DNA of 64,000 nt from Acetomicrobium flavidum (lineage in GTDB: Bacteria > Synergistota > Synergistia > Synergistales > Acetomicrobiaceae), in contig NZ_FSQZ01000001.1 of assembly GCF_900129645.1 (NCBI RefSeq), forward strand, positions 682,001 to 746,000. Direction: 5' to 3'. Shown here in pieces: positions 1-64,000 of this stretch. Below the pieces are notes generated by a model. That model was given only the letters and a program-made list of their open reading frames with translations, searched no databases and was not told the origin of the DNA. A program made the position numbers and the translations under genes. How positions within the stretch are numbered: the stretch's first letter is position 1; every line of letters begins with the position of its first letter.

Positions 1-191
1 GTCGGTTTTGTCACATAAAAGGCGCTTCCGTTGTGCGACAAGACTTTTCCGCCATAACCTGCGCTCATGATCTGGTCATGTAAAATAATTCCGAGGCGCG
101 TCTCAAGTTTGCCGCCATCCTCCAGGGTAACCAAAAATCTGTCCTTTTTGGAGGCAGAACAAAGCGTTACCAGCGTTCCCGCTTCAAGCAT
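1..191 (-). CDS. trmI: tRNA (adenine-N1)-methyltransferase TrmI, N-terminal part, cut by window edge
   Basis: Only the first ~63 codons are in the window; the gene runs off the left edge. I translated it by hand from the minus strand. It begins MLEAGTLVTLCSASKKDRF and continues with LETRLGIILHD and GGKVLSHNG. This matches the small beta-barrel N-terminal domain that precedes the SAM-binding domain of the bacterial/archaeal m1A58 tRNA methyltransferase TrmI. GGAAG lies 8 nt upstream of the ATG at 191. A GTG at 200 would overlap the transketolase stop by 4 bp and is the alternative start. The tight junction implies co-transcription with tkt. The family call rests on the N-terminal pattern only, because the catalytic domain is not visible. 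Confidence 0.6.
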   Translation of the reverse strand, partial: MLEAGTLVTLCSASKKDRFLVTLEDGGKLETRLGIILHDQIMSAGYGGKVLSHNGSAFYVTKP

Positions 192-196
192 GGACG

Positions 197-2152
197 TCAC
201 TTCCGCAACGAGCAGCAGACAGCTTCGGCCACTTCTTCGGGGGCCAATCCCATGGCCTCAAAGACCTCGTCGGAGGAGCCGGAATCTCCGTAACGCGAAA
301 CTCCGAAGGACCTCACCTTTGCGCTTAAGTTCAAGGCCTGAAGCTTTGAGGTAATCTCGCGGCCTAACCCGCTATTGACGTTGTGATCCTCGTAGGTAAA
401 GATGGGGCCCCTTTTGGCGGCTTCGACCAAAACGTCTTCTTCCAGGGCCAATGGGCAAGAAACGCTGTAGACGCACAAGGAAATGCCCCTTTTTGCAAGT
501 ATTTCCCCGACCTTCAAGGCTCGATGGACCATATGCCCCATAGCAAATATCGACATGTCATGACCATGCCTGACTATGTCAATTTTTCCATAATTGAAGG
601 CGTAATCATCGGCGTAAAATGGGGTCAGACCATCCTTTCTGGTTAAGACGGGAAGGCGACTCCTTCCCATGGCCACACATATGTTTCCCTCCTGCTGCAA
701 TGCCCACCTCGTTACCCTGTCGGTCTGATTGGGATCGGCCGGGACGATCAGCTTCCAACCGAAAAGGTTGCGAAGCAACCCCACGTAATCTATGCATTGG
801 TGAGTCATCCCGTCTTCCCCCACATCCAAGCCCACATGAGTAAGGAAAAGTTTTAAGTTGGTCCTATTTATGTCGTTTAAACGCTGCTGGTTATATACTT
901 CTGTTAGTCCAAATACGCCAAAATCGGCCCAGACGCTCATCGCTCCACCGCAGGAAGCAGCGCCGGCAACGGTGGCAGTGGCGTGTTCTTGAATGCCTGC
1001 CTCCACGAACCATTCGGGACATTCCTTAGCAAACTCGTCCACCTTCACCGACGAAGCCAAATCGCAATCGAAGACTAAAATAGGGGTGGAGCTTCTTTCG
1101 CGATTCAGCCTTCCGATATCGGCCAATGCCTTGCCGAAGGCGGTTCTATTGTCCACCTTGGCATCAGGAGGGTAAGAGAAGGGCAAGCCCGTATATATCT
1201 TTGGTGTTCGAGGATTAACGGTTCTACCCTTTGGCAACGGTCCTTTCCTTGCCGCTAAGGCTTCTTCCAAAAGGGAGGGATCTTCTCCAAGTTCTGCCAT
1301 GGCCTTAAGGTACTCTTCCTTTGAGAGGGCTTTACCGTGATAGTCAGGGATGTTTTCCATGAAGGAGACACCCTTTCCCATTACGGTATTACAAAATACG
1401 ACGCTTGGTTTCTCGTCTTCATACGCTTTCTTCATGACGGAATACATATCGGCAGGATCGTGCCCATCGCATTCATACACCTGCCAGCCATCAGCTTCCC
1501 AAAGCTTCTTGTAGTTTGCAGGCATGACTTCATGTACTTTGCCGCTTATCTGAATGCGGTTGAAGTCGATCAAAGCCGTAATGTTATTCAGCGCTTCTTT
1601 GAACGCAATCCTGCGAGCCTCGGCCACTTGGCCTTTTGTCTGTTCGCCGTCTCCCATGAGCACAAAGACATGCCCGTCGCTCTGGCGTTTTCTTTGAGCC
1701 AAAGCGTAACCTACTCCAGCAGCAAGGCCTTGTCCAAGATTTCCACTTGCCCAGTCAATGCCCCAAACCGATCGTTCCACATGTCCCTGGAAGGGGCTCC
1801 CCGTCCTTCTAAAATTGCCCAAAAGCATGGATGGATCAAAAAAACCCAAATAGGCCAAGGTCGAATACGCCGCCGGTGCCGTATGTCCGTGGCTGATCAC
1901 TATGAAGTCTCTCTCTATGCTTTCTACATTATCCCTTCGGACATCGCTTACAGCGTAACTCATCAAATACATCTCTATGCTTGACATAGAGCCGGCCGGA
2001 TGTCCGCTGTTTGCCGCCGTGGTCATGGTAAGTATCCAACCGCGGCATCTTTGGGCAGCGCTGCGAAAGGCGGCAATTTCCCTTTCATCCAGATTATCCT
2101 TCGGAAAATGGCTAAGCGAAAGAAGCAAGCTGCTGTCTATTGAATCATTCAT
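197..2152 (-). CDS. tkt: Transketolase
   Basis: Full-length 651-residue thiamine-diphosphate enzyme of the non-oxidative pentose phosphate pathway, moving two-carbon ketol units between sugar phosphates in the cytoplasm. Visible family features are SGHP near residue 49, SHGHTAPAAY near 87, and the ThDP/Mg-binding GDGE at about 167-170 with an asparagine ~28 residues later (IDFNRIQ). The C-terminal half has the pyrimidine-domain GIQEHA segment carrying the catalytic glutamate. Length matches one-chain transketolases rather than the split archaeal form. The start is set by GGAGGTAATGAC before the ATG. It lies directly upstream of trmI and divergently from the helicase gene. The protein is somewhat divergent from E. 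coli TktA, so a transketolase-like sugar enzyme with different acceptor preference cannot be excluded. Confidence 0.9.
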   Translation of the reverse strand: MNDSIDSSLLLSLSHFPKDNLDEREIAAFRSAAQRCRGWILTMTTAANSGHPAGSMSSIEMYLMSYAVSDVRRDNVESIERDFIVISHGHTAPAAYSTLAYLGFFDPSMLLGNFRRTGSPFQGHVERSVWGIDWASGNLGQGLAAGVGYALAQRKRQSDGHVFVLMGDGEQTKGQVAEARRIAFKEALNNITALIDFNRIQISGKVHEVMPANYKKLWEADGWQVYECDGHDPADMYSVMKKAYEDEKPSVVFCNTVMGKGVSFMENIPDYHGKALSKEEYLKAMAELGEDPSLLEEALAARKGPLPKGRTVNPRTPKIYTGLPFSYPPDAKVDNRTAFGKALADIGRLNRERSSTPILVFDCDLASSVKVDEFAKECPEWFVEAGIQEHATATVAGAASCGGAMSVWADFGVFGLTEVYNQQRLNDINRTNLKLFLTHVGLDVGEDGMTHQCIDYVGLLRNLFGWKLIVPADPNQTDRVTRWALQQEGNICVAMGRSRLPVLTRKDGLTPFYADDYAFNYGKIDIVRHGHDMSIFAMGHMVHRALKVGEILAKRGISLCVYSVSCPLALEEDVLVEAAKRGPIFTYEDHNVNSGLGREITSKLQALNLSAKVRSFGVSRYGDSGSSDEVFEAMGLAPEEVAEAVCCSLRK

Positions 2153-2324
2153 GTCATTACCTCCAGATATGAGAAAGTTTTATCTCTTCGCACAACTTAT
2201 GTTGAAAGAACAACTTAATAATATCTCAAGCACATTTACAGGCTCAGACGCATACCTTATACCAGCAACCGATGAGCGACGCAACCTCTTTATAAGCCTA
2301 GACACAGAAATTGCGACCAAAAAC

Positions 2325-2352
2325 TTGACATTACATTTTTTTCCTGGATAAT
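2325..2352 (+). promoter_or_regulatory. Sigma-70-type promoter for the DEGD-box helicase
   Basis: A perfect -35 TTGACA at 2325-2330 is followed after 16 bp by GATAAT (5 of 6 to consensus) at 2347-2352. This predicts a start near 2359 and a leader of about 58 nt before the ATG at 2417. No strong Shine-Dalgarno sits close to that ATG, so the leader may control translation. It is the only clear plus-strand promoter in this part of the window. Confidence 0.65.
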
Positions 2353-2416
2353 TGATGAGTTTGCTGAAATAAAAAGCATCCTTAGACAACGCGGAAGGTA
2401 GGTATTGTAAAGTTTA

Positions 2417-3907
2417 ATGAGCATCAATGTTAACGGATTTAAAAAGTACGGATTGAGCGAGAGATTGCTTGATGCCATCGAGGCTAAGGGATTTGCTTCA
2501 CCGACTCCCGTTCAAAGGGAGATGCTGAACCTCGACAGCTTCAAGAGAGACGTGATAGTAAGGGCAAAGACGGGTTCCGGAAAGACGCTTGCCTTTCTGC
2601 TTCCCATCTACAACGAAGGAAACCTCGATAGCGGTAGCCCTAAGGTACTGATACTTTCTCCCACCAGGGAATTAGCCCTACAAACTAATGCGGAAGCATG
2701 TTGGTTGGGGCAAAATCAGGACATCTCCACGGCCAGCCTGGTGGGCGGAATGGACATGGCCAAGCAAATTCGAGAGCTAAGAAAGGGCGCATCGATAGTC
2801 ATCGGCACTCCCGGCAGGACGTTGGATCACTTGCGCCAAGGCACGCTTAAACCAGAAGGCATACACAGCATCATACTTGACGAAGGGGATCGCATGCTGG
2901 ACATGGGCTTTAAAGAGGAACTCGAAGCCATTCTTCAAGCGCTTCCCAAGAAAAAGAGGACGTGGCTTTTCTCCGCCACCATGCCCGAAGAGGTAATGAC
3001 AATTTCCAAGAAATACCTCAATGAGCCACTTTGCATTGACCTCGTCGAAGACGAAAACCAGCATTCCGATATAGAGCATGAAATCTACACGGTCCCCCAA
3101 AGGTTTGCCTTTGAGGGGCTGGTCAATGTGCTTTTGTGGGAAAGTCCGACCAAGGGCCTCATCTTCTGTCGCACGAAGGCGGAGACAATGGAAATTGCAA
3201 AAAAGCTTTCTGCAAAGGGCTTTAAGGCATTATGCCTAAATGGGGACATGACGCAGAGAGAAAGAAGCGCTTCCCTGGGGGCATTTAAATCCGGACAAAC
3301 ATCCCTCCTGGTAGCGACGAACGTGGCAGCAAGGGGCCTTGACGTGCCGGGGGTTGATTACGTCGTTCAGTACGGCCTGCCAGACGATCTCGAGACCTTC
3401 ATACACCGCAGCGGGCGCACCGGAAGGGCGGGTGCTCATGGCAAGGATGTCTTGGTCCTTACTCCCCAAGAAACGCGGCACATTAAACAAATGATTGGCA
3501 AAACTAAAATAAAGGCCAAATGGCTTATCGTGCCAAACCGCAATGACATTAACAAAAAAAGGAAGATCGAATACGAAAAGGACCTCCTTGGCACCGATGT
3601 GGTTGACGAAGATGTGCTGACATGGGCAGGGGAACTGCTCGAAAAAAGCGACCCAGCAACATTGGTCGCAAAGTTGCTTAAAAGAACGAACGCAGATAGC
3701 GCGGGCGGCTACGACCTGGAGGAGGAATTAAAGCGAGAGCTAAAGCGAGAGCCCCTGAAGAGAAAGGACTCCTCGTGGGCCAAAGGCAAGAAAGACATGC
3801 ATTCAATTTCAAGAGATAAAAAGATAAAACCACGCCGAAAAATACGCAGTTCGGATTTGATCCTGGCCGAACCTCAAAATTTAGGAAAAAAACGAAGATA
3901 CAGCTAG
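2417..3907 (+). CDS. DEAD-box-family ATP-dependent RNA helicase with a DEGD motif II
   Basis: A 496-residue SF2 RNA helicase. In order it has a Q motif (FASPTPVQREM, ~26-36), Walker A AKTGSGKT (~50-57), PTRELA (~82), TPGR (~131), motif II DEGD (155-158), SAT (~186) and motif VI HRSGRTGRAG. After the two RecA-like domains comes a ~60-residue lysine/arginine-rich tail, probably for RNA binding. Motif II reads DEGD where the family has DEAD; the codons are GAC GAA GGG GAT. Glycine at that position is uncommon, but the catalytic D and E are kept, so activity is likely. Role (RNA unwinding in ribosome assembly or mRNA turnover) is inferred from the family. It is the only plus-strand gene, has its own promoter, and ends at a bidirectional terminator. 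Confidence 0.9.
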   Translation: MSINVNGFKKYGLSERLLDAIEAKGFASPTPVQREMLNLDSFKRDVIVRAKTGSGKTLAFLLPIYNEGNLDSGSPKVLILSPTRELALQTNAEACWLGQNQDISTASLVGGMDMAKQIRELRKGASIVIGTPGRTLDHLRQGTLKPEGIHSIILDEGDRMLDMGFKEELEAILQALPKKKRTWLFSATMPEEVMTISKKYLNEPLCIDLVEDENQHSDIEHEIYTVPQRFAFEGLVNVLLWESPTKGLIFCRTKAETMEIAKKLSAKGFKALCLNGDMTQRERSASLGAFKSGQTSLLVATNVAARGLDVPGVDYVVQYGLPDDLETFIHRSGRTGRAGAHGKDVLVLTPQETRHIKQMIGKTKIKAKWLIVPNRNDINKKRKIEYEKDLLGTDVVDEDVLTWAGELLEKSDPATLVAKLLKRTNADSAGGYDLEEELKRELKREPLKRKDSSWAKGKKDMHSISRDKKIKPRRKIRSSDLILAEPQNLGKKRRYS

Positions 3908-3947
3908 GCAGATCGAGACTTCTTTAGCGAGCATAGCTCCTTTTGAA

Positions 3948-3987
3948 ATATAAATAGCGGAAGCTTGCAAGCTTCCGCTATTTATAT
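3948..3987. terminator. Bidirectional terminator, 40-nt perfect palindrome
   Basis: A 19-bp perfect stem with a 2-nt centre (ATATAAATAGCGGAAGCTT and its complement) lies between the convergent ends of the helicase gene and ald. The A/T-rich ends can give a U-rich tail on either strand, so it can terminate both transcripts. Confidence 0.8.
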
Positions 3988-4019
3988 GGCTTTATTCTAA
4001 CGTAGCATGGGTTTGCTGC

Positions 4020-5141
4020 CTACCTAATGACCTCTTCTGCCGGTTTATAGTGATCCATCATGCCAAAGGCCTCGGCGACCGGTTTAAACGTGATTATCCC
4101 CTTGTACATGTTCAAGCCCTTCAGCAAAGCAGGATTTTCCTTCACTGCGCGCTCTACGCCCTTCTTTACCAGCTGTAGGCCATATAGTATGGTGCTGTTG
4201 TTCAAGGCATATGTGGCAGTCCTCGCATAAGCTCCGGGCATATTGGCCACGCAATAATGGACCACGCCGTCGACTATATATACGGGGTCAGAATGGGTCG
4301 TAGGCTTGGATGTTTCAGTGCAGCCGCCCTGGTCTATTGCCACATCTACAATTACAGAACCAGGCTTCATCATCTTAAGATGCTCTCTTTTAACGAGCTT
4401 TGGCGCCTTAGCTCCGGGTATTAACACGGCTCCAACGACTATATCGGCTTCCCGCAAGCCGGCTTCCAGGGTATGGCTGTCGCTGAACACGGGAAAGACA
4501 TTGGAAGGCATTGTTTGAGCCAGACGCTCTAGAGCATTGGGGTTGACGTCGAGTATGGTTACCCTGGCGCCCAATCCTGCTCCAACCCTGGCTGCGTTGC
4601 TTCCGACACTGCCGCCCCCGATTACCAATATATTGGCGGGAGCCACTCCCGGAACGCCCGTGGGAAGCAGTCCCATGCCGCCATGGGGTTTGCCCAAGTA
4701 GTAAGCCCCCATAAGGCAGGCCATTCGCCCGGCGATGGTGCTCATGGGCTTCAGCAAGGGAAGCGAACCGTCAGCTTCCTGAACGGTCTCGTAGGCTATT
4801 GCTATTATCTTCTTTTCAAGACACGCTTTGGTGAGCTCCTCATCTGCTGCGAAATGAAAATAAGTATAGATGATTTGATTTTCGCGCATCAGGTCGTACT
4901 CTTGGGGAAGGGGTTCTTTTACCTTTACGATCATGTCGGATGTTGCCCAAACCTCTTTGGCAGAGTCGAGGATCTTGGCTCCTGCTGCTTTGTATTCCTC
5001 ATCAGTAATGTTGGAGCCAACGCCAGCGCCTTTCTCCACCACTACCTCATGACCGGCATCAACGTAGGCCTTAACGGCTGCAGGGATGAGCCCCACCCTG
5101 AACTCGTTGTCCTTTACCTCTTTCGGACATCCTATCCTCAT
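4020..5141 (-). CDS. ald: Alanine dehydrogenase
   Basis: A 373-residue NAD-dependent L-alanine dehydrogenase (alanine + NAD + water to pyruvate, ammonia and NADH). The N terminus MRIGCPKEVKDNEFRVG is the classic AlaDH/PNT start, with substrate-contacting R15-type and K-rich residues. A Rossmann segment VIGGGSVGSNAARVG binds NAD and is followed by the DVNP acidic residue. Length is typical for Ald (~370) and far short of the transhydrogenase alpha chain. AAAGGGGG lies just upstream of the start. It sits next to alr and the AGCS alanine symporter, so together they import D/L-alanine, racemise it and oxidise it. A shared AATTGAGATAA motif lies upstream of both ald and the symporter. Confidence 0.96.
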   Translation of the reverse strand: MRIGCPKEVKDNEFRVGLIPAAVKAYVDAGHEVVVEKGAGVGSNITDEEYKAAGAKILDSAKEVWATSDMIVKVKEPLPQEYDLMRENQIIYTYFHFAADEELTKACLEKKIIAIAYETVQEADGSLPLLKPMSTIAGRMACLMGAYYLGKPHGGMGLLPTGVPGVAPANILVIGGGSVGSNAARVGAGLGARVTILDVNPNALERLAQTMPSNVFPVFSDSHTLEAGLREADIVVGAVLIPGAKAPKLVKREHLKMMKPGSVIVDVAIDQGGCTETSKPTTHSDPVYIVDGVVHYCVANMPGAYARTATYALNNSTILYGLQLVKKGVERAVKENPALLKGLNMYKGIITFKPVAEAFGMMDHYKPAEEVIR

Positions 5142-5158
5142 CTAAAAAGCCCCCTTTG

Positions 5159-5215
5159 ATTGAGATGGTTTAAAAACTAATTGAGATAATTAAAACTAGC
5201 ACTTTAATTGTCATT
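5159..5215 (-). promoter_or_regulatory. Putative ald promoter and operator region with AATTGAGATAA
   Basis: The gap between alr and ald contains, on the minus strand, ATGACA and AATTAT hexamers 17 bp apart as a weak promoter candidate. On plus it carries AATTGAGATAA at 5179-5189 and a shorter copy ATTGAGAT at 5159-5166. The same 11-mer occurs upstream of the alanine symporter at 7957-7967. I read the repeated motif as a possible regulator site; the regulator is unknown. Confidence 0.4.
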
Positions 5216-6344
5216 ATACTATATTTTCTTGCAAATATACACGTGGGACTCGGGGAGTAAATAAATTGGGCACCTCGTAATTAATCGTGCCAAGCAAGCC
5301 GGCTATCTCCTCAGGCGTTATGCGCTCCTTACCCTGGGCACCTATGAGCACGACTTCGTCACCCACTTTAACGTTCGGGATGTGGGTGACGTTTACCATA
5401 GTTTGATCCATGCATATGTTTCCAACGATGGGGGCACGCACGCCCTTTATCAAGACGGAGGCCCTCATGGAAAGAGTCCTGGGATAACCGTCATGGTACC
5501 CTATGGGAAGTATGGCTATCCTCTCTTCGCCCCTCGTCATGTAGCGCAGCCCGTAACCCACGCCGCTTCCAAGGGGAAGCGTCCTCAATGCAGCCACCTC
5601 CGTCTTGACCTGAAAGACGGGCTTGAGATCGAAGGGCTTATTGCAATGTTCGGACGGCCACATACCGTAGAGTATCAATCCAGGTCTCACGGCATCCAAG
5701 TGATACTTTGGAACGTTAAGCGTCGCGGGGCTATTGCAGACATGTCGCAACCTAACCTTGACCCCGAACTCATCCAGTATGTCCAAAGCCTTCATATATC
5801 TCTTAAATTGCCAATGGGTGTACTCCAGATTTATTTCATCAGCCGTAGCAAAGTGGGTAAAAGCTCCTTCCACGTCAAGTCCCGGCAAGCCTTTAAGTTC
5901 GGGTAGCACCCCTGGCAACTCCTCGGGCAAAAAGCCAATCCTTCCCATGCCGGAGTCGATCTTCAAATGAAGGCGCGCCACCTTGGCTTGTCTTTGAGCC
6001 GCCTGACTAGCTGCATGGGCAAAGGCCATGTCGGTTAGGGCTGCCGCTATGTCGTGTCTTACATAGCATTCGGCAGCCTCGCAAGGGGAAGGCCCAAGGA
6101 CGAGCAACGGTTCACTGATCCCCGCTTCCCTCAAGGCAATGGCCTCATCGGGGGTTGCAACGGCAAATCGTTGACATCCCGCTTCCGCCAGTGCCCTCGC
6201 GATTCGAACTATCCCCATCCCGTATCCGTTTGCCTTGACGACCGACATCACTTGGACATTGGGGCCTACAAAACTTCTCACGCAATTGAAGTTATGTTGC
6301 AAATTTGTGAGGTTCACCTCGTATCTCGTCGGCCTCAAATTCAA
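5214..6344 (-). CDS. alr: Alanine racemase
   Basis: A 376-residue fold-type III PLP enzyme interconverting L- and D-alanine for peptidoglycan or, here, possibly D-alanine catabolism. The PLP lysine is K37 in VVKANGYGMG (most homologues read ANAYGHG). The C-terminal domain carries the second catalytic region GSGVGYGLRY and ILPIGYHDGYPR, then GNICMDQTMVNV, all characteristic of Alr. Length is as expected. It lies between the symporter (upstream) and ald (downstream), which suggests a catabolic role in feeding L-alanine to Ald besides wall synthesis. This assignment of role is inference; the enzyme identity is firm. Confidence 0.95.
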   Translation of the reverse strand: MNLRPTRYEVNLTNLQHNFNCVRSFVGPNVQVMSVVKANGYGMGIVRIARALAEAGCQRFAVATPDEAIALREAGISEPLLVLGPSPCEAAECYVRHDIAAALTDMAFAHAASQAAQRQAKVARLHLKIDSGMGRIGFLPEELPGVLPELKGLPGLDVEGAFTHFATADEINLEYTHWQFKRYMKALDILDEFGVKVRLRHVCNSPATLNVPKYHLDAVRPGLILYGMWPSEHCNKPFDLKPVFQVKTEVAALRTLPLGSGVGYGLRYMTRGEERIAILPIGYHDGYPRTLSMRASVLIKGVRAPIVGNICMDQTMVNVTHIPNVKVGDEVVLIGAQGKERITPEEIAGLLGTINYEVPNLFTPRVPRVYLQENIV

Positions 6345-6366
6345 TCAAAACACCCCCAATATCAAC

Positions 6367-6398
6367 GAAGAAAGGGAGGCGTATGCCTCCCTTTCTTC
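6367..6398 (-). terminator. Hairpin between the alanine symporter gene and alr
   Basis: A 14-bp perfect stem (GAAGAAAGGGAGGC with its complement) encloses a GTAT/ATAC loop, 13 bp past the symporter stop. The minus-strand sequence that follows is not U-rich (GTTGATATTGG), so it may attenuate, or protect a 3' end, rather than fully terminate. Confidence 0.5.
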
Positions 6399-6410
6399 TG
6401 ATCTTACAAC

Positions 6411-7787
6411 TTACACCAGTTCTCCACGCGACCTCTTGGCATCGAAGTCCCTGACCAAGCGACGCACTTCGCCAGACACCCACCACAAAGCTATGAGGTT
6501 GGGTATGGCCATCAGGCCGTTTAACGTATCGGCCAGATCCCAAATATTGTGAAGGAACTGGCTTCCGCCCCAACCGCCTAAAATTATACAGACGATCCAA
6601 AGGAACTTATACACCGGGATAACCTTAAGGCCAAACACGTAAGTCATGCCAGTCTCGCCGTACCAATACCATCCGAGGACGGTGGAATAGGCAAAAAGTG
6701 CCAAAGAAATTGCTAAAAATATTATGCCAGTTTCTCCCCATAAAGTTTTAAATGCAGTTAACGTCAGCTGCGCACCTGAAAGCTCCGGGTATCCCGTAAG
6801 CGTTCCGGTAGCAATTATGCTCATCCCCGTTATTGTGCAAATCACTATCGTGTCCAAAAAAACCTCGAAGATGCCCATCGTCCCCTGCCTTACCGGATGA
6901 TCAGTTATAGCAGTGCAATGCACCATTGGAGCTGAACCTAGCCCGGCTTCGTTGGAGAAGATGCCCCTTGCAACACCTTTGATCAATGCCTGCCTTACCG
7001 ACCACCCCGCTATTGCACCCGGGAGGGCCATAGGATCATGGAAGGCATAATAAAATACGGCCTTAAAGGCCGCTGGCATCTGTGCAATGTGAGTTGCAAA
7101 CAAAACAACACCACCGATGATATAGAAAAGACACATTAACGGTATCAATATTGTAGTCACATTGGCTATGCTCTTTAATCCGCCTATTATCACAAGCCCC
7201 GTTACCACGGCAAGGGCTATAGCTGTATACAATGGAGGTACATTAAAGCCAAGATTTACAGCGCCAGCCGCGGAGTTGGCCTGGGCCATATTGCCTATGC
7301 CGAAGGAGGCCAACCCGGCAAAGAGGGCAAAAAGCCAGGCCAACCATTTTTGACCGGTTGCTGCCTTTAAGACGTACATGGTGCCGCCACGCCAGTTTCC
7401 AAGTTCGTCTTTTTCCCTAAACCGCGTGGCAAGCGTGACCTCCACCATCTTGGTGGCCATGCCAAAGACAGCTGATACCCACATCCAAAACATGGCTCCG
7501 GGTCCGCCAAGGTGAATGGCGGTGGCAACACCTGCAATATTTCCGGAGCCAACGGTGGAAGCAAGAGCGGTGGCCAGCGCTGCAAAGGGCGAAATGGTAC
7601 CCTCTGCTCCCTGGCCCTTACGAGCACTTTTGGATAAGGCATATTTAAACGAAAGAGCGAAGTATCTTATTTGAGGAAATCCTAATAAAAACGTCAAATA
7701 GACTCCCGTGCCAACAAGAAAGGCACACATCCATGGGCCCCATACGATGCTATTGATGAAACTGTTAAGCTTCAAAATTGCCTCCAT
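6411..7787 (-). CDS. Sodium:alanine symporter (AGCS family)
   Basis: A 458-residue polytopic membrane protein of the alanine/glycine:cation symporter family. The signature regions are present: GFPQIRYF near the first helices, then GTISPFAALATALASTVGSG and GNIAGVATAI, with later GIFSNEAGLGSAPM. I count about ten to eleven hydrophobic segments. It imports alanine or glycine with Na+. The start at 7787 has AGGAGGGG 5 nt upstream. It is first in a series followed by alr and ald, so alanine is the likely substrate, but glycine is also plausible given the adjacent glycine reductase operon. Confidence 0.93.
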   Translation of the reverse strand: MEAILKLNSFINSIVWGPWMCAFLVGTGVYLTFLLGFPQIRYFALSFKYALSKSARKGQGAEGTISPFAALATALASTVGSGNIAGVATAIHLGGPGAMFWMWVSAVFGMATKMVEVTLATRFREKDELGNWRGGTMYVLKAATGQKWLAWLFALFAGLASFGIGNMAQANSAAGAVNLGFNVPPLYTAIALAVVTGLVIIGGLKSIANVTTILIPLMCLFYIIGGVVLFATHIAQMPAAFKAVFYYAFHDPMALPGAIAGWSVRQALIKGVARGIFSNEAGLGSAPMVHCTAITDHPVRQGTMGIFEVFLDTIVICTITGMSIIATGTLTGYPELSGAQLTLTAFKTLWGETGIIFLAISLALFAYSTVLGWYWYGETGMTYVFGLKVIPVYKFLWIVCIILGGWGGSQFLHNIWDLADTLNGLMAIPNLIALWWVSGEVRRLVRDFDAKRSRGELV

Positions 7788-8025
7788 ATTTTCCCCTCCT
7801 TTGCTATCGCTCTAACCAAGACATGAAGACATAGCGCCTCTTGCCCGTTTTTGTGGAAAATATCACCTCCCTTAAAATAAAACACCCTGCTCTTACTCCC
7901 GATCTCTAATTGAAATGTAAAATAACTTCGCTGATATGCCATCGAAATATAATCACAATTGAGATAAGTTTCTAACATCACAAAATTCATCAAGTTGCAA
8001 ATATTATACTATAGGTTTAAAAACA
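7788..8025 (-). promoter_or_regulatory. Leader and upstream control region of the alanine symporter
   Basis: About 240 bp without a gene between the grd terminator and the symporter start. It holds TATAAT on the minus strand (8003-8008) without a good -35. The motif AATTGAGATAA lies at 7957-7967, identical to the one before ald, and a related TCTCTAATTGAAA lies at 7903-7915. A short minus-strand open frame here (7772-7993) has no recognisable product and overlaps the symporter start, so I do not call it a gene. Confidence 0.4.
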
Positions 8026-8061
8026 ACAAAAGGAGCAACTTTAAAAGGTCGCTCCTTTTGT
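8026..8061 (-). terminator. Rho-independent terminator of the grd operon
   Basis: An 11-bp stem (ACAAAAGGAGC with GCTCCTTTTGT) encloses a 14-nt loop and is followed on the minus strand by TGTTTTT. It lies 34 bp past the grdD stop. Confidence 0.85.
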
Positions 8062-8094
8062 GTATAAAGCACAGTTTATATTTAGCGTATAAAC

Positions 8095-9252
8095 TTACAG
8101 ATAGCCCTCTTTTTTCAGGACTTCTATGGCTTGGGTTGAAAGGCGAGAGGGAACTTTAATAACAGGACCCGTACAACCCATGGCGGATTCGGCATAGATG
8201 CCGTGAGCCCAAAGCAGCTTGACGGCATCCTCTATGGTCAAAACATCGATGCCGTGGATTTCCTCGTCCGTAGGTTCCGGCTTTGGCTGTTCAACTGGCG
8301 ATCGCTTTTCTTCCTGCCTGTCGTGCAACTCACCCAATACCCCTTCGAGGCCGGCCATTTTTGCCATATTCAATTCCCTTTTTACAAGGGAGGGCAAGCC
8401 CGCAGTGACGACCTCAGCCGTAAAACGAATCGCATTTGCAATGACGCAAGCTCCAGAGGCACGAGATATTATGGAGATGACGTAAGGCCAGTCCTCGCCC
8501 ACGGAAGGCCCGTACCCCCAACCAAGGGACTCGTAATTTCCGCCCGTATTGTAGGCGCCAAAGACCTTGACCAGGACGTTGCCGGTCAGGGTATCCGTAA
8601 CGCACACGTCGACGGCACCATAGATCAGGTCGTTTCCTCTAAGTATGGGACCGCCGTCCTGCCTGACGCTGCTTCCAAAGGTGATGCCATAACCCTGCTC
8701 GGCAAGTTTTTTAAGAGACCTGTAAACGAGCTGTGCGCCGTCGACGTTTAAGATGCCGACTGTGGGATCTTTTATACCCTTAGCCTTGGCAACGGCTATG
8801 CCGTAAATGGCGTTTAATATCATGGCTTCAACCCTGTTTGTCGACGACGTACCGGTGGAGGTCGAAATTATGAGGGGTTTACCCTTGGCCGGCGTGTGTA
8901 TCATGCCGACCGTTGCCACCCCCAGGGGGAATGGATAATGAAGGGCGACGGCACCCTTTATTCGACCACTTTTCAAGGCATCTTCCATGGCCTTCTGTAT
9001 GTCAGCTTCGCAATCATCGGTCTCTATCCATTCCAGGTCGTCAAATCCTTTGACGCGGGGTCCTATCATCACGACCTTGATGAAACGATATTCATCCTGC
9101 GCAAGTTTTCCAGCCAATGCAAGCTCCTCAGGCCCCAGCTCGCTTCCGCTGCTCATTAGGCCAATGGGCACAAGTTCGCCCCTTCCTCTTGCGGACATGA
9201 CTATCTCATCCAGTGCTTCACCGATTAATCTTTTCATCGCCATTTTATCCAC
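8095..9252 (-). CDS. grdD: Glycine reductase complex protein C, alpha subunit (GrdD)
   Basis: A 385-residue PlsX-like protein, partner of GrdC in the acetyl-transfer component of glycine reductase, which releases acetyl phosphate from the carboxymethyl-selenoether on GrdA. Family features seen are HYPFPLGVATVGMIHTP near residue 105, the GILNVDGAQ segment, and a C-terminal AMGCTGPVIKVP in which C360 corresponds to the cysteine described for Eubacterium acidaminophilum GrdD. Gap to grdC is 19 bp. It is the last gene of the operon and is followed by a strong terminator. Unlike FabH-type partners alone, GrdD is diagnostic for the reductase complex. Confidence 0.95.
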   Translation of the reverse strand: MDKMAMKRLIGEALDEIVMSARGRGELVPIGLMSSGSELGPEELALAGKLAQDEYRFIKVVMIGPRVKGFDDLEWIETDDCEADIQKAMEDALKSGRIKGAVALHYPFPLGVATVGMIHTPAKGKPLIISTSTGTSSTNRVEAMILNAIYGIAVAKAKGIKDPTVGILNVDGAQLVYRSLKKLAEQGYGITFGSSVRQDGGPILRGNDLIYGAVDVCVTDTLTGNVLVKVFGAYNTGGNYESLGWGYGPSVGEDWPYVISIISRASGACVIANAIRFTAEVVTAGLPSLVKRELNMAKMAGLEGVLGELHDRQEEKRSPVEQPKPEPTDEEIHGIDVLTIEDAVKLLWAHGIYAESAMGCTGPVIKVPSRLSTQAIEVLKKEGYL

Positions 9253-9271
9253 TTCATTTCACCTCTTGACT

Positions 9272-10822
9272 TCACTTTGCGCCAGCGCCCTTTAGGGTAT
9301 CGGCAAGATCGGCTAGCACCTCCAAAATGGTATCCCTTATCTCGTCCTTGCTGATTAGCCCTTCCTCTTTTTGGGCCACGGACGAGGGGAATTCAATGAT
9401 GAAAGAAGCTCCATCGGACAAATTGGTCAGGCGAGCCAAAAAGAGGCTTCCCTTTCCTATGATCATTGCCCGCTTCATCTTGCCTTCCTTTATATCCTCA
9501 CATGCATGTCCAATAAAGGGCACTCCCGAAGGGATATGTCCTTGAGTAGGGGCAAATCCGGGCATTCCACGCTGCCTTATAAAATCGTTCATGCCTGTCT
9601 TGTCAAGCTCTTTTTTCATGACGGCCAAGGCCGCTATCATCTTAAAATTAGCCTCAGGCACATTTCCTGCACCGGCAGGCAATGTAATTTCGGGATTTTG
9701 GAGCTCTGCAGCATATTTGTCTATGTCAAGAAAATTTAGCCCCACTCTTTTCAAGGGCTCGTAGACCAAGGCCTCGGTTATGGCCTGCGGAGACGCTCCG
9801 GCTCCTACGGAGTGCTTGCCTATGGCATCCAATCTCATGACAGGGGAGACGCCGTCTTCCGGCGCAAGAAGTATCGCGAAATTGCCCAATGTATCTTCAA
9901 GGGCAGGCATGCCCTTTTTTACATGGTCCCTTGAATTCATGTAAAGCTTTGGCACTGCGCCGCCGGCCAACACGACGACGTTTTTCCTTATGCCGGAAGC
10001 CACTTGTGCAGCGGCATTTATCAAGGCGTATACGGGGCCTGCACAGAAACCCCTTACGTCGCATCCGCTGGCATTGACGCAACCTACTATCTCGCCAATT
10101 GATTTCGCGAAATTGCCTCCTCCCCGCTGGTTCATATCTCCTGCCGCTTCCTCGGAACATTCGATGATGAAATCGACCTCTTCGGGCTTCATCTTTGCGT
10201 TGTTCAGCAAATGCAGCAAGGCCAAAACACCGCCTGCCTTGCAGGCGATATTTTCAAGCAATACGTATGAGGACAAACATTCATCGAACTCGTGCGCCTT
10301 CCTGCAACAACCTATAATGCGACCATCAAAGTAGATGGGCAAAGCGCTTCCATCTTTTATTTCCTGCTCGATTTCATCCGCGGTATGTCCTTTTTCAAGT
10401 CTCTGCAAGATATTTTGGTTCATCAAGGGATGAGCTTGAAGTTTTTCTCGAGCCCTACCGGAAAAAGAACTTTCAAGCCAAATGATGTCAAAGACGTCAC
10501 ATATGTCCATGAGGCCCAAAAATTCGTCTTCAGGCATTATCTCCCCAAACCTACCGAAACGCGAAGCCTCTTTTAAGGGCTTTTCGTACCATGGAGTTTC
10601 ATGAGCCTCCAGATCCTTTAAAGAAATACCTCCAATGAAGGCCTGGTTTGGAGCATAACGTATTGCGTCATCGTAGGTGCGCATGAACTTCGACAAAGAG
10701 GAGAGATACTCGGACTCTCCTTTGTTGTTTCTTTCCCAGAAAGGTGTATTACCATAGTAATAGGACAACTCAGGTACGTGATTCAGGCAATAAGCATACT
10801 GTCTTATAGCAACCTTTTGCAT
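9272..10822 (-). CDS. grdC: Glycine reductase complex protein C, beta subunit (GrdC)
   Basis: A 516-residue beta-ketoacyl-synthase-III-like protein forming protein C with GrdD; it accepts the acetyl group as a thioester. The probable active cysteine is in VRGFCAGPVYALINAA, and a NASGCDV segment lies just before. I moved the start from 10918 to the ATG at 10822. From there the N terminus aligns with known GrdC proteins (ESEYLSSLSKFMRTY, RYAPNQAFIGG), and the longer version would translate through an apparent terminator hairpin at 10869-10900. GAGGAG lies 13 nt upstream, slightly far. The gap to grdB is 100 bp, the largest in the operon. Confidence 0.93.
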   Translation of the reverse strand: MQKVAIRQYAYCLNHVPELSYYYGNTPFWERNNKGESEYLSSLSKFMRTYDDAIRYAPNQAFIGGISLKDLEAHETPWYEKPLKEASRFGRFGEIMPEDEFLGLMDICDVFDIIWLESSFSGRAREKLQAHPLMNQNILQRLEKGHTADEIEQEIKDGSALPIYFDGRIIGCCRKAHEFDECLSSYVLLENIACKAGGVLALLHLLNNAKMKPEEVDFIIECSEEAAGDMNQRGGGNFAKSIGEIVGCVNASGCDVRGFCAGPVYALINAAAQVASGIRKNVVVLAGGAVPKLYMNSRDHVKKGMPALEDTLGNFAILLAPEDGVSPVMRLDAIGKHSVGAGASPQAITEALVYEPLKRVGLNFLDIDKYAAELQNPEITLPAGAGNVPEANFKMIAALAVMKKELDKTGMNDFIRQRGMPGFAPTQGHIPSGVPFIGHACEDIKEGKMKRAMIIGKGSLFLARLTNLSDGASFIIEFPSSVAQKEEGLISKDEIRDTILEVLADLADTLKGAGAK

Positions 10823-10868
10823 GTTATCATGCACGCTCCTCATCAGGAAATAACGTTCTAAGTCAAAT

Positions 10869-10900
10869 AAAGGGCCAAAGGATAGACTCTTTGGCCCTTT
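10869..10900 (-). terminator. Intra-operon hairpin between grdB and grdC
   Basis: A 12-bp perfect stem (AAAGGGCCAAAG with its complement) with an 8-nt loop, followed on the minus strand by ATTTGAC. It resembles a weak intrinsic terminator or a 3'-end stabiliser. It would let the selenoprotein genes grdE-A-B be expressed more than grdC-D. Confidence 0.6.
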
Positions 10901-10922
10901 TGTTACTGCAACGTCCAACCCA

Positions 10923-12230
10923 TCAATCGGTAAAGACCGTCTGCTCGCTTATGTCAGTCTGCAAGGCAGACAAAGCCTTCATGAGCAAACGACGCCTTAT
11001 CGCCCTTTCCTCTTCCAGGGATTTCGTTGGATCTCCCAGGGGGTGAGGTATGGCAATAGCGGGAACTATCCTATTTGCTCCGACGGTCTGCGATATGGGA
11101 ACTATTGTGCACACATGAACGGTGGGCAGGCCTGCCCTTTCCAGCTCTTTTACGATCGTTGCACCGCAACGAGTACAGGTTCCTCAGGTGGAGGTGAGTA
11201 TCACTCCATCGACGTTGGCCGCCTTCAATCTCTTGGCGATCTCCTCGCCAAACTTCTTGGCGTATGCCACAGGAGTGCCATTGCCAACCGTTGCGTAGTA
11301 TTTATCGTGCAAAGATCCAAAGGCACCTTCGCGCTCAAGCTGCCTGGCGACATCAAGGGGCAATACCCTGTCGGGGTCCTCATTTGCGTAGGTCGGATCA
11401 TAACCGCCGTGGGCCGTCTCGTGCGTCTGAGGAGTGAGATCATCCAGCCCCTCTAGGCTGTACTCTCCAAACTTAGTAGCGCTCGAAGCCTCTATCCTGT
11501 CGGGGTTACCCTTGGGTACTATTCCGCCAGAGGTGACCAAAGCGATCTTAGCCTTCTTCATGTCCTTTATGGCCGGAGCCGGCGGAACGCGGTCAAAGGA
11601 CGGCATGGGATACTCGGTGACGAATTCCTCACCTTTAAGCTTTTTCACTAGCATGTCGACAGCTCTTTCTGCCCCAAGCTTATCGCGGAAGATGTTGAAA
11701 CGGATGCCCCGTTCGATATAGCCATCTTCCTTGGGTCGGCCTATGGGCTCACCCTTCAATTGCTTGAGAAGCAACTTTGCCATCCTGGGTATGGCATCGC
11801 GCATGCCTCTCGCGCTATCGGCCGTCTCGACTATATATAAGCCCTTCCTGTAGATTTCGACTGCCGGATTTTCCGGGTACATGGCAGTGACGACAGGAAT
11901 GTTCAACCTCTTGCTCACCGCATCGCATATGGCACCGCATGCCATACCGTAACGACCAGCGTTGAAAGCGGGTCCGGCAACAAAGGCATCGGGCCGATAT
12001 CCCTTTATGAAATCTATAATTTTTTCTATGGCTTCATCCATATGCTCGGCGAAATAGCCGTCCCCACAAATTACCGTAGCGACGATGGTGGCCTCTCCGC
12101 CCAAGGCAGCCTGCAGGGCCTGACCGGGCCCCACAATCCCTTCGCGAACCTCCGGGGGATAGTCTGCCCTTTCCTCGCCGCCTATGCCGGCAAAAAATTG
12201 GTTTATGTAATGAACTACCTTGTACGCCAT
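10923..12230 (-). CDS. grdB: Glycine reductase complex protein B gamma subunit (GrdB), selenoprotein
   Basis: A 435-residue selenoprotein with UGA at 11184-11186 (codon 349) read as selenocysteine. The protein starts MAYKVVHYINQFFAG. Around the UGA it reads VILTST-U-GTCTRCGATIVK, the Sec-GTC-TRCG active site of GrdB. It then continues as PISQTVGANRIVPAIAIPHPLG to the true stop at 10923. Read without recoding it splits into 348- and 63-residue pieces. GrdB is the substrate-activating selenol of protein B, acting with the pyruvoyl GrdE. A compact hairpin (11157-11171) starts 12 nt after the UGA and is a good bacterial SECIS candidate. Betaine or sarcosine homologues (GrdH/GrdF) are alternatives, but the adjacent grdE is of the glycine type. 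Confidence 0.95.
11157..11171 (-). promoter_or_regulatory. Candidate bacterial SECIS of grdB
   Basis: On the minus strand, CGTTGC-GGT-GCAACG forms a 6-bp stem with a GGU loop. It starts 12 nt after the in-frame UGA, within the distance used by SelB-dependent bacterial SECIS elements. It overlaps the codons for the TRCGATI segment. Confidence 0.6.
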
Positions 12231-12258
12231 TCAATCATCCCCCCATCTCATGACCATA

Positions 12259-12741
12259 TTAGAGCGAATATTTGCTGTATTGCTCGCGCATCTTCGCAAC
12301 CGCTTGAGACAGGGCTTCCGGATCCAAGACCATCTCCATCATTCCCATCTGTTCTTCCCAAACAGCAGGATCTACTTCTTCTCGTATATCAGGCTCAAAA
12401 ACGTGGTAAACTGCGAGTCCCAACGGGACTCCTGCCAAAGGACCTGCATAAGTCGGATCGCCGTTAGTTACCGTCTCTGCATAAATTTCTGCACCCTCAG
12501 GGTCAGAGCTACCGAGTATCACTACTACGTTCTCTGCTCCATACTTATCAACGGCGTCCTTGATGCGCTGCTGGTTCTGCAGGTCCATGGCTCCTGCGGC
12601 CGTTCAGACGAAACATTCGGTCACGGAAAATACGATTTCAGCGCCGCTATCCTTCAAACAGGCCTCCATGACGGGACCAGGAATACCATCCCGCTCGCCA
12701 AGGAGAATCAGCTTTTTACCTGCCAGCTTTCCCTTTGCCAT
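12259..12741 (-). CDS. grdA: Glycine reductase complex selenoprotein A (GrdA)
   Basis: A 160-residue selenoprotein carrying the carboxymethyl-selenoether intermediate between proteins B and C, and re-reduced by thioredoxin. I extended the gene upstream through UGA at 12604-12606 (codon 46). The result is the canonical pattern [14 protein letters not shown] after [22 protein letters not shown] lies 9 nt before the ATG at 12741. E. acidaminophilum GrdA is 158 residues with Sec44, so length and position agree. The downstream part alone (109 codons from 12588) lacks the redox site and is not a real gene. A GCAGG/CCUGC hairpin after the UGA is a SECIS candidate. It lies 25 bp after grdE. Confidence 0.96.
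12579..12597 (-). promoter_or_regulatory. Candidate bacterial SECIS of grdA
   Basis: Minus-strand GCAGG-AGCCATGGA-CCTGC forms a 5-bp GC-rich stem with a 9-nt loop. It starts 6 nt after the in-frame UGA at 12604-12606. The stem is short and the call rests on position. Confidence 0.45.
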
Positions 12742-12766
12742 GGGTCAACACCTCCTATATTTTATT

Positions 12767-14056
12767 TTACCTGGTTTCTGCCGATAGACAGGTGAAACCT
12801 AGCTCGCTGGTAGCTCCGGTTATGGCTTGTAATTCCACTTCAATGGAGCCATCCTGTTTTAATGCACCAGAAAATCCTCCGGCTATGACGTCAACAAATT
12901 CGCTAAAACCTATGACCTTTTCCATGGGCGGTAGCTTGACGGTGGGGTTGGCATTGCCCACGCTTACGACGGCATCGGCTTCGGGGGCTGCATCGGCAAG
13001 CGACTGGCTTGCTCCGTCTCGGCCTGCATACTCGTCCGTTATGAGCACCGTCTTTATGCCGGCGCGCTCGGCCTTTCTACAGTTCATTATCAAGTCGGTA
13101 TCGGGATTTCCAAAGCCTTCTTCCGTTATGATTACTCCCTCGACGCCAAGCATCTTGGCCAATTTTACGGCATAGGAGGAGCTTCGTTTCTTATCCTGAA
13201 GGGTGACGTTTTCATTAGTTATGATGCAGCCGATGAAGTTTATGTCCTTGCCGTGACGCTTGTACAATGCCTCTATGACAGGGTTGTTTTGGTGAGCGTA
13301 GGTGCTGTTTTTATCGCATGCAGACACGCAGTTTCCGGAAACTATGGCCCCATCGAAGACTTCATTAGGATGAATTAGAGTAGGCAGAATCTTTTTCGCA
13401 TCGACTCCGTAAACATAAGTATCGTGAAGCAACCCTTGAGATTGGAGCATGTAGATGTAGGCAACCCTTGGAAGCTTGTTTAAGTGGTCTGGCCTTTTCG
13501 TAATTTCCTCAAGTTCGTAAGTTTGCACCTCGTCAGGATGTGCCCCCTTAGCCTTTACTGCCAGGAAGTGCGCAACCTTTAGCCCCGCGACGCGGCAGGC
13601 AGCTTCGTAATCATGCCTCTCAATGCCGGCCTTAGGCGTAAAGACCAAGACCACGTTGTTCGTCTTCGAGAAGGGGGTATACTCTGCCCCAGGCCCCGAC
13701 ATATCTATTATGCCCTCTTGAAAGCCGACTATCTTTCCGCAAGTCACAACGGCAGCCCCTGCTAATGCCAGGGTCTTTCCTTGCCCCACTGCGCCCTCGA
13801 CGTCACCTATAAAACCGGGAAAGACATCGCCTTCGCCCTCTATCTTGCATCTCGGTTCAATGACATCCTTGACGGGAACGATGCGCACCCTCTCGCCTGG
13901 ACGGGCCAAATCCACCTCGACGGATTCCAAACGATCGTCCGATGAGAGCAAGTCGATTATCTCCTCGCGATTGACATAGAGGATGCCATCTTCGACCTTC
14001 GTAGCATCTCCCCATTTAACGTCTTTTACCTTGATCTTATGCAATTCAAGCCTCAC
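12767..14056 (-). CDS. grdE: Glycine reductase complex protein B alpha/beta proprotein (GrdE)
   Basis: A 429-residue precursor of the substrate-binding subunits of protein B. The internal VSGNCVSACDKNSTYAHQ contains the Asn-Cys site where GrdE-type proteins are cleaved to leave an N-terminal pyruvoyl group that forms a Schiff base with glycine. Later GRDGASQSLADAAPEADAVV and GNANPTVKLPPM are also typical of the glycine-specific form. I chose the GTG at 14056, 8 nt after AGGAGG, so the protein begins (V/M)RLELHKIKVKDV like known GrdE. A GTG at 14065 overlaps the ribosome-binding site and is less likely. Assigning glycine rather than sarcosine or betaine is by overall resemblance and the riboswitch upstream. 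Confidence 0.94.
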   Translation of the reverse strand: MRLELHKIKVKDVKWGDATKVEDGILYVNREEIIDLLSSDDRLESVEVDLARPGERVRIVPVKDVIEPRCKIEGEGDVFPGFIGDVEGAVGQGKTLALAGAAVVTCGKIVGFQEGIIDMSGPGAEYTPFSKTNNVVLVFTPKAGIERHDYEAACRVAGLKVAHFLAVKAKGAHPDEVQTYELEEITKRPDHLNKLPRVAYIYMLQSQGLLHDTYVYGVDAKKILPTLIHPNEVFDGAIVSGNCVSACDKNSTYAHQNNPVIEALYKRHGKDINFIGCIITNENVTLQDKKRSSSYAVKLAKMLGVEGVIITEEGFGNPDTDLIMNCRKAERAGIKTVLITDEYAGRDGASQSLADAAPEADAVVSVGNANPTVKLPPMEKVIGFSEFVDVIAGGFSGALKQDGSIEVELQAITGATSELGFTCLSAETR

Positions 14057-14072
14057 TGCATACACCTCCTTT

Positions 14073-14396
14073 TTAGGACTGCAGTAACTTTTCGACCCTT
14101 TCTCTTATAGCATCAATAGTGACCTCGCTGCCCGTTATCCTGTCCTTTAACTCTCCTCCTTTGTAGAACAAGAATGTAGGAACTCCCATCACCTTCAAGC
14201 TGATGACCAGGCGGCGGTTCTCAGCCACGTTAAGCTTACAGAATTTGACCTTGCCTTCGTACTTCGAGGCAAGTTCTTCCACTTGGGGCATCAATGCAAG
14301 GCATGGACCACACTTTGGTCCCCACATGTCTACCACTACAGGTAAGTCGCTTTGTAGAACTTCCGCCTCAAAGTTGTCCTTATTGACTTCGATCAA
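14073..14396 (-). CDS. trxA: Thioredoxin (GrdA-reducing)
   Basis: A 107-residue thioredoxin fold. The redox site is MWGPKCGPCLALMP with C29 and C32, and a later VMGVPTFLFYKGG holds the cis-proline. The CGPC core is standard, but the residue before it is lysine where most thioredoxins have tryptophan (WCGPC). Its place between grdX and grdE is the usual one for the thioredoxin that reduces oxidised GrdA. No thioredoxin reductase gene is in this operon, so the reductant comes from elsewhere. Start at 14396, 1 bp after the grdX stop. Confidence 0.95.
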   Translation of the reverse strand: MIEVNKDNFEAEVLQSDLPVVVDMWGPKCGPCLALMPQVEELASKYEGKVKFCKLNVAENRRLVISLKVMGVPTFLFYKGGELKDRITGSEVTIDAIRERVEKLLQS

Positions 14397-14397
14397 T

Positions 14398-14802
14398 TCA
14401 ATGCACCCCCTCTTGTGATGTTATCCCGCATTGACGAAGCACGGGCATTATCAGCTCTTCATCGAGATATTGCATATCCTCCATTGCCTTTGTACTTTGC
14501 AGTGGAAAGGAAGGCTTGCTGTTTCTATAGATATCTAAAGCACTTTCTACTAATTTGATGGAATCGAGATCGACAAAATGATCTTCCTGCTGGAGGGAAG
14601 GCTTAAAAACCACAACGGACAAAAAAAGCCGTCTCGATGCAGGTAAATTTCCTGTTAAAGGATGAGATAAAATCCTATATCCCCGGTGCACCTTATCGCG
14701 TAGAGCTATTAGGACATCCAAAACCGGCCCCTCTATATAGGTGCAATTTGAAAAGCTCTTAATGCGTGGGTTATTTGATATGATCTCATAAAAAAAGGAC
14801 AT
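14398..14802 (-). CDS. grdX: GrdX family protein
   Basis: A 134-residue protein of unknown biochemical function, found at the head of glycine/betaine reductase operons. It matches GrdX by size, position and the segment GYRILSHPLTGNLPASRRLFLSVVVF. No signal peptide, membrane segment or metal motif is seen, so it is probably cytoplasmic. Its start codon and ribosome-binding site (AAAAGGGGGG) lie inside a hairpin at the 3' end of the tandem glycine riboswitch, so translation of this first gene is the most direct output of glycine sensing. Confidence 0.8.
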   Translation of the reverse strand: MSFFYEIISNNPRIKSFSNCTYIEGPVLDVLIALRDKVHRGYRILSHPLTGNLPASRRLFLSVVVFKPSLQQEDHFVDLDSIKLVESALDIYRNSKPSFPLQSTKAMEDMQYLDEELIMPVLRQCGITSQEGVH

Positions 14803-14804
14803 CA

Positions 14805-15010
14805 GCCAAACCCCCCTTTTGGTTCATTTGGCCCCTGTCCTCTTTACCCGCAGGGATTCGCCGTTTTCGGCTTGCCCTTTTGGTAGATCCAAATTTTGGA
14901 CCTTTTCCAGGGCTTCGTCACGTCGCAATCCTTTTGCCTGAGAGATTGGGGCCACTGCCCTTGCACCTTCGGCTTCTCACGCTTTGCATGAGATATCTCT
15001 TGCGGCGCTC
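14805..15010 (-). ncRNA. Tandem glycine riboswitch in the grd operon leader
   Basis: Two glycine aptamers are visible on the minus strand. Aptamer 1 (about 15004 to 14924) has P1 CGCAA/TTGCG, then AGCCGAAGGTGCAAGG and ATCTCTCAGGCAAAAGGAT, the hallmark conserved core. Aptamer 2 (about 14913 to 14831) has P1 GCCCTG/CAGGGGC, GCCGAAAACGGCGAAT and GGGTAAAGAGGACAGG, a more divergent copy. A short linker joins them. The 3' strand of the second P1 overlaps GCCAAA, which can otherwise pair with TTTGGC just before the grdX start and trap the AAAAGGGGGG ribosome-binding site. This suggests glycine turns translation on. The mechanism is inference; the aptamer identity is well supported. Confidence 0.85.
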
Positions 15011-15016
15011 ATCCGA

Positions 15017-15022
15017 ATTATA
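15017..15022 (-). promoter_or_regulatory. -10 element of the grd operon promoter
   Basis: A perfect TATAAT on the minus strand lies about 7 nt before the riboswitch aptamer. The -35 is poor (ATAAAA about 17 bp upstream), so the exact promoter is uncertain. Placement right before the aptamer supports it. Confidence 0.5.
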
Positions 15023-15097
15023 AACATTTTCACATAATATTTTATACTAACTATTTTAAAGGTCAAGGACGACCGGATAAAAAGTATACTTCTTATC

Positions 15098-16075
15098 CTA
15101 ACATATCCTCGGAACCATTTCCCCGGCCAACATATCCACCACCCTAATGCCGCCTATCTCCGTCTTAAGGCCAACGATGCCCGGATGGTCTTCCGTGACC
15201 TTGCCTATAGCTGTACAATTGGGAGCCAAAACTCTCAAAGAAGAAAGGACATATTCTGCACAGTCCGGTGCCACGGCGATAACGGCCGTGCCCTCGCAGG
15301 CTAAATGCAGCACGTCGAAACCAAGCACATCGGCAACTGATGCCACTTCCGGATCTAAGGGTATCAGATCTTCTTCGATCTCTATCCCAATGCCAGCTCC
15401 TTCAGCCCATTCGCATAGGACCGTCCCCAATCCGCCTCGCGTGCAATCCCTGGCACATTTAACCCCCGCTACTTCAGTAAGGGGTTGCATCAAGGGCCAT
15501 AGAGGAGCACAATCGCTTGCCAATTGGTCTACGTCTAATCCGTAATGAAGCGCCGATATCAAGGCGCCATGCTTGCCTATGGGGCCGGTTATTACCAAGA
15601 TGTCACCCGAGGACAAATTATTTATCCCCCAAGGCCTCCCTGTCACGGCCTTTCCCAAGGCACAGCAGGTTATATACATGCCATCTGCCTGTCCCCTCGG
15701 CAAAACTTTAGTGTCACCGGCAACGAGCTTAACATCAAGCTCTTTGCTGACCCCATAAGCGCTTTTTACGACCTTAATCAACTCCTCCTTGGGCAAACCC
15801 TCCTCTATCAGAATGCTCATGGCCAAATACATGGGCTTGACACCTCTCACTGCCAGGTCATTGGTGCTGCCGCACACGGCCAGCTTGCCTATATCACCTC
15901 CGGGGAAAAACCTGGGGCTCACGGTAAAACCGTCGATGGTCACTCCAAGGCCGCCTTCAATCAATGCGCAATCCTCTAAATCCTTTATACTGTTATCTCC
16001 ATATATGCTCAATATTTCGCCGATAAGTTGCTGGGTCGGCCTACCGCCACTGCCGTGTTTAAGCTCCACGAACAT
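15098..16075 (-). CDS. hypE: Hydrogenase maturation protein HypE
   Basis: A 325-residue AIR-synthase/PurM-like ATPase that dehydrates the thiocarbamate on its own C-terminal cysteine to the cyanide ligand of the NiFe centre. HGSGGRPTQQLI at the N terminus and the terminal VPRIC, with the catalytic cysteine as last residue, are diagnostic. They separate it from the related SelD and ThiL. I prefer the ATG at 16075, placed after AGGTGATG; a GTG at 16081 is possible. It follows hypD by 2 bp. The structural hydrogenase genes and hypA, B, F are not in the window. Confidence 0.93.
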   Translation of the reverse strand: MFVELKHGSGGRPTQQLIGEILSIYGDNSIKDLEDCALIEGGLGVTIDGFTVSPRFFPGGDIGKLAVCGSTNDLAVRGVKPMYLAMSILIEEGLPKEELIKVVKSAYGVSKELDVKLVAGDTKVLPRGQADGMYITCCALGKAVTGRPWGINNLSSGDILVITGPIGKHGALISALHYGLDVDQLASDCAPLWPLMQPLTEVAGVKCARDCTRGGLGTVLCEWAEGAGIGIEIEEDLIPLDPEVASVADVLGFDVLHLACEGTAVIAVAPDCAEYVLSSLRVLAPNCTAIGKVTEDHPGIVGLKTEIGGIRVVDMLAGEMVPRIC

Positions 16076-16077
16076 GA

Positions 16078-17148
16078 TCACATCACCTTATGGGAATATT
16101 TATAACAGGCAGCACAGCTGCCTTCGCTCGATACCATACAGGGACCAACCGGATCATCGGGGTTGCAACGCTTGGCAAAGAGGGGGCACTGCTGGGGTGT
16201 TATCTTTCCCATCAACACATCACCACATTTGCATCCTGAAGGCAAAGGAACTTCCTCGATCCTGAGATCAAACTTAGCAGCTGCATCGAACCGAGAAAAT
16301 TCCGCTTTCAAGCGCAGCCCGGATTTTTTTATCTCGCCCAGCCCTCTCCATCTTGCATCGGCCTCATCAAAGACTCGTCTTACGAGCTTTTGGGCCAAAG
16401 GATTTCCTTCAGGCTTGACCGCCCTGGCATAAAGCAGGCTGACCTTAAAATCCTTGTAGCGGACCTGTCTTGCCAGCTCTACTATCCCTTCCATTATGTC
16501 AAGGGCTTCAAAGCCGGCAATGGCACAGGCGACCTTGAAATCCCTCGGTAAAAACATGTAGGGAGCTACCCCCAATACCACGCTGACGTGCCCTGGAAGG
16601 ATAAAACCGTCGACCTTGAGCTCCTTTGAACCCGCAAGAAGCCGCAGCGCCGGCGGAACCAATTTATGGAAACAAAGGACTGAAAAATTTTCAATCTCCC
16701 TTTCTGCCGCCTCCAAGATGACGGCTGCCGTTGAAGGAGCAGTAGTCTCAAACCCAACCCCTAGGAAGGCCACTTCTTTGGTCGGGTTTTTTAAGGCCAA
16801 ATTTAAGGCCTCGTCACAGGACTTAACAACCCTAACGTCAGCACCACGAGCCCTCAAATCCTGCAAAGATCCCTTTGTCCCGGGCACACGCAGCATATCG
16901 CCGTACGTAGCAAAGATCAAATCCCCTTTATTGGCTAACTGTATGGCTGCATCCACTTCGCCCTGATCCGTAACGCATACGGGACAGCCTGGTCCCGACA
17001 CGAGCGACACGTTCTTTGGAAGCAGGGATCTCAATCCGCTCCTGTAGATCGCGACAGTATGAGTGCCGCAAACCTCCATGAACGTCAAGGGCTCGTCGGC
17101 AAGGTTATTTAAAGCATCGCAAAGTAGTTTTATCTTATCTTTAAGCAT
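16078..17148 (-). CDS. hypD: Hydrogenase maturation protein HypD
   Basis: A 356-residue 4Fe-4S scaffold protein for Fe(CN)2CO assembly, working with HypC. Cysteine motifs typical of HypD are all present: VCGTHT near the N terminus, GPGCPVCV in the middle, GVGFETTAP, and the C-terminal cluster site CKCGDVL...QCPLF...C...C. I chose the ATG at 17148, overlapping the hypC stop by 8 bp; a TTG at 17163 is an upstream alternative. It forms a compact hypCDE operon. Confidence 0.95.
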   Translation of the reverse strand: MLKDKIKLLCDALNNLADEPLTFMEVCGTHTVAIYRSGLRSLLPKNVSLVSGPGCPVCVTDQGEVDAAIQLANKGDLIFATYGDMLRVPGTKGSLQDLRARGADVRVVKSCDEALNLALKNPTKEVAFLGVGFETTAPSTAAVILEAAEREIENFSVLCFHKLVPPALRLLAGSKELKVDGFILPGHVSVVLGVAPYMFLPRDFKVACAIAGFEALDIMEGIVELARQVRYKDFKVSLLYARAVKPEGNPLAQKLVRRVFDEADARWRGLGEIKKSGLRLKAEFSRFDAAAKFDLRIEEVPLPSGCKCGDVLMGKITPQQCPLFAKRCNPDDPVGPCMVSSEGSCAACYKYSHKVM

Positions 17149-17377
17149 CTCTCTTGCCCGCAAGTCTCAACACTTCTTCCCATAGTTCTTCTAATTCCTG
17201 CCCGTCCTCTTCCTCGCACTTTTCTATGGCGAAACCGGCATGCACTAAGACAATGTCGCCCACGTTTAAATCGTCGATCAAATCCGTTCTCACCTCTACC
17301 CTCAAAGGCCCGGCAGCAGCTATGGCCCTCTTTGAATCCAAGATTTCTTCTATCCTATGAGGAACAGCAAGACACAT
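17141..17377 (-). CDS. hypC: Hydrogenase maturation chaperone HypC
   Basis: A 78-residue small chaperone. The N-terminal MCLAVPHRIEEI holds the conserved Cys2 (after Met removal the N-terminal residue) that binds the Fe(CN)2CO moiety. GDIVLVHAGFAIEK is the typical HypC/HupF C-terminal pattern. It is first of hypCDE and overlaps hypD. A terminator just upstream separates it from ymdB. Confidence 0.95.
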   Translation of the reverse strand: MCLAVPHRIEEILDSKRAIAAAGPLRVEVRTDLIDDLNVGDIVLVHAGFAIEKCEEEDGQELEELWEEVLRLAGKRDA

Positions 17378-17401
17378 CTTTAATCCCCCTTTTGCTTACA
17401 C

Positions 17402-17433
17402 TAAAAAGCGGGACCTTTGCTTCGGCCCCGCTT
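17402..17433 (-). terminator. Terminator after ymdB
   Basis: Minus strand AAGCGGGGCC with GGTCCCGCTT (one G-U pair) and an 8-nt loop is followed by TTTAG. It sits between ymdB and hypC. Confidence 0.8.
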
Positions 17434-17448
17434 AATATTATTGCATGG

Positions 17449-18243
17449 CTATCGTCGATCATACGCTTCTTCTTCTAACCTCTCGCTGATTCTGGAAATG
17501 CTCAAGGCCCTTCCGGACGAAGCGTCTATGTCCAAACAAACCCCATTAAGCCTTAGGTCCTCGTTGCATGCCTCGAATCGGGCCGGCATTGAAGTCAAGA
17601 AGCGGTTTATTACCGTCTCCTTATGCATCCCTATAACCCCGGCGTGCCCGCCGGTCATGCCGACGTCCGTTATAAAGGCAGTCCCCATTGGAAGTATCTC
17701 TTCATCGGCCGTCGCTACGTGAGTATGCGTACCAACAACTGCCGAGACTCGTCCGTCAAGGTACAAGGCAAGCGCCCTCTTTTCAGATGTAGCCTCGGCA
17801 TGAATGTCCACTAAAACCGGAAGCTGTACCCCTTGCAATATTTCATCAGCCTTCCTGAAAGGACAATCCACGTCGTACATAAAGGTTCGGCCGAGCAGGT
17901 TTAACACTAACAGCTCACCAGAAGGACCTTTTAACGTCATGCTGCCACGACCCGGACAACCGGGCGGATAGTTTGCCGGCCGCAACAGTACCGGCTCCGA
18001 ATCAAGCAGGGATAGACCTTCCTTCTTATCCCATATATGGTTACCCGAAGTCATGCAATCGATCCCCATCGACGACAACTCGTCAAATATCTTTTGAGTT
18101 ATCCCGAAACCGCCGGCCGCATTCTCAACGTTTACGATTACGAAGTCAAACGGACCATATAGGGATTTTATCCTTGGCAATAACCTTTGAAGCGCCTTTC
18201 TGCCCGGCCTGCCAACGATATCCCCTATGAAAAGCACCCTCAT
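17449..18243 (-). CDS. ymdB: YmdB-family metallophosphoesterase (TIGR00282)
   Basis: A 264-residue dinuclear metal phosphodiesterase. Metal-site motifs are GDIVGRPGR at the N terminus, VNVENAAGG, SGNHIWD, DIHAEATSEK and VGTHTHVATADE. In Bacillus, YmdB is a 2',3'-cyclic nucleotide phosphodiesterase acting in post-transcriptional regulation and linked with RNase Y. Here it lies 12 bp after rny, supporting the same partnership. It is followed by a terminator. Confidence 0.92.
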   Translation of the reverse strand: MRVLFIGDIVGRPGRKALQRLLPRIKSLYGPFDFVIVNVENAAGGFGITQKIFDELSSMGIDCMTSGNHIWDKKEGLSLLDSEPVLLRPANYPPGCPGRGSMTLKGPSGELLVLNLLGRTFMYDVDCPFRKADEILQGVQLPVLVDIHAEATSEKRALALYLDGRVSAVVGTHTHVATADEEILPMGTAFITDVGMTGGHAGVIGMHKETVINRFLTSMPARFEACNEDLRLNGVCLDIDASSGRALSISRISERLEEEAYDRR

Positions 18244-18255
18244 CGCCGCATTCTC

Positions 18256-19794
18256 CTACTTGGCAAACTCGATTGCCCGAAGTTCCCTTATAACCGTGAC
18301 CTTTATCTGGCCAGGGTATTTAAGGTCCTCTTCTATCTTTCGAGCAATATCGTATGCGATCTTATATATGCTCCCGTTATCTCCAGCCTCAGGAGATATC
18401 ATGACACGCACTTCCCTTCCGGCCTGAATGGCGTATGCCTTCTCCACCCCTTCAAAGGATGACGCCAAATTTTCGAGCTTTTCGAGCCTCCTTATATATG
18501 CTTCAATGCTTTCGCGCCTGGCTCCCGGTCTGGAAGCGCTGATCGCATCGGCAGCCAACACTAAAACGGCGTAAGGGCTCTTGGGTTCTTCTTCTTCGTG
18601 ATGGGCTGCAATGGCATTGACGATAACCTGCGGCTCGCCATAACGTTTCGCCAAGTCCGCACCAATCAAGGCGTGCGAACCCTCGACTTGGCAATCTATG
18701 GCTTTGCCTATATCATGCAACAACCCGGCTCTTTTTGCCAGCACCTCGTCAAGCCCGAGCTCGGCTGCCATTACACCGGCAAGGTGAGCAACCTCCAAGC
18801 TGTGCGCCAATGCATTTTGGCCGTAGCTTGATCTATAGGCAAGCCTCCCTAGGGTCTTTACTATCTCCGGGTGTACCCCTTCGACATTGACCTCAAGCAA
18901 GGCATTTTCGGCCGCCTCAAGCATATGTTCTTCGACTTCCCTGCTAACCTTTTCTACTATTTCCTCTATGCGCGCCGGATGGATCCTTCCGTCAAGTATC
19001 AACCTTTCAAGGGATATGCGAGCTATTTCTCGCCTTACGGGATCAAAACAGCTTAAGGTCACGGCTTCAGGCGTATCGTCCACGATCAAGTCCACTCCCG
19101 TCAGGCTTTCAAAGGCCCTGATGTTTCTCCCCTCTCGTCCTATTATCCTTCCCTTCATATCATCGGAAGGTAAAGTGACGACGCTGACCGTAACCTCGGA
19201 AGTATGATCGACGGCGCATCGCTGAATTGCCATCGTCACGATTTCCCTAGCTCGTTTGTCGGCTTCTCGCTTGAAACTCTCCTCCAATTCTTTCAACCTC
19301 AACCCGATTGCAGAGGAAGCTTCCTCTTCGACTTCCCTGAGCAAAACTTGCTTGGCTTCCTCCCTCGAAAGCCCGGCAACTTCCTCCAGCTTTGCAATTC
19401 GCTCCTGTAACAGCGCTTCTGCTGCTTGTCTTGTCCTTTCGGCCTCGGCAAGCTTAGCCTTCAACTCCTCTTCTTTCCTTGCCAGGTTTTCGAGCTTCCT
19501 GTCAAGGCTTTCCTCTCTCTGCTCGATCCTTCTTTCGGCCCGCTGAAGCTCATTGCGGCGCTCCTTGATCTCTCTTTCCAGTTCGTGACGGATCTTTAGA
19601 GCCTCTTCTCTAGCCTCAGCAAGCATCTCCCGCTTTTTCGTTTCTGCCTCTCTTTTTGCCTCTTCAAGTATCTGTTCGGCAATCTTTTTCGTGCTTAAAA
19701 TCTTTTTTTCATCGTGAAATTTTCGAACGTAATAACCTACGGCAACGCCTGCAGCCGCGGTCAACGCGCTCGATATAAGCACAACAAATCCCAT
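18256..19794 (-). CDS. rny: Ribonuclease Y
   Basis: A 512-residue membrane-anchored endoribonuclease that starts mRNA decay. In order it has one N-terminal membrane helix (~1-20), a long charged coiled coil (~30-200), a KH domain with [15 protein letters not shown], and an HD domain with [10 protein letters not shown] and LLHDIGKA. The start at 19794 follows GAGGGGTG at 8 nt; the longer reading from 19812 would put the start before that site. An extended -10 promoter lies ~40 nt upstream. Confidence 0.96.
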
Positions 19795-19831
19795 ATAAGT
19801 ATCACCCCTCATTCGATTGTCAAGGTACGAA

Positions 19832-19840
19832 ATTATACCA
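19832..19840 (-). promoter_or_regulatory. Extended -10 promoter of rny
   Basis: Minus strand TGGTATAAT has a perfect -10 with the TGn extension and no clear -35. The predicted start near 19825 leaves a ~30-nt leader to the rny ATG. Confidence 0.5.
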
Positions 19841-19951
19841 ATAACACTTTAAAATTGATCCTCAAATATTTATCTTGAAGTAGCGCTCTGGGCATTATTT
19901 TACAAAACATTTCATAATATCACAAGGCCGGGAAACGAATCCTGTATCCAT

Positions 19952-19984
19952 AAAAATGCGTCGGGAAACACTTCCCGACGCATT
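19952..19984 (-). terminator. Rho-independent terminator after the NSS transporter/MetS-like genes
   Basis: A 13-bp perfect stem AATGCGTCGGGAA with its complement and a 4-nt loop is followed on the minus strand by TTTA. It ends the transcript that carries the two transporters. Confidence 0.88.
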
Positions 19985-20030
19985 AGGGCTACTTTGGCTT
20001 AACTTTACAAAGGCTGCAGAACTTACGTGG

Positions 20031-20141
20031 CTAATCCTCCCACTCTCCGCCACCTTTACCAACTCGACTGAAGCAAAAAGCTAATCCTCCTATCAGGACA
20101 ACGGCCATGAATATCGTCGTTACGATCGAGGCAGTCGTCAT
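20031..20141 (-). CDS. MetS-like small subunit of an NSS amino-acid transporter (36 aa)
   Basis: A 36-residue open frame found by hand translation. It reads MTTASIVTTIFMAVVLIGG, then LAFCFSRV, then a polar tail ending GGGEWED. One hydrophobic helix covers about residues 5-24. A very strong ribosome-binding site (AGGAGGGAGG) sits 5 nt before the ATG, and the gene starts 21 bp after the NSS transporter stop. Size, topology and position match the small subunit of the methionine/alanine importer (MetS of MetPS; MaAIMP_sms family). A terminator follows. The family assignment is by pattern, not by alignment. Confidence 0.7.
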   Translation of the reverse strand: MTTASIVTTIFMAVVLIGGLAFCFSRVGKGGGEWED

Positions 20142-20162
20142 CGTGCCTCCCTCCTTTTTGCT

Positions 20163-21680
20163 TTACTTATACTTATTAAGTCCTTCATCTTTCCATTTCA
20201 TTCCCTGCAACACGAAGCTGGCAATCAATACGACGATCATCAATATCCATATAAAGTTAGACCAAGAACCGTACCCGCCATAAGGTTCCTTGAGGTCCTG
20301 CATGAAGCCGCCGTACACTGCCACAAAGATAAGGCCAACGGGCACTACAATCTTAATTAAAAAGTCCATCCAGGGGCCAACCTTGATATCGGAAGTTGCA
20401 TTCACATGTTCGCGAAGTTTGTCGGCACCGAAGACCCATCCTACGACCAAAGAGGCGATGGCTCCCCCCAAAAGCAAAGTATAGAATGCAACGGTCCTAT
20501 CCACAATGTCAAGCCAGTAAAGTCCTGCCTGTGTGCAGTAAAGAAGTCCAATGATGAATCCCACCAAGCATCCCCAAAACGTAACTTTCTTGCGATCCCA
20601 CCCAAACTTATCCATGAGCGGGACCATGTATCCGGCATAAGCCAAAAAGTAGGCGGAGCTCAAACCGATCAGCCAGAACATCAAGAAAAATAGTACGCCA
20701 GTCAATCGATTCAATGTAGGCATCAAAGAAATGCCAACGGGATAGGTCACAAAGGCTAGACCAACGCCTGAAATGGTGACATCCTTAAGGGATACGCCAA
20801 GAGCCTGCATGATATAACCAACGGTGCTAAACACCGCAAACCCTGCCAAAAATGCAAAGCTACTATCGCATAGGGCCGTTATGATCGTATTGTTAGTAAT
20901 GTCGCCTTTTTTTGCGATGAATCGACCGTAAGCATACATCCCGGCCATGCCAACGGAAAGCGAAAAGGCTATCTGGCTGAAGGCGGCAAACCACACGCCA
21001 CCGCCCTTTAGGACCGACCAGTCGACATCAAGGTAGTAGTTAAGCCCATCCACCGCCCCGGGCAACGTCAAGCTCCTTACCAATATAGCCGCTATTAAAA
21101 CCCACGCCAAAGACATTACCACCTCGGATACCTTCCCAATTATCTCGGCACCGCGATATATAACAAGATATATCACAATCCAAGTGAAGGCCAAGGCTCC
21201 GACGATGGGCCATTGCAGCCCTCCCAGGTGAGCTGGGCTCTCCGATAACCCTAAAACGGTCTTGAAGAAGTAATCTCCCGCCTGATGTGCGCCGGCTTCT
21301 CCTGCCCCCCAGGCAAGGGTCATCGAGCTGAACATGTAAATTAAAGTCCAAGCCATGATGACGCAGTAATAAGTGTCGATCAAAAAGGCCGATATGGTGG
21401 GAAACCATCCTACCCATTCCCACTTCCTGCCTATACTTTTAAAGACTCCAGGGGCTCCCTTTTGAAAATAATGTCCCATAGCGAACTCAGTAAGCAGCCA
21501 TGGGATCCCAATAGCAAAAAGGCCTATTATATACGCCGCAAGGAATGCTGCCCCTCCATACTGATAACACATATAGGGAAATCGCCAAACGTTCCCTAGC
21601 CCAATGGCCGACCCTATGGCTGCAAAGATCATATGACGCCGTTTTAAAAACTTCTCTCTTCCAGCTTCCGGCATACTCAT
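20163..21680 (-). CDS. Neurotransmitter:sodium symporter family transporter (MetP-like)
   Basis: A 505-residue membrane protein with ~12 hydrophobic segments. The N-terminal FAAIGSAIGLGNVWRFPYM is the unwound TM1 Na+/substrate site of the NSS (LeuT) fold. It probably imports an amino acid with Na+. The small hydrophobic gene immediately downstream suggests a MetPS-type methionine/alanine importer. The first ATG (21680) is very near the ribosome-binding site, so the ATG two codons later may be used. It follows the second NSS gene by 95 bp. Confidence 0.9.
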   Translation of the reverse strand: MSMPEAGREKFLKRRHMIFAAIGSAIGLGNVWRFPYMCYQYGGAAFLAAYIIGLFAIGIPWLLTEFAMGHYFQKGAPGVFKSIGRKWEWVGWFPTISAFLIDTYYCVIMAWTLIYMFSSMTLAWGAGEAGAHQAGDYFFKTVLGLSESPAHLGGLQWPIVGALAFTWIVIYLVIYRGAEIIGKVSEVVMSLAWVLIAAILVRSLTLPGAVDGLNYYLDVDWSVLKGGGVWFAAFSQIAFSLSVGMAGMYAYGRFIAKKGDITNNTIITALCDSSFAFLAGFAVFSTVGYIMQALGVSLKDVTISGVGLAFVTYPVGISLMPTLNRLTGVLFFLMFWLIGLSSAYFLAYAGYMVPLMDKFGWDRKKVTFWGCLVGFIIGLLYCTQAGLYWLDIVDRTVAFYTLLLGGAIASLVVGWVFGADKLREHVNATSDIKVGPWMDFLIKIVVPVGLIFVAVYGGFMQDLKEPYGGYGSWSNFIWILMIVVLIASFVLQGMKWKDEGLNKYK

Positions 21681-21775
21681 CTCCTCCTTCTTCTCAGGTA
21701 TTTGATTTAATCCCTAAAAATTCACCCCTTCGAAGCTGCCTAGGCATATTGGCCTCTCTCACCTCCTCATCCACT

Positions 21776-23134
21776 TTAGCCAAAGAACTGGATATAACCC
21801 ATAATCAACACTACAGCGATTATGAGCGGCAAAACGTAGGTCATGTAACCCCTTAGTCCCTCGGGAAACTTAGGTCCTATGCCGGTATTGGCCTCCCTTA
21901 TGAAGTTGTCCCATCCCCATCCGTACTTTGAGGTGCAAAATAGCACGAATACCAAGGAACCAATGGGAAGCAAATTAAAGCTGACTATGAAGTCTTCAAG
22001 ATCGAGGACTACCGTTCCGTTTCCAAAGGGATGAAATCCGCTCCATGGGCCAAACCCCAAGACGCAAGGCAGGGAAGCGATGAACATGATAATGATGCCA
22101 ATGTAGGAGGCCTTCTTCCTGCTCCACTTCCACTCGTCCATGGCAAAGGCTACCAGATGCTCGAAGACGGCGATTACGGTAGTCAGAGCAGCAAAGAATA
22201 TAAAGACGAAAAATAGCGTCCCCCATATCCTTCCTCCTGTCATCGAATTAAAAACGTTGGGAAGCGTAACAAATATCAATCCCGGGCCTGCACCAGCATC
22301 TACCCCAAAGGCAAAACAGGCCGGAAAGATCACCATGCCGGACATCAAGGCCACCAAAGTATCGAGGATAATTACGTAAACGGATTCTCCAGCAAGGGTC
22401 CTTTCCTTGCTGAGGTAGCTGCCAAATATCAACATGCTGCCTATGCCCAAACTCAACGTAAAGAATGCCTGGCTCATGGCGGCATATACTGCCTCCCAGC
22501 TCAACTTGGAAAAATCGGGCTTGAGGTAAAAGGCCAAGCCCTTTTCGGCTCCAGGCAAAGTCACCGACCGTACCATTAGCACTATCAGCAATAAAAAAAG
22601 TCCCGACATGAGTATCTTGGTTATTCGTTCGACACCTGTCTGTAGCCCTATTGAGCAAACCAAAAAGCCAATGATGACGACCAGGGCCATCCACATTGTC
22701 AATTCGGGAGTGTTTGATATAAACGAGCCAAAGAAGTTTCCAACCTCTTCCGGGGATAGCCTTGCAAGATGGCCCACTGCCGTATGATAGGTGTAGGCCA
22801 AACCCCAACCTGTCACCGTTGTATAAAACATCATCAAGACCATATTCCCTATAATCCCTAAGTAGCCATAAATATGCCACTTGGTGCCAGGGGGTTCCAA
22901 AACTAGCATTGCACCTGCCAAATTCCTCCTGCTCGCACGTCCCATGGCAAACTCGCACACCATGATCGGCAGGCCCATGATGGCCAAAAATATCAGATAA
23001 ACTATGACAAAAGCAGCCCCGCCATAACGACCCGTGATGTATGGAAAACGCCAAACATTTCCTAGTCCAATTGCACAGCCTGCGGATACCAGTATAAAAC
23101 CCAGTCTAGAAGCCAATTGCTCCCTCTCAGCCAA
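21776..23134 (-). CDS. Neurotransmitter:sodium symporter family transporter
   Basis: A 452-residue second NSS member, clearly distinct from its neighbour. TM1 reads VSAGCAIGLGNVWRFPYI; later VTLPGAEKGLAFYLKPD and TLSLGIGSMLIFGSYL are typical. It has ~11 to 12 membrane segments. The start codon is TTG at 23134, 9 nt after AGGAGG. Substrate is unknown; bacterial relatives transport tryptophan, tyrosine, leucine or similar. It has no small-subunit gene directly after it. The spacer to the next gene holds only a 26-codon frame without a membrane segment. Confidence 0.9.
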   Translation of the reverse strand: MAEREQLASRLGFILVSAGCAIGLGNVWRFPYITGRYGGAAFVIVYLIFLAIMGLPIMVCEFAMGRASRRNLAGAMLVLEPPGTKWHIYGYLGIIGNMVLMMFYTTVTGWGLAYTYHTAVGHLARLSPEEVGNFFGSFISNTPELTMWMALVVIIGFLVCSIGLQTGVERITKILMSGLFLLLIVLMVRSVTLPGAEKGLAFYLKPDFSKLSWEAVYAAMSQAFFTLSLGIGSMLIFGSYLSKERTLAGESVYVIILDTLVALMSGMVIFPACFAFGVDAGAGPGLIFVTLPNVFNSMTGGRIWGTLFFVFIFFAALTTVIAVFEHLVAFAMDEWKWSRKKASYIGIIIMFIASLPCVLGFGPWSGFHPFGNGTVVLDLEDFIVSFNLLPIGSLVFVLFCTSKYGWGWDNFIREANTGIGPKFPEGLRGYMTYVLPLIIAVVLIMGYIQFFG

Positions 23135-23258
23135 TTGCAGTCACCTCCTTTTATTGTGCATATCATTTTATCGCATATAAGATATAAAGTAAATTGGGGT
23201 TAAAGGCCCAATAGGACCTAAAGGTAAAGCATATGAGATTTAAATAACAAATATTACA

Positions 23259-25349
23259 CTACGCTGTAAGGGCGAGGGACAAGGCTTCACCTAAAGTTAT
23301 GAGAAGTTTTCTTTTCAGTAGTGGATTTTTGGACAGCATGGGATCTGCGGAAACTAACTTTTGAGCCTCCACGCGTGCCTTTTGCAGCAATTCGACGTCT
23401 TTTACTAAATCTGCGACCTTAAAATCGGTAATGCCGTGCTGTCTGACGCCACAGAAAGCACCCGGCCCTCTTAGCTTTAGATCTTCTTCAGCTATGACGA
23501 AGCCATCGTTCGTGGAACAGAGCACTTTAAACCTTCTTTTGGCTTCAGGGGTGGGAGCTTCTCCCAATAAAAAGCAAAACCCCTTAATGCTTCCGCGACC
23601 AACCCTGCCTCGAAGCTGATGTAACTGCGAGAGGCCAAACCTATAAGCATCTTCAATTACAATTATGGATGCGCTTGGAACGTCAACTCCAACTTCTATC
23701 ACGCTTGTTGCCACTAGCAAGTCCATTTCATGGCGCACAAATGCCTCGTAGGCCTCATATTTACCCGCAACGTCAAGGCGACCGTGCAGCAAGCCCACCT
23801 TGAAGCCGGAAAATTCCTCGCACAAGGATTCATAACGCTCCAGAACAGAGGTAGCATCCAAGGACTCACTTTCGTCTATCAAAGGGCATACCCAGTATGC
23901 CTGTTCACCCAAGGAAAGCCTATCTTTAATGAACTGGTAAAGATCATGTAATCTGCTCTTCCTTATCCACTGAGTTTTTATGGGGCTTCTGCCGGGAGGA
24001 AGCTCGTCAATCACCGATACCGAGAGGTCACCGTAAACGGTCAATGCCAAAGTTCTGGGTATGGGTGTGGCTGTCATCACGAGGACATGGGGGCATTTTC
24101 CTTTATCTGCCAAAGTTAGCCGTTGTAGCACACCAAAGCGATGTTGTTCATCTATGACAACCAAGCCTAACCTTTGAAATTCGACGCCCTCCTGAATAAG
24201 AGCGTGAGTACCTATAACTATGTTGGATTTTCCCATTTTGATATTATCATATGCTTTTTGTCTTTCTTGAGGCGTTAAGCTGCTGGTTAGCAAGGTCGCC
24301 TTAAGGTTAAGCTCATCAAGCCAAGCACTTATCTTGCTGTAATGTTGTTTGGCTAAGACCTCTGTAGGTACCATCAACGCTGATTGAAACCCTGCATCTG
24401 CGGAGGCAAGCATGGCCGCTACGGCAATTACCGTCTTGCCTGATCCGACGTCTCCCTGAAGTAGTCGGTTCATGGGCACGTCTTTAGTCACGTCATCTGC
24501 TATCTCTTGCAACACTTTCCTTTGGGCACCGGTAAGCTCGAAGTTCAAACATCTTTCGATAAAGTCCCTTTGAAGAGGCCCATGCCAGGAGAGCCTTGGC
24601 GCTTTGGCCTCATTTTTCAGCTGTGTTTTCTTTACGGCCAACCCAAGCTGCAACAAGAACAACTCATCGAAGGCAAGCCTTTTACGACACAGCTTCCAGC
24701 ACCTTTCGTCATCGGGATAATGGTAACCAAGCAAGGCATCCTTTAGCGATGGCAAGCCGTTTCTTGCCAATATTTCGGGCGGCATAAATTCCTCGACGTA
24801 GGGCAAATATTCCATAAGTGCCTGCCTTACCAACAGTCTAAGCCACCTCTGGTTTAAACCCTCGGTAAGGGGATAAACTGGCACTATCTTGCCCACCTCC
24901 TCCGGAGAACCTTCGGCTTCCACGATTTCGAATTCAGGATTTATCACCTGTAACAAGCCGAAGCTCTTTCTTGCCTTGCCATACAGGGCCACCACAGTTC
25001 CAGGCAGGAGGATGTTTTCCAACCTTTTCCTGTTGAACCAAAGGGCCTGCGCTATTTGACTGCCATCCGTTATGGTGGCTATGGTCAACTCCAAATTGCG
25101 CTTTCTGGTGGTCCTTTTTTCCACACCGACGACTCGAACCAGGAGGGTCGCAAAGGTATCTGGTTCGATCGAACTCATGGGGGTTATATGCCTTCTGTCT
25201 TCATAGCGACGGGGAAATAAAAAAAGCAAGTCCTCTATGGTTTTGACGCCAAGTTTTATCAGAAGAGCAGCCCTTTTCGGTCCTACTCCCTTTAAAAATC
25301 TTATGCTTCTGTCAAGAACGTTTTCTTCAGGTGGATAAACTTTCTTCAT
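23259..25349 (-). CDS. recG: ATP-dependent DNA helicase RecG
   Basis: A 696-residue branch-migration helicase that rescues stalled forks and processes Holliday junctions. It has an N-terminal helical/wedge OB region (LKGVGPKRAALLIKLGV), Walker A GDVGSGKT, motif PTEVLAKQH, DEQHRFG (motif II), TATPIPRTL, and motif VI QLRGRVGRG. Length is typical. Its start overlaps divIVA by 23 bp, marking it as the last gene of the long co-directional series that begins at rpsF. Confidence 0.97.
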   Translation of the reverse strand: MKKVYPPEENVLDRSIRFLKGVGPKRAALLIKLGVKTIEDLLFLFPRRYEDRRHITPMSSIEPDTFATLLVRVVGVEKRTTRKRNLELTIATITDGSQIAQALWFNRKRLENILLPGTVVALYGKARKSFGLLQVINPEFEIVEAEGSPEEVGKIVPVYPLTEGLNQRWLRLLVRQALMEYLPYVEEFMPPEILARNGLPSLKDALLGYHYPDDERCWKLCRKRLAFDELFLLQLGLAVKKTQLKNEAKAPRLSWHGPLQRDFIERCLNFELTGAQRKVLQEIADDVTKDVPMNRLLQGDVGSGKTVIAVAAMLASADAGFQSALMVPTEVLAKQHYSKISAWLDELNLKATLLTSSLTPQERQKAYDNIKMGKSNIVIGTHALIQEGVEFQRLGLVVIDEQHRFGVLQRLTLADKGKCPHVLVMTATPIPRTLALTVYGDLSVSVIDELPPGRSPIKTQWIRKSRLHDLYQFIKDRLSLGEQAYWVCPLIDESESLDATSVLERYESLCEEFSGFKVGLLHGRLDVAGKYEAYEAFVRHEMDLLVATSVIEVGVDVPSASIIVIEDAYRFGLSQLHQLRGRVGRGSIKGFCFLLGEAPTPEAKRRFKVLCSTNDGFVIAEEDLKLRGPGAFCGVRQHGITDFKVADLVKDVELLQKARVEAQKLVSADPMLSKNPLLKRKLLITLGEALSLALTA

Positions 25350-25800
25350 CCTGGATTTCGGCCTCGATCATTTGAGCGTACTTATTTAAGGTTGACTTGA
25401 ATTCGGCAATAAAGGAAACCTTCAGCTTTTTTAGCCTTTCGATCTCGATTTTATATTCCCTTAGACTTTGAGAGGCTTCCTCTAAGATCCTTTCGGCCTT
25501 GGCCCTCGCTTCAGCCACTATGGCCTCTGCCTCCCTTTTTGCAGCCTCTACCTTTTCGTCGGCGCTCTGTTGCGCCATAAGCAACGCTTCCTGAAGGGAA
25601 TCCCTTAAATTTCTATAATCCTCGAGCTGTTTTTCAAGCTGATTAATCTTGCGTTCCTGCTCGCCCGACTTTTCGGCATAATAGTGTAGGCTCTCTGCAA
25701 CTAAATCCAGGAAGTCGTCAACCTCGACAGGATCATAACCGCGCAAAGACCTCTTGAAATTTTTATTTATGACGTCAAGGGCTGATATTACTTCATTCAT
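25327..25800 (-). CDS. divIVA: DivIVA domain protein
   Basis: A 157-residue coiled-coil protein of the DivIVA/GpsB family, binding curved membrane at division sites and poles. The N-terminal LDVINKNFKRSLRGYDPVEVDDFLD is the membrane-binding domain signature, followed by heptad-rich helix to residue ~140. It is adjacent to sepF (8-bp overlap), as in many Gram-positive division clusters, although the likely host is a diderm. Confidence 0.93.
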   Translation of the reverse strand: MNEVISALDVINKNFKRSLRGYDPVEVDDFLDLVAESLHYYAEKSGEQERKINQLEKQLEDYRNLRDSLQEALLMAQQSADEKVEAAKREAEAIVAEARAKAERILEEASQSLREYKIEIERLKKLKVSFIAEFKSTLNKYAQMIEAEIQDEESLST

Positions 25801-26188
25801 GATTGTGGGCCACTCCTTTTTCCTCTTCCCATAACTCTACCAAATTTCTGTCCGGCGTGGCTAAAAATACGGCTGGCGCTACTCTCATGACCACTCCCCT
25901 CATTGCATAAGCTACGCCGCATATGAAATCAAGGGCGCTCTGTCCCTCTCCCTTGTCGACGTTTCTTAAGTCTACTATTATTATTTGGCCGTTATGCAGG
26001 GCTTCTGCTAAATCTTCCCTTCGTTCCACGCATATTACGCCCCTACAAAACACCACAGCGGCTCGCTGGGGAGACGACTTGGATGTCTGACCTTCTTCGC
26101 CGTAAGGTTTTAAGTCATCATCACTCAACCATTCATCCCTTTGCCTTGAAATGCCAAGCAGTGCCAGGAGTCTTTCTAGCATCCCCAT
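25793..26188 (-). CDS. sepF: Cell division protein SepF
   Basis: A 131-residue FtsZ-binding protein that aligns Z-ring filaments at the membrane. The N terminus has a short hydrophobic helix (MGMLERLLALLGI) likely to be the membrane anchor. The C-terminal SepF core includes IIIVDLRNVDKGEGQSALDF and a CGVAYAMRGVVMRVAPAVFL strand. It lies between yggS and divIVA, the standard order. Confidence 0.92.
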   Translation of the reverse strand: MGMLERLLALLGISRQRDEWLSDDDLKPYGEEGQTSKSSPQRAAVVFCRGVICVERREDLAEALHNGQIIIVDLRNVDKGEGQSALDFICGVAYAMRGVVMRVAPAVFLATPDRNLVELWEEEKGVAHNHE

Positions 26189-26206
26189 CTCCTCCGTAAG
26201 GTCTTG

Positions 26207-26911
26207 CTAATTTATCCTGGGACCAAATATGGCACGCCCTATGCGCACCATGGTGCTTCCTTCTTTTATGGCAATCTCAAAGTCATCGCTCATGCCCATG
26301 GACAATTCTGGAATATCTATTTCAAAATCCCTTTCAAGCGTCTCCTTTATGCGGCGCAGCATGGCAAACGAGGATCCTATGCGCTCTTCTTCGTCCGTCA
26401 AGGGGCCTATTCCCATCAGTCCAAGCAACTTCAGATGAGGGCAAAGATTTAAAATATGTTCCGTTAAACTATGCACCCTATCAGGGGGGATGCCGTACTT
26501 TGAGGCCTCACCTGAGATATTTACCTCGATGAGAACCGGCATGATATCATCGAATACAGTTAATCTTTCCTCTAAGACCGTCGCCAACTCCAGGTTGTCT
26601 ACGCTTTGAATGACGTCAAAAATTTGTATCGCCTGCTTTGCCTTATTTCTCTGGAGATGACCTATCATATGCCAAGGGATATTCAACTCAGAAGGCCAAT
26701 GCTCTTTCTTTGCCTTTGCTTCCTGTACCCTGTTTTCGCCAATTCCGTCAATATAACCGGTCTTTGCTGCTTGAACCATTGCCTCTACCGGTTGGCCCTT
26801 CGAGACTGCGATCAGCTTTATTCGATCAGGGTCTCTGCCCACGCTAGCAGCTACTTTGGCTATCCGCTCCTTAACCATTTCGATGTTTTTATGTATATCT
26901 GAAACTACCAA
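26207..26911 (-). CDS. YggS/PLPBP family pyridoxal phosphate homeostasis protein
   Basis: A 234-residue fold-type III PLP-binding protein without known catalysis, involved in vitamin B6 and amino-acid homeostasis. The PLP lysine is K38 in LIAVSKGQP (usually VSKTKP). GENRVQEA and WHMIGHLQRNKAK are family hallmarks, as is LSMGMSDDFEIAI. It overlaps the HlyD-like gene by 7 bp and lies 18 bp before sepF, the position it holds in many division clusters. Confidence 0.94.
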   Translation of the reverse strand: MVVSDIHKNIEMVKERIAKVAASVGRDPDRIKLIAVSKGQPVEAMVQAAKTGYIDGIGENRVQEAKAKKEHWPSELNIPWHMIGHLQRNKAKQAIQIFDVIQSVDNLELATVLEERLTVFDDIMPVLIEVNISGEASKYGIPPDRVHSLTEHILNLCPHLKLLGLMGIGPLTDEEERIGSSFAMLRRIKETLERDFEIDIPELSMGMSDDFEIAIKEGSTMVRIGRAIFGPRIN

Positions 26912-27831
26912 AGGAAGACCCTCCCCTCTCTGGCCCTGTCGCCATCGGATATGACAATTTCACCCGGGAGCAACCCCTCCTCGACGAAGAACATATTGCC
27001 CTCGACGGGCATTCCCTTTATTTCCCTAAAAGCCGCTAGGCCTTTAGATACTACATAAAGGCCCTGTTTTCCTCCTTTAAAAATAACGCTTTTTTCCGGA
27101 ACCAACACCCCATGGACCTTTCTCTCGTACAGCTTAAAGCTTAATTTGCGATTGATAGTCACATGAGCCGGAAAATAAGGCGCCAATGCCACATTAACTC
27201 TGACCTTAAGTCCTACGGCCTCCTTAGTCAACACTTCTACCCTAAGGGGCATATCCAGCTCGTCAAGCCTAATCCATAAAACGTTTTTATTCAAATATTC
27301 CCTCACCCTTGGAGTCAAGTAAACGTAAAAGACGCAACGTAACACCTGCGGTAGGGGAACGATCTTTCCTATGGGCATGCCCGCCTGGACGTAACTTCCC
27401 TGAGGTATGGGTTTTGCCTTGACCTCCTTGGGCAAGTTGTCGTAATCCAGCCAAACTCGCGCGAAGTTCCATCTGCCTTCCTCTCCATCAAGGGCCGGAA
27501 CTAAGTATCCGGCCCTTGAAGCCAAGATCGCCCTTCTGCCTGTGCCCTCTATGACAGCGATAGCCTCGCCTTTGGCCACTCTGGCCACCTTACCGCCATT
27601 GATGAACTTCAAGGTCCCACTGACAGGCGCCTTTATAACATCTTCGTCCCATAGAAGCCAACCTTCAAGGGGAAACTCATCTATGTGCAGAGCCGGCTTT
27701 GCCGTAACGACATCAGGATGCGTATAGTAATGATGGTTCTGCCAGGCCAAAAAGACAAATACGGCCAAAGACACTAAGACCAAGCACCATATTCCGTATG
27801 CAATTTGGGCCAGATTTTTCCTTTCCTTCAT
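26905..27831 (-). CDS. HlyD-like membrane-anchored protein
   Basis: A 308-residue protein with one N-terminal membrane segment (about residues 11-30, GIWCLVLVSLAVFVFLAW). A presumably extracytoplasmic part resembles membrane-fusion adaptors: a lipoyl-like VIKAPVSGTLKFINGGKVA and a second PVEGNMFFVEEGLLPGEIVI barrel. No partner ABC or RND transporter is nearby, and the long hairpin of true HlyD proteins is short or absent. Its place between nrdJ and yggS-sepF-divIVA suggests an envelope or division-linked role, but I cannot assign one. Confidence 0.6.
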   Translation of the reverse strand: MKERKNLAQIAYGIWCLVLVSLAVFVFLAWQNHHYYTHPDVVTAKPALHIDEFPLEGWLLWDEDVIKAPVSGTLKFINGGKVARVAKGEAIAVIEGTGRRAILASRAGYLVPALDGEEGRWNFARVWLDYDNLPKEVKAKPIPQGSYVQAGMPIGKIVPLPQVLRCVFYVYLTPRVREYLNKNVLWIRLDELDMPLRVEVLTKEAVGLKVRVNVALAPYFPAHVTINRKLSFKLYERKVHGVLVPEKSVIFKGGKQGLYVVSKGLAAFREIKGMPVEGNMFFVEEGLLPGEIVISDGDRAREGRVFLW

Positions 27832-27846
27832 TATTTTAACGCATGT

Positions 27847-30036
27847 CTAATCGCATTTGCTGTAATCGCAACTCGTGCACCGCTCGCATCCCTCGACGTG
27901 AACCAAGGGGGCTCCGCAAACTGGACACATATCTCCTCCATCTTTTATTTCTATCGCCTTGCCTAAAGCCATTTCCAATCCCTTTGCTATCGCATCGGGC
28001 AAACTTAAGATCAAGGCATTTCCCTCGAGGAAAGGCGTGCTACCCCCTATACCCTTGAGTTGTTTTATTATTTCATCTACTGGAATACCGCTTCGCAAAG
28101 CTAAAGATATCAATCGCCCCAGGGCTTCCGTGTGTGCTTGCGTATCCTTGCCGGACTTCCCTAAAGTGGCAAAGACCTCAAAGGGTTGTCCGTCTATGAA
28201 GTTCAATGTGAGATAAAGGTTTCCGTAGCTTGTTCCGATTTTAACCGTCCTGCCCGAAAGCAAGGGGGGACGCTTTTTCGGCTTGACATATCCCTGTCCG
28301 ATAACGTCCCTTTGTGGCTTGGTACCCACATAGAGCACCTGATCTTCCTTGCATCGGTCTCTGAATACAGTTATACCCTTGCACCCAAGCTCATAGGCGG
28401 ACAAAAAGGCCTTTTTTACGTCCTCCACAGACGCTTCATGGGGCAAATTGATGGTCTTGCTGACGGCATTATCGGTGAACTCCTGAAAAGCCGCCTGCAT
28501 CTTCACGTGCCATTCGGGTGCTATTTCATGTGCCGTAACGAAGACCTTTTTAAGGCCTTCGGGAAGATTTATGTCCTTGAGGGATCCCTTGCCCAAGATT
28601 TCCTCGATCAACGCTTCTGTATACAACCCCTCTTCTTTCAAGGCATCGAGCAAAATTTCGTTTACATAATCCAGATTGGCAGTTCCTTCAAAGGCCTTTC
28701 GCCTGTAGGCCAGGGCAAAGGCTGGCTCTATACCGCTAGAGGCATCGGCGACGAGAGAAATCGTCCCCGTCGGTGCGATTGTCGTAACTGTGGCATTTCT
28801 CATCAAAACTCCGCTTTCTTCCCATTTGCTTCCCTTCCATGCGGGGAATGGCCCCCTAATCCTTGCGAGATTAGAACTTTCCTCATATCCTATCTTATTT
28901 ATAAAGGACATTACTTTGCGAGCAAGTTGCAACGCCTCCTCGCTGTCGTATGGTATGCGGACCTTAAATAACACGTCGGCCCATCCCATCACGCCCAAGC
29001 CTATCTTTCTTGTGGCCTTGGTCATCTCTGCAATTTCTTTTATGGGAAAGTGATTTACTTCGATTACATCATCAAGGAAACGCACGGCTACACGAACCGT
29101 CTCTTCCAACTTATCCCAATCGATTTCTCTTTTGGGCGAAACCATGTTAGATAAATTAATGCTTCCCAGGTTGCAGGACTCAAAAGGTAAAAGCGGCTGT
29201 TCGCCGCAGGGATTTGTGGCAGTGATATGCCCCAGGTTAGGGGTAGGATTTAGCTCATCTATCCTATCTAAGAACACCATTCCGGGGTCGCCTGTCCTCC
29301 AGGCCATCTCGCAAATCAAATCGAACAAATATCTTGCCTTAATGCTCTCGACAACCTCCCCAGTCCGCGGGTTCAGCAGTTGCCAATCTTCATCGTTTAA
29401 AACGGCATGCATGAATTTATGAGTTGCACCGATGGAGATGTTGAAGTTCTTCAGCTTTCCTTCTTCTATCTTTGCCTTGATAAACCTGATTACATCGGGA
29501 TGGTCGGCATTAAGTATTCCCATGTTGGCCCCGCGCCTCATGCCGCCCTGTTTAACCACATCAGTCGTGTGATCAAAAAGCTCCATAAAGGATACCGGAC
29601 CGGAAGCCACGCCCTTGGTGCTCCTCACTATATCGCCGTATGGACGAAGCGTGGAAAAGTTAAATCCCGTACCGCCACCGGATTTATGTACCAGGGCAGT
29701 ATATTTGAGGGCATCGAATATCTCCTCCATGCTGTCGCCAATGGGCAGTACAAAGCACGCCGAAAGCTGCCCTGCAGGTGTGCCTGCATTCATCAGCGTG
29801 GGAGAGTTGGGCAAAAAGTCGAGCTGCGCCATGACTTCATAAAACCTCTCCGCCCAATATTCAGGCGATTGCTCGTCATCAAAGCGCTCTTCCGCCTTGG
29901 CAACAGCTCGAGCAACGCGCCACAGCATCTCCTCCGGCGTCTCTGTGGGGCTTCCCTTTTCGTCTTTCAACAAATATCTGCGCTCTAACACCCTTGTCGC
30001 GTTTTCAGAAAAGGAGGGCTTCACTTTTTCAGGCAT
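27847..30036 (-). CDS. nrdJ: Adenosylcobalamin-dependent ribonucleoside-diphosphate reductase (class II)
   Basis: A 729-residue enzyme making deoxyribonucleotides without oxygen or a separate radical subunit. Features include LPNSPTLMNAG, the redox cysteine in QLSACFVLP, the catalytic NPCGEQPLL loop with the thiyl cysteine and glutamate, and APTGTISLVADASSGIEP. A C-terminal domain has the zinc-type CPVCG...CERCTSCDYSKC. I took the ATG at 30036, 8 nt after AAAGGTG; it overlaps the HAD gene by 16 bp. A start at 30063 lacks support. A class III enzyme is also encoded in this window. Confidence 0.95.
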   Translation of the reverse strand: MPEKVKPSFSENATRVLERRYLLKDEKGSPTETPEEMLWRVARAVAKAEERFDDEQSPEYWAERFYEVMAQLDFLPNSPTLMNAGTPAGQLSACFVLPIGDSMEEIFDALKYTALVHKSGGGTGFNFSTLRPYGDIVRSTKGVASGPVSFMELFDHTTDVVKQGGMRRGANMGILNADHPDVIRFIKAKIEEGKLKNFNISIGATHKFMHAVLNDEDWQLLNPRTGEVVESIKARYLFDLICEMAWRTGDPGMVFLDRIDELNPTPNLGHITATNPCGEQPLLPFESCNLGSINLSNMVSPKREIDWDKLEETVRVAVRFLDDVIEVNHFPIKEIAEMTKATRKIGLGVMGWADVLFKVRIPYDSEEALQLARKVMSFINKIGYEESSNLARIRGPFPAWKGSKWEESGVLMRNATVTTIAPTGTISLVADASSGIEPAFALAYRRKAFEGTANLDYVNEILLDALKEEGLYTEALIEEILGKGSLKDINLPEGLKKVFVTAHEIAPEWHVKMQAAFQEFTDNAVSKTINLPHEASVEDVKKAFLSAYELGCKGITVFRDRCKEDQVLYVGTKPQRDVIGQGYVKPKKRPPLLSGRTVKIGTSYGNLYLTLNFIDGQPFEVFATLGKSGKDTQAHTEALGRLISLALRSGIPVDEIIKQLKGIGGSTPFLEGNALILSLPDAIAKGLEMALGKAIEIKDGGDMCPVCGAPLVHVEGCERCTSCDYSKCD

Positions 30037-30683
30037 TTCTCCATCACCTTTCCCGGGATGCATAAGTCAAGAATCCTGCTTACCCCTGGCAACACCAGAG
30101 AAGCTCCGGCTTCGATCAAGCTTTTTTCGTCGTAAAGCCCCGTGGTAACTCCTATGCCGCACACTTCGGCATTTTTTGCCGTCTGCATATCGATGACGGT
30201 ATCTCCAACGTAAACGACCCGATCTTTGTCGACCCCCAAAATTCTAATCGCCTTTAAAATGATCTTCGGATCGGGCTTAGGGGTGTTTACGTCCTCAAGG
30301 CCCAGGATAACGTCGAAATACCCATCCAACCCCAGATGGGTTACGGCCTTTTTTGCGCTTCTCCTGTTTGAGGTTATACCCAATTTAAGCCCCCTATCCC
30401 TCAAGGCCTTCAACGTCTCGGATACCCCCGGAAAGAGCTTCATTCGTTCATATTCCAGAGGTCTGCATTTTTGCGAATATATTTCCAGCCACTCCGGCTT
30501 TGCATCCTTCCATAGCAGGGAAAGAGATTTGTCCATGGGAATGCCTATCGTGGCCAGCACTTCTTCGTAGCTGACCTTCCGCAACCCCATCATCTCGGCA
30601 AACCGGTTCATGGCATAAGCTATTGCATGGCTCGTATCGACCAATGTCATGTCAAAGTCGAATAAAATCGCATCAATTTCCAT
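30021..30683 (-). CDS. HAD-superfamily phosphatase, phosphoglycolate phosphatase-like
   Basis: A 220-residue HAD hydrolase with motif I DFDMTLVDTS, motif II TSNRRSAKK, motif III TPKPDPK and motif IV YVGDTVIDMQTA, plus a helical cap (~15-85). This is the Gph/PpaX/beta-phosphoglucomutase subgroup. Phosphoglycolate or pyrophosphate are possible substrates, and sequence alone does not decide. It has GGAGG upstream and is translationally linked to nrdJ. Confidence 0.85.
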   Translation of the reverse strand: MEIDAILFDFDMTLVDTSHAIAYAMNRFAEMMGLRKVSYEEVLATIGIPMDKSLSLLWKDAKPEWLEIYSQKCRPLEYERMKLFPGVSETLKALRDRGLKLGITSNRRSAKKAVTHLGLDGYFDVILGLEDVNTPKPDPKIILKAIRILGVDKDRVVYVGDTVIDMQTAKNAEVCGIGVTTGLYDEKSLIEAGASLVLPGVSRILDLCIPGKVMEKCLKK

Positions 30684-30714
30684 ATCTAAGACACACCTCC
30701 GCCTAGGCTAAAAG

Positions 30715-31683
30715 TCATTCAGCCTTCCCGATTGAAGTTACATTAATACAAGACAGGGGCAATTTGCCCTCTGAGATCCTGTTCACGTTGTCCGCTATGA
30801 AGGCAGGTATTCCCCTCAACGCTTCGTCGTTAGTGCCGCCAATGTGAGGGGTAATGTAAACATTTGGCATGTTAAGAATGGGGTCATCGGGATCGGGAGG
30901 CTCTTTCCAGAGGACATCCAGCCCACATCCGGCAATATGGCCTTCCCTCAAAGCGCTTTCCAAGGCCTCCCTTTGTACTATGTTAGCCCGGGCCACGTTC
31001 ACCAAAAAGGCATCTTTGTCCATGTTTTTGAAGAACTCGTGTCCGATCAATCCCTCGGTTTGAGGAGTAAGAGCCAAAGTGAGCACTACGAACCTGCATC
31101 CCTTAACGGCGGCGTTTACATCGTCCAATGTAAAAAATTGGTCTAACTTTAGCGCATCAAACTTGTCCTTCCACGACCTGTTGACCCCAACCAACGTTAC
31201 GCCAAAGGGCTTTAGCCTGCTTGCAAGCGTAACTCCGACATTGCCCAACCCAACTATGCAGACGCGCTTTCGCCATAAAGTTAAACCCCTAGGAGAGAAC
31301 ACCTTGCCCTTTTTTAGATTCTCCTGCGACTTATTGTAACCTTTAGCTAAAAGCAGCATGTGCAAAATGGCCACCTCGGCGACTCCCTCGGCATTTCCCG
31401 TATTGCTAGAGGGGACGTTGCAGACAAAAACGCCCTTTGCTGAACAAGCTTCTATATCTATGCCCTCCACGCCCACTCCCCATTGACAGACCATCTTCAA
31501 ATTGGGAGCAAAACTTAGCATCTCGGCAGTGAAGGGTTCTGTTCCCCTAACCAATACATCAGCCCACTCAAGCAACGAAACGTCTTCCGATATATTTGCA
31601 TATTTGATCTCGTGGCCCATAAACAGCGGCTCTATTATCTCCCTCAATCGCTCGAAATTCCTGTTGGAAAACAACACCCTCAT
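30715..31683 (-). CDS. D-isomer-specific 2-hydroxyacid dehydrogenase
   Basis: A 322-residue NAD-dependent dehydrogenase. The nucleotide-binding fold shows VGLGNVGVTLASRL, the catalytic set is R in NVARANIV, E in VLWKEPPD and H in TPHIGGTN. The family covers phosphoglycerate, glyoxylate, lactate and related dehydrogenases. There is no C-terminal ACT domain, so a SerA assignment is not secure. It overlaps queD by 4 bp. Confidence 0.85.
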   Translation of the reverse strand: MRVLFSNRNFERLREIIEPLFMGHEIKYANISEDVSLLEWADVLVRGTEPFTAEMLSFAPNLKMVCQWGVGVEGIDIEACSAKGVFVCNVPSSNTGNAEGVAEVAILHMLLLAKGYNKSQENLKKGKVFSPRGLTLWRKRVCIVGLGNVGVTLASRLKPFGVTLVGVNRSWKDKFDALKLDQFFTLDDVNAAVKGCRFVVLTLALTPQTEGLIGHEFFKNMDKDAFLVNVARANIVQREALESALREGHIAGCGLDVLWKEPPDPDDPILNMPNVYITPHIGGTNDEALRGIPAFIADNVNRISEGKLPLSCINVTSIGKAE

Positions 31684-32078
31684 CCCCGTGCAACCTCCAA
31701 ACGATCGGAAAACTTCTCAAAATCACCTCTGTCTATGAGGATCGAGCTATCCGGACTTTCCCACACCTGAACGTATTTCAAAGAACGCCTGCCATCGTCT
31801 ATAACCGACATCATCTCATTCCATATCCAGAGGGCTATATATTCCGCCGAAGGACGTTTTATTATGTCGTTAAGGCAGGAGTGATCCAGCTTAGATAAAA
31901 GCTTATCTCGGATTAGCTCCTTTAATTCCACGAAATCCATCACCATGCCTTCTTCATCGGGAACGCCCTCTACAAAGATAGCAGCCCTGTATGTATGCCC
32001 ATGTAATCTCTCGCATTTGCCGTGATAATCCGGCAAATAGTGAGCAGCATCAAAGCTAAACTCGCGCTTCAAAATCAA
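31680..32078 (-). CDS. queD: 6-carboxytetrahydropterin synthase (QueD family)
   Basis: A 132-residue T-fold enzyme. The zinc histidines are H13 (FDAAHYLP) and H26/H28 in CERLHGHTY, with catalytic C22; LDHSCLNDI and WESPDSS complete the pattern. QueD converts dihydroneopterin triphosphate to the queuosine precursor; the mammalian relative PTPS makes tetrahydropterin. The other queuosine genes are not in the window. Overlaps flank it on both sides by 4 bp. Confidence 0.85.
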   Translation of the reverse strand: MILKREFSFDAAHYLPDYHGKCERLHGHTYRAAIFVEGVPDEEGMVMDFVELKELIRDKLLSKLDHSCLNDIIKRPSAEYIALWIWNEMMSVIDDGRRSLKYVQVWESPDSSILIDRGDFEKFSDRLEVARG

Positions 32079-33073
32079 TTAAATTCCCCCTTCTCCTCCC
32101 CTTTGCCCTCTTCGGGCTTTTTAAGGCCATCAATCAAGCTCATCTGCAAGGGGACGTCATCCTTATTTAATCCAAGCAGTTTTTTCATCATCATCGCATT
32201 TTGAACGGCATAATCTTTGTAGCAGTTATTGAACATCATGAATACCTTTTTCGGCAATTGCATGCTCAACGCGCGATCTTTCCACCAATTCAGTTCATCC
32301 ACGTTATACTTATACCTGTACTTCTCATGAATCGAAGACCCCTTCCTCCAGCCCTCGGCATTTCTGCCATGAAACCTGACCACGGTCCCCCATGATGCAG
32401 TCAAATGCCAATTCATTGGCACGGTCCAACGGAGGCGAGGTTCATCGACGGCCACATAGGCCATATTTTCGTCCTCAAGCAACCCTAGAAATTTGCCTTT
32501 TGCGTCGTCATCGAACCAAGAGATATGCCTCACCTCTATCGCAATTGGATAGGACGGGAGCAGCTGGCGCAACCTTTTCATGTAGGTCAGCCACCTTTCG
32601 TCGAACCTTGTGCTCGGAGAAAATTGAAACAGGACGTAGCCAAGCCTTTGGGTCGACTTCAATATGGAGATCAAAAATTTGTATTCCTCAAACAGCCGTC
32701 CTCGTGACTTCCTGTCCAGGTCTTTCAACGTGACACGTCTCCTTGCCCCTTGAGACGTCATTCCGCTTAAATTACTCTTGCACCATGACGGCAGACTTTC
32801 TGCCGAAACGGCGTGATTGGTAAAAAGAGCGAACGCCTTAGCATTGAACAGAAAGTTAGGAGGCGTGGATGCTACCCAGGAATAAATTACCGATGGGCTC
32901 GGCAGGGCATAAAATAAGCTGTCCGCCTCAACAGTGTCAAAAAAGGTGGAGTAGTATCGCAATCTGTCCCTACCGCCGCGACATCCTTGAGGATACCAGT
33001 TGCTTGCTAAAAGGGACTTGTCAGCCCAGGAACATGTTCCTATGCGAAAATCTACATCCATGATAAAGTTCAA
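32075..33073 (-). CDS. DUF72 domain protein
   Basis: A 332-residue member of the DUF72 (YecE) TIM-barrel family of unknown function. Recognised by IGTCSWADKSL at the N terminus, RLRYYSTFFDTVEADSLFY, later YVLFQFSP, AIEVRHISWFD and MMFNNCYKDYAVQNAMMM. The charged C terminus is dispensable-looking. It sits 8 bp after dnaB and overlaps queD, so it is part of the same transcript. No active site can be assigned. Confidence 0.85.
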   Translation of the reverse strand: MNFIMDVDFRIGTCSWADKSLLASNWYPQGCRGGRDRLRYYSTFFDTVEADSLFYALPSPSVIYSWVASTPPNFLFNAKAFALFTNHAVSAESLPSWCKSNLSGMTSQGARRRVTLKDLDRKSRGRLFEEYKFLISILKSTQRLGYVLFQFSPSTRFDERWLTYMKRLRQLLPSYPIAIEVRHISWFDDDAKGKFLGLLEDENMAYVAVDEPRLRWTVPMNWHLTASWGTVVRFHGRNAEGWRKGSSIHEKYRYKYNVDELNWWKDRALSMQLPKKVFMMFNNCYKDYAVQNAMMMKKLLGLNKDDVPLQMSLIDGLKKPEEGKGEEKGEFN

Positions 33074-33081
33074 CCTCCAGG

Positions 33082-34437
33082 CTATTTAGATAAGGTCCAG
33101 GAGGCAAAATTCTCAAATCGCGTATATTCCTTGACAAAGAGCAACTGAACGGTACCTGTGGGACCGTTTCTGTGCTTTGCTATTATTAGGTCGGCCACGT
33201 CTTGGCCGTCTTCCTTATCGGGTTCGTAATAACCCTTTCTGTAAAGAAAGATAACCAAATCTGCGTCTTGCTCAATGGCGCCGCTGTCCCTCAAGTCTGC
33301 AAGTTGAGGTTTTTTGTCCTGTCTCTGCTCTACGGCACGAGACAGCTGCGAAAGGGCGATAACGGGCACGTTCAATTCCCTTGCCACTCCCTTTAGAGCC
33401 CTCGATATCTCGGCCACTTCCTGCTGCTTGTTCTCTACCCTTCTAGACAAGTTCATCAATTGGAGGTAGTCGACTATTATCAAACCCAGCTTTGGGTGTT
33501 GTGCCTTAAACCTCCTGGCCCTAGCACGAAGGTCCAGCGTGGACAAAAAGGAGCTGTCGTCGATATAGATGGGAGCTTCAGACAGCATGCCGGCGGCATT
33601 TGCCAGGATATCCCATGTCCCCCTTGGCAAAGCGCCTGTTCGCATATCGTGGATGTTAACCTTGGCCTCCGAAGCCAAAAGCCTATGCGACAGCTGCTCT
33701 GCGCTCATTTCAAGGCTAAATATCAGCACGGGTGTTTCTTGCTTTATTGCGACATATTGAGCTATGTTCAAAGCCAGTGCCGTCTTTCCCATTGAAGGGC
33801 GAGCCGCCAAAATAATCAGGGATCCGCCCTGCAAGCCGCCAGTGATGCGATCGAGATCTATATAGCCCGTAGGAAGGCCGGTTACGACGCTGCCCCCAAA
33901 AAACCTATCTTCCAATTCTTTAAAGGAAGATTTCAATACTTCTCCCAATGCCTTAAAAACCACTAAATTCCCGCGAGTTGCAACATCAAAGACTGCCCTT
34001 TCGGCTTCGTCAAGCACCTCTTCTATTTCCGCTTCTTCGGCATACCCCAACTTCGTGATGTAGGTCCCGACCTGAATCATCTTCCTATGTACAGACTTGT
34101 CCCTAACTATTCGCGCATGATACTCCACATTAGCAGTGGTTGGGACCGCATCTATCAACGAAGCTACAAAGGACTGTCCCCCCAGCTTATCGAAAAGGCC
34201 TCGTTTTTTTGCCTCCTCAATAAAGGTAAGAGGATCGACCGCTTTGTCTTTTTGAACCATCTCAGAGATGATATCATACGCCAACTGATGTATGGCATCA
34301 TAAAAATCGTCTTTCCGCAATGTCTCGATCACGTAAATGGCAGCGTCCTTGTCAAGCAAACAGGACCCCAAGACTGCCCTCTCGGCATCTAGATTATGCG
34401 GCATTATCCTGTCAATTCCCTGCTCCAATACCTTCAT
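33082..34437 (-). CDS. dnaB: Replicative DNA helicase DnaB
   Basis: A 451-residue hexameric replication-fork helicase. The N-terminal helical domain begins MPHNLDAERAVLGSCLLD, and the RecA-like domain has Walker A AARPSMGKTALALN, FSLEMSAEQLSHR, IIVDYLQLM and the arginine-finger segment ALSQLSRAVEQR. No intein is present. The start overlaps rplI by 4 bp (ATGA). Confidence 0.97.
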   Translation of the reverse strand: MKVLEQGIDRIMPHNLDAERAVLGSCLLDKDAAIYVIETLRKDDFYDAIHQLAYDIISEMVQKDKAVDPLTFIEEAKKRGLFDKLGGQSFVASLIDAVPTTANVEYHARIVRDKSVHRKMIQVGTYITKLGYAEEAEIEEVLDEAERAVFDVATRGNLVVFKALGEVLKSSFKELEDRFFGGSVVTGLPTGYIDLDRITGGLQGGSLIILAARPSMGKTALALNIAQYVAIKQETPVLIFSLEMSAEQLSHRLLASEAKVNIHDMRTGALPRGTWDILANAAGMLSEAPIYIDDSSFLSTLDLRARARRFKAQHPKLGLIIVDYLQLMNLSRRVENKQQEVAEISRALKGVARELNVPVIALSQLSRAVEQRQDKKPQLADLRDSGAIEQDADLVIFLYRKGYYEPDKEDGQDVADLIIAKHRNGPTGTVQLLFVKEYTRFENFASWTLSK

Positions 34438-34877
34438 GCCTCCACTTTTAAGGTCATTCCCACCTCAACACTTGGGTGCAGCTTTATCTTTAAGGGATAA
34501 ACCCCTAATTCCTTAATGGGCTCTTCAAGTTTTATCAGCTTTTTATCTATCTCAACGCCCAGCTGTTTTGATATAGCTTCGCTAACATGTGCGTTGGTCA
34601 CACTTCCAAAGAGCTTTCCCTTCTCCCCGGCACTGACATGCACTACCACTTGCTTACCCTGCAGCAGTTTGGCCTTTTCGCGAGCTTCCAGCTCCATCTT
34701 CTTCGCTCGTTTCTCTTCTGTCCTTTTGATCTCCTCCAGTGCCTTGATCTTGTCCGGCGTAGCCTCTTCCGCCAAACCCCTGGGTATCAGGTAATTCCTT
34801 GCGTAGCCGTCCGAGACTTTAACGATATCTCCCCTTTTTCCTAACTTTTCGACATCCTGCTTTAAGATAACCTGCAA
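34434..34877 (-). CDS. rplI: 50S ribosomal protein L9
   Basis: A 147-residue two-domain ribosomal protein. The N-terminal RNA-binding domain reads VILKQDVEKLGKRGDIVKV and GYARNYLIPRG, followed by the long connecting helix (~40-75) and the C-terminal domain. Part of the usual rpsF-ssb-rpsR-rplI-dnaB order. Confidence 0.97.
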   Translation of the reverse strand: MQVILKQDVEKLGKRGDIVKVSDGYARNYLIPRGLAEEATPDKIKALEEIKRTEEKRAKKMELEAREKAKLLQGKQVVVHVSAGEKGKLFGSVTNAHVSEAISKQLGVEIDKKLIKLEEPIKELGVYPLKIKLHPSVEVGMTLKVEA

Positions 34878-34882
34878 TCAGC

Positions 34883-35836
34883 TCACCTCCCAATTTTTGC
34901 ACGCAGATCTATTAGTATATCCGCGAAACCTAACATTATCACCGCTACCGACAAAACCGGGATAAACATCACAGCCGCAACAACAACAACTCCAACCCAT
35001 GGTTTTATCTTCTGCTTAGACATCTTTGATAATATGTACCAAACCGTTGCCATTCCCTGAACCATAAAGATCATTATCGAAATGACCTTCAAGTTCAAGG
35101 CAAGCATATATAGCACACCAATATTATTACCGCTGTGGTCGAAAAAGGAAAGAACGAAGGCGATGAAAAAGGCAAAGAGGGTGCTCTTGGGGAAACGCCA
35201 TTCACCGAAGGGCGGCACCTTCGGCAATGAGGTAATCTTAAACCTCCCGGCTACCTTTTGACTTATCAAATAACTTATCACGCAATCTAAAAACGAAGCT
35301 GCTATCAGGATGGCCGGAAGGATGTAAACCATCACCTTGCTCATGGCCTCAACCTGCATTCGCATCGTTTCAAAGAAAGCCTTACTGCTGCCGGAAAACA
35401 GGGCTTCTGCTTCATTGAATGCTTCCATTATGGCTTTAGGGTCAATCGCAAAGGGGTTAACGCCAGTAATGAGCTTTACCAATGCCATTAAGATCAACTT
35501 GCTGAACAAGGAAACTAAGAAACCGTAAAACAATATCTCCGAGACCTTATCGAATCGATGTCCGAAAAAGCCCAACATTACACCCATCAAGGCAAACCCG
35601 AAGACAAACAATACCCCGCCTAGCACGCCCATGAAAAGCGTGACAAGGACAAATGCCACGAAAGTGCCCATAAAAGCGTTCTTAAGCGGGACTTTAAGGC
35701 CCAAGATCACCAATGGCACAGGGCAAAAAAGCGATAACAAAACCCCAACGACTGGCAAAAAATGGCTTGCCAGGAATAAGACGACAGATAGGGCAACCAA
35801 TAGGGACGATTCTACCAATGCTTTGGTGTCTCTCAT
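34883..35836 (-). CDS. DUF2232 (YybS-like) membrane protein
   Basis: A 317-residue polytopic membrane protein with about eight hydrophobic segments. Its position between rpsR and rplI, length and N-terminal ESSLLVALSVVLFLA pattern match the DUF2232/YybS family seen in Firmicutes and Synergistota. Function is unknown; related folds include small-molecule ECF-type S components. The start has AGGAGG 8 nt upstream. A terminator lies only 15 bp before the start, so it is partly uncoupled from rpsR. Confidence 0.75.
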   Translation of the reverse strand: MRDTKALVESSLLVALSVVLFLASHFLPVVGVLLSLFCPVPLVILGLKVPLKNAFMGTFVAFVLVTLFMGVLGGVLFVFGFALMGVMLGFFGHRFDKVSEILFYGFLVSLFSKLILMALVKLITGVNPFAIDPKAIMEAFNEAEALFSGSSKAFFETMRMQVEAMSKVMVYILPAILIAASFLDCVISYLISQKVAGRFKITSLPKVPPFGEWRFPKSTLFAFFIAFVLSFFDHSGNNIGVLYMLALNLKVISIMIFMVQGMATVWYILSKMSKQKIKPWVGVVVVAAVMFIPVLSVAVIMLGFADILIDLRAKIGR

Positions 35837-35850
35837 CTGAATACCTCCTG

Positions 35851-35881
35851 GTAAAAAAAGGGGGAGAAAGCCTTCTCCCCT
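35851..35881 (-). terminator. Terminator/attenuator between rpsR and the DUF2232 gene
   Basis: Minus strand GGGGAGAAGGCTTTCTCCCC forms an 8-bp stem with a 4-nt loop and is followed by a run of seven T. It is a strong intrinsic terminator inside the operon. Confidence 0.85.
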
Positions 35882-35916
35882 AAGATCTCGCCAATATGAT
35901 CGTTTAAGAAACTATG

Positions 35917-36153
35917 CTATTCTACCGTGAAAGGAAGCAGGGCCATAAACCTAGCCCGCTTGATGGCCCTGGCAAGCTGCCTTTGGTGTTTGGCACAATT
36001 TCCCGTCACCCTATGAGGCAGTATCTTTCCCCTTTCGGTCAAAAACTTCTTAAGCTGCTCGACGTTTTTGTAATCAACATGCTCTACTTTATTCGCACAA
36101 AAGGTACACACCTTTGGGCGACGTTTACGACGCTTAAATTCCGCCATATGCAT
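35917..36153 (-). CDS. rpsR: 30S ribosomal protein S18
   Basis: A 78-residue S18. It carries zinc-type cysteines CTFC and a later C in GNCAKHQR, so it is the zinc-binding (C+) form. [20 protein letters not shown] and ARFMALLPF are conserved. Two in-frame ATG codons (36153 and 36147) are both compatible with the AGGAGG site. Confidence 0.96.
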
Positions 36154-36174
36154 TTAACCTCCTTTTTGGAAACG

Positions 36175-36654
36175 CTAAAATGGGATGTCGGCCTCTTCTC
36201 CTTCGTCATTTACATCGGATATATCGGTCGGAAATTCTTCCGGAAACTCATCCCTCAGGCTCCCTATGCTAGAAGCAGGTTCCTTAAATCCACCGTAATC
36301 CAAATCCTGTGATTCGCGGGAACCGCTGCCCAAGAACACTACGCTTTGGGCTACCACCTCGGTCACCCAGCGCTTCTCTCCGCTCTGGGTTTGGTAATTT
36401 CTGACCTGAAGACGTCCCTCAACCAGCACGGGACGGCCCTTACGCAGATATTTCTCGCAATTTTCGGCCTGGTTGCCCCATACCACCACAGGGATAAAAT
36501 CCGTATGATCCTGCTGGTTGCCCTCGTGATCCTTCCAGCTGCGGCCAACAGCCACCGTGAGCCTTGCCACAGCCTGTTTGGAGGCAGTATATCTAATCTC
36601 AGGATCACGAGCGAGGTTGCCCATCAAAATTATCCTGTTATAACCGCGTGCCAT
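36175..36654 (-). CDS. ssb: Single-stranded DNA-binding protein
   Basis: A 159-residue SSB. The OB fold starts MARGYNRIILMGNLARDPE and includes LRKGRPVLVEGRLQVRNYQ. A disordered acidic linker ends in the partner-binding tip DEEADIPF. It sits between rpsF and rpsR as in most bacteria. Confidence 0.97.
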   Translation of the reverse strand: MARGYNRIILMGNLARDPEIRYTASKQAVARLTVAVGRSWKDHEGNQQDHTDFIPVVVWGNQAENCEKYLRKGRPVLVEGRLQVRNYQTQSGEKRWVTEVVAQSVVFLGSGSRESQDLDYGGFKEPASSIGSLRDEFPEEFPTDISDVNDEGEEADIPF

Positions 36655-36667
36655 TTATCATCTTCTC

Positions 36668-36952
36668 CTATTCCTCATCGAGGCGCACTATCAGATGCCT
36701 CAAAACCCGATCGCGCAGCTTCAACAGTCGATCGATCTCACTTATCTTGGAGGGCTCAAGGTTAAAGTCGAGCAAGGCATAATAGCCTTCGATCTGCTTG
36801 TTTACGGGGTAAGCCAATCTCCTCTTGCCCCATATGTCCGCCTTTAAAAATTCCCCCCCTAAGCCCTTGATCACTTCCGATATCTCATCGACTTGAGCTT
36901 TGACTTCCTCCGTATCGGGATGGATTAGCACCATCAATTCGTAAGGTCGCAT
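36668..36952 (-). CDS. rpsF: 30S ribosomal protein S6
   Basis: A 94-residue S6 beginning MRPYELMVLIHPD, with the IWGKRRLAYPVNKQIEGYYAL core. GGAGG lies 9 nt upstream. It is first of the long rpsF-to-recG series and is preceded by a good promoter and a leader hairpin. Confidence 0.97.
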   Translation of the reverse strand: MRPYELMVLIHPDTEEVKAQVDEISEVIKGLGGEFLKADIWGKRRLAYPVNKQIEGYYALLDFNLEPSKISEIDRLLKLRDRVLRHLIVRLDEE

Positions 36953-36985
36953 ATCATTAACACCTCCTCCCTTTGGCCTTTAAAG

Positions 36986-37007
36986 ATCCCCTTACCAAAA
37001 AGGGGAT
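36986..37007 (-). promoter_or_regulatory. Hairpin in the rpsF leader
   Basis: Minus strand ATCCCCTT-TTTGGT-AAGGGGAT is an 8-bp perfect stem in the ~70-nt leader between the rpsF promoter and its ribosome-binding site. It could be an autoregulatory S6:S18 target, but I could not see the conserved CCG bulge of the known motif, so a plain attenuator is equally possible. Confidence 0.4.
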
Positions 37008-37027
37008 AGGGATACCAGCGATAAAGC

Positions 37028-37056
37028 ATTATAAGCGGAAATGCCAAATTTAACAA
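37028..37056 (-). promoter_or_regulatory. Promoter of the rpsF-ssb-rpsR series
   Basis: Minus strand TTGTTA (37051-37056) and perfect TATAAT (37028-37033) are separated by exactly 17 bp. The predicted start is near 37021, about 70 nt before the rpsF ATG. Confidence 0.7.
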
Positions 37057-37079
37057 TATATATTCGGTTAATCTTAGGC

Positions 37080-37391
37080 TCAATTGAGCGGATTGTCCTT
37101 TCCGTCTTCCTCTGGTTCGAAATATTTTAAAATGTATATCCTCTCACCCGGAAGGACAAGGTTGAATTCCTGACGTGCCAGCCTGGCTATACCCTCGGGC
37201 GTGCTATAGTAGGCAATCTTTTCGTTCTTATCATATATGTCCAACCTCAAGCGGACCAAAGTCTGAACCCGCTCGTCAATACAACGGGACAGCTCATTGA
37301 GCTTTTTAAGCTCACGGGTATAGCCGTTAAGCAGTATCAAAAAAATCATCAACGAAAAAAGCGTTACCGCAATCCACCTAAGCCTAAACAT
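37080..37391 (-). CDS. Septum formation initiator, DivIC/FtsB-like
   Basis: A 103-residue bitopic membrane protein. A membrane helix (~5-24, WIAVTLFSLMIFLILLN) is followed by a coiled coil and the DivIC-type STPEGIARLARQEFNLVLPGE. In the divisome it would pair with FtsL/FtsQ. The start is immediately after the argS stop. Confidence 0.85.
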   Translation of the reverse strand: MFRLRWIAVTLFSLMIFLILLNGYTRELKKLNELSRCIDERVQTLVRLRLDIYDKNEKIAYYSTPEGIARLARQEFNLVLPGERIYILKYFEPEEDGKDNPLN

Positions 37392-39068
37392 CTACATCGC
37401 TTCTGGGGCATTGATCTTCAGGAGCTGCAAGACGTTAAGCAATACGATCTGGACCGCACGCACCAAAAGCAACCTGGCATCCGTCAAAGGTCTTTCTTCT
37501 CCCAAAACCCTATGGGCATTATAGAAGGAATGAAACGCCTTGGCCAAATCGTAAACATAGTAGACGATTATGTGCGGGGCCAGTTCATTGGCAGCCTTTA
37601 GTATTTCTTCGGGGAAGCGGGCAAGACATTTGACAAGCGCCTTCTCTTCCTCGGTGACAAGCACGGAGAAGTCGACCTTTTCCGGGTCAGCCATATCAAT
37701 GCCCCTTGAAGCTGCCTCCTTAAATATGCTGTGTATCCTTGCGCTGGCATATTGAACGTAATAAACGGGGTTATCGGTAGATGCGCTCTTTGCCAGGTCT
37801 ATGTCGAAGTCTAGGTGAGAGTCGCACTTTCGCATCAAGAAAAAGTAGCGCATTGCATCTACGCCAACCTCGTCCATGATTTCCCGCAGGGTCACAAACT
37901 GGCCTGACCTGGTGGACATGGGAACCATTTTCCCATCCTTAATCAGGCTCACAAACTGGATCAAAAGGATCTGCAGTGCATCGGGAGATTTGCCAAGGGC
38001 CTGAACGGCAGCCTTCATGCGAGGGACATATCCGTGATGGTCGGCACCCCAAACGTCTATGACAAGGTCGAAGCCTCTATCAAACTTGTCCTTATGATAG
38101 GCCACATCTGAGGCAAAATATGTAGGCTCTCCCGTGGACCTGATCAATACCCTGTCCTTTTCATCGCCAAATTGCGTCGACCTATACCATATGGCCCCAT
38201 CCTTTTCATAGGCAAGCCCTCTTTCTTTAAGAAAATTCACCATCTCTTCGATGAGGCCCCGCTCATACAGGGATTTTTCCGAAAACCAAACGTCAAATCT
38301 AACGCGAAAATCTTCCAAATCCCTCTTTATTCCATCCAGTATTACCTTGACGGCAAAGTCCTTGAAGTATCCCAAGGACTCATCCAGCGGGACATGCAGG
38401 AACTTATCTCCTTCCCTGTCTATGATCTCTTGGGCTATCTCGTAAATGTAGTCACCTTTATAGCCATCCTCCGGAAAAGGCGCTTCTTCAGGCCTGCCAA
38501 GGATCTCGAAATATCTAGATTGGACAGATTTGCCAAGCATCTTCATTTGAAGGCCGGCATCGTTGATGTAATATTCCCTTTCCACATACCACCCGGCAAA
38601 GGACAAGACGCTTGCCGTTACATCTCCCACGACAGCGCCTCTACCGTGGCCTATGTGCAATGGCCCCGTAGGGTTGGCGCTGACGAATTCGACCTGGGCC
38701 TTCTTGCCCTTCCCCACATCGGCCTTGCCATAGTCGTTGCCCTTGCGAAGTATCTCCTTTATGAGGTTCGCCATCCATGCATCTGAAAGGAAAAAGTTTA
38801 TAAAACCCGGGCCGGCTATCTCAACTTTATCGACATAATCGCCTTTGTCTATATGCGAGACTATCTTGGCGGCCACATCCCTGGGCTTTATGCCCCAATG
38901 ACGGGAAAGGAGCATAGCCACATTTGTGGCATAATCGCCCTGATTCTCCCGACGGGGTCTTTCTATTATCACTTCCATCCCCTCAGGAACGGCAAGGCCC
39001 TCGTCCTCAGCTGTCGAGCGTATTGCTTGAGATATAAGATTTCTTATAAAGGACTCAACGTCAGTCAT
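37392..39068 (-). CDS. argS: Arginyl-tRNA synthetase
   Basis: A 558-residue class I synthetase. HIGH-type motif ANPTGPLHIGHGRGAVV, KMSKS region replaced by KMVPMSTRSGQF as is normal in ArgRS, and a C-terminal anticodon-binding domain with YYVQYASARIHSI. An N-terminal add1 domain is present. I used the ATG at 39068 after GGAGGGTGG; the longer frame to 39119 overlaps the previous gene. Confidence 0.97.
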   Translation of the reverse strand: MTDVESFIRNLISQAIRSTAEDEGLAVPEGMEVIIERPRRENQGDYATNVAMLLSRHWGIKPRDVAAKIVSHIDKGDYVDKVEIAGPGFINFFLSDAWMANLIKEILRKGNDYGKADVGKGKKAQVEFVSANPTGPLHIGHGRGAVVGDVTASVLSFAGWYVEREYYINDAGLQMKMLGKSVQSRYFEILGRPEEAPFPEDGYKGDYIYEIAQEIIDREGDKFLHVPLDESLGYFKDFAVKVILDGIKRDLEDFRVRFDVWFSEKSLYERGLIEEMVNFLKERGLAYEKDGAIWYRSTQFGDEKDRVLIRSTGEPTYFASDVAYHKDKFDRGFDLVIDVWGADHHGYVPRMKAAVQALGKSPDALQILLIQFVSLIKDGKMVPMSTRSGQFVTLREIMDEVGVDAMRYFFLMRKCDSHLDFDIDLAKSASTDNPVYYVQYASARIHSIFKEAASRGIDMADPEKVDFSVLVTEEEKALVKCLARFPEEILKAANELAPHIIVYYVYDLAKAFHSFYNAHRVLGEERPLTDARLLLVRAVQIVLLNVLQLLKINAPEAM

Positions 39069-39082
39069 CGATCCACCCTCCG

Positions 39083-40945
39083 TCATCTTTTGCGAATGGG
39101 AATAGCCATATTGTTCCATTGTTGTAACGCCTTAAGGCCAGCGCGCAATGAAGAGAAGGCTTCCTCATCCATGGAAGTTTCGTCTACTAAAAATCTCCAT
39201 TTAGCTTCCACAATTCTACCACGACTTTTTTCGTCAACAGACTGTTCCCACTTGATTTTGCCATTCAGTTTAGATGACAGCAACGGCATCGAAAGAACTT
39301 GGTGGCCTTGAGGCAATCGTATGGTCGAAACCTCTTCGATCAGGAAGGGAAAGCGCAACTTCGATCCCACATCCAAGTTGTTCAATACGCTTAAGCCATC
39401 AAAGGTGATGGATGGCGTCCTAAGGAGCATTCGATCGCTATCAGCAATACCAAGCAAACCGCTAACCGGATACGTCATGGTAATTTCATTTGATTTAACG
39501 GAAACTTTAACGTCCTCCCATTCGACGCTTAATTGCGACGGATATAAATGGACAATGGACGACACCTTGGAAAATTCGCCATCTTTGCCAAATATTACAT
39601 GGGGCCAGGCACCGGTAAATGTCAGCTCCAGGGTTCCATCGACCTTGCCCGAATCATGCAACTGCAAATTCCATTTGGATCTTAACCTATGATCTGCCAC
39701 GTTGCCGATGCTCAGCTGTTTGAACTTTATATCCGTACCGTCATAGTAACATAACGTCCTGCCCCATAGGGAATCGGGGATCAAATTGCCCTCCGTTAAG
39801 GAGCTGCCTAAATCCAAAAACTTGTACGAACTGCTTCCGGGCATCTTAACTTCAAGCACCGGCCTTGATATCAGATTCGGCGTCCCAGGGACGTTTTCCT
39901 TCGGAATGAACATCGGCAACCAGTTGATGCGCACATCCCATCCGGCCGCAGAAAGCCAGTTGGCGAGCAATACGTTCCTCTCCCATGCAGTCCAGGGCCC
40001 CTCTTTGGGCATAGACTCGGCGTTTCGCCTTAAGTTATAAAGTTCGGGACCATCGATGAGCAGATTTTTGCCCTTGGCCCACTCCAGTATTTCTCTGCCG
40101 CTTTTTGACCTATCTCCTCTATTTAAGGCCCTGTTTACCGCCTCCGGAACTACGGAGCGTAGGCTAGCAGCCCAATCCTCCAACGGCTTGATGACGTTGA
40201 TCCAGCCGCTTCGCATGCTGAAGGCAATGCAGTTGGCCTCATCATTCATTAAGTCAAACCCATCTAATGCAGGACGGTTGATGAACTCCCATAGATAGGT
40301 GTCCTCGACGCCCCCTGTCAGCTTTGGCTCAGCCTTGGCATTCCCCCCAAAAGCCCATGAAAGGGAGGAATTGTGCGGCACGCTTACAGTTACGACTACC
40401 CTCCACTGGGGCAGATCAAGATCTATTGGAACGACGTCGTCAACGTTCCATTTATCGGGACATTCCTTCCTATAACAGAGCGAAAGAACATGGGGTACAT
40501 CCAAAGGAGGAATATCGATCTCATACCAAGATATGCCCTGGCTATTCACTCTCCTAGGAGAAAGGGTGGCAATTAACTTGAACTCCACGGGATCGTAAAT
40601 CGCGGCTTCCGTGATCTCAAGCTTCTCGTTCCCTGCGTAAGGAATTTTCCAGCTGCCTAACTGATCGCAAAGGGGCGATTCCGAGTAGATTAACCACCTC
40701 GCGGTCTCTATCAATGTACCGTCTGCAAGCATTTTATACTCTTGGCTTCTGTGCCATACCATCGCCCCCACATCCCTTCCGTATGCCGTGAGGGGGGGTA
40801 CCTGTTGCACATATTGTCTTATCAGCGCCAAAGAATCATCCTCGGCCTCAGCTGAGACCGCGGTAAAAATTGATGCGCTTAACATCAGCAGAAAAAGAAA
40901 AATTGCCCTGGACGATATCCTCTTATGTCTAGGGATGACCCGCAT
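39083..40945 (-). CDS. Secreted DUF3857/transglutaminase-like protein, function unknown
   Basis: A 620-residue protein with an N-terminal signal peptide (basic MRVIPRHKRISSR, then AIFLFLLMLSASIFTAVSAEA). It is rich in beta strand. The layout resembles proteins with an N-terminal DUF3857 domain and a transglutaminase-like middle: TAWERNVLLANWLSAAGWDVRINWLPMF looks like the region around such a fold. I do not see a clear Cys-His-Asp triad, so it may be inactive. It lies 3 bp after secA and 14 bp before argS, an unusual place for a secreted protein. Confidence 0.5.
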   Translation of the reverse strand: MRVIPRHKRISSRAIFLFLLMLSASIFTAVSAEAEDDSLALIRQYVQQVPPLTAYGRDVGAMVWHRSQEYKMLADGTLIETARWLIYSESPLCDQLGSWKIPYAGNEKLEITEAAIYDPVEFKLIATLSPRRVNSQGISWYEIDIPPLDVPHVLSLCYRKECPDKWNVDDVVPIDLDLPQWRVVVTVSVPHNSSLSWAFGGNAKAEPKLTGGVEDTYLWEFINRPALDGFDLMNDEANCIAFSMRSGWINVIKPLEDWAASLRSVVPEAVNRALNRGDRSKSGREILEWAKGKNLLIDGPELYNLRRNAESMPKEGPWTAWERNVLLANWLSAAGWDVRINWLPMFIPKENVPGTPNLISRPVLEVKMPGSSSYKFLDLGSSLTEGNLIPDSLWGRTLCYYDGTDIKFKQLSIGNVADHRLRSKWNLQLHDSGKVDGTLELTFTGAWPHVIFGKDGEFSKVSSIVHLYPSQLSVEWEDVKVSVKSNEITMTYPVSGLLGIADSDRMLLRTPSITFDGLSVLNNLDVGSKLRFPFLIEEVSTIRLPQGHQVLSMPLLSSKLNGKIKWEQSVDEKSRGRIVEAKWRFLVDETSMDEEAFSSLRAGLKALQQWNNMAIPIRKR

Positions 40946-40948
40946 GAT

Positions 40949-43609
40949 TTACGCATTCCTTCCACAGCAGTATTTGTACTTCTTTCCGCTCCCGCAGGGA
41001 CAAGGGTCGTTGCGTCCAACTTTTTGAACTTTCTTTGCCGTATCGATGTTTGCCCTGTCGTTCGAATGAGATGCCCTCGCAGCGCCTGCCATAACCAAAT
41101 CCCTGCTCAATGTTACAGGCATGGGCCTTTTTTCCTCATGTGCCACGGAAACCTTTAAGGCCAACCTTGCAACCCCCTCTCGGATGCTACCGAGCATCTG
41201 CTGGAAGAGGTTATATGACTCGAACTGGTACTCGAGCAAGGGGTCCTTTTGCCCCAGCGCCCTAAGACCTATGCCCCTGCGAAGCTCATCCATGGCAAGG
41301 AGATGTTCTTTCCAGTGGGCATCAAGCACGCGCAACAATATCATCTTGAAAATGTTGTTTGCAAGCTCAAGTCCAAGTTCCTCGACCTTGGCATCAAACT
41401 CTTCCTTTAACAGCGCTATCATCTTGTCGCGCGCCTCAGGCAGTAAAGCCCTGTCATCCACGCCAGATAAACACTCTGCAATCCTGCCGCTGAACAAGGT
41501 TTTAATTTTTATGATAGCGCCATTGGGGTCAGCTTCACCCTCATCGGGGAAATGCTCCTCCAACACTCCGTCAAGGGCATCGGTTATGATCTGCCACGTG
41601 TGTTCAATGAGATCATCGGACAAAAGGATTCGCTTTCTTTCATCATATATGGCCATCCTCTGTTGATTCATCACGCTGTCATATTGCAATAACTGCTTTC
41701 TTATATCGAAATGATATTGTTCCACCTTCTTTTGAGCCGATTCGATAGCCCTGCTCAAGAGAGGATGGTCTATGGCCTCCCCTTCCTTCATGCCCAGCTT
41801 TTCCATTATCCCCTGTATTTTGTCTGACCCAAAGAGGCGAAGCAGGTCGTCTTCCAGGGAAAGGTAAAACCTGGAAGATCCCGGGTCACCCTGGCGGCCG
41901 CTGCGCCCACGAAGTTGGTTATCTATCCTCCTGGATTCGTGCCTTTCCGTGCCTATCACGTGAAGGCCACCCAATGCGACGACCTTTTCGTGTTCTTCTT
42001 CACATAACTTCTTAAATTCCTCAAGCAAATTGCCGTAGGCTTCCTTGTCGCTTTCGACGTCTATCCCTCTCTTTTGGGCTTCCTCCAAGGCAAGGAACTC
42101 AGGATTGCCCCCCAGCAATATGTCGGTACCCCTTCCTGCCATATTGGTAGCAACGGTAACGGCACCTATGCGTCCGGCCTGGGCGATGATCTTGGCCTCT
42201 TTTTCGTGATATTTCGCGTTCAAGACCTGATGGGGTATGCGACGAGCCGCTAGCAGCTTGCTCAATTTTTCCGAATTCTCTATAGACGTCGTGCCCACCA
42301 AGACAGGCTGCCTTCTTTCGTAACATTCCTTGATTTCATCAGCGACTGCAGCAAACTTTTCGCGCTTTGTCTTGTAAATTACATCGGGCATATCCTGGCG
42401 AATCATGGGTTTATGGGTAGGGATGACGACAACTTCCAGGCCGTATATCTCCTTGAACTCCTCAGCTTCGGTGGCGGCGGTACCCGTCATGCCTGCTAAT
42501 TTATGGTACATTCTAAAGTAATTTTGCAGAGTGATAGTGGCCAGCGTCTGGTTTTCCCTGCCTATGCGCACTCCTTCCTTGGCCTCTATCGCCTGATGCA
42601 GGCCATCTGAGTAACGTCGACCGTACATCAGCCTTCCCGTGAACTCGTCAACTATTATTACTTCTCCGTCCTTTACCACATAATGCACGTCTTTTTTAAA
42701 GAGATATCGCGCCTTTAGAGCTTGAACTATCTTGTGAAGCAGTTCGGAGGTCTCTACCTCGGCGTAGATATCGTCAATCCCCAGGATTTTCTCGCAATGC
42801 CTTATCCCGGCCTCAGTAAGAGCTACGTTTTTTTCCTTCTCGTCCAGCTCGAAGTCCTCGTTCAAAGTCAAAGACCTTGCAATTTTGTCGGCAATTTTGT
42901 AGGGCTCAATTGAATCCTCAGAGGGGCCCGATATTATAAGAGGCGTTCTGGCTTCATCTATCAGGATGGAATCGACCTCGTCCACTATGGCGTAGTGATG
43001 CCCCCTCTGTACCAACTGCTGTGGCGATATGGCCATATTATCCCTTAAATAATCAAATCCGAACTCGCTGTTGGTGCCGTAGGTAACGTCAGCTTCATAG
43101 GCCTTTCGTCTTTCTTCCGCGCTCATGAAGGGATTAATGACCCCAACGGACAATCCCAAAAAGCGGTAGACCTTTCCCATCCACTCTGCATCACGTTTGG
43201 CCAAATAATCGTTCACAGTTACGACATGAACGCCCTTGCCTTCCAGTGCGTTCAAAACTACGGGCATCGTGGCCACCAAGGTCTTTCCCTCGCCGGTCTT
43301 CATTTCGGCGATCTTTCCCTCGTGCAAAGCTATAGCCCCCATGATTTGCACGTCGAAGTGCCGCATGCCTAAGCTTCGACGCGCTGCTTCCCTAACTATG
43401 GCAAACACCCTGCACATCACTTCATCTAAGGGCTGACCGTTTTCTGACACGTTTTTACGTATATAATTGATCTCTCGAACCAGGTCTTCATCGCTCAAAA
43501 TGGCGATGCTTTCTTCCAAATCATTGACTTCATTTACTATTTGGGAATATCTCTTGAGCGCCCTGTCGTTCGCATCAAGTCCCAGCATCTTCTTTAAACC
43601 GTCAAACAT
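40949..43609 (-). CDS. secA: Preprotein translocase ATPase SecA
   Basis: An 886-residue motor of the Sec pathway. Walker [16 protein letters not shown], Walker [30 protein letters not shown], and [12 protein letters not shown] are present. A C-terminal zinc domain [16 protein letters not shown] binds SecB or ribosomes. The start at 43609 follows GAGGTGAAGG; 24 extra codons upstream are not supported. Confidence 0.97.
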
Positions 43610-43640
43610 ACCCTTCACCTCAAGACATAGGATATCCGAA

Positions 43641-43694
43641 AAACACAAATAAGGGGATCCGCCTTTTGACCTAAGGAACAAAATCCCCTATTTG
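43641..43694 (-). terminator. Terminator after the M20 peptidase gene
   Basis: Minus strand CAAATAGGGGAT pairs with ATCCCCTTATTTG across a ~24-nt loop and is followed by TGTTTTT. It lies between the peptidase stop and the secA start. Confidence 0.6.
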
Positions 43695-43732
43695 ATATTA
43701 TCTTTAGTGTTTGTTATGCTTGAACCTAAAGC

Positions 43733-44959
43733 TCACAGGTCAGAAAGCATCATATACGCAAACACCTTTGCTTCGTTCACGATGTGCTCTATCACGGCAT
43801 ATTCATTAGGCATGTGCGCCACGTCTGCCTCCTGAGCCCACACGGCAGCCGGAATCCCTTGGGATCTGAAGAAGGCCGCACATGTACCTCCTCCAATCCC
43901 CCCAATTAGGGGATTTACGCTTAACACATCAGATACGGCTTTGTTCAATAATTTTACCACCGGAGCATCCGCGCTCGTAGGGGGTGCAGCATCGTTTCTC
44001 TGCAGGATATCAAGTTCTATCAGGGCAGCGCTTTCTTCGGCTTTACGCCTGCACGTCTCACCTATCACCCTTAGCACGTCGTCTAAGGGGACTCCGGGAA
44101 GGATGCGACAATCGAAGGCAAAGACCTCCTTGCCGGGCACTGTATTGACGTTAGCAACGTTAGCCTCTCTCTTTGTGGGCTCGAATGTGGAAATGGAAGG
44201 CTCAAAAAGTTTGTCCTGATCCGGAAAGGCCTTGTGTAAAGCCCTGTCCAGATCGACAGAAAGCTCATTTGCTACCCTACAGGCGTTTAATCCCTCGTGA
44301 GGCTTACTGGCATGGACCTGCCTTCCAAAGACCTTCACGTTAAACCAAAGTATCGATTTTTCCGCTACCTCTATGAAGTCTCCCTTTTCGGTACCGCCAT
44401 CGGGAACTACAACCAGGTCCTGCGGCGCAAAGAGGCCATTCTTCAAAAGGTACTGGATGCCGTAACGGCTCCCCATCTCTTCGTCTGCCACAAAGCAAAG
44501 GCATATTTCCCTTGCAGGCGTCAAGTTTAGCCTTTTAATGGCATAGGCAGCAAATATAGAGGCAACAATTTCCTGTCCATTATCGTTGGACCCGCGACCG
44601 TACACTTTGCCATCCCTGACAACCGGTACAAAGGGGTCAGTTTCCCATAGAGATCTGTCTCCCTCGGGCACCACGTCCATATGTGTTACTATCCAAAGGC
44701 GCTCAGCCGATCTGCCAGGCATACGAACCGCTATGTTGGGCCTAAGTCCCCCCTCAGCCCTTGGATCGCTGGCATCGAAGCGTTCCGGAAACCCGAGGCC
44801 GAGCGCTCTGATCTGTTGGCTTAAAAAAGCCGCCTTCTCGGCCTCGCCCCTACCTCCGCTATCTGGCGAAATGGCAGGTATCGATATCAAATTACAGAGC
44901 AACTGCACCATGTCATCACGCATGGAGTCCAAAACACCCGCAACTTCTTTACTCAACAA
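43733..44959 (-). CDS. M20 family metallo-hydrolase (ArgE/DapE/peptidase type)
   Basis: A 408-residue zinc hydrolase. The metal ligands are in THMDVVPEGD, GRGSNDNGQ (bridging Asp), VADEEMGSRYG (catalytic and metal Glu), and a C-terminal VAHMPNEYA. A dimerisation insert sits in the middle (VHASKPHEGLNACRVA). Substrates of the family include dipeptides, N-acyl-diaminopimelate and N-acetylornithine; the sequence does not settle it. A 22-bp gap separates it from pgsA. Confidence 0.85.
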   Translation of the reverse strand: MLSKEVAGVLDSMRDDMVQLLCNLISIPAISPDSGGRGEAEKAAFLSQQIRALGLGFPERFDASDPRAEGGLRPNIAVRMPGRSAERLWIVTHMDVVPEGDRSLWETDPFVPVVRDGKVYGRGSNDNGQEIVASIFAAYAIKRLNLTPAREICLCFVADEEMGSRYGIQYLLKNGLFAPQDLVVVPDGGTEKGDFIEVAEKSILWFNVKVFGRQVHASKPHEGLNACRVANELSVDLDRALHKAFPDQDKLFEPSISTFEPTKREANVANVNTVPGKEVFAFDCRILPGVPLDDVLRVIGETCRRKAEESAALIELDILQRNDAAPPTSADAPVVKLLNKAVSDVLSVNPLIGGIGGGTCAAFFRSQGIPAAVWAQEADVAHMPNEYAVIEHIVNEAKVFAYMMLSDL

Positions 44960-44981
44960 GAAAATCTCCCTTCAAGCTCTA

Positions 44982-45530
44982 TTACTTAAGCAAGAATTCT
45001 TTGCCCTTTATGAGGTAATCCATCCCCGACCAGATCGTCAAGATCATGGCGATCCACATCATGGCCATTCCGCCCGGAATGCCAAAAAGCATCATGAAGA
45101 TGGCGATTATCTGGCTTACGGTCTTGGCCTTGCCTCCCTTGGATGCGGCAATGACCACGCCTTCGGCCGCTGCAACCATCCGCAGGCCCGTAACGATGAA
45201 TTCCCTTGATACGATTACAACGACTATCCATGCAGGCAACCTCTGAAGTTCTACTAAGGCTACCAACGCTGCCATGACTAAAATTTTGTCGGCCAAAGGA
45301 TCGATGAACTTGCCAAGGTTGGTGACCATCCCATGCTTTCTGGCGATATATCCGTCGGCCATATCCGTAAAGGCAGCTACGATGAATACTATTCCCGCCA
45401 AGACGTCGCCATATTTTACCTCCAGGCTCAAGAACACCAACATCAAAGGGACCAGAAACACCCTTGAAAGGCTTAACGCATTCGGCAGATTCATGCTGCC
45501 CATCTTAGTGGTAGCAGGCTCCTCAGACAC
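44982..45530 (-). CDS. pgsA: CDP-diacylglycerol--glycerol-3-phosphate 3-phosphatidyltransferase
   Basis: A 182-residue inner-membrane enzyme of phosphatidylglycerol synthesis. The CDP-alcohol motif is complete: D-x2-DG-x2-AR-x8-G-x3-D-x3-D (DMADGYIARKHG then GKFIDPLADK). About five membrane helices. The start is GTG at 45530, overlapping livF by 8 bp with GGGAGG 9 nt upstream; ATG codons inside (MGSMNLPNAL) are alternatives. Confidence 0.93.
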   Translation of the reverse strand: MSEEPATTKMGSMNLPNALSLSRVFLVPLMLVFLSLEVKYGDVLAGIVFIVAAFTDMADGYIARKHGMVTNLGKFIDPLADKILVMAALVALVELQRLPAWIVVVIVSREFIVTGLRMVAAAEGVVIAASKGGKAKTVSQIIAIFMMLFGIPGGMAMMWIAMILTIWSGMDYLIKGKEFLLK

Positions 45531-46227
45531 CTAAATATGCCTCCCTTACCTGGGGATTTCGTATCAGCTCGCCGCCCGGTCCTTCCAGCACTACCTCGCC
45601 TACCTCCAGGACGTAAGCATAGTGAGCAATGTTCAAAGCAGCGAAAGCATTCTGTTCGACGAGCAAGATCGTCTTCCCCTGAGCATTTATTTCTTTTATT
45701 ATATCAAATACTTCTTTGACGAGGATCGGCGCAAGTCCCAATGATGGCTCATCCATCATTACCAGATGGGGGCTGCCCATCAATGCCCTCCCCAGGGCAA
45801 GCATCTGCTGTTCTCCACCAGACAGGGTCCCGCCCCTTTGCCATACCCTCTCCTTAAGTCGGGGAAAAAGATTGAAGACCCATTCTAGGTCTTTCTTTAT
45901 CCCCTCATCGTCGCTCCTTAAATATGCCCCTAACATTAGGTTTTCCATTACGGTCAGGTTGGGGAAGATCCTTCTGCCCTCCGGAACCAAAACGATTCCC
46001 CTTTCCACTATCTTCTCCGGAGACAGCCTTGATATGTCTTCGCCGTTAAAGATGATGGTCCCGCTTTTTTGTTTTATAAGGCCGGCTATTGCCCTTAAAG
46101 TGCTGCTCTTTCCCGCCCCATTTGCCCCGATCAGCGTAACTATGGCCCCATCCGGCACCTCGATGGATATGCCCTTTATGGCGTGAATGCCTCCGTAATA
46201 AACGTGGAGATCCTTAATTGTCAACAT
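45523..46227 (-). CDS. livF: Branched-chain amino-acid ABC transporter ATPase LivF
   Basis: A 234-residue ATPase with Walker A GANGAGKSS, signature LSGGEQQMLALGRAL and Walker B VMMDEPSLGLAP. I chose the ATG at 46227, 10 nt after GAGGAG, overlapping livG by 14 bp; upstream ATG codons overlap the ribosome-binding site. It pairs with LivG at the LivHM permease. Confidence 0.95.
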   Translation of the reverse strand: MLTIKDLHVYYGGIHAIKGISIEVPDGAIVTLIGANGAGKSSTLRAIAGLIKQKSGTIIFNGEDISRLSPEKIVERGIVLVPEGRRIFPNLTVMENLMLGAYLRSDDEGIKKDLEWVFNLFPRLKERVWQRGGTLSGGEQQMLALGRALMGSPHLVMMDEPSLGLAPILVKEVFDIIKEINAQGKTILLVEQNAFAALNIAHYAYVLEVGEVVLEGPGGELIRNPQVREAYLGV

Positions 46228-47005
46228 AACGAGCATACTCCTCTCCAAGGTAAGCTTCAATGACCCTTTTGTTCGACTGAATGAAGGAAGGAGGGCCTTC
46301 AGCTATTAACAGGCCATAATCCAATACCCAAATGTGCTCACATATTCCCATGACCACGCGCATATCGTGCTCTATGAGCATTATGGTTAAGCCGAACAAA
46401 TCCCTTATGGCCCTTATAAAATCCATCAGGGCGTGAGTCTCCTTTGGATTCATCCCGGCAGCGGGCTCATCCAGCAAAAGCAGCTCTGGATCGGTCGCCA
46501 GGGCACGCGCTATCTCCAGGCGCCTCTGCTGGCCGTAAGGTAAAGATGTGGCAATTTCGTCGGCAAGGTGTTCTAGCCCGACCTTTTTTAACAGATCCAT
46601 AGCCTTGCTCCTTATGGTCCTTTCTTTGCTGCGGGTTAACGGGAGCGATAGCGGCGGTTCCCACCATCTAACGGGCACCCTGACGTTACAGGCTACCATC
46701 ACGTTTTGAAGCACCGTCTCGTTGCCGAAAAGCCTGATATTTTGAAAGGTACGGGCTATGCCCAAAGAACATATTTCGTGGGGGCTTTTGCCCGATATGT
46801 CCATTCCCTTGAAAAGGACCCTGCCTGCCGTTGGCTCGTAAAACCCTGTTATCACATTAAACACGGTCGTTTTGCCGGCTCCGTTCGGCCCTATTAAACC
46901 AACTATGGAACCTTTGGGCACGTTTATGGAAAGGTCTTTCACGGCAGTTAAACCGCCAAAGGTCATCGTAAGGCCCTCTAATTTTAATATCGAGTCATTC
47001 TGCAT
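46214..47005 (-). CDS. livG: Branched-chain amino-acid ABC transporter ATPase LivG
   Basis: A 263-residue ATPase with Walker A GPNGAGKTTVFNV, signature SLPYGQQRRLEIARAL and DEPAAGMNP. The extra ~30 residues after the Walker A region are typical of LivG against LivF. It starts at 47005 after GGAGGG and overlaps livM by 11 bp. Confidence 0.95.
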   Translation of the reverse strand: MQNDSILKLEGLTMTFGGLTAVKDLSINVPKGSIVGLIGPNGAGKTTVFNVITGFYEPTAGRVLFKGMDISGKSPHEICSLGIARTFQNIRLFGNETVLQNVMVACNVRVPVRWWEPPLSLPLTRSKERTIRSKAMDLLKKVGLEHLADEIATSLPYGQQRRLEIARALATDPELLLLDEPAAGMNPKETHALMDFIRAIRDLFGLTIMLIEHDMRVVMGICEHIWVLDYGLLIAEGPPSFIQSNKRVIEAYLGEEYARYVDN

Positions 47006-48041
47006 GCCTTTTTGCCCTCCCAAGAAAGCCAATGATGCCGTCCCAGGTGATCTCCCGCATGCCCATTATGCCTTCGCGCCTAAACAATATTATGAAGATC
47101 AGGGCAAGGGAAAATATGACCATCCTCATGCCGGGTATTCCCGGTATGTGAATGGGGCCCAAATCCAGCGGATTTTCAACTATCCTGAGCCATTCCAGCA
47201 ATACGGTGATCAAAGCACTTGCTATGCACGTGCCCGTTATGGACCCAAGCCCTCCAGCTACCACCATCATGAGGACATTGAAGGTTAAGGTAAACATGTA
47301 CATCTTGGGGTCTATGGTCGTTATGAAGCTCGCCTGCAGCGCTCCGCCAAGGCCCGCCAGAAAAGAGCCCATGGCAAAGGCTTGAATTTTATACTTGAAT
47401 ACATCGATACCCATGGCCTTAGCCGCTATTTCGTCATCCCTTATTGCTTTAAGGACGTTACCGTAATTGCTATTGATCAACTTGATCATAGAATACAATA
47501 TTATAATTAAGAAACCGTAATTCCACCAGATATTTGCATAGGGCGGAATGCCCTTTAAGCCAAGTGCTCCATTGGTCACGCTTGGTATGTTGTTTGCTAC
47601 TACCCTTACTATTTCGGCGAACCCCAACGTAGCTATGCCAAGGTAGTCTCCGCCAAGCCTTAAAATCGGAATGCCCACCAAGATACTGAAGATCGCGGCC
47701 ACCAACCCGCCCAAAAGGACTGCCACCAAAAAGGGCGCGTGCATCACGGAAAATGGCCACCTGAGAGGTTGCAATATGAATATCATCTGCTTTTGGAGGG
47801 GTGGCAGTATCAAAAGCGCACAAGTGTAAGCTCCTATAGCCATAAATCCTGCATGACCCAAGGAAAACATACCTCCAAAACCGTAGATAAGATTAAGCCC
47901 CAGGGCCAATATGGTATTTATGGCAATTAAATTTATTATCTGAACCTGATAGCCGGTAAGGCTGTTTTCAGCCCACCATAAAAACAACCCCAACACGGCT
48001 ACGGCCAATAGGTTCAACGGGACATTGCGCGATGAAGACAT
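46995..48041 (-). CDS. livM: Branched-chain amino-acid ABC transporter permease LivM
   Basis: A 348-residue permease with about nine to ten membrane segments. LGLNLIYGFGGMFSLGHAGFMAIGAY and the EAA-like region IRDDEIAAKAMGID are typical. The ATG at 48041 shares one base with the livH stop (TGATG). Confidence 0.94.
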   Translation of the reverse strand: MSSSRNVPLNLLAVAVLGLFLWWAENSLTGYQVQIINLIAINTILALGLNLIYGFGGMFSLGHAGFMAIGAYTCALLILPPLQKQMIFILQPLRWPFSVMHAPFLVAVLLGGLVAAIFSILVGIPILRLGGDYLGIATLGFAEIVRVVANNIPSVTNGALGLKGIPPYANIWWNYGFLIIILYSMIKLINSNYGNVLKAIRDDEIAAKAMGIDVFKYKIQAFAMGSFLAGLGGALQASFITTIDPKMYMFTLTFNVLMMVVAGGLGSITGTCIASALITVLLEWLRIVENPLDLGPIHIPGIPGMRMVIFSLALIFIILFRREGIMGMREITWDGIIGFLGRAKRHAE

Positions 48042-48934
48042 CACACCTTCTCCTCCAATCGTTCACCCATTATGCCTGTCGGCCTCAATAACAACAGGAA
48101 TATCAAAAGGATAAAGGCAAAGGCATCCTTAAATCCCGACAAATTAGGGAAAAAGGCCACTATCATTATCTCCACGAAACCAAGCAACATTCCTCCGATA
48201 ACTGCACCTTGTATTGAGCCAATGCCGCCTACCACTGCTGCAATAAAGGCCTTAAATCCCGGGATCATACCCATCATCGGATGTACCTGAGGGTACCGAA
48301 GCGACCACATGATGCCAGAAGCTGCGGCCAAGGCCGATCCGATCATGAAGGTGATGGCTATCACCTGGTCCACGGAGACGCCCATCAAACGGCTGGTCTC
48401 TATGTCCTTGGATATGGCGCGCATGGCAAGGCCGGGCTTAGTCTTGTAGACGACGAAAAGCACCACCAACATTAAAGCAAAGGATATGAAGGGAACTACC
48501 AGGGTGAGGGGTAAAAAATGTACTCCCCGTATCAATATTGGCGTTACGAGCCATTCCGGCCGATAGACGGGCCTGGGTATGGCAGAAAAGACTACAATTG
48601 CGAAGTTTTGCAAGAAGAAGGAGACTCCGATAGCACTTATGAGCGCCGAGATCCTAGGGGCGTCCCTCAGAGGCCTGTAAGCGCATCTGTCCACCAAGAC
48701 CCCGCAAAAGGCCGTAACGACAATGGCTGCCGGGACCGCTATAAGCCATGGCAGATGCAAAAGAGTGGTTCCCCAGAACACGAAGTATGCCCCCAACATG
48801 AAGATCTCGCCGTGTGCAAAGTTTATAAGCCTTAAAATGCCGTAGACCATTGAATAACCTATGGCGATCAAGGCATACAAGCTCCCAAGGGTGAGGGCAT
48901 TTAGGAAGTGCTGGATGAACATTTGATAGGACAT
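48041..48934 (-). CDS. livH: Branched-chain amino-acid ABC transporter permease LivH
   Basis: A 297-residue permease with about eight membrane helices. LIAIGYSMVYGILRLINFAHGEIFM is the hallmark segment, with a later MRAISKDIETSRLMGV cytoplasmic loop. It lies 89 bp after livK with a terminator hairpin between. Confidence 0.95.
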   Translation of the reverse strand: MSYQMFIQHFLNALTLGSLYALIAIGYSMVYGILRLINFAHGEIFMLGAYFVFWGTTLLHLPWLIAVPAAIVVTAFCGVLVDRCAYRPLRDAPRISALISAIGVSFFLQNFAIVVFSAIPRPVYRPEWLVTPILIRGVHFLPLTLVVPFISFALMLVVLFVVYKTKPGLAMRAISKDIETSRLMGVSVDQVIAITFMIGSALAAASGIMWSLRYPQVHPMMGMIPGFKAFIAAVVGGIGSIQGAVIGGMLLGFVEIMIVAFFPNLSGFKDAFAFILLIFLLLLRPTGIMGERLEEKV

Positions 48935-48968
48935 ATCTTTCCTCCCTTTCGCAGGAAACCTTAAAAAG

Positions 48969-49004
48969 CAGGGGGAGGCACGGCTCCCCCTTTTTTAATT
49001 TTTA
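48969..49004 (-). terminator. Partial terminator between livK and livH
   Basis: Minus strand AGGGGGAG-CCGTGC-CTCCCCCT forms an 8-bp stem and is followed by GCTTTTTAA. It should let only part of the transcription pass into livHMGF, giving more binding protein than membrane complex. Confidence 0.8.
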
Positions 49005-49023
49005 GCTCCTCCCTTTAAAGACC

Positions 49024-50166
49024 TCACTTGCCGGTTTCGGGCGGAACTGTAGCAACGTATACCTGCTGGCCATTTTTCACCATCTTGATTCCTACGGCCT
49101 TAATTGCGTTGTGATTTTCGTCAATCGTGGTGGAACCGGTGACGCCCACCCAATCCTTCGTCTTTTCCAGTTGTTCCCTTATGGCTTCAGGGTCAGCTTT
49201 CCCTGCCCTCTTTATGCAGTCGACGATCAACATATAGCAGTCATACCCCAAGGCAGCATTTGCGTTGGGTTCCTTTTTAAATTTTTCCCTGAAGGCCTTG
49301 GTAAATTCCTTGGCTATGGGGTTCATGTCGGGCATCTCTGGAGCGTAGGGGAAAGTCGTGTAGATGAAGCCTTCTACCGCCTCTCCGCCTATCTTGATCA
49401 TGTCGGGGTTGTCCATGGCATCTCCGCCCATAATATGAAACTTGCCGCCCAATTCCCTGGCTTGCTTCATGATTATGGCCCCTTCGGCAAAGTAGGAAGG
49501 TATGTAAAGAAGTTGCGGACCCTTGCTTATAATTTCGGTCAGCTGAGCGGTGAAGTCCTGGTCACCGGATTGATAGTTGAGGTCTGCTACTACCTCTCCG
49601 CCCAAATCCAAAAAGGCCTTCTTGAAGAAGGCAGCAAGTCCGACACAGTAGTCCTGAGCTACGTCCTTCAATATGGCAGCCTTTCTGACCCCCAAGGTAT
49701 TATAGGCATATCTGGCTGCGGCAGCTCCTTGGAAGGGATCGATGAAGCACATGCGGAAATAGTACTTCTTGCCCTGTGTTACCAACGGGTTAGTCGCAGA
49801 ATCAGTGATGCAGGGAATGCCATATTGCTCGGCAACCTCGCCCCCGGCCATGCACAGGGATGAACCATAGCTTCCGATGATAGCGACAACTTTATCCCTT
49901 TCAATGAGGCGTTTGACGGCGTTTGCGGCCTCCACCTTATCGGATTTGTTGTCCACGATGACCAATTCTACCTTTTTGCCCAGCACAGTGGGTGCCTGCT
50001 CATGGGCCAGTTGAATGCCCTCGACTGTCAGCTGTCCGCCGAAGGCATTCTGACCGGTAAGCGGCTCATAAACCCCGATCTTGATCACATCTTCAGCAGC
50101 ATAGGCCATGGTTCCGCAGACCGCCAAAACCAACCCAATGATAATAAGACGCATCAACCCTTTCAT
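49024..50166 (-). CDS. livK: Branched-chain amino-acid ABC transporter substrate-binding protein
   Basis: A 380-residue periplasmic binding protein (type I fold). The signal peptide is MKGLMRLIIIGLVLAVCGTM ending AYA. VIKIGVYEPLTGQNAFGG starts the mature LivK domain; IIGSYGSSLCMAGGEVAEQ forms the ligand loop. The start at 50166 follows GGAGGGG; 16 extra codons upstream are unlikely. Specificity may be branched-chain or other amino acids. Confidence 0.93.
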   Translation of the reverse strand: MKGLMRLIIIGLVLAVCGTMAYAAEDVIKIGVYEPLTGQNAFGGQLTVEGIQLAHEQAPTVLGKKVELVIVDNKSDKVEAANAVKRLIERDKVVAIIGSYGSSLCMAGGEVAEQYGIPCITDSATNPLVTQGKKYYFRMCFIDPFQGAAAARYAYNTLGVRKAAILKDVAQDYCVGLAAFFKKAFLDLGGEVVADLNYQSGDQDFTAQLTEIISKGPQLLYIPSYFAEGAIIMKQARELGGKFHIMGGDAMDNPDMIKIGGEAVEGFIYTTFPYAPEMPDMNPIAKEFTKAFREKFKKEPNANAALGYDCYMLIVDCIKRAGKADPEAIREQLEKTKDWVGVTGSTTIDENHNAIKAVGIKMVKNGQQVYVATVPPETGK

Positions 50167-50260
50167 CCAAACCCCTCCCTCAATCTTGAAGTGTAATACA
50201 TGAAACATTTCCACTTGTCACTATTATATACAAACACAATCTACAAGGAAAGCGGACCAC

Positions 50261-50299
50261 TAAAAATAAAAGGGATCCTCACTAGAGGACCCCTTTTAT
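50261..50299 (-). terminator. Terminator after kbl
   Basis: Minus strand ATAAAAGGGGTCCTC pairs with GAGGATCCCTTTTAT (one G-U/mismatch) across TAGT and is followed by TTTTTA. Confidence 0.85.
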
Positions 50300-50322
50300 C
50301 AGCGCTTTATGCCGTGATATTC

Positions 50323-51504
50323 TTAAATTATTCCAAGGACTTTGCCAACTTTGGTAAATTTATCCACGGCGAAGTCCAAATCTTTTCTACTGTGCGCCGC
50401 TGAGACCATGGCACGCAGCCTCGCCTTGCCTAAGGGAACCGTCGGGTAGGCAATGGACTGTATGAATATGCCCTCATCGAAAAGCTTCAAGCTGAACTCC
50501 TTTGCCTTGTTGGCATCGCCAACCATGATGGGCGTTATGGGCGTCTGGGATCTCCCGATGTCGAAGCCTCTTTCTTTTAAGCATTGCTTTAGATAATTGC
50601 CGTTTTCCCATAGCTTCTTAACCAGGTCATCACTTTCCTCAAGTATATCGACTGCAGCAATGTTGGCCGCTACGTCGGGTACCGTGAGAGCGCTGCTAAA
50701 GAGGTTGGGACGTGCCTTTTGCCGCAGGTATTCGACAAGGGAGGCGCTTCCGGCGACAAACCCTCCAACGACGCCAAAGGCCTTAGAAAGAGTCCCGACC
50801 TCCACGTCAACCCTATCGCCCAAGCCGAAGTGGTCCACTATGCCTCTGCCGCCGCGCCCGAGCACGCCTTCACCGTGAGCGTCATCCACCATGACCATGG
50901 CACCGTATTTATCGGCCAGATCCACTATCTCGGGCAACGGAGCTATGTCTCCATCCATGGAAAAGACGCCGTCAGTGACTATCAGCTTTCTACAGTTCCT
51001 TCCGGCATATTCCTTGAGCTTGGCCTCGAGATCTTTAACGTCGCAATGGGCATATCTCACTATCTCGGCACGGCTCAGCCTGCAGCCGTCGATTATGGAA
51101 GCATGATTCAGCTCATCGCTGAATATGAGGTCATCCTTTCCAACCAGCGGCGGAATGGCCGAAAGGTTAGCGCAAAATCCCGACTGAACCACTATTGCAG
51201 CTTCGGCACCCTTAAAAGCGGCTAATTTTTTCTCAAGCTCTATGTGTATCGACATGGTGCCGGCTATTGTACGGACGGCGCCCGGGCCAACGCCGTATTT
51301 ATCGATATACTCCTTCGCCTTCGCGCACAGACGAGGATCGCTACAAAGGCCTAAGTAATTGTTCGAGCACAAGTTTAAAACACGCCTTCCCTCGATCTGT
51401 ACCCACGGACCCTGAGGACTCTCTATGACCCTTATGTTCACATACAGACCTTCATCCTTTAGGCGTTTAAGTTCTTCATCGACGAACTTCATCTTGGACG
51501 ACAT
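50323..51504 (-). CDS. kbl: Glycine C-acetyltransferase (2-amino-3-ketobutyrate CoA ligase) family
   Basis: A 393-residue alpha-oxoamine synthase, PLP fold type I. The PLP lysine is in [41 protein letters not shown] and [12 protein letters not shown] are family marks. Kbl makes or cleaves 2-amino-3-oxobutyrate (threonine to glycine plus acetyl-CoA). The related BioF cannot be fully excluded, but no biotin gene is near, and glycine production fits the grd operon. It follows nrdG by 31 bp. Confidence 0.8.
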
Positions 51505-51535
51505 CCCTGAAATCCCTCCCTGAGATCGTTATGCT

Positions 51536-52225
51536 TTATCTTATGATAACACCTGGAAACTTTTCGCGCAAAATTTCACTCTCAGGTCCATTGGTCCTCC
51601 TTAAATTCTCGTCCATGGCTTTCTCCGGATTAAAGCGTTGGATCGCCCAACGGGCACCTTCCCCGAGATATCCTCGAATGACATGGAGATCGTCGTAATC
51701 CAGGAGCGCAGGAACAAATGTGGTACGAAATTCCACCTCCAGACGACAATTTAACAGCATATTAAGGGATCGCTTAATCAAGGACACATCTACATCGCAG
51801 CCACAAAGCATATCGTACTTATCCCAAGGAGCCTTTATATCCATTGCTACGGCATTCAGCAAGCCCTCGGACAAAAGCTCCTCCAATGCAAGGGGATTGC
51901 TCCCGTTGGTGTCAAGCTTTACCGGTAATCCCATCTCCTTGAAACGCAACAAAAGCCCCTTTAACTTGTTCGGGTTAAGCGTCGGCTCACCGCCACTTAT
52001 CACGACGCCGTCCAAAAATACCGCTCTCGAAATTATATGCTCTATGACAAGATCCTCATTTAAAGCAGCCGGGCTTCCCTTGACCAGGTATCCGTTATGG
52101 CAAAAGGGACAGCTGAAGTTACATCCCGTTAAGAACAGCACTGCCGATACATGCCCTTCCCAATCTATGAACGACGAGGGTATGTAACTTCCTATGTCTC
52201 CAGCCCTTAAACTCAAAGCGACCAT
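51536..52225 (-). CDS. nrdG: Anaerobic ribonucleotide reductase activating protein (radical SAM)
   Basis: A 229-residue radical-SAM activase. The cluster motif is CNFSCPFCHNG (C-x3-C-x2-C), followed by SGGEPTLNP. It generates the glycyl radical on NrdD. The start overlaps nrdD by 13 bp. It is somewhat longer than E. coli NrdG (~154) and closer to the pyruvate-formate-lyase-activase-like subtype often found with NrdD in anaerobes. Confidence 0.9.
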   Translation of the reverse strand: MVALSLRAGDIGSYIPSSFIDWEGHVSAVLFLTGCNFSCPFCHNGYLVKGSPAALNEDLVIEHIISRAVFLDGVVISGGEPTLNPNKLKGLLLRFKEMGLPVKLDTNGSNPLALEELLSEGLLNAVAMDIKAPWDKYDMLCGCDVDVSLIKRSLNMLLNCRLEVEFRTTFVPALLDYDDLHVIRGYLGEGARWAIQRFNPEKAMDENLRRTNGPESEILREKFPGVIIR

Positions 52226-54336
52226 CTCTTTCTGCTTTCAAGCTCGGCCCTTTTGCCGGCATTCCAGGAGGAGATTTTGGTAAAATACCCCGTTATCCTA
52301 GTCACGCCATCGACGTTAGAAGAATGGCATTTGCCGCAAGAAGGCCTCAATCCCCTTTCAACCCTGCCGCAGTCGTTGCATATGGTAAATTCAGGGCTAA
52401 ATGCGACTTGAGCGTTTTGGGAATGCAGGAACACCTTTCGCACGAAGGAGGCCAATGCCCCGGCATCCGGTTCGTGTTCGCCCATCCATATATGGGTAAT
52501 GGCACCGGCCTTTATGGAGGGATGATAAAGCCCCTCCTTAATCACCCTGTCTATGGGATCGACTTCCGCTTCGTAGGGTATATGGGTGCTGTTGGTATAA
52601 AAGACCTCGTTTCTTTTCACGTTGCCCTTGACCACATCCGCCGCCATGGGAAATTTGTTTAAGTCCAACCTGGCAAACCTGTGAGCCGTACTTTCGGCGG
52701 GAGTCTGCTCAAGCACCACCTTAAATCCTGCCCGTTCGGTCAATTCCTGACACTTAAGTTCCATGAATTTAACAATGGCAAGCCCCAGCTCCTCCGCTTC
52801 GGCTCCTTCATGAAGTTCTTTTCCTTTCAGTACCCGCACAGTTTCGTTTAAGCCCAAAAGCCCTATGAGATGGCTTGTCTTTTCCATCCTGAGATAGTTT
52901 TCGCCGTCATAAGCGACGGTCAGCACGGACAGTGGACCTTTCTCCTTCAGGTCGAGTAAGCTCTGAATAAAGCTTCTTTTTTGGACATGGGCCTTGAATG
53001 CCAGCTCCATGAGCTCCTCGAGCAATCCAAAGAAGGTTTGCAGGTCGCCTTGGGATCTGTAGGCAACTCGGGGCAAATTTATGGTAACGTTCTGCAGGGC
53101 AGAATATCTCATCTTCCAGGGGGTTTTGGCCTCCTGCAAGTCTTCTTCCGTGAGCTCGAAGGAAAGACGACAGCATTCGCTCAACTTCGTAACGCCGCCC
53201 CTGTCGAAGACAAAATAGGTGTTGCCCTTCTTCGATGCCACGAGGCAGGCCAGCTCAAGCATCTCCTCCCACCCCTCTTCCTCGAAAAAGGCATCGGTTA
53301 TATGAAGCAGCGGTTTGGGGAAAAAGAAGGGCTGCGACCTGCTGTCCCCCTCGAGGTAAACCTCAAAGAGGGCGCGTAAAAAGCGCTTGGATATGGCTGC
53401 ATAATCGCCGTAAGTCTTGCCCGTAAACTTGCCTCCGGGCCCTATGGCCGGTACGTCTCGGAAATGCTTAGGAATCTCAAAGTAGAGGTTTATGTCAGTG
53501 AAAGCGACTTGCCCTCCCCTTCCACCTGCCAATTGATTGAACTCAAATATCAGCATTTGGGCCAATTGGCGCATCTCCCCGTCGCTTAAGCCCTCAAGAT
53601 AGGGCGCAAAAAACATGTTCACGGCATCCCAGCCTATGGCACCTGCAAAGTTGTTCTGTAACACCGACGTCATCTTAAGCATATGGGCTAGCAAAACATC
53701 CGGATGCTTGGCCGGGGAGGAGACGCTGGTTATGGAAGGCAAGTTCAACCCAAATTTGGCGACATAAGCAGGGCTTTGTCCGCTGCAATAAGGCCTTATG
53801 ACCATTCCAAGGTCATGAAGATGAATGTCGCCTTCCAGGTGAGCACGCGCTACATCAGGAGAAAAGAGCTTGCTCAAGGCGTAATCCTTTATGATCCTTT
53901 CGGCTATGGTCAAATTTATGGACTCGGGGTTGTAGGAAGTATTGCTGTTTTCTCTATTGGGCGAAAACATCATTATTTCAAGGTCGTAAACAGGAATTCC
54001 CACCTTGGAATGGTCTACCAGATAAACGTCAAGCCCTCTTTGAAAGAGCTTGGCGTTTGCCATCTCCCTTATTATCGAAGTGGTAATCCTATCTTTGCCG
54101 CAGCGAATTACCTCTTCCTCAATTTCGGCAGCTATAGAAAAGGCAACTTCCGGATTTACGCCCGCCTCCCTGATCAGGGCATCTCTAATCCTGCCCGCAT
54201 CCCAAGGGCTACATTCATCCTTGGAGTGAGCCTCAACCATTAAAGCCAAGTCAGTAGATTCCGGCCGATCGAACAAAAATCGTTGTCCGCCTATCCCCGT
54301 TTCATAAGAAGAACCTGATTTAGTAAGCGAAGTCAT
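52213..54336 (-). CDS. nrdD: Anaerobic ribonucleoside-triphosphate reductase (class III)
   Basis: A 707-residue glycyl-radical enzyme reducing NTPs without oxygen. An N-terminal ATP-cone spans about residues 30-110; LHDLGM and [17 protein letters not shown] follow. The C terminus has zinc cysteines CNDCG...CGKC and the glycyl region [20 protein letters not shown]. It overlaps nrdR by 4 bp and nrdG by 13 bp, so all three are co-translated. Confidence 0.95.
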
Positions 54337-54812
54337 CGCTGGTCCTTACCTCCTTCTTTTTTCTCCAAAAGCTTGGATATCTCATCGATAAAATTTTTTA
54401 GGTCAGTAAACTCACGATATACAGATGCAAACCTGACGTAAGCCACATGATGAATGTCCTTCAAGCGATTTGCCACCATCTCGCCAATTGAGGCACTGGA
54501 TACCTCGCCAACGCCCAACGAATAAAGCTCCTCCTCTATCGAAGAAACTGCGTTTTCCAGGGCCTCCAGGGATACGGGAAGCTTTTCGCAGGCACGTATC
54601 ATGCCCTTAAGGACCTTTTGCCGGTCAAAGGCTTCCCTTCGACCATCTTTCTTGACCACCAAAAGGACTTTGTTCCTCTCCATTCGTTCGTAGGTGGTGA
54701 ATCGCCGTCCGCACTTCGGGCATTCCCTTCTCCTTCGGATGACGCTGCCATCCTCCACTGCCCTGGTCTCTATTACCCTACTGTCCTCATAATTACACTT
54801 AGGGCAACGCAT
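54333..54812 (-). CDS. nrdR: Transcriptional repressor NrdR
   Basis: A 159-residue repressor of ribonucleotide reductase genes. The zinc ribbon is [13 protein letters not shown] ... [15 protein letters not shown] (four Cys), followed by an ATP-cone sensing dATP/ATP. NrdR boxes lie just upstream, so autoregulation of nrdR-nrdD-nrdG is likely. Confidence 0.96.
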
Positions 54813-54827
54813 CTTTTCACCCTACCT

Positions 54828-54865
54828 ATGTGGTATATAGTCGTGACCATTACTATATATAGTGT
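54828..54865. promoter_or_regulatory. Tandem NrdR boxes upstream of nrdR
   Basis: TTACTATATATAGTGT (54850-54865) fits the NrdR consensus acaCwAtATaTwGtgt closely. A weaker copy ATGTGGTATATAGTCG lies at 54828-54843. Their centres are 22 bp apart, about two helical turns. Confidence 0.7.
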
Positions 54866-54985
54866 AACCGCCATCCAAGAGGACATAGAGGTCTTTCAGC
54901 TTAAATATGCCCCTATTTTTGGTCCCTGGGGCTCAATGGGCATGCGGGCATATTGATACGGCATGAGACCATGATATTTAGGCAA

Positions 54986-55020
54986 AAAATAAGGGAAAGA
55001 CGCTTTGCCGTCTTTCCCTT
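54986..55020 (-). terminator. Terminator after rpsU
   Basis: A 12-bp perfect stem AAGGGAAAGACG with its complement and a 6-nt loop is followed on the minus strand by ATTTTTTG. It ends the dnaK-to-rpsU series. Confidence 0.88.
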
Positions 55021-55067
55021 AAGCCCTGTTGTTCAAGTACCGACTTAAACTTTATGGGGACTTAGAG

Positions 55068-55241
55068 CTATCCTCGATGCCTTTTGGGGCTCATCTTCTT
55101 CTTCTTTCTTATCTCGCTCGGCTTTTCGTAATGTTCATGTTTTCTGGCATCCCGCAGCACACCAACCTTCTTAACCTCTCTTTTAAAGCGGCGCAAGGTA
55201 TCGTCAATGGACTCATTTTCCCTTCTGTAAACCGTTGTCAT
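55068..55241 (-). CDS. rpsU: 30S ribosomal protein S21
   Basis: A 57-residue basic protein translated by hand from the minus strand: [19 protein letters not shown], then [12 protein letters not shown], then a lysine-rich tail ending SPKRHRG. This is the S21 pattern (family length ~58-70). A GGGGGGAGAG ribosome-binding site lies just upstream. It is last in the chaperone/translation series and is followed by a terminator. Confidence 0.92.
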
Positions 55242-55273
55242 CTCTCTCCCCCCTTTCGCTTCTCATGGCAACT

Positions 55274-55615
55274 TTAACCGGGGGGCCATCCAAATCTGCG
55301 TCCAGAAAGCAAGTGAATATGAAGGTGAAATATGCTCTGACACGCCTGGCTCCCGCAATTTATGACTACCCTGTAACCTAAGTCTGCCAACCCCATTCGC
55401 TCGGCAACCACATTAACGGCGCTCATGAGGTTTCCCCAAAGGGAAGGATCTTTCACATCTTGAGAGGTCGGAGTATGCACTTTAGGAATTATCAAATAGT
55501 GATGCGGCGCCTGCGGCGCTATATCCCTAATTGCAATGATGTCTTCGTTCTCATATACGACATCGCCCTTTATTTCGCCGTTTATGATCTTACAAAACAC
55601 ACAATCCCTCTCCAA
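55274..55615 (-). CDS. HIT family nucleotide-binding protein
   Basis: A 113-residue histidine-triad hydrolase. The active motif is SIFHLHIHLLSGRRFGWPPG (H-x-H-x-H), with CVFCKIINGEI at the N terminus, as in bacterial HinT. It hydrolyses nucleoside phosphoramidates. The triad region is preceded by GSQACQS where most HinT proteins read GQS. It is 32 bp before rpsU. Confidence 0.93.
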   Translation of the reverse strand: MERDCVFCKIINGEIKGDVVYENEDIIAIRDIAPQAPHHYLIIPKVHTPTSQDVKDPSLWGNLMSAVNVVAERMGLADLGYRVVINCGSQACQSIFHLHIHLLSGRRFGWPPG

Positions 55616-55646
55616 CAGCTATTCCTCCAAAAGCTTTTAGCCCATT

Positions 55647-56558
55647 TTACCCTACATTTGCGTCGCCTACAAGCCACTTTGCCCAAGCTCGAACCCCTAA
55701 AGAAGGATGACTTCTAGCCAGCTCCCTTATCCTTCCCCGCAAATAACATAAATTTCTGTTGGTGCGCATTTTCTTCAACAGGGGCACCAGTATCTCTTCG
55801 TCATTTCTTTCGATCAACGACATGAGGACCATTAGAGGGACGTCATCAGCGGAGGGCAACATGGACAGGGCGATAGCCACTACGCGGTTAGAGTCGTGAG
55901 TTAAAAAGGGCAACAAAGTTTTTGTCTCCCACCTAAGCCTTTTGCCCCAATAAAGCAGCTTAATGCAGGCTTCTTCTTCAAGGTCCTTTGCGCCCTTTGC
56001 AATTTGGGCCATGACCTTACTTTGAAAGTGAGCGGGAGCTTTTCCCAAAAATTCAAGCAGCGGTTCCAGCACCACATCGTCTAGGGCTATCTTTGAGATG
56101 TTACCCATCAACTCATCCATAAAGCTTACATCCCACTTCATTTTCCCCAGATGGCAGGCAGCAACGAACCTCACCACGGGATGTCTGCTTTGAAGGCGTA
56201 ATAAGACATCGGATAGCCCTACCTCAACGTCATTGCCCATGGTCTTTATGAGCTCCGACAACTGCCTTTGCGCTTCCTGCAATATGTTTTCGATCTCCCT
56301 TTTTATAAAAAGTTCCCTTGCCTGCGCAGCAGCCCTAGCAGAATCTAAGGAAGGGGCATTAACTACAAACCTGTCAATTAAGGCGCGCTTAAGCACCGCA
56401 TAGGCTTCATTGATCTGTTGAAATTGAAGAGAACATCCCTCTCCTGCGACGTCGGGATGATAAAGAAGCGCTTTCCTTCGAAATGCCTTCTTGACGTCTT
56501 CAAAGCCTGCGCCAGGTTGAAGGCCCAAAATTTCGTAGCTGGCCTCCAGCGATTTCAT
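55647..56558 (-). CDS. J-domain protein with C-terminal helical (HEAT-like) repeats
   Basis: A 303-residue non-canonical DnaJ-type cochaperone. Residues ~1-60 form a J domain with the HPD motif intact (ALLYHPDVAGEG). There is no G/F region or zinc domain. A helical linker follows, and from ~130 to the end there are leucine-rich helices resembling HEAT repeats (SRHPVVRFVAACHLGKM, THDSNRVVAIALSMLP, RSHPSLGVRAWAKWL). The start at 56558 overlaps the Hsp70-like gene by 4 bp (ATGA), so the two probably work together. Substrate unknown. Confidence 0.75.
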   Translation of the reverse strand: MKSLEASYEILGLQPGAGFEDVKKAFRRKALLYHPDVAGEGCSLQFQQINEAYAVLKRALIDRFVVNAPSLDSARAAAQARELFIKREIENILQEAQRQLSELIKTMGNDVEVGLSDVLLRLQSRHPVVRFVAACHLGKMKWDVSFMDELMGNISKIALDDVVLEPLLEFLGKAPAHFQSKVMAQIAKGAKDLEEEACIKLLYWGKRLRWETKTLLPFLTHDSNRVVAIALSMLPSADDVPLMVLMSLIERNDEEILVPLLKKMRTNRNLCYLRGRIRELARSHPSLGVRAWAKWLVGDANVG

Positions 56559-58141
56559 CGATATTTCACCGCCCTGGCGATCCTGTCGGACGCAAGCTCC
56601 AAGACCGAGAAGGCATCTTTCCAAAGCTCATCATCGGACCACTGCAGACATTTCACGTACTCAAAGAGCTGGGTTACCCTGCATTCCAAATCCGCATCGA
56701 AGAGGTATGAATAACGAGCAAATTTCCTTTCAAGCTCTTCAAGCTTGCGGCTGCGCTCATTGAAAATTTGCCCTTCGGATGAGCGATCCAGGACGTTTAG
56801 GGTGCGGCTTACGAACAACTCGCCTTCATCGCCAGATATCTCGACCGTTAAAAGACCTCCGGCATCTACGGAAAGGGCAACGACAACCACATCGCCGGAT
56901 TTGGCACCCTCAATGAACACGGGACATAAGGTCTCCCTTGACGGGCCATCTGGGCCATCCTTAATCTGCAAGACCTCGCTTTCGATCCTTCCAGTGCCCA
57001 CTACCATGAAACGCTTCTTCATCCTCAGGGGAAGCGGCGTTCCCCTGGGAGCGATTACGGACAGGCCTCCGTCAGCGGTCTCCATTGCCAGATCGCATGA
57101 CAACGTATCGACTAGGAGTTTGCCCTTCTTTCCTCCCAGAAGTGCAGCCCCGACGGCTACAGCTTCATCGGTACAGGCTCGAACCTTTGGCGGCTCGGCC
57201 ACGGCATCTCCCAAGGATCGACGTATCAAGGGCATGCGCGTGCAACCTCCAGCCAAAAGAAGCTTTTGGCAATTGTACCTATCCCAAATCTCCTTGGCCA
57301 GATCGATGGCAGGCTTGACGAGCGGAGAAATTATCTCCTCTATCTCATCTCGATGAATTGTCAACGATACATTTTCCCCGAAACCAAGCCCGCTTGCCCT
57401 GGGCCACCAATCCACCGAATCGGCAAAGGACAAGGCCTCACGAATATTCTCGGCCTCCATTAAAAGCAAGGGCCACCTGGGGTCCGCCTTTGGATCGCCT
57501 TCTGCCTTGACCAGCCTCCAGAGATAAAAAGCTACCTCGCGGTCCAAGTCCATCCCGCCAAATTGATCCATGCCAGCGTTTTCGAGCACATGGCATATAT
57601 CTCCCTCTTTTTCCACGGCCGAAATGTCTATGGCACCTGCCCCAAAGTCAAAGACTAAAATACTTCCCTCGACATTTGCGGAAAGGACTACCGCTGTGGG
57701 TTCATTTACCAACTTGACGGCTTCAAAGCCTGCCATCTGTGCAGCAGTCTTTATGGTCTCCCTCTGTCTAAAATCGAAGGAGGACGGCACGGCAACACAA
57801 CATCCCTTGACTAGTTCCCTTAAATATGCCTCGCAATCCTCTCTAAGGTAGAGCAAAAGCACCCGAAGCAGTTCCTCGGGCTTAAAGGACATGTCTTTCA
57901 AATAAATTTTCTCTGATGAGCCAAGACGACGCTTAAGATCACAACAGGATTTTTGCGGGAAAGCACAGGCAATGGACAAAGCATCCTCTCCCGCCCAAAG
58001 GCTTCCTCGATCGCAAGCCACAAAGGAGGGCGTCCTTTCCCTTCCCCATCGGTTTTTGATGACCTTTGGCCCATCATCATCGACGCAGGCAAGGATTGAG
58101 TATCGGGTCCCAAGATCGATCCCCACAAAAGCATTCCCCAC
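56555..58141 (-). CDS. Divergent Hsp70 family protein
   Basis: A 528-residue Hsp70 relative, ~100 shorter than DnaK. The ATPase domain shows VGIDLGTRYSILAC (phosphate 1), LVFDFGAGAIDISAVE (phosphate 2, changed from DLGGGTFD), and LAGGCTRMPLIRRSLGD (adenosine). A short beta region follows; the helical lid is reduced. Start is GTG at 58141 after AAGGAG at 10 nt. AGGAG there can pair with CTCCT, hiding the ribosome-binding site. Forms a pair with the J-domain gene. HscA is an alternative, but no iron-sulfur genes are near. Confidence 0.8.
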   Translation of the reverse strand: MGNAFVGIDLGTRYSILACVDDDGPKVIKNRWGRERTPSFVACDRGSLWAGEDALSIACAFPQKSCCDLKRRLGSSEKIYLKDMSFKPEELLRVLLLYLREDCEAYLRELVKGCCVAVPSSFDFRQRETIKTAAQMAGFEAVKLVNEPTAVVLSANVEGSILVFDFGAGAIDISAVEKEGDICHVLENAGMDQFGGMDLDREVAFYLWRLVKAEGDPKADPRWPLLLMEAENIREALSFADSVDWWPRASGLGFGENVSLTIHRDEIEEIISPLVKPAIDLAKEIWDRYNCQKLLLAGGCTRMPLIRRSLGDAVAEPPKVRACTDEAVAVGAALLGGKKGKLLVDTLSCDLAMETADGGLSVIAPRGTPLPLRMKKRFMVVGTGRIESEVLQIKDGPDGPSRETLCPVFIEGAKSGDVVVVALSVDAGGLLTVEISGDEGELFVSRTLNVLDRSSEGQIFNERSRKLEELERKFARYSYLFDADLECRVTQLFEYVKCLQWSDDELWKDAFSVLELASDRIARAVKYR

Positions 58142-58156
58142 AGGAGTTCAGCTCCT
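58142..58156 (-). promoter_or_regulatory. Hairpin covering the Hsp70-like ribosome-binding site
   Basis: Minus strand AGGAG-CTGAA-CTCCT forms a 5-bp stem that sequesters the Shine-Dalgarno, ending right next to the GTG start. It could act as a temperature- or helicase-sensitive translational gate. Confidence 0.45.
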
Positions 58157-58181
58157 TTTGGGCAAAAATCTATCCTTATGC

Positions 58182-59237
58182 CTAGATGGTTGAGCTTTCT
58201 GCGTCATTATATATATCACGATCCGTCAAGTCCTCGTTGGGCATCTCAAGCCTTTCGACCATTTCGACTCTCACCATGGCCGATTTGTACCAATTCTGAA
58301 TAGGAGCCTGCTTAACGGGCGCCAGGTCCCACGCAAGCATCTCCTGGACGTATTCCCAATTCATATATACGTTAAAGTCATGGATGATATCGGTGATCAC
58401 CAATCCCCTTTGAAGCAATTTCATCTCGAGGGCACGCCATTTGTGAAAGGAACTTTCGGCATGAGTGATCCCGAAATAGCCAGAGCCGCCCTCGCCCTTT
58501 AAGGCTATTATCCCTCTGCCGACAAATGCATCGAAGGCCTCTACGGTCTCAGGAGGATCGCAAAAGAAGACATCAAAATTGCCAAGCATCTCCTGTGGCA
58601 AGGGTTTTCTTAAGTCGTGTGCCATCACATCTATCGAAAGGCCGTACTTTGACGATATTTCTCGCTCAAAATTTATCAATCGCTCGTCCAGTTCTAATAC
58701 CACAACTCGTCTTGCTAGCCCCGTCAGGCCTAAGGCTATGCCGACAAGATCGTCGTCGCCCAACACAATGATACTTTTACCCCTCAAATCGCCCCTGCTG
58801 TCCGCCAACGCAACGCGGGCAAAGGTCGTCTCCGGGGTTACGTAGCCCTGATCGTAATCCCTGATCGCTTCAGGCCTATCTATCTGTATCTTCAAAAACC
58901 TATCGAATGCATCTTTAAGCTCATCATCGATGACAACGGTCCTGCCTTCACATCGTGGACAGGTATGCAGATGCCATGGCGATACCCCTTCTTTTTCTAT
59001 GAAATCGCGCCCCCTTTGAGTAAGCTTTATGCCATACTCGCTGAAGGCGACCATTCCCTCCTCGGCCATAAGCTTCAAGAGGGCCGCCACGGCAGGCAAG
59101 GGCTCGCAACTTAGAGAGACCACGTTCCAAAAATCGCCCGTGATAAGCAAGGATGACAGCACCCTTTCGACATTTCGGCCATTCCAAGGGATCTTCGTGA
59201 CATTTGCCACGTCTCTTGCTAAAACGTCTTTATCCAC
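58182..59237 (-). CDS. bpsA: N4-bis(aminopropyl)spermidine synthase (BpsA family)
   Basis: A 351-residue aminopropyltransferase making branched-chain polyamines in thermophiles. It has an N-terminal winged-helix region, a CPRCEGR mini-site, then a Rossmann fold with LGDDDLVGIALGL and VVVLELDERLINFE. DVFFCDPPET holds the probable catalytic aspartate and DPP-type loop of the family. Length matches archaeal and Thermus enzymes (~350). It lies 19 bp after mtaB. Confidence 0.88.
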   Translation of the reverse strand: MDKDVLARDVANVTKIPWNGRNVERVLSSLLITGDFWNVVSLSCEPLPAVAALLKLMAEEGMVAFSEYGIKLTQRGRDFIEKEGVSPWHLHTCPRCEGRTVVIDDELKDAFDRFLKIQIDRPEAIRDYDQGYVTPETTFARVALADSRGDLRGKSIIVLGDDDLVGIALGLTGLARRVVVLELDERLINFEREISSKYGLSIDVMAHDLRKPLPQEMLGNFDVFFCDPPETVEAFDAFVGRGIIALKGEGGSGYFGITHAESSFHKWRALEMKLLQRGLVITDIIHDFNVYMNWEYVQEMLAWDLAPVKQAPIQNWYKSAMVRVEMVERLEMPNEDLTDRDIYNDAESSTI

Positions 59238-59256
59238 GTTAAACTCCCCTTTCGGA

Positions 59257-60603
59257 TTACAAGTCTTTTATGTCAGATAATGCACCATATAGGATACCAT
59301 GCCTTGCCTCGGCGACACAAACTTTGCACTCTAGCCCTTTATAGTTTCTTTCAGGCAACTTTCCTTTTGCGTCCCAATCTATCTCGGTCTCCAGATAATG
59401 CCTTGAGAGGCCCAGCAACTTTGATCCCTTGCAGCGTTCAATCAAAACATCGACCTTTCTGTTCATCCAAATGCTGGCGTACCGCTGCAAAAGCTTGCCA
59501 CCTTCCTCCAAAGCCCTATTCACTCTATTTGCGATCTCGCATTTTTGGAGCCTTCCGGGCATATCGTAAGCCCTTGTGCCTTTCCTTGGGGAAAAGGGAA
59601 AGACGTGAAGCCTTCCTATGCCCAGGTCGCGTATAAAGTTCAACGTACTAGCGAAGGCTGCCTCGTCTTCTCCCGGAAAACCGACTATTATATCGGTGCT
59701 TACATGGACATCATCTCCAAGGTAACGTCGCACGTTGGAGATAATGCTCGCAAATTCCACAGGGCTATATCCTCTATTCATCAACTTCAGTATCCTTGCA
59801 TCGCCGCTTTGAAGCGGCACATGAAGATGGGGGCAAAAGATCTCGCTCTCGGCCAAGGCAACAAGCAACTTGTCGTTTAAGGCCAAGGGCTCTATGGAGC
59901 CAAATCGCAATCTCCTTAAGCCCTTAACTTTAGAAAGCGCATCCACCAGATCAGCCAGGTCAAAGTCATGTCCCTTGCCGTAAAGCCCCAGGTGCACCCC
60001 CGTTAAAACCACTTCTTGGCAGCCTTGATCGACCAATCCTTCGACCTCGGCTATTACGTCCCGCAAATCCCTGCTGACAGGACGTCCCCTTAAATAAGGT
60101 ACGATGCAATAGGAACAAAAAAGATCACATCCATCCTGTATTTTGACAAAGGATCTGGTGTGAAAATTCACTTTAGACAGCTCCAAAGGGTCCCACTTTT
60201 CATGGCGCAACACGTCAAGCTTCATCACCAGCGGGCTTTTCAATTCGCCCTTGATCACGCCCTCCACGAGTCGAGGCAAATCAGCCTTAAGGCGATTGCC
60301 GACGCAAATGTCAGCACCCAAGGACAACAACTCTGCATCTGGCTTGGCCTGTACATAACAGCCGCAGAGGATTGCCATAGATTTGGGGGACTCCTTCTTC
60401 ATATGCCGTAGTGCCTGTCTACACTTCTTTTCTGCGGTCCCCGTGACTGCACAGCTTACCAATATGCCTACATCAAAATCCCCATCGTCGACTATGACGG
60501 CACCCTTCTTCCTGAATGAATCGGCGATGGCCTCGGTTTCATATATATTGGTCCTGCATCCAAGGCTTTTGACCTTGACCTTTAAGCCATCTAGCGATTT
60601 CAA
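59257..60603 (-). CDS. mtaB: tRNA t6A37 methylthiotransferase MtaB
   Basis: A 448-residue radical-SAM methylthiotransferase making ms2t6A in tRNA. UPF0004 domain cysteines are in SLGCRTNIYE, VSCAVT and LCGCYV; the radical-SAM motif is CDLFCSYCIVPYLRG (C-x3-C-x2-C). A TRAM-like domain ends the protein. CRTN, not CQMN, separates MtaB from MiaB. It overlaps rsmE by 4 bp. Confidence 0.93.
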   Translation of the reverse strand: MKSLDGLKVKVKSLGCRTNIYETEAIADSFRKKGAVIVDDGDFDVGILVSCAVTGTAEKKCRQALRHMKKESPKSMAILCGCYVQAKPDAELLSLGADICVGNRLKADLPRLVEGVIKGELKSPLVMKLDVLRHEKWDPLELSKVNFHTRSFVKIQDGCDLFCSYCIVPYLRGRPVSRDLRDVIAEVEGLVDQGCQEVVLTGVHLGLYGKGHDFDLADLVDALSKVKGLRRLRFGSIEPLALNDKLLVALAESEIFCPHLHVPLQSGDARILKLMNRGYSPVEFASIISNVRRYLGDDVHVSTDIIVGFPGEDEAAFASTLNFIRDLGIGRLHVFPFSPRKGTRAYDMPGRLQKCEIANRVNRALEEGGKLLQRYASIWMNRKVDVLIERCKGSKLLGLSRHYLETEIDWDAKGKLPERNYKGLECKVCVAEARHGILYGALSDIKDL

Positions 60604-61334
60604 GACAAACCACCTTCAGCGCTCAAGATTATGTAAGACAAACCTGCTACGGCAGCAGTGTTGGCTCTAAGAATATTTGGCCCAAGCGATACGGGGATGA
60701 AGTTCAGCCTCAAAAACAGGGAGATTTCCTCCTTCGTCCAATCGCCCTCGGGCCCTACGGCGAAGGCAACCCCTCCTTCTGCATCTATCCTCATGCCCCC
60801 CAAGGGCCTGGCGTCGTCGGTTAGGGCACCAATCAAGCGCAAGGAGGGCAACATATCTTCCCTTAAATCCATAGGCCTCGAGGGTCTATGAAGCAGCGGG
60901 GGCCTATCTATGCCGCTGACCTTGGTCGCCTCCTCGATTATCCTCTTCCACCTCGCCATCTTGGCGGGAAGGCGGTCATCAACCCTGACCACGCAACGTT
61001 CCGCCAGGATTGGAACGATTTCAGTAACGCCAAGCTCAGTGGCATGGTTCAAGATGTCCTCAAAGGTGCCGGATTTGACCAAGGCCGTCAAAAGGACGGT
61101 GCGCATCTTCATCTCGCTTGGAGGAAGGCTCTTCGTCTCCTCTGCTATGACCCTGCCATCCTCATAGCCCTTGATGACAAGCATCAGCTTGCAACCCTCA
61201 AGCAAACCCTCAAATTCATCCCCAATGCGGCATCGCCTGACATGGACCAGGTGATGCGATTCATCCTTGCTCAAGATCCAAATACCGCCCGAAAGCCTTT
61301 GAGCGTCATCTAGCCTTGCACGAGGCAACGACAC
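60600..61334 (-). CDS. rsmE: 16S rRNA (uracil-1498-N3)-methyltransferase
   Basis: A 244-residue SPOUT methyltransferase. The knot region includes FAVGPEGDWTKEEI, SLGPNILRANTAAVAGL and an N-terminal PUA-like barrel with HHLVHVRRCRIGDEF. Its GTG start overlaps prmA by 29 bp. It follows the common dnaK-dnaJ-prmA-rsmE order. Confidence 0.94.
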   Translation of the reverse strand: MSLPRARLDDAQRLSGGIWILSKDESHHLVHVRRCRIGDEFEGLLEGCKLMLVIKGYEDGRVIAEETKSLPPSEMKMRTVLLTALVKSGTFEDILNHATELGVTEIVPILAERCVVRVDDRLPAKMARWKRIIEEATKVSGIDRPPLLHRPSRPMDLREDMLPSLRLIGALTDDARPLGGMRIDAEGGVAFAVGPEGDWTKEEISLFLRLNFIPVSLGPNILRANTAAVAGLSYIILSAEGGLS

Positions 61335-62172
61335 CCCACCAATCCTCCTTTACCAGTTCTTCCACTACATAAAAACCGGATCTTCCCATTTCGCTGACAA
61401 AGGGTTCGCGTTCCTTAAACAACAAGCCGGACAGTATTATCAAACCATCCTCGTCTAATACCCTTTTAAACGAATCGAGCATTGACACCAAAGGCTCATA
61501 CAATATATTTGCAATGACCAAGTCCACTGTATCGTCGAATCCTTTTGTGCCGTCGGCGATCTCAAGTTTGAGTCCCGACGTTATGTCATTTAACATCACA
61601 TTTTTTCTTACCTCTTCTGCTACCGCTGGGTCTAAATCCCTGGCCACAACACTTGAGGCCCCAAGCTTCAATGCAGCTATCGCAAGTATTCCGGAGCCGG
61701 TGCCCACGTCTAACACCCTGCTTTCGGGCTTCAAATGCCTTTCAAGGAGCTCCAACGCGATCTGCGTGCTGGCATGATAACCCGTGCCGAAGGCACTGCC
61801 GGGCTCTATATATATGGGAATCCTTCCAGAAGGCACCTCGTCTTTATGCCAGGGAGCCAAGACCACCAGGCGCTTCCCTACCTCCAGAGGAGGGAAGGCC
61901 TCCTTATGCCATTTAAGCCAAGGTTGCCATTCCTCTTTTCCCGTACCGCAAACGCTGATACCCTTAAACCCCTCGATCAAAGGCAAGACCCTTTCCACCC
62001 ACTCATCAATGCCTTTGTCAGAACGATAATACAACTTTGCCCTAATGTCATCTTGGTCAATCGATATCTCAGATCCTATGCTGCCTGAAGCCTGGGCTAG
62101 ATAGTAAAAGACCTCCTCAAGGTCAGCCCTGGCTTGCAAAATAATATACCACCAATAACTTTCATCCTTCAC
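61306..62172 (-). CDS. prmA: Ribosomal protein L11 methyltransferase
   Basis: A 288-residue SAM-dependent lysine/N-terminal methyltransferase for L11. The SAM loop is VLDVGTGSGILAIAALKLGA; EPGSAFGTGYHASTQ and IANILYEPL are PrmA signatures. The N-terminal L11-recognition domain covers ~1-60. Start is GTG at 62172 after GGAGAGG. Confidence 0.94.
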   Translation of the reverse strand: MKDESYWWYIILQARADLEEVFYYLAQASGSIGSEISIDQDDIRAKLYYRSDKGIDEWVERVLPLIEGFKGISVCGTGKEEWQPWLKWHKEAFPPLEVGKRLVVLAPWHKDEVPSGRIPIYIEPGSAFGTGYHASTQIALELLERHLKPESRVLDVGTGSGILAIAALKLGASSVVARDLDPAVAEEVRKNVMLNDITSGLKLEIADGTKGFDDTVDLVIANILYEPLVSMLDSFKRVLDEDGLIILSGLLFKEREPFVSEMGRSGFYVVEELVKEDWWGVVASCKAR

Positions 62173-62210
62173 GCAGATCCTCTCCGTTCATTGTTCAGCT
62201 AGATAAGAAC

Positions 62211-62240
62211 AATCAAGGGGAGCTTTTGCCCCCCTTGATT
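62211..62240 (-). terminator. Hairpin after dnaJ
   Basis: A 10-bp stem AATCAAGGGG with its complement and a 10-nt loop, followed by GTTCTTATC. The U tail is broken, so partial readthrough into prmA is likely. Confidence 0.6.
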
Positions 62241-62267
62241 AAATATATTCGATTGTGAGACGGCCCT

Positions 62268-63401
62268 TCAAGCAAATAATCCTCTTATTTTTTCAAGCAA
62301 GCCTGAAGACTTGACAGGCACGTTCATCTCAAGGGCCAACGCCTCTATCAAGGCCTTCTGTTTATCCGTCAGATTACGGGGAACAGCCACATTTATGTGA
62401 GCAACAAGGTCTCCGCGTCCGCTTCCTCTTTGTCGTGGCATCCCTAAACCCTTCAGCCTTTTTACCGTGCCCGATTGGGTACCGGGACTTATTTCCACCT
62501 CTTCTTGCCCATCTAAAGTGGGCACAGTTACCTTGCCGCCCAAAGCGGCAACCGGGAAGGGCACATCGACGGTAACGTGAAGGTCGTCGCCACGCCTCTT
62601 AAACACGGGATCTTCTTCCACCTCTATGACCAGATATAAGTCGCCTGGAGGCCCTCCGTTTTGACCCTCGTCACCCTCACCCCTTATCCTGAGACGAGTA
62701 CCGCTGTCCACGCCCGGAGGCACCTTTACCTCAACTTTATGTCTTACCCTGGTCCTTCCGCGCCCGCCGCAATCCTTGCAAGGGTTATTGATTACATAAC
62801 CCGACCCCCCGCAACGTTGACACGTACGCACCGTCACGAATTCCCCAAAGGGACTCCTCGATCTGCTTTCGACCTGCCCCTTGCCGCCGCAAACGGGACA
62901 ACGTTCGGGAGAACTGCCCGGTGCCGCACCGCTGCCGCCGCAGGTGGCACATTTCTCCCATTTTGGGATGTACACCACCTTCGTGGCACCGTAGGCGGCC
63001 TCCCTCAAGGTAACGGTCAAGGGCATCTCCAAATCCATTCCCCTTTGGGGCATATTGGCCGACCTCCTGGAGCCAAAGCCGCCGAAGAAATCGCCAAACA
63101 AATCTCCAAAGAGGTCTCCGAAATTGCCGAAATCCCATGCCCCTTCGCCGCCTTGAGGAGGCATATCGCCAACGAAGCCAAACTGGTCGTATTGAGCCTT
63201 TTTTTGGGGATCGCTCAATACTTCATAGGCCTCGTTTATCAGCTTGAACTTCTCCTCCGCCTCTTTGTTGCCAGGATTGGCGTCGGGGTGATATTGGCGC
63301 ACCAGCCTCCTGTAGGCCTTCTTTATTTCTTCTTGAGAGGCGTCCCGCCCTACACCGAGTATTTCGTAGTAGTCCTTCCTCACATTAGCGGGACCAGACA
63401 T
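62268..63401 (-). CDS. dnaJ: Chaperone protein DnaJ
   Basis: A 377-residue canonical type I J protein. J domain with QYHPDANPG, a G/F-rich region, four CxxCxGxG repeats ([32 protein letters not shown]) and the two barrel domains. It follows dnaK by 11 bp and is the partner of DnaK in protein folding. Confidence 0.97.
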
Positions 63402-63412
63402 TCATGTCACCT

Positions 63413-64000
63413 CTATGCCTGTCCCTGATCTTTATATTGGGCATCCACCGTAGGACCGCCTGAACCATCCTGGGACGTGCTCTGTCCGGCCACGCCTGCG
63501 CCTGCTTGCCCCTGGGTTGCCTGGGAATAAAGCCTTACAGCCAACTCATTTAGGTCCTTGGTCAGATCCTCGCAGGCGGACTTTATGGCCAAGACGTCTT
63601 CCTTGCCCAAGGCTGCCTTTACCGCATCTATCTTCGACTGCACCTTCGTCCTTTCTTCCTGGGTCACCTTATCGCCAAGATCGCGAAGCAGCTTTTCGGC
63701 GTTATATACTGCGCTATCGGCCTCGTTTCTCGCGTCGGCCAACTCCCTTCTTCTCCTGTCGGCCTCCTCGTTCGCCTCGGCTTCCCTGCGCATGCGCTCT
63801 ATCTCCGCTTCCGACAGCCTGGACGACTGAATCGTTATGTGCTGCGCCTTGCCTGTAGCTAAATCTTTTGCGGTGACGTTTAATATTCCGTTGACATCGA
63901 TGTTAAACGTAACTTCGATCTGAGGCACGCCGCGCGGTGCCGGAGGTATGCCGTCGAGGAAAAACCTCCCTAGGGAGACGTTATCGGCTGCCATAGGCCT
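63413..64000 (-). CDS. dnaK: Chaperone DnaK, C-terminal part, cut by window edge
   Basis: About 195 codons of the substrate-binding and lid domains. [13 protein letters not shown] and [17 protein letters not shown] are classic DnaK. It continues beyond the right edge. The tail is rich in Gln, Gly and Ser. It precedes dnaJ, so any HrcA/CIRCE control site would be outside the window. Confidence 0.96.

Follow-up and report, generated by a model that had tools for sequence, protein, structure and literature searches.

What does a glycine riboswitch with one good aptamer and one altered aptamer do in front of an operon for glycine reductase, and through which pairing could it reach the first gene? 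The question is raised by a minus-strand leader at about 15017-14833 of the window, by which we mean the whole 64,000-nucleotide stretch of Acetomicrobium flavidum DNA analysed here; grdX (14802-14398) and the grd operon lie downstream. An earlier note on this DNA had read the leader as a tandem glycine riboswitch working as a translational ON switch, in which a GCCAAA/TTTGGC hairpin traps the grdX Shine-Dalgarno, and had proposed a covariance-model search as a check.

The leader and the genes around it

The covariance-model search matched RF00504 at 15012-14916 on the minus strand with 62.8 bits (gathering score 32, E 1.2e-10), which bears out both the presence of a glycine riboswitch and the good consensus core that had been ascribed to aptamer 1. 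It is the sole glycine aptamer detected in the 2.02-Mb genome, and the riboswitch region folds far better than its dinucleotide shuffles (z -4.25, 0/200). The features at this end of the leader are as follows.

15039-15066, minus strand: promoter-like site TTGACC-16-TAAAAT, 10/12 consensus matches, between hypE and the leader
15009-15017, minus strand: kink-turn leader strand UUCG-GAU-GA, pairing with the linker strand
14914-14919, minus strand: kink-turn linker strand GA-CGAA, pairing with the leader strand
14916-15012, minus strand: glycine aptamer 1, covering 94/94 model positions of RF00504, with canonical letters at the glycine-contacting positions

Aptamer 1 carries A, G, G, A and U at the equivalents of positions 33, 35, 36, 64 and 69 of V. 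cholerae aptamer II, of which we take 33, 36 and 64 to be contacts for glycine. The same role for 35 and 69 is given in PMC12060979. Aptamer 1 is thus canonical in its letters and looks able to bind glycine. The kink-turn that joins leader and linker is conserved by covariation: a C-stem of at least three pairs is present in 93 of the 95 leaders of the order (Synergistales), and permuting the partners gives a mean of 53 and a maximum of 63.

TTGACC-16-TAAAAT may be a promoter, promoter-like sites numbering 3 in the region against 1.0 expected. A TATAAT adjoining the leader was considered as a -10 box and set aside, because the inferred start would fall within the kink-turn strand. Directly upstream on the same strand are hypE and hypD (hydrogenase maturation; 15098-17163, minus strand), and the gap of 82 bases between hypE and the leader contains the promoter-like site.

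The genes downstream of the leader form a complete glycine reductase operon, in keeping with the control of grdX and glycine reductase proposed earlier.

14398-14802, minus strand: grdX, the first gene of the operon (NF038093, 93.5 bits, cut-off 40)
14073-14396, minus strand: trxA, thioredoxin (PF00085, E 7.4e-24)
12767-14065, minus strand: grdE, component B proprotein (PF09338, 714.6 bits)
12259-12741, minus strand: grdA, with an in-frame UGA at 12606-12604, translated with UGA as Sec
10923-12230, minus strand: grdB, with an in-frame UGA at 11186-11184 and SECIS_4 at 11183-11146 (TIGR01917, 671.8 bits, cut-off 602.2)
9272-10918, minus strand: grdC, component C subunit beta (NF040746, 760.3 bits)
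8095-9252, minus strand: grdD, component C subunit alpha (NF040747, 542.9 bits)

Sarcosine reductase was rejected, since GrdB scores 696.8 with the sarcosine model, below the cut-off of 800, and passes the glycine model; by these scores glycine is the likelier substrate, in what is a close call.

We note that grdX of the window has no UGA, and that one conserved in-frame UGA was seen in the grdX genes of L036, L041, L067 and L152 (family f2), L148, L150, L096 and L237 (f10) and L070, L089 and L090 (f8, g53). It lies 4-12 residues past the TNN motif, at a site that differs among the f2, f10 and f8/g53 groups, in a frame that is otherwise open; the codon before it is in every case Leu (CUU or CUC). 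Short hairpins were seen by eye behind it, and one of these shows a compensatory change in f10; in the four loci tried, Rfam gave no SECIS match. A GrdX of this kind may possibly be a selenoprotein, or it may monitor the supply of selenocysteine as the first gene product of a selenoprotein operon. A search of open-licence titles and abstracts turned up no report of a selenoprotein GrdX.

Competing pairings at the grdX start

The elements between the linker and the first codons of grdX are the following.

14833-14912, minus strand: aptamer 2, with P1 CCCUG (14912-14908)/CAGGG (14837-14833), P2 and P3 hairpins and an altered core
14836-14845, minus strand: 5' arm of the competing helix, AAAGAGGACA, from the MFE fold, with order-wide covariation with the grdX start
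14805-14832, minus strand: upper hairpin GCCAAAU (14832-14826)/GUUUGGC (14811-14805), in both modelled states, with the Shine-Dalgarno in its loop
14811-14820, minus strand: Shine-Dalgarno AAAAGGGGGG, 8 bases ahead of the ATG
14792-14801, minus strand: 3' arm of the competing helix, UGUCCUUUUU, within the grdX start codon and codons 2-4
14790-14796, minus strand: terminator-like U7 run after the stem, within grdX codons 3-5

In the unconstrained fold, AAAGAGGACA (14845-14836) pairs with UGUCCUUUUU (14801-14792), and above this helix GGCCAAAU/GUUUGGCU closes the Shine-Dalgarno loop. The 5' arm consists of the core strand of aptamer 2 (J3/1) and the two bases with which the P1 3' strand begins. 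In the window, P1 and the competing helix thus share only two bases directly, and J3/1 supplies the rest. When aptamer-2 P1 was forced with aptamer 1 held native, the lower helix was lost, the upper hairpin persisted, and the openness of the AUG rose from 0.34 to 0.97, in a folding program that cannot model pseudoknots. Forcing P1 in the same way opened the initiation region in 30 of 31 genera.

These folds change the part that the earlier note had given to the GCCAAA/TTTGGC hairpin. The hairpin and the Shine-Dalgarno are real, but the 5' arm of the hairpin abuts the P1 3' strand rather than overlapping it, and aptamer-2 P1 and the upper hairpin can coexist. Nor do they show the Shine-Dalgarno as trapped: in either modelled state most of it sits in the apical loop (mean unpaired 0.70 and 0.69). 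Because forcing P1 removes the lower helix and leaves the upper hairpin unchanged, that hairpin is not the competing element; the real competitor is the next helix down, AAAGAGGACA/UGUCCUUUUU, which buries the start codon.

The competing pairing was then compared across 31 genera, with one leader each; a script assigned the start codons and P1 by a strict pattern, which dropped 22 of the 95 leaders, and some of the assigned starts are doubtful. The duplex energy between the P1' strand and the grdX start region was -16.1 kcal/mol with the own partner and -11.6 kcal/mol (sd 0.55) with permuted partners, and 0 of 10,000 permutations did as well. The same permutation comparison found no pairing excess for two other upstream segments and later grdX codons. 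The arms of the upper hairpin likewise co-vary. Examples of the changing pairs are GCGACAG/CUGUCGC, ACGACAG/CUGUCGU and UCGACAG/CUGUCGA in families f5, f6 and f7. The stem is slight or absent in a few genera, such as g16 and g17, and the genus of the window ranks 15th of 31 among partners. The covariation is therefore an argument about the order, and is not carried by the window alone. The two competing pairings and their covariation across the order are computed results, as are aptamer 1 and the kink-turn.

We consider it probable that aptamer 1 senses glycine, that aptamer 2, in its degraded form, provides the scaffold and the output arm, and that the leader is a glycine-ON switch acting at the grdX start. 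Without glycine, AAAGAGGACA, from the core and P1 of aptamer 2, would pair with UGUCCUUUUU and hold the start codon within a long hairpin; translation of grdX would be blocked, and possibly transcription too by way of the U7 run. With glycine, aptamer 1 would dock onto aptamer 2 and aptamer-2 P1 would close, which would open the lower helix of the hairpin and free the start codon, and the glycine reductase operon would be made. What we infer is that glycine is bound, that it turns the operon on, and that control throughout the order is exerted on translation. The direction is suggested by the gene content, the geometry (ligand stabilises P1, and P1 opens the start) and the precedent of C. difficile, in which grd transcription rises with glycine (PMC11477304). 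In the models the OFF state lies 10.7 kcal/mol below the ON state, so glycine would have to act during transcription, if these energies are right.

Of the translational ON switch proposed earlier, the direction is thus likely, but purely translational control is unproven, because a terminator-like U7 follows the hairpin. In this genus the leader might work mainly by transcription termination, the hairpin at 14845-14792 and the U7 forming an intrinsic terminator whose formation glycine prevents and whose 3' arm encodes the first grdX codons. We regard this as possible, and as the less probable account. The hairpin is strong (-26.5 kcal/mol), and a G+C-containing stem with a U run directly after it, as expected of an intrinsic terminator, is present as GGACA/UGUCC and U7. 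Stem and U run occur together in five of six leaders of the genus; at least five U in the eight bases after the stem are found in 11 of 30 genera, mainly of f8 and f1, and the mean number of T in those eight bases is 3.4 against a background of 2.2. Against this, G008 of the same genus has the stem without the U run, U-rich tails are absent from most genera of f5 and f10, and a simple terminator scan found none, with a loop limit of 8 that excludes the hairpin at 14845-14792. Since the U7 lies behind the stem, termination inside grdX is possible as well. We take burial of the start codon to be the mechanism held in common, to which termination may have been added locally.

Aptamer 2: sensor or structural arm

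RF00504 finds no match in aptamer 2 of the window, even at E<=10, in agreement with the divergence remarked on earlier. At the position of G35 it has A (14878), where the canonical core has G; U is kept at the position of U69 (14852), and J3b/3a has one additional base. The contacts were aligned by eye around the conserved GCAA and GAAUC, and single positions could shift. According to crystallography cited in PMC12060979, V. cholerae aptamer I contacts the amino group of glycine through G69 and the carboxylate through U81; by our own mapping these two bases correspond to G35 and U69 of aptamer II. In families f3 and f4 aptamer 2 has kept G35 and has C in place of U69. That the lineages differ in which contact they have lost suggests relaxed selection more than a single new specificity, and aptamer 2 of the window looks like a degraded structural arm rather than a second sensor.

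It is accordingly improbable, in our view, that the leader is a true tandem riboswitch in which both aptamers bind glycine cooperatively. Such a riboswitch has a second aptamer that matches RF00504, as do the relatives G008, G011 and G012; in G008, of the same genus, it still scores 39.9 bits, and aptamer 2 of the window does retain all three helices. The window itself has no such match, A replaces G where the amino group is reportedly contacted, and in most of the order aptamer 2 is without any pocket. The term tandem is justified to the extent that a second aptamer domain lies 3' of the first; it misleads in that this domain is altered here and a mere ghost in most relatives. We would give a slim chance to a three-helix aptamer 2 (in Acetomicrobium and a few other lineages) that still functions but recognises a different ligand; the leader would then be a two-input gate for glycine and a second metabolite.

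It is very unlikely that the leader belongs to the glycine-GGAnGA variants (RF03166), perhaps responding to a different ligand, and this reading was rejected. The segment 15016-14831 aligns end to end with this tandem model, but its 79.9 bits are under the cut-off (110). Canonical tandems of the order reach 81-87 bits with RF03166, which matches the B. subtilis control too. At the places in aptamer 1 where the consensus of RF03166 differs from the glycine core (...AAGcaG..., ...CugACaGG...), the window has the canonical letters.

Probable decay of aptamer 2 and relation to known systems

With aptamer 2 taken as an output arm, its condition can be followed through the order. A glycine aptamer was found in 118 of 183 genomes, most tandem-model matches lie directly upstream of grdX, and the same leader precedes grdX across the order (95 grdX leaders analysed). 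By a simple P3 signature, the fuller form of aptamer 2, with a P3-like domain, is present in 16 of the 95; the others have little beyond P1, that is, a ghost aptamer. GrdE replaced GrdX for the collection scan, the GrdX alignment having yielded no usable pattern. On a quick GrdE tree with weak forks, the full state needs at least four changes, a count that cannot separate gain from loss, and full forms occur in all three main clades. We infer repeated decay of aptamer 2 rather than regain.

Some related leaders were read by eye. Canonical tandems with two good aptamers precede a gcvT-like gene in L035, L037, L039, L040 and L043 (g42, g43). Similar singleton-type leaders stand before other genes in L138, L142 and L143, the frame being thioredoxin-like in G154 and G137 and resembling lipoate-protein ligase in G012. 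What follows the leader in L139 and L140 (g41) appears to be a disrupted grdX frame, which stops early and lacks the TNN motif.

Earlier work has already described glycine riboswitches in front of grd operons, ghost aptamers and the decay of tandems. The C. difficile grd riboswitch (PMC11477304) likewise has a glycine aptamer before a glycine reductase operon and is probably an ON switch; it belongs to a different phylum, and the comparison covers aptamer, operon and direction. Type-1 singletons with a 3' ghost, as surveyed in PMC6944388 and PMC9481103, share with the window a good 5' aptamer, a degraded 3' one whose P1 reaches the expression platform, and the kink-turn. In the survey, however, 93% of them regulate the glycine cleavage system, and here the target is grdX; their ghost is a P1-type stem-loop alone, as in most relatives, whereas aptamer 2 of the window keeps P1, P2 and P3. 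The B. subtilis gcvT tandem (PMC5666159), of which aptamer 1 is reported as the important glycine site, has the leader-linker kink-turn and an OFF hairpin adjoining aptamer 2, but both of its aptamers are intact and its ordinary terminator lies upstream of the gene, whereas the hairpin of the window spans the start codon. Glycine-GGAnGA has the tandem layout and kink-turn too, and differs in the score and aptamer 1 pocket letters given above. Among open-licence papers we found no description of the Synergistales grdX leader or of its output helix in coding sequence.

This helix is a plain example of an output pairing that covariation shows to be conserved, even though one of its arms encodes protein. 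The second aptamers before this one gene form a graded series, from those that still score (G008, G011, G012), through the folded but altered one of the window, to the bare ghost. The series is relevant to the idea, put forward in PMC6944388, that singletons among glycine riboswitches descend from decayed tandems.
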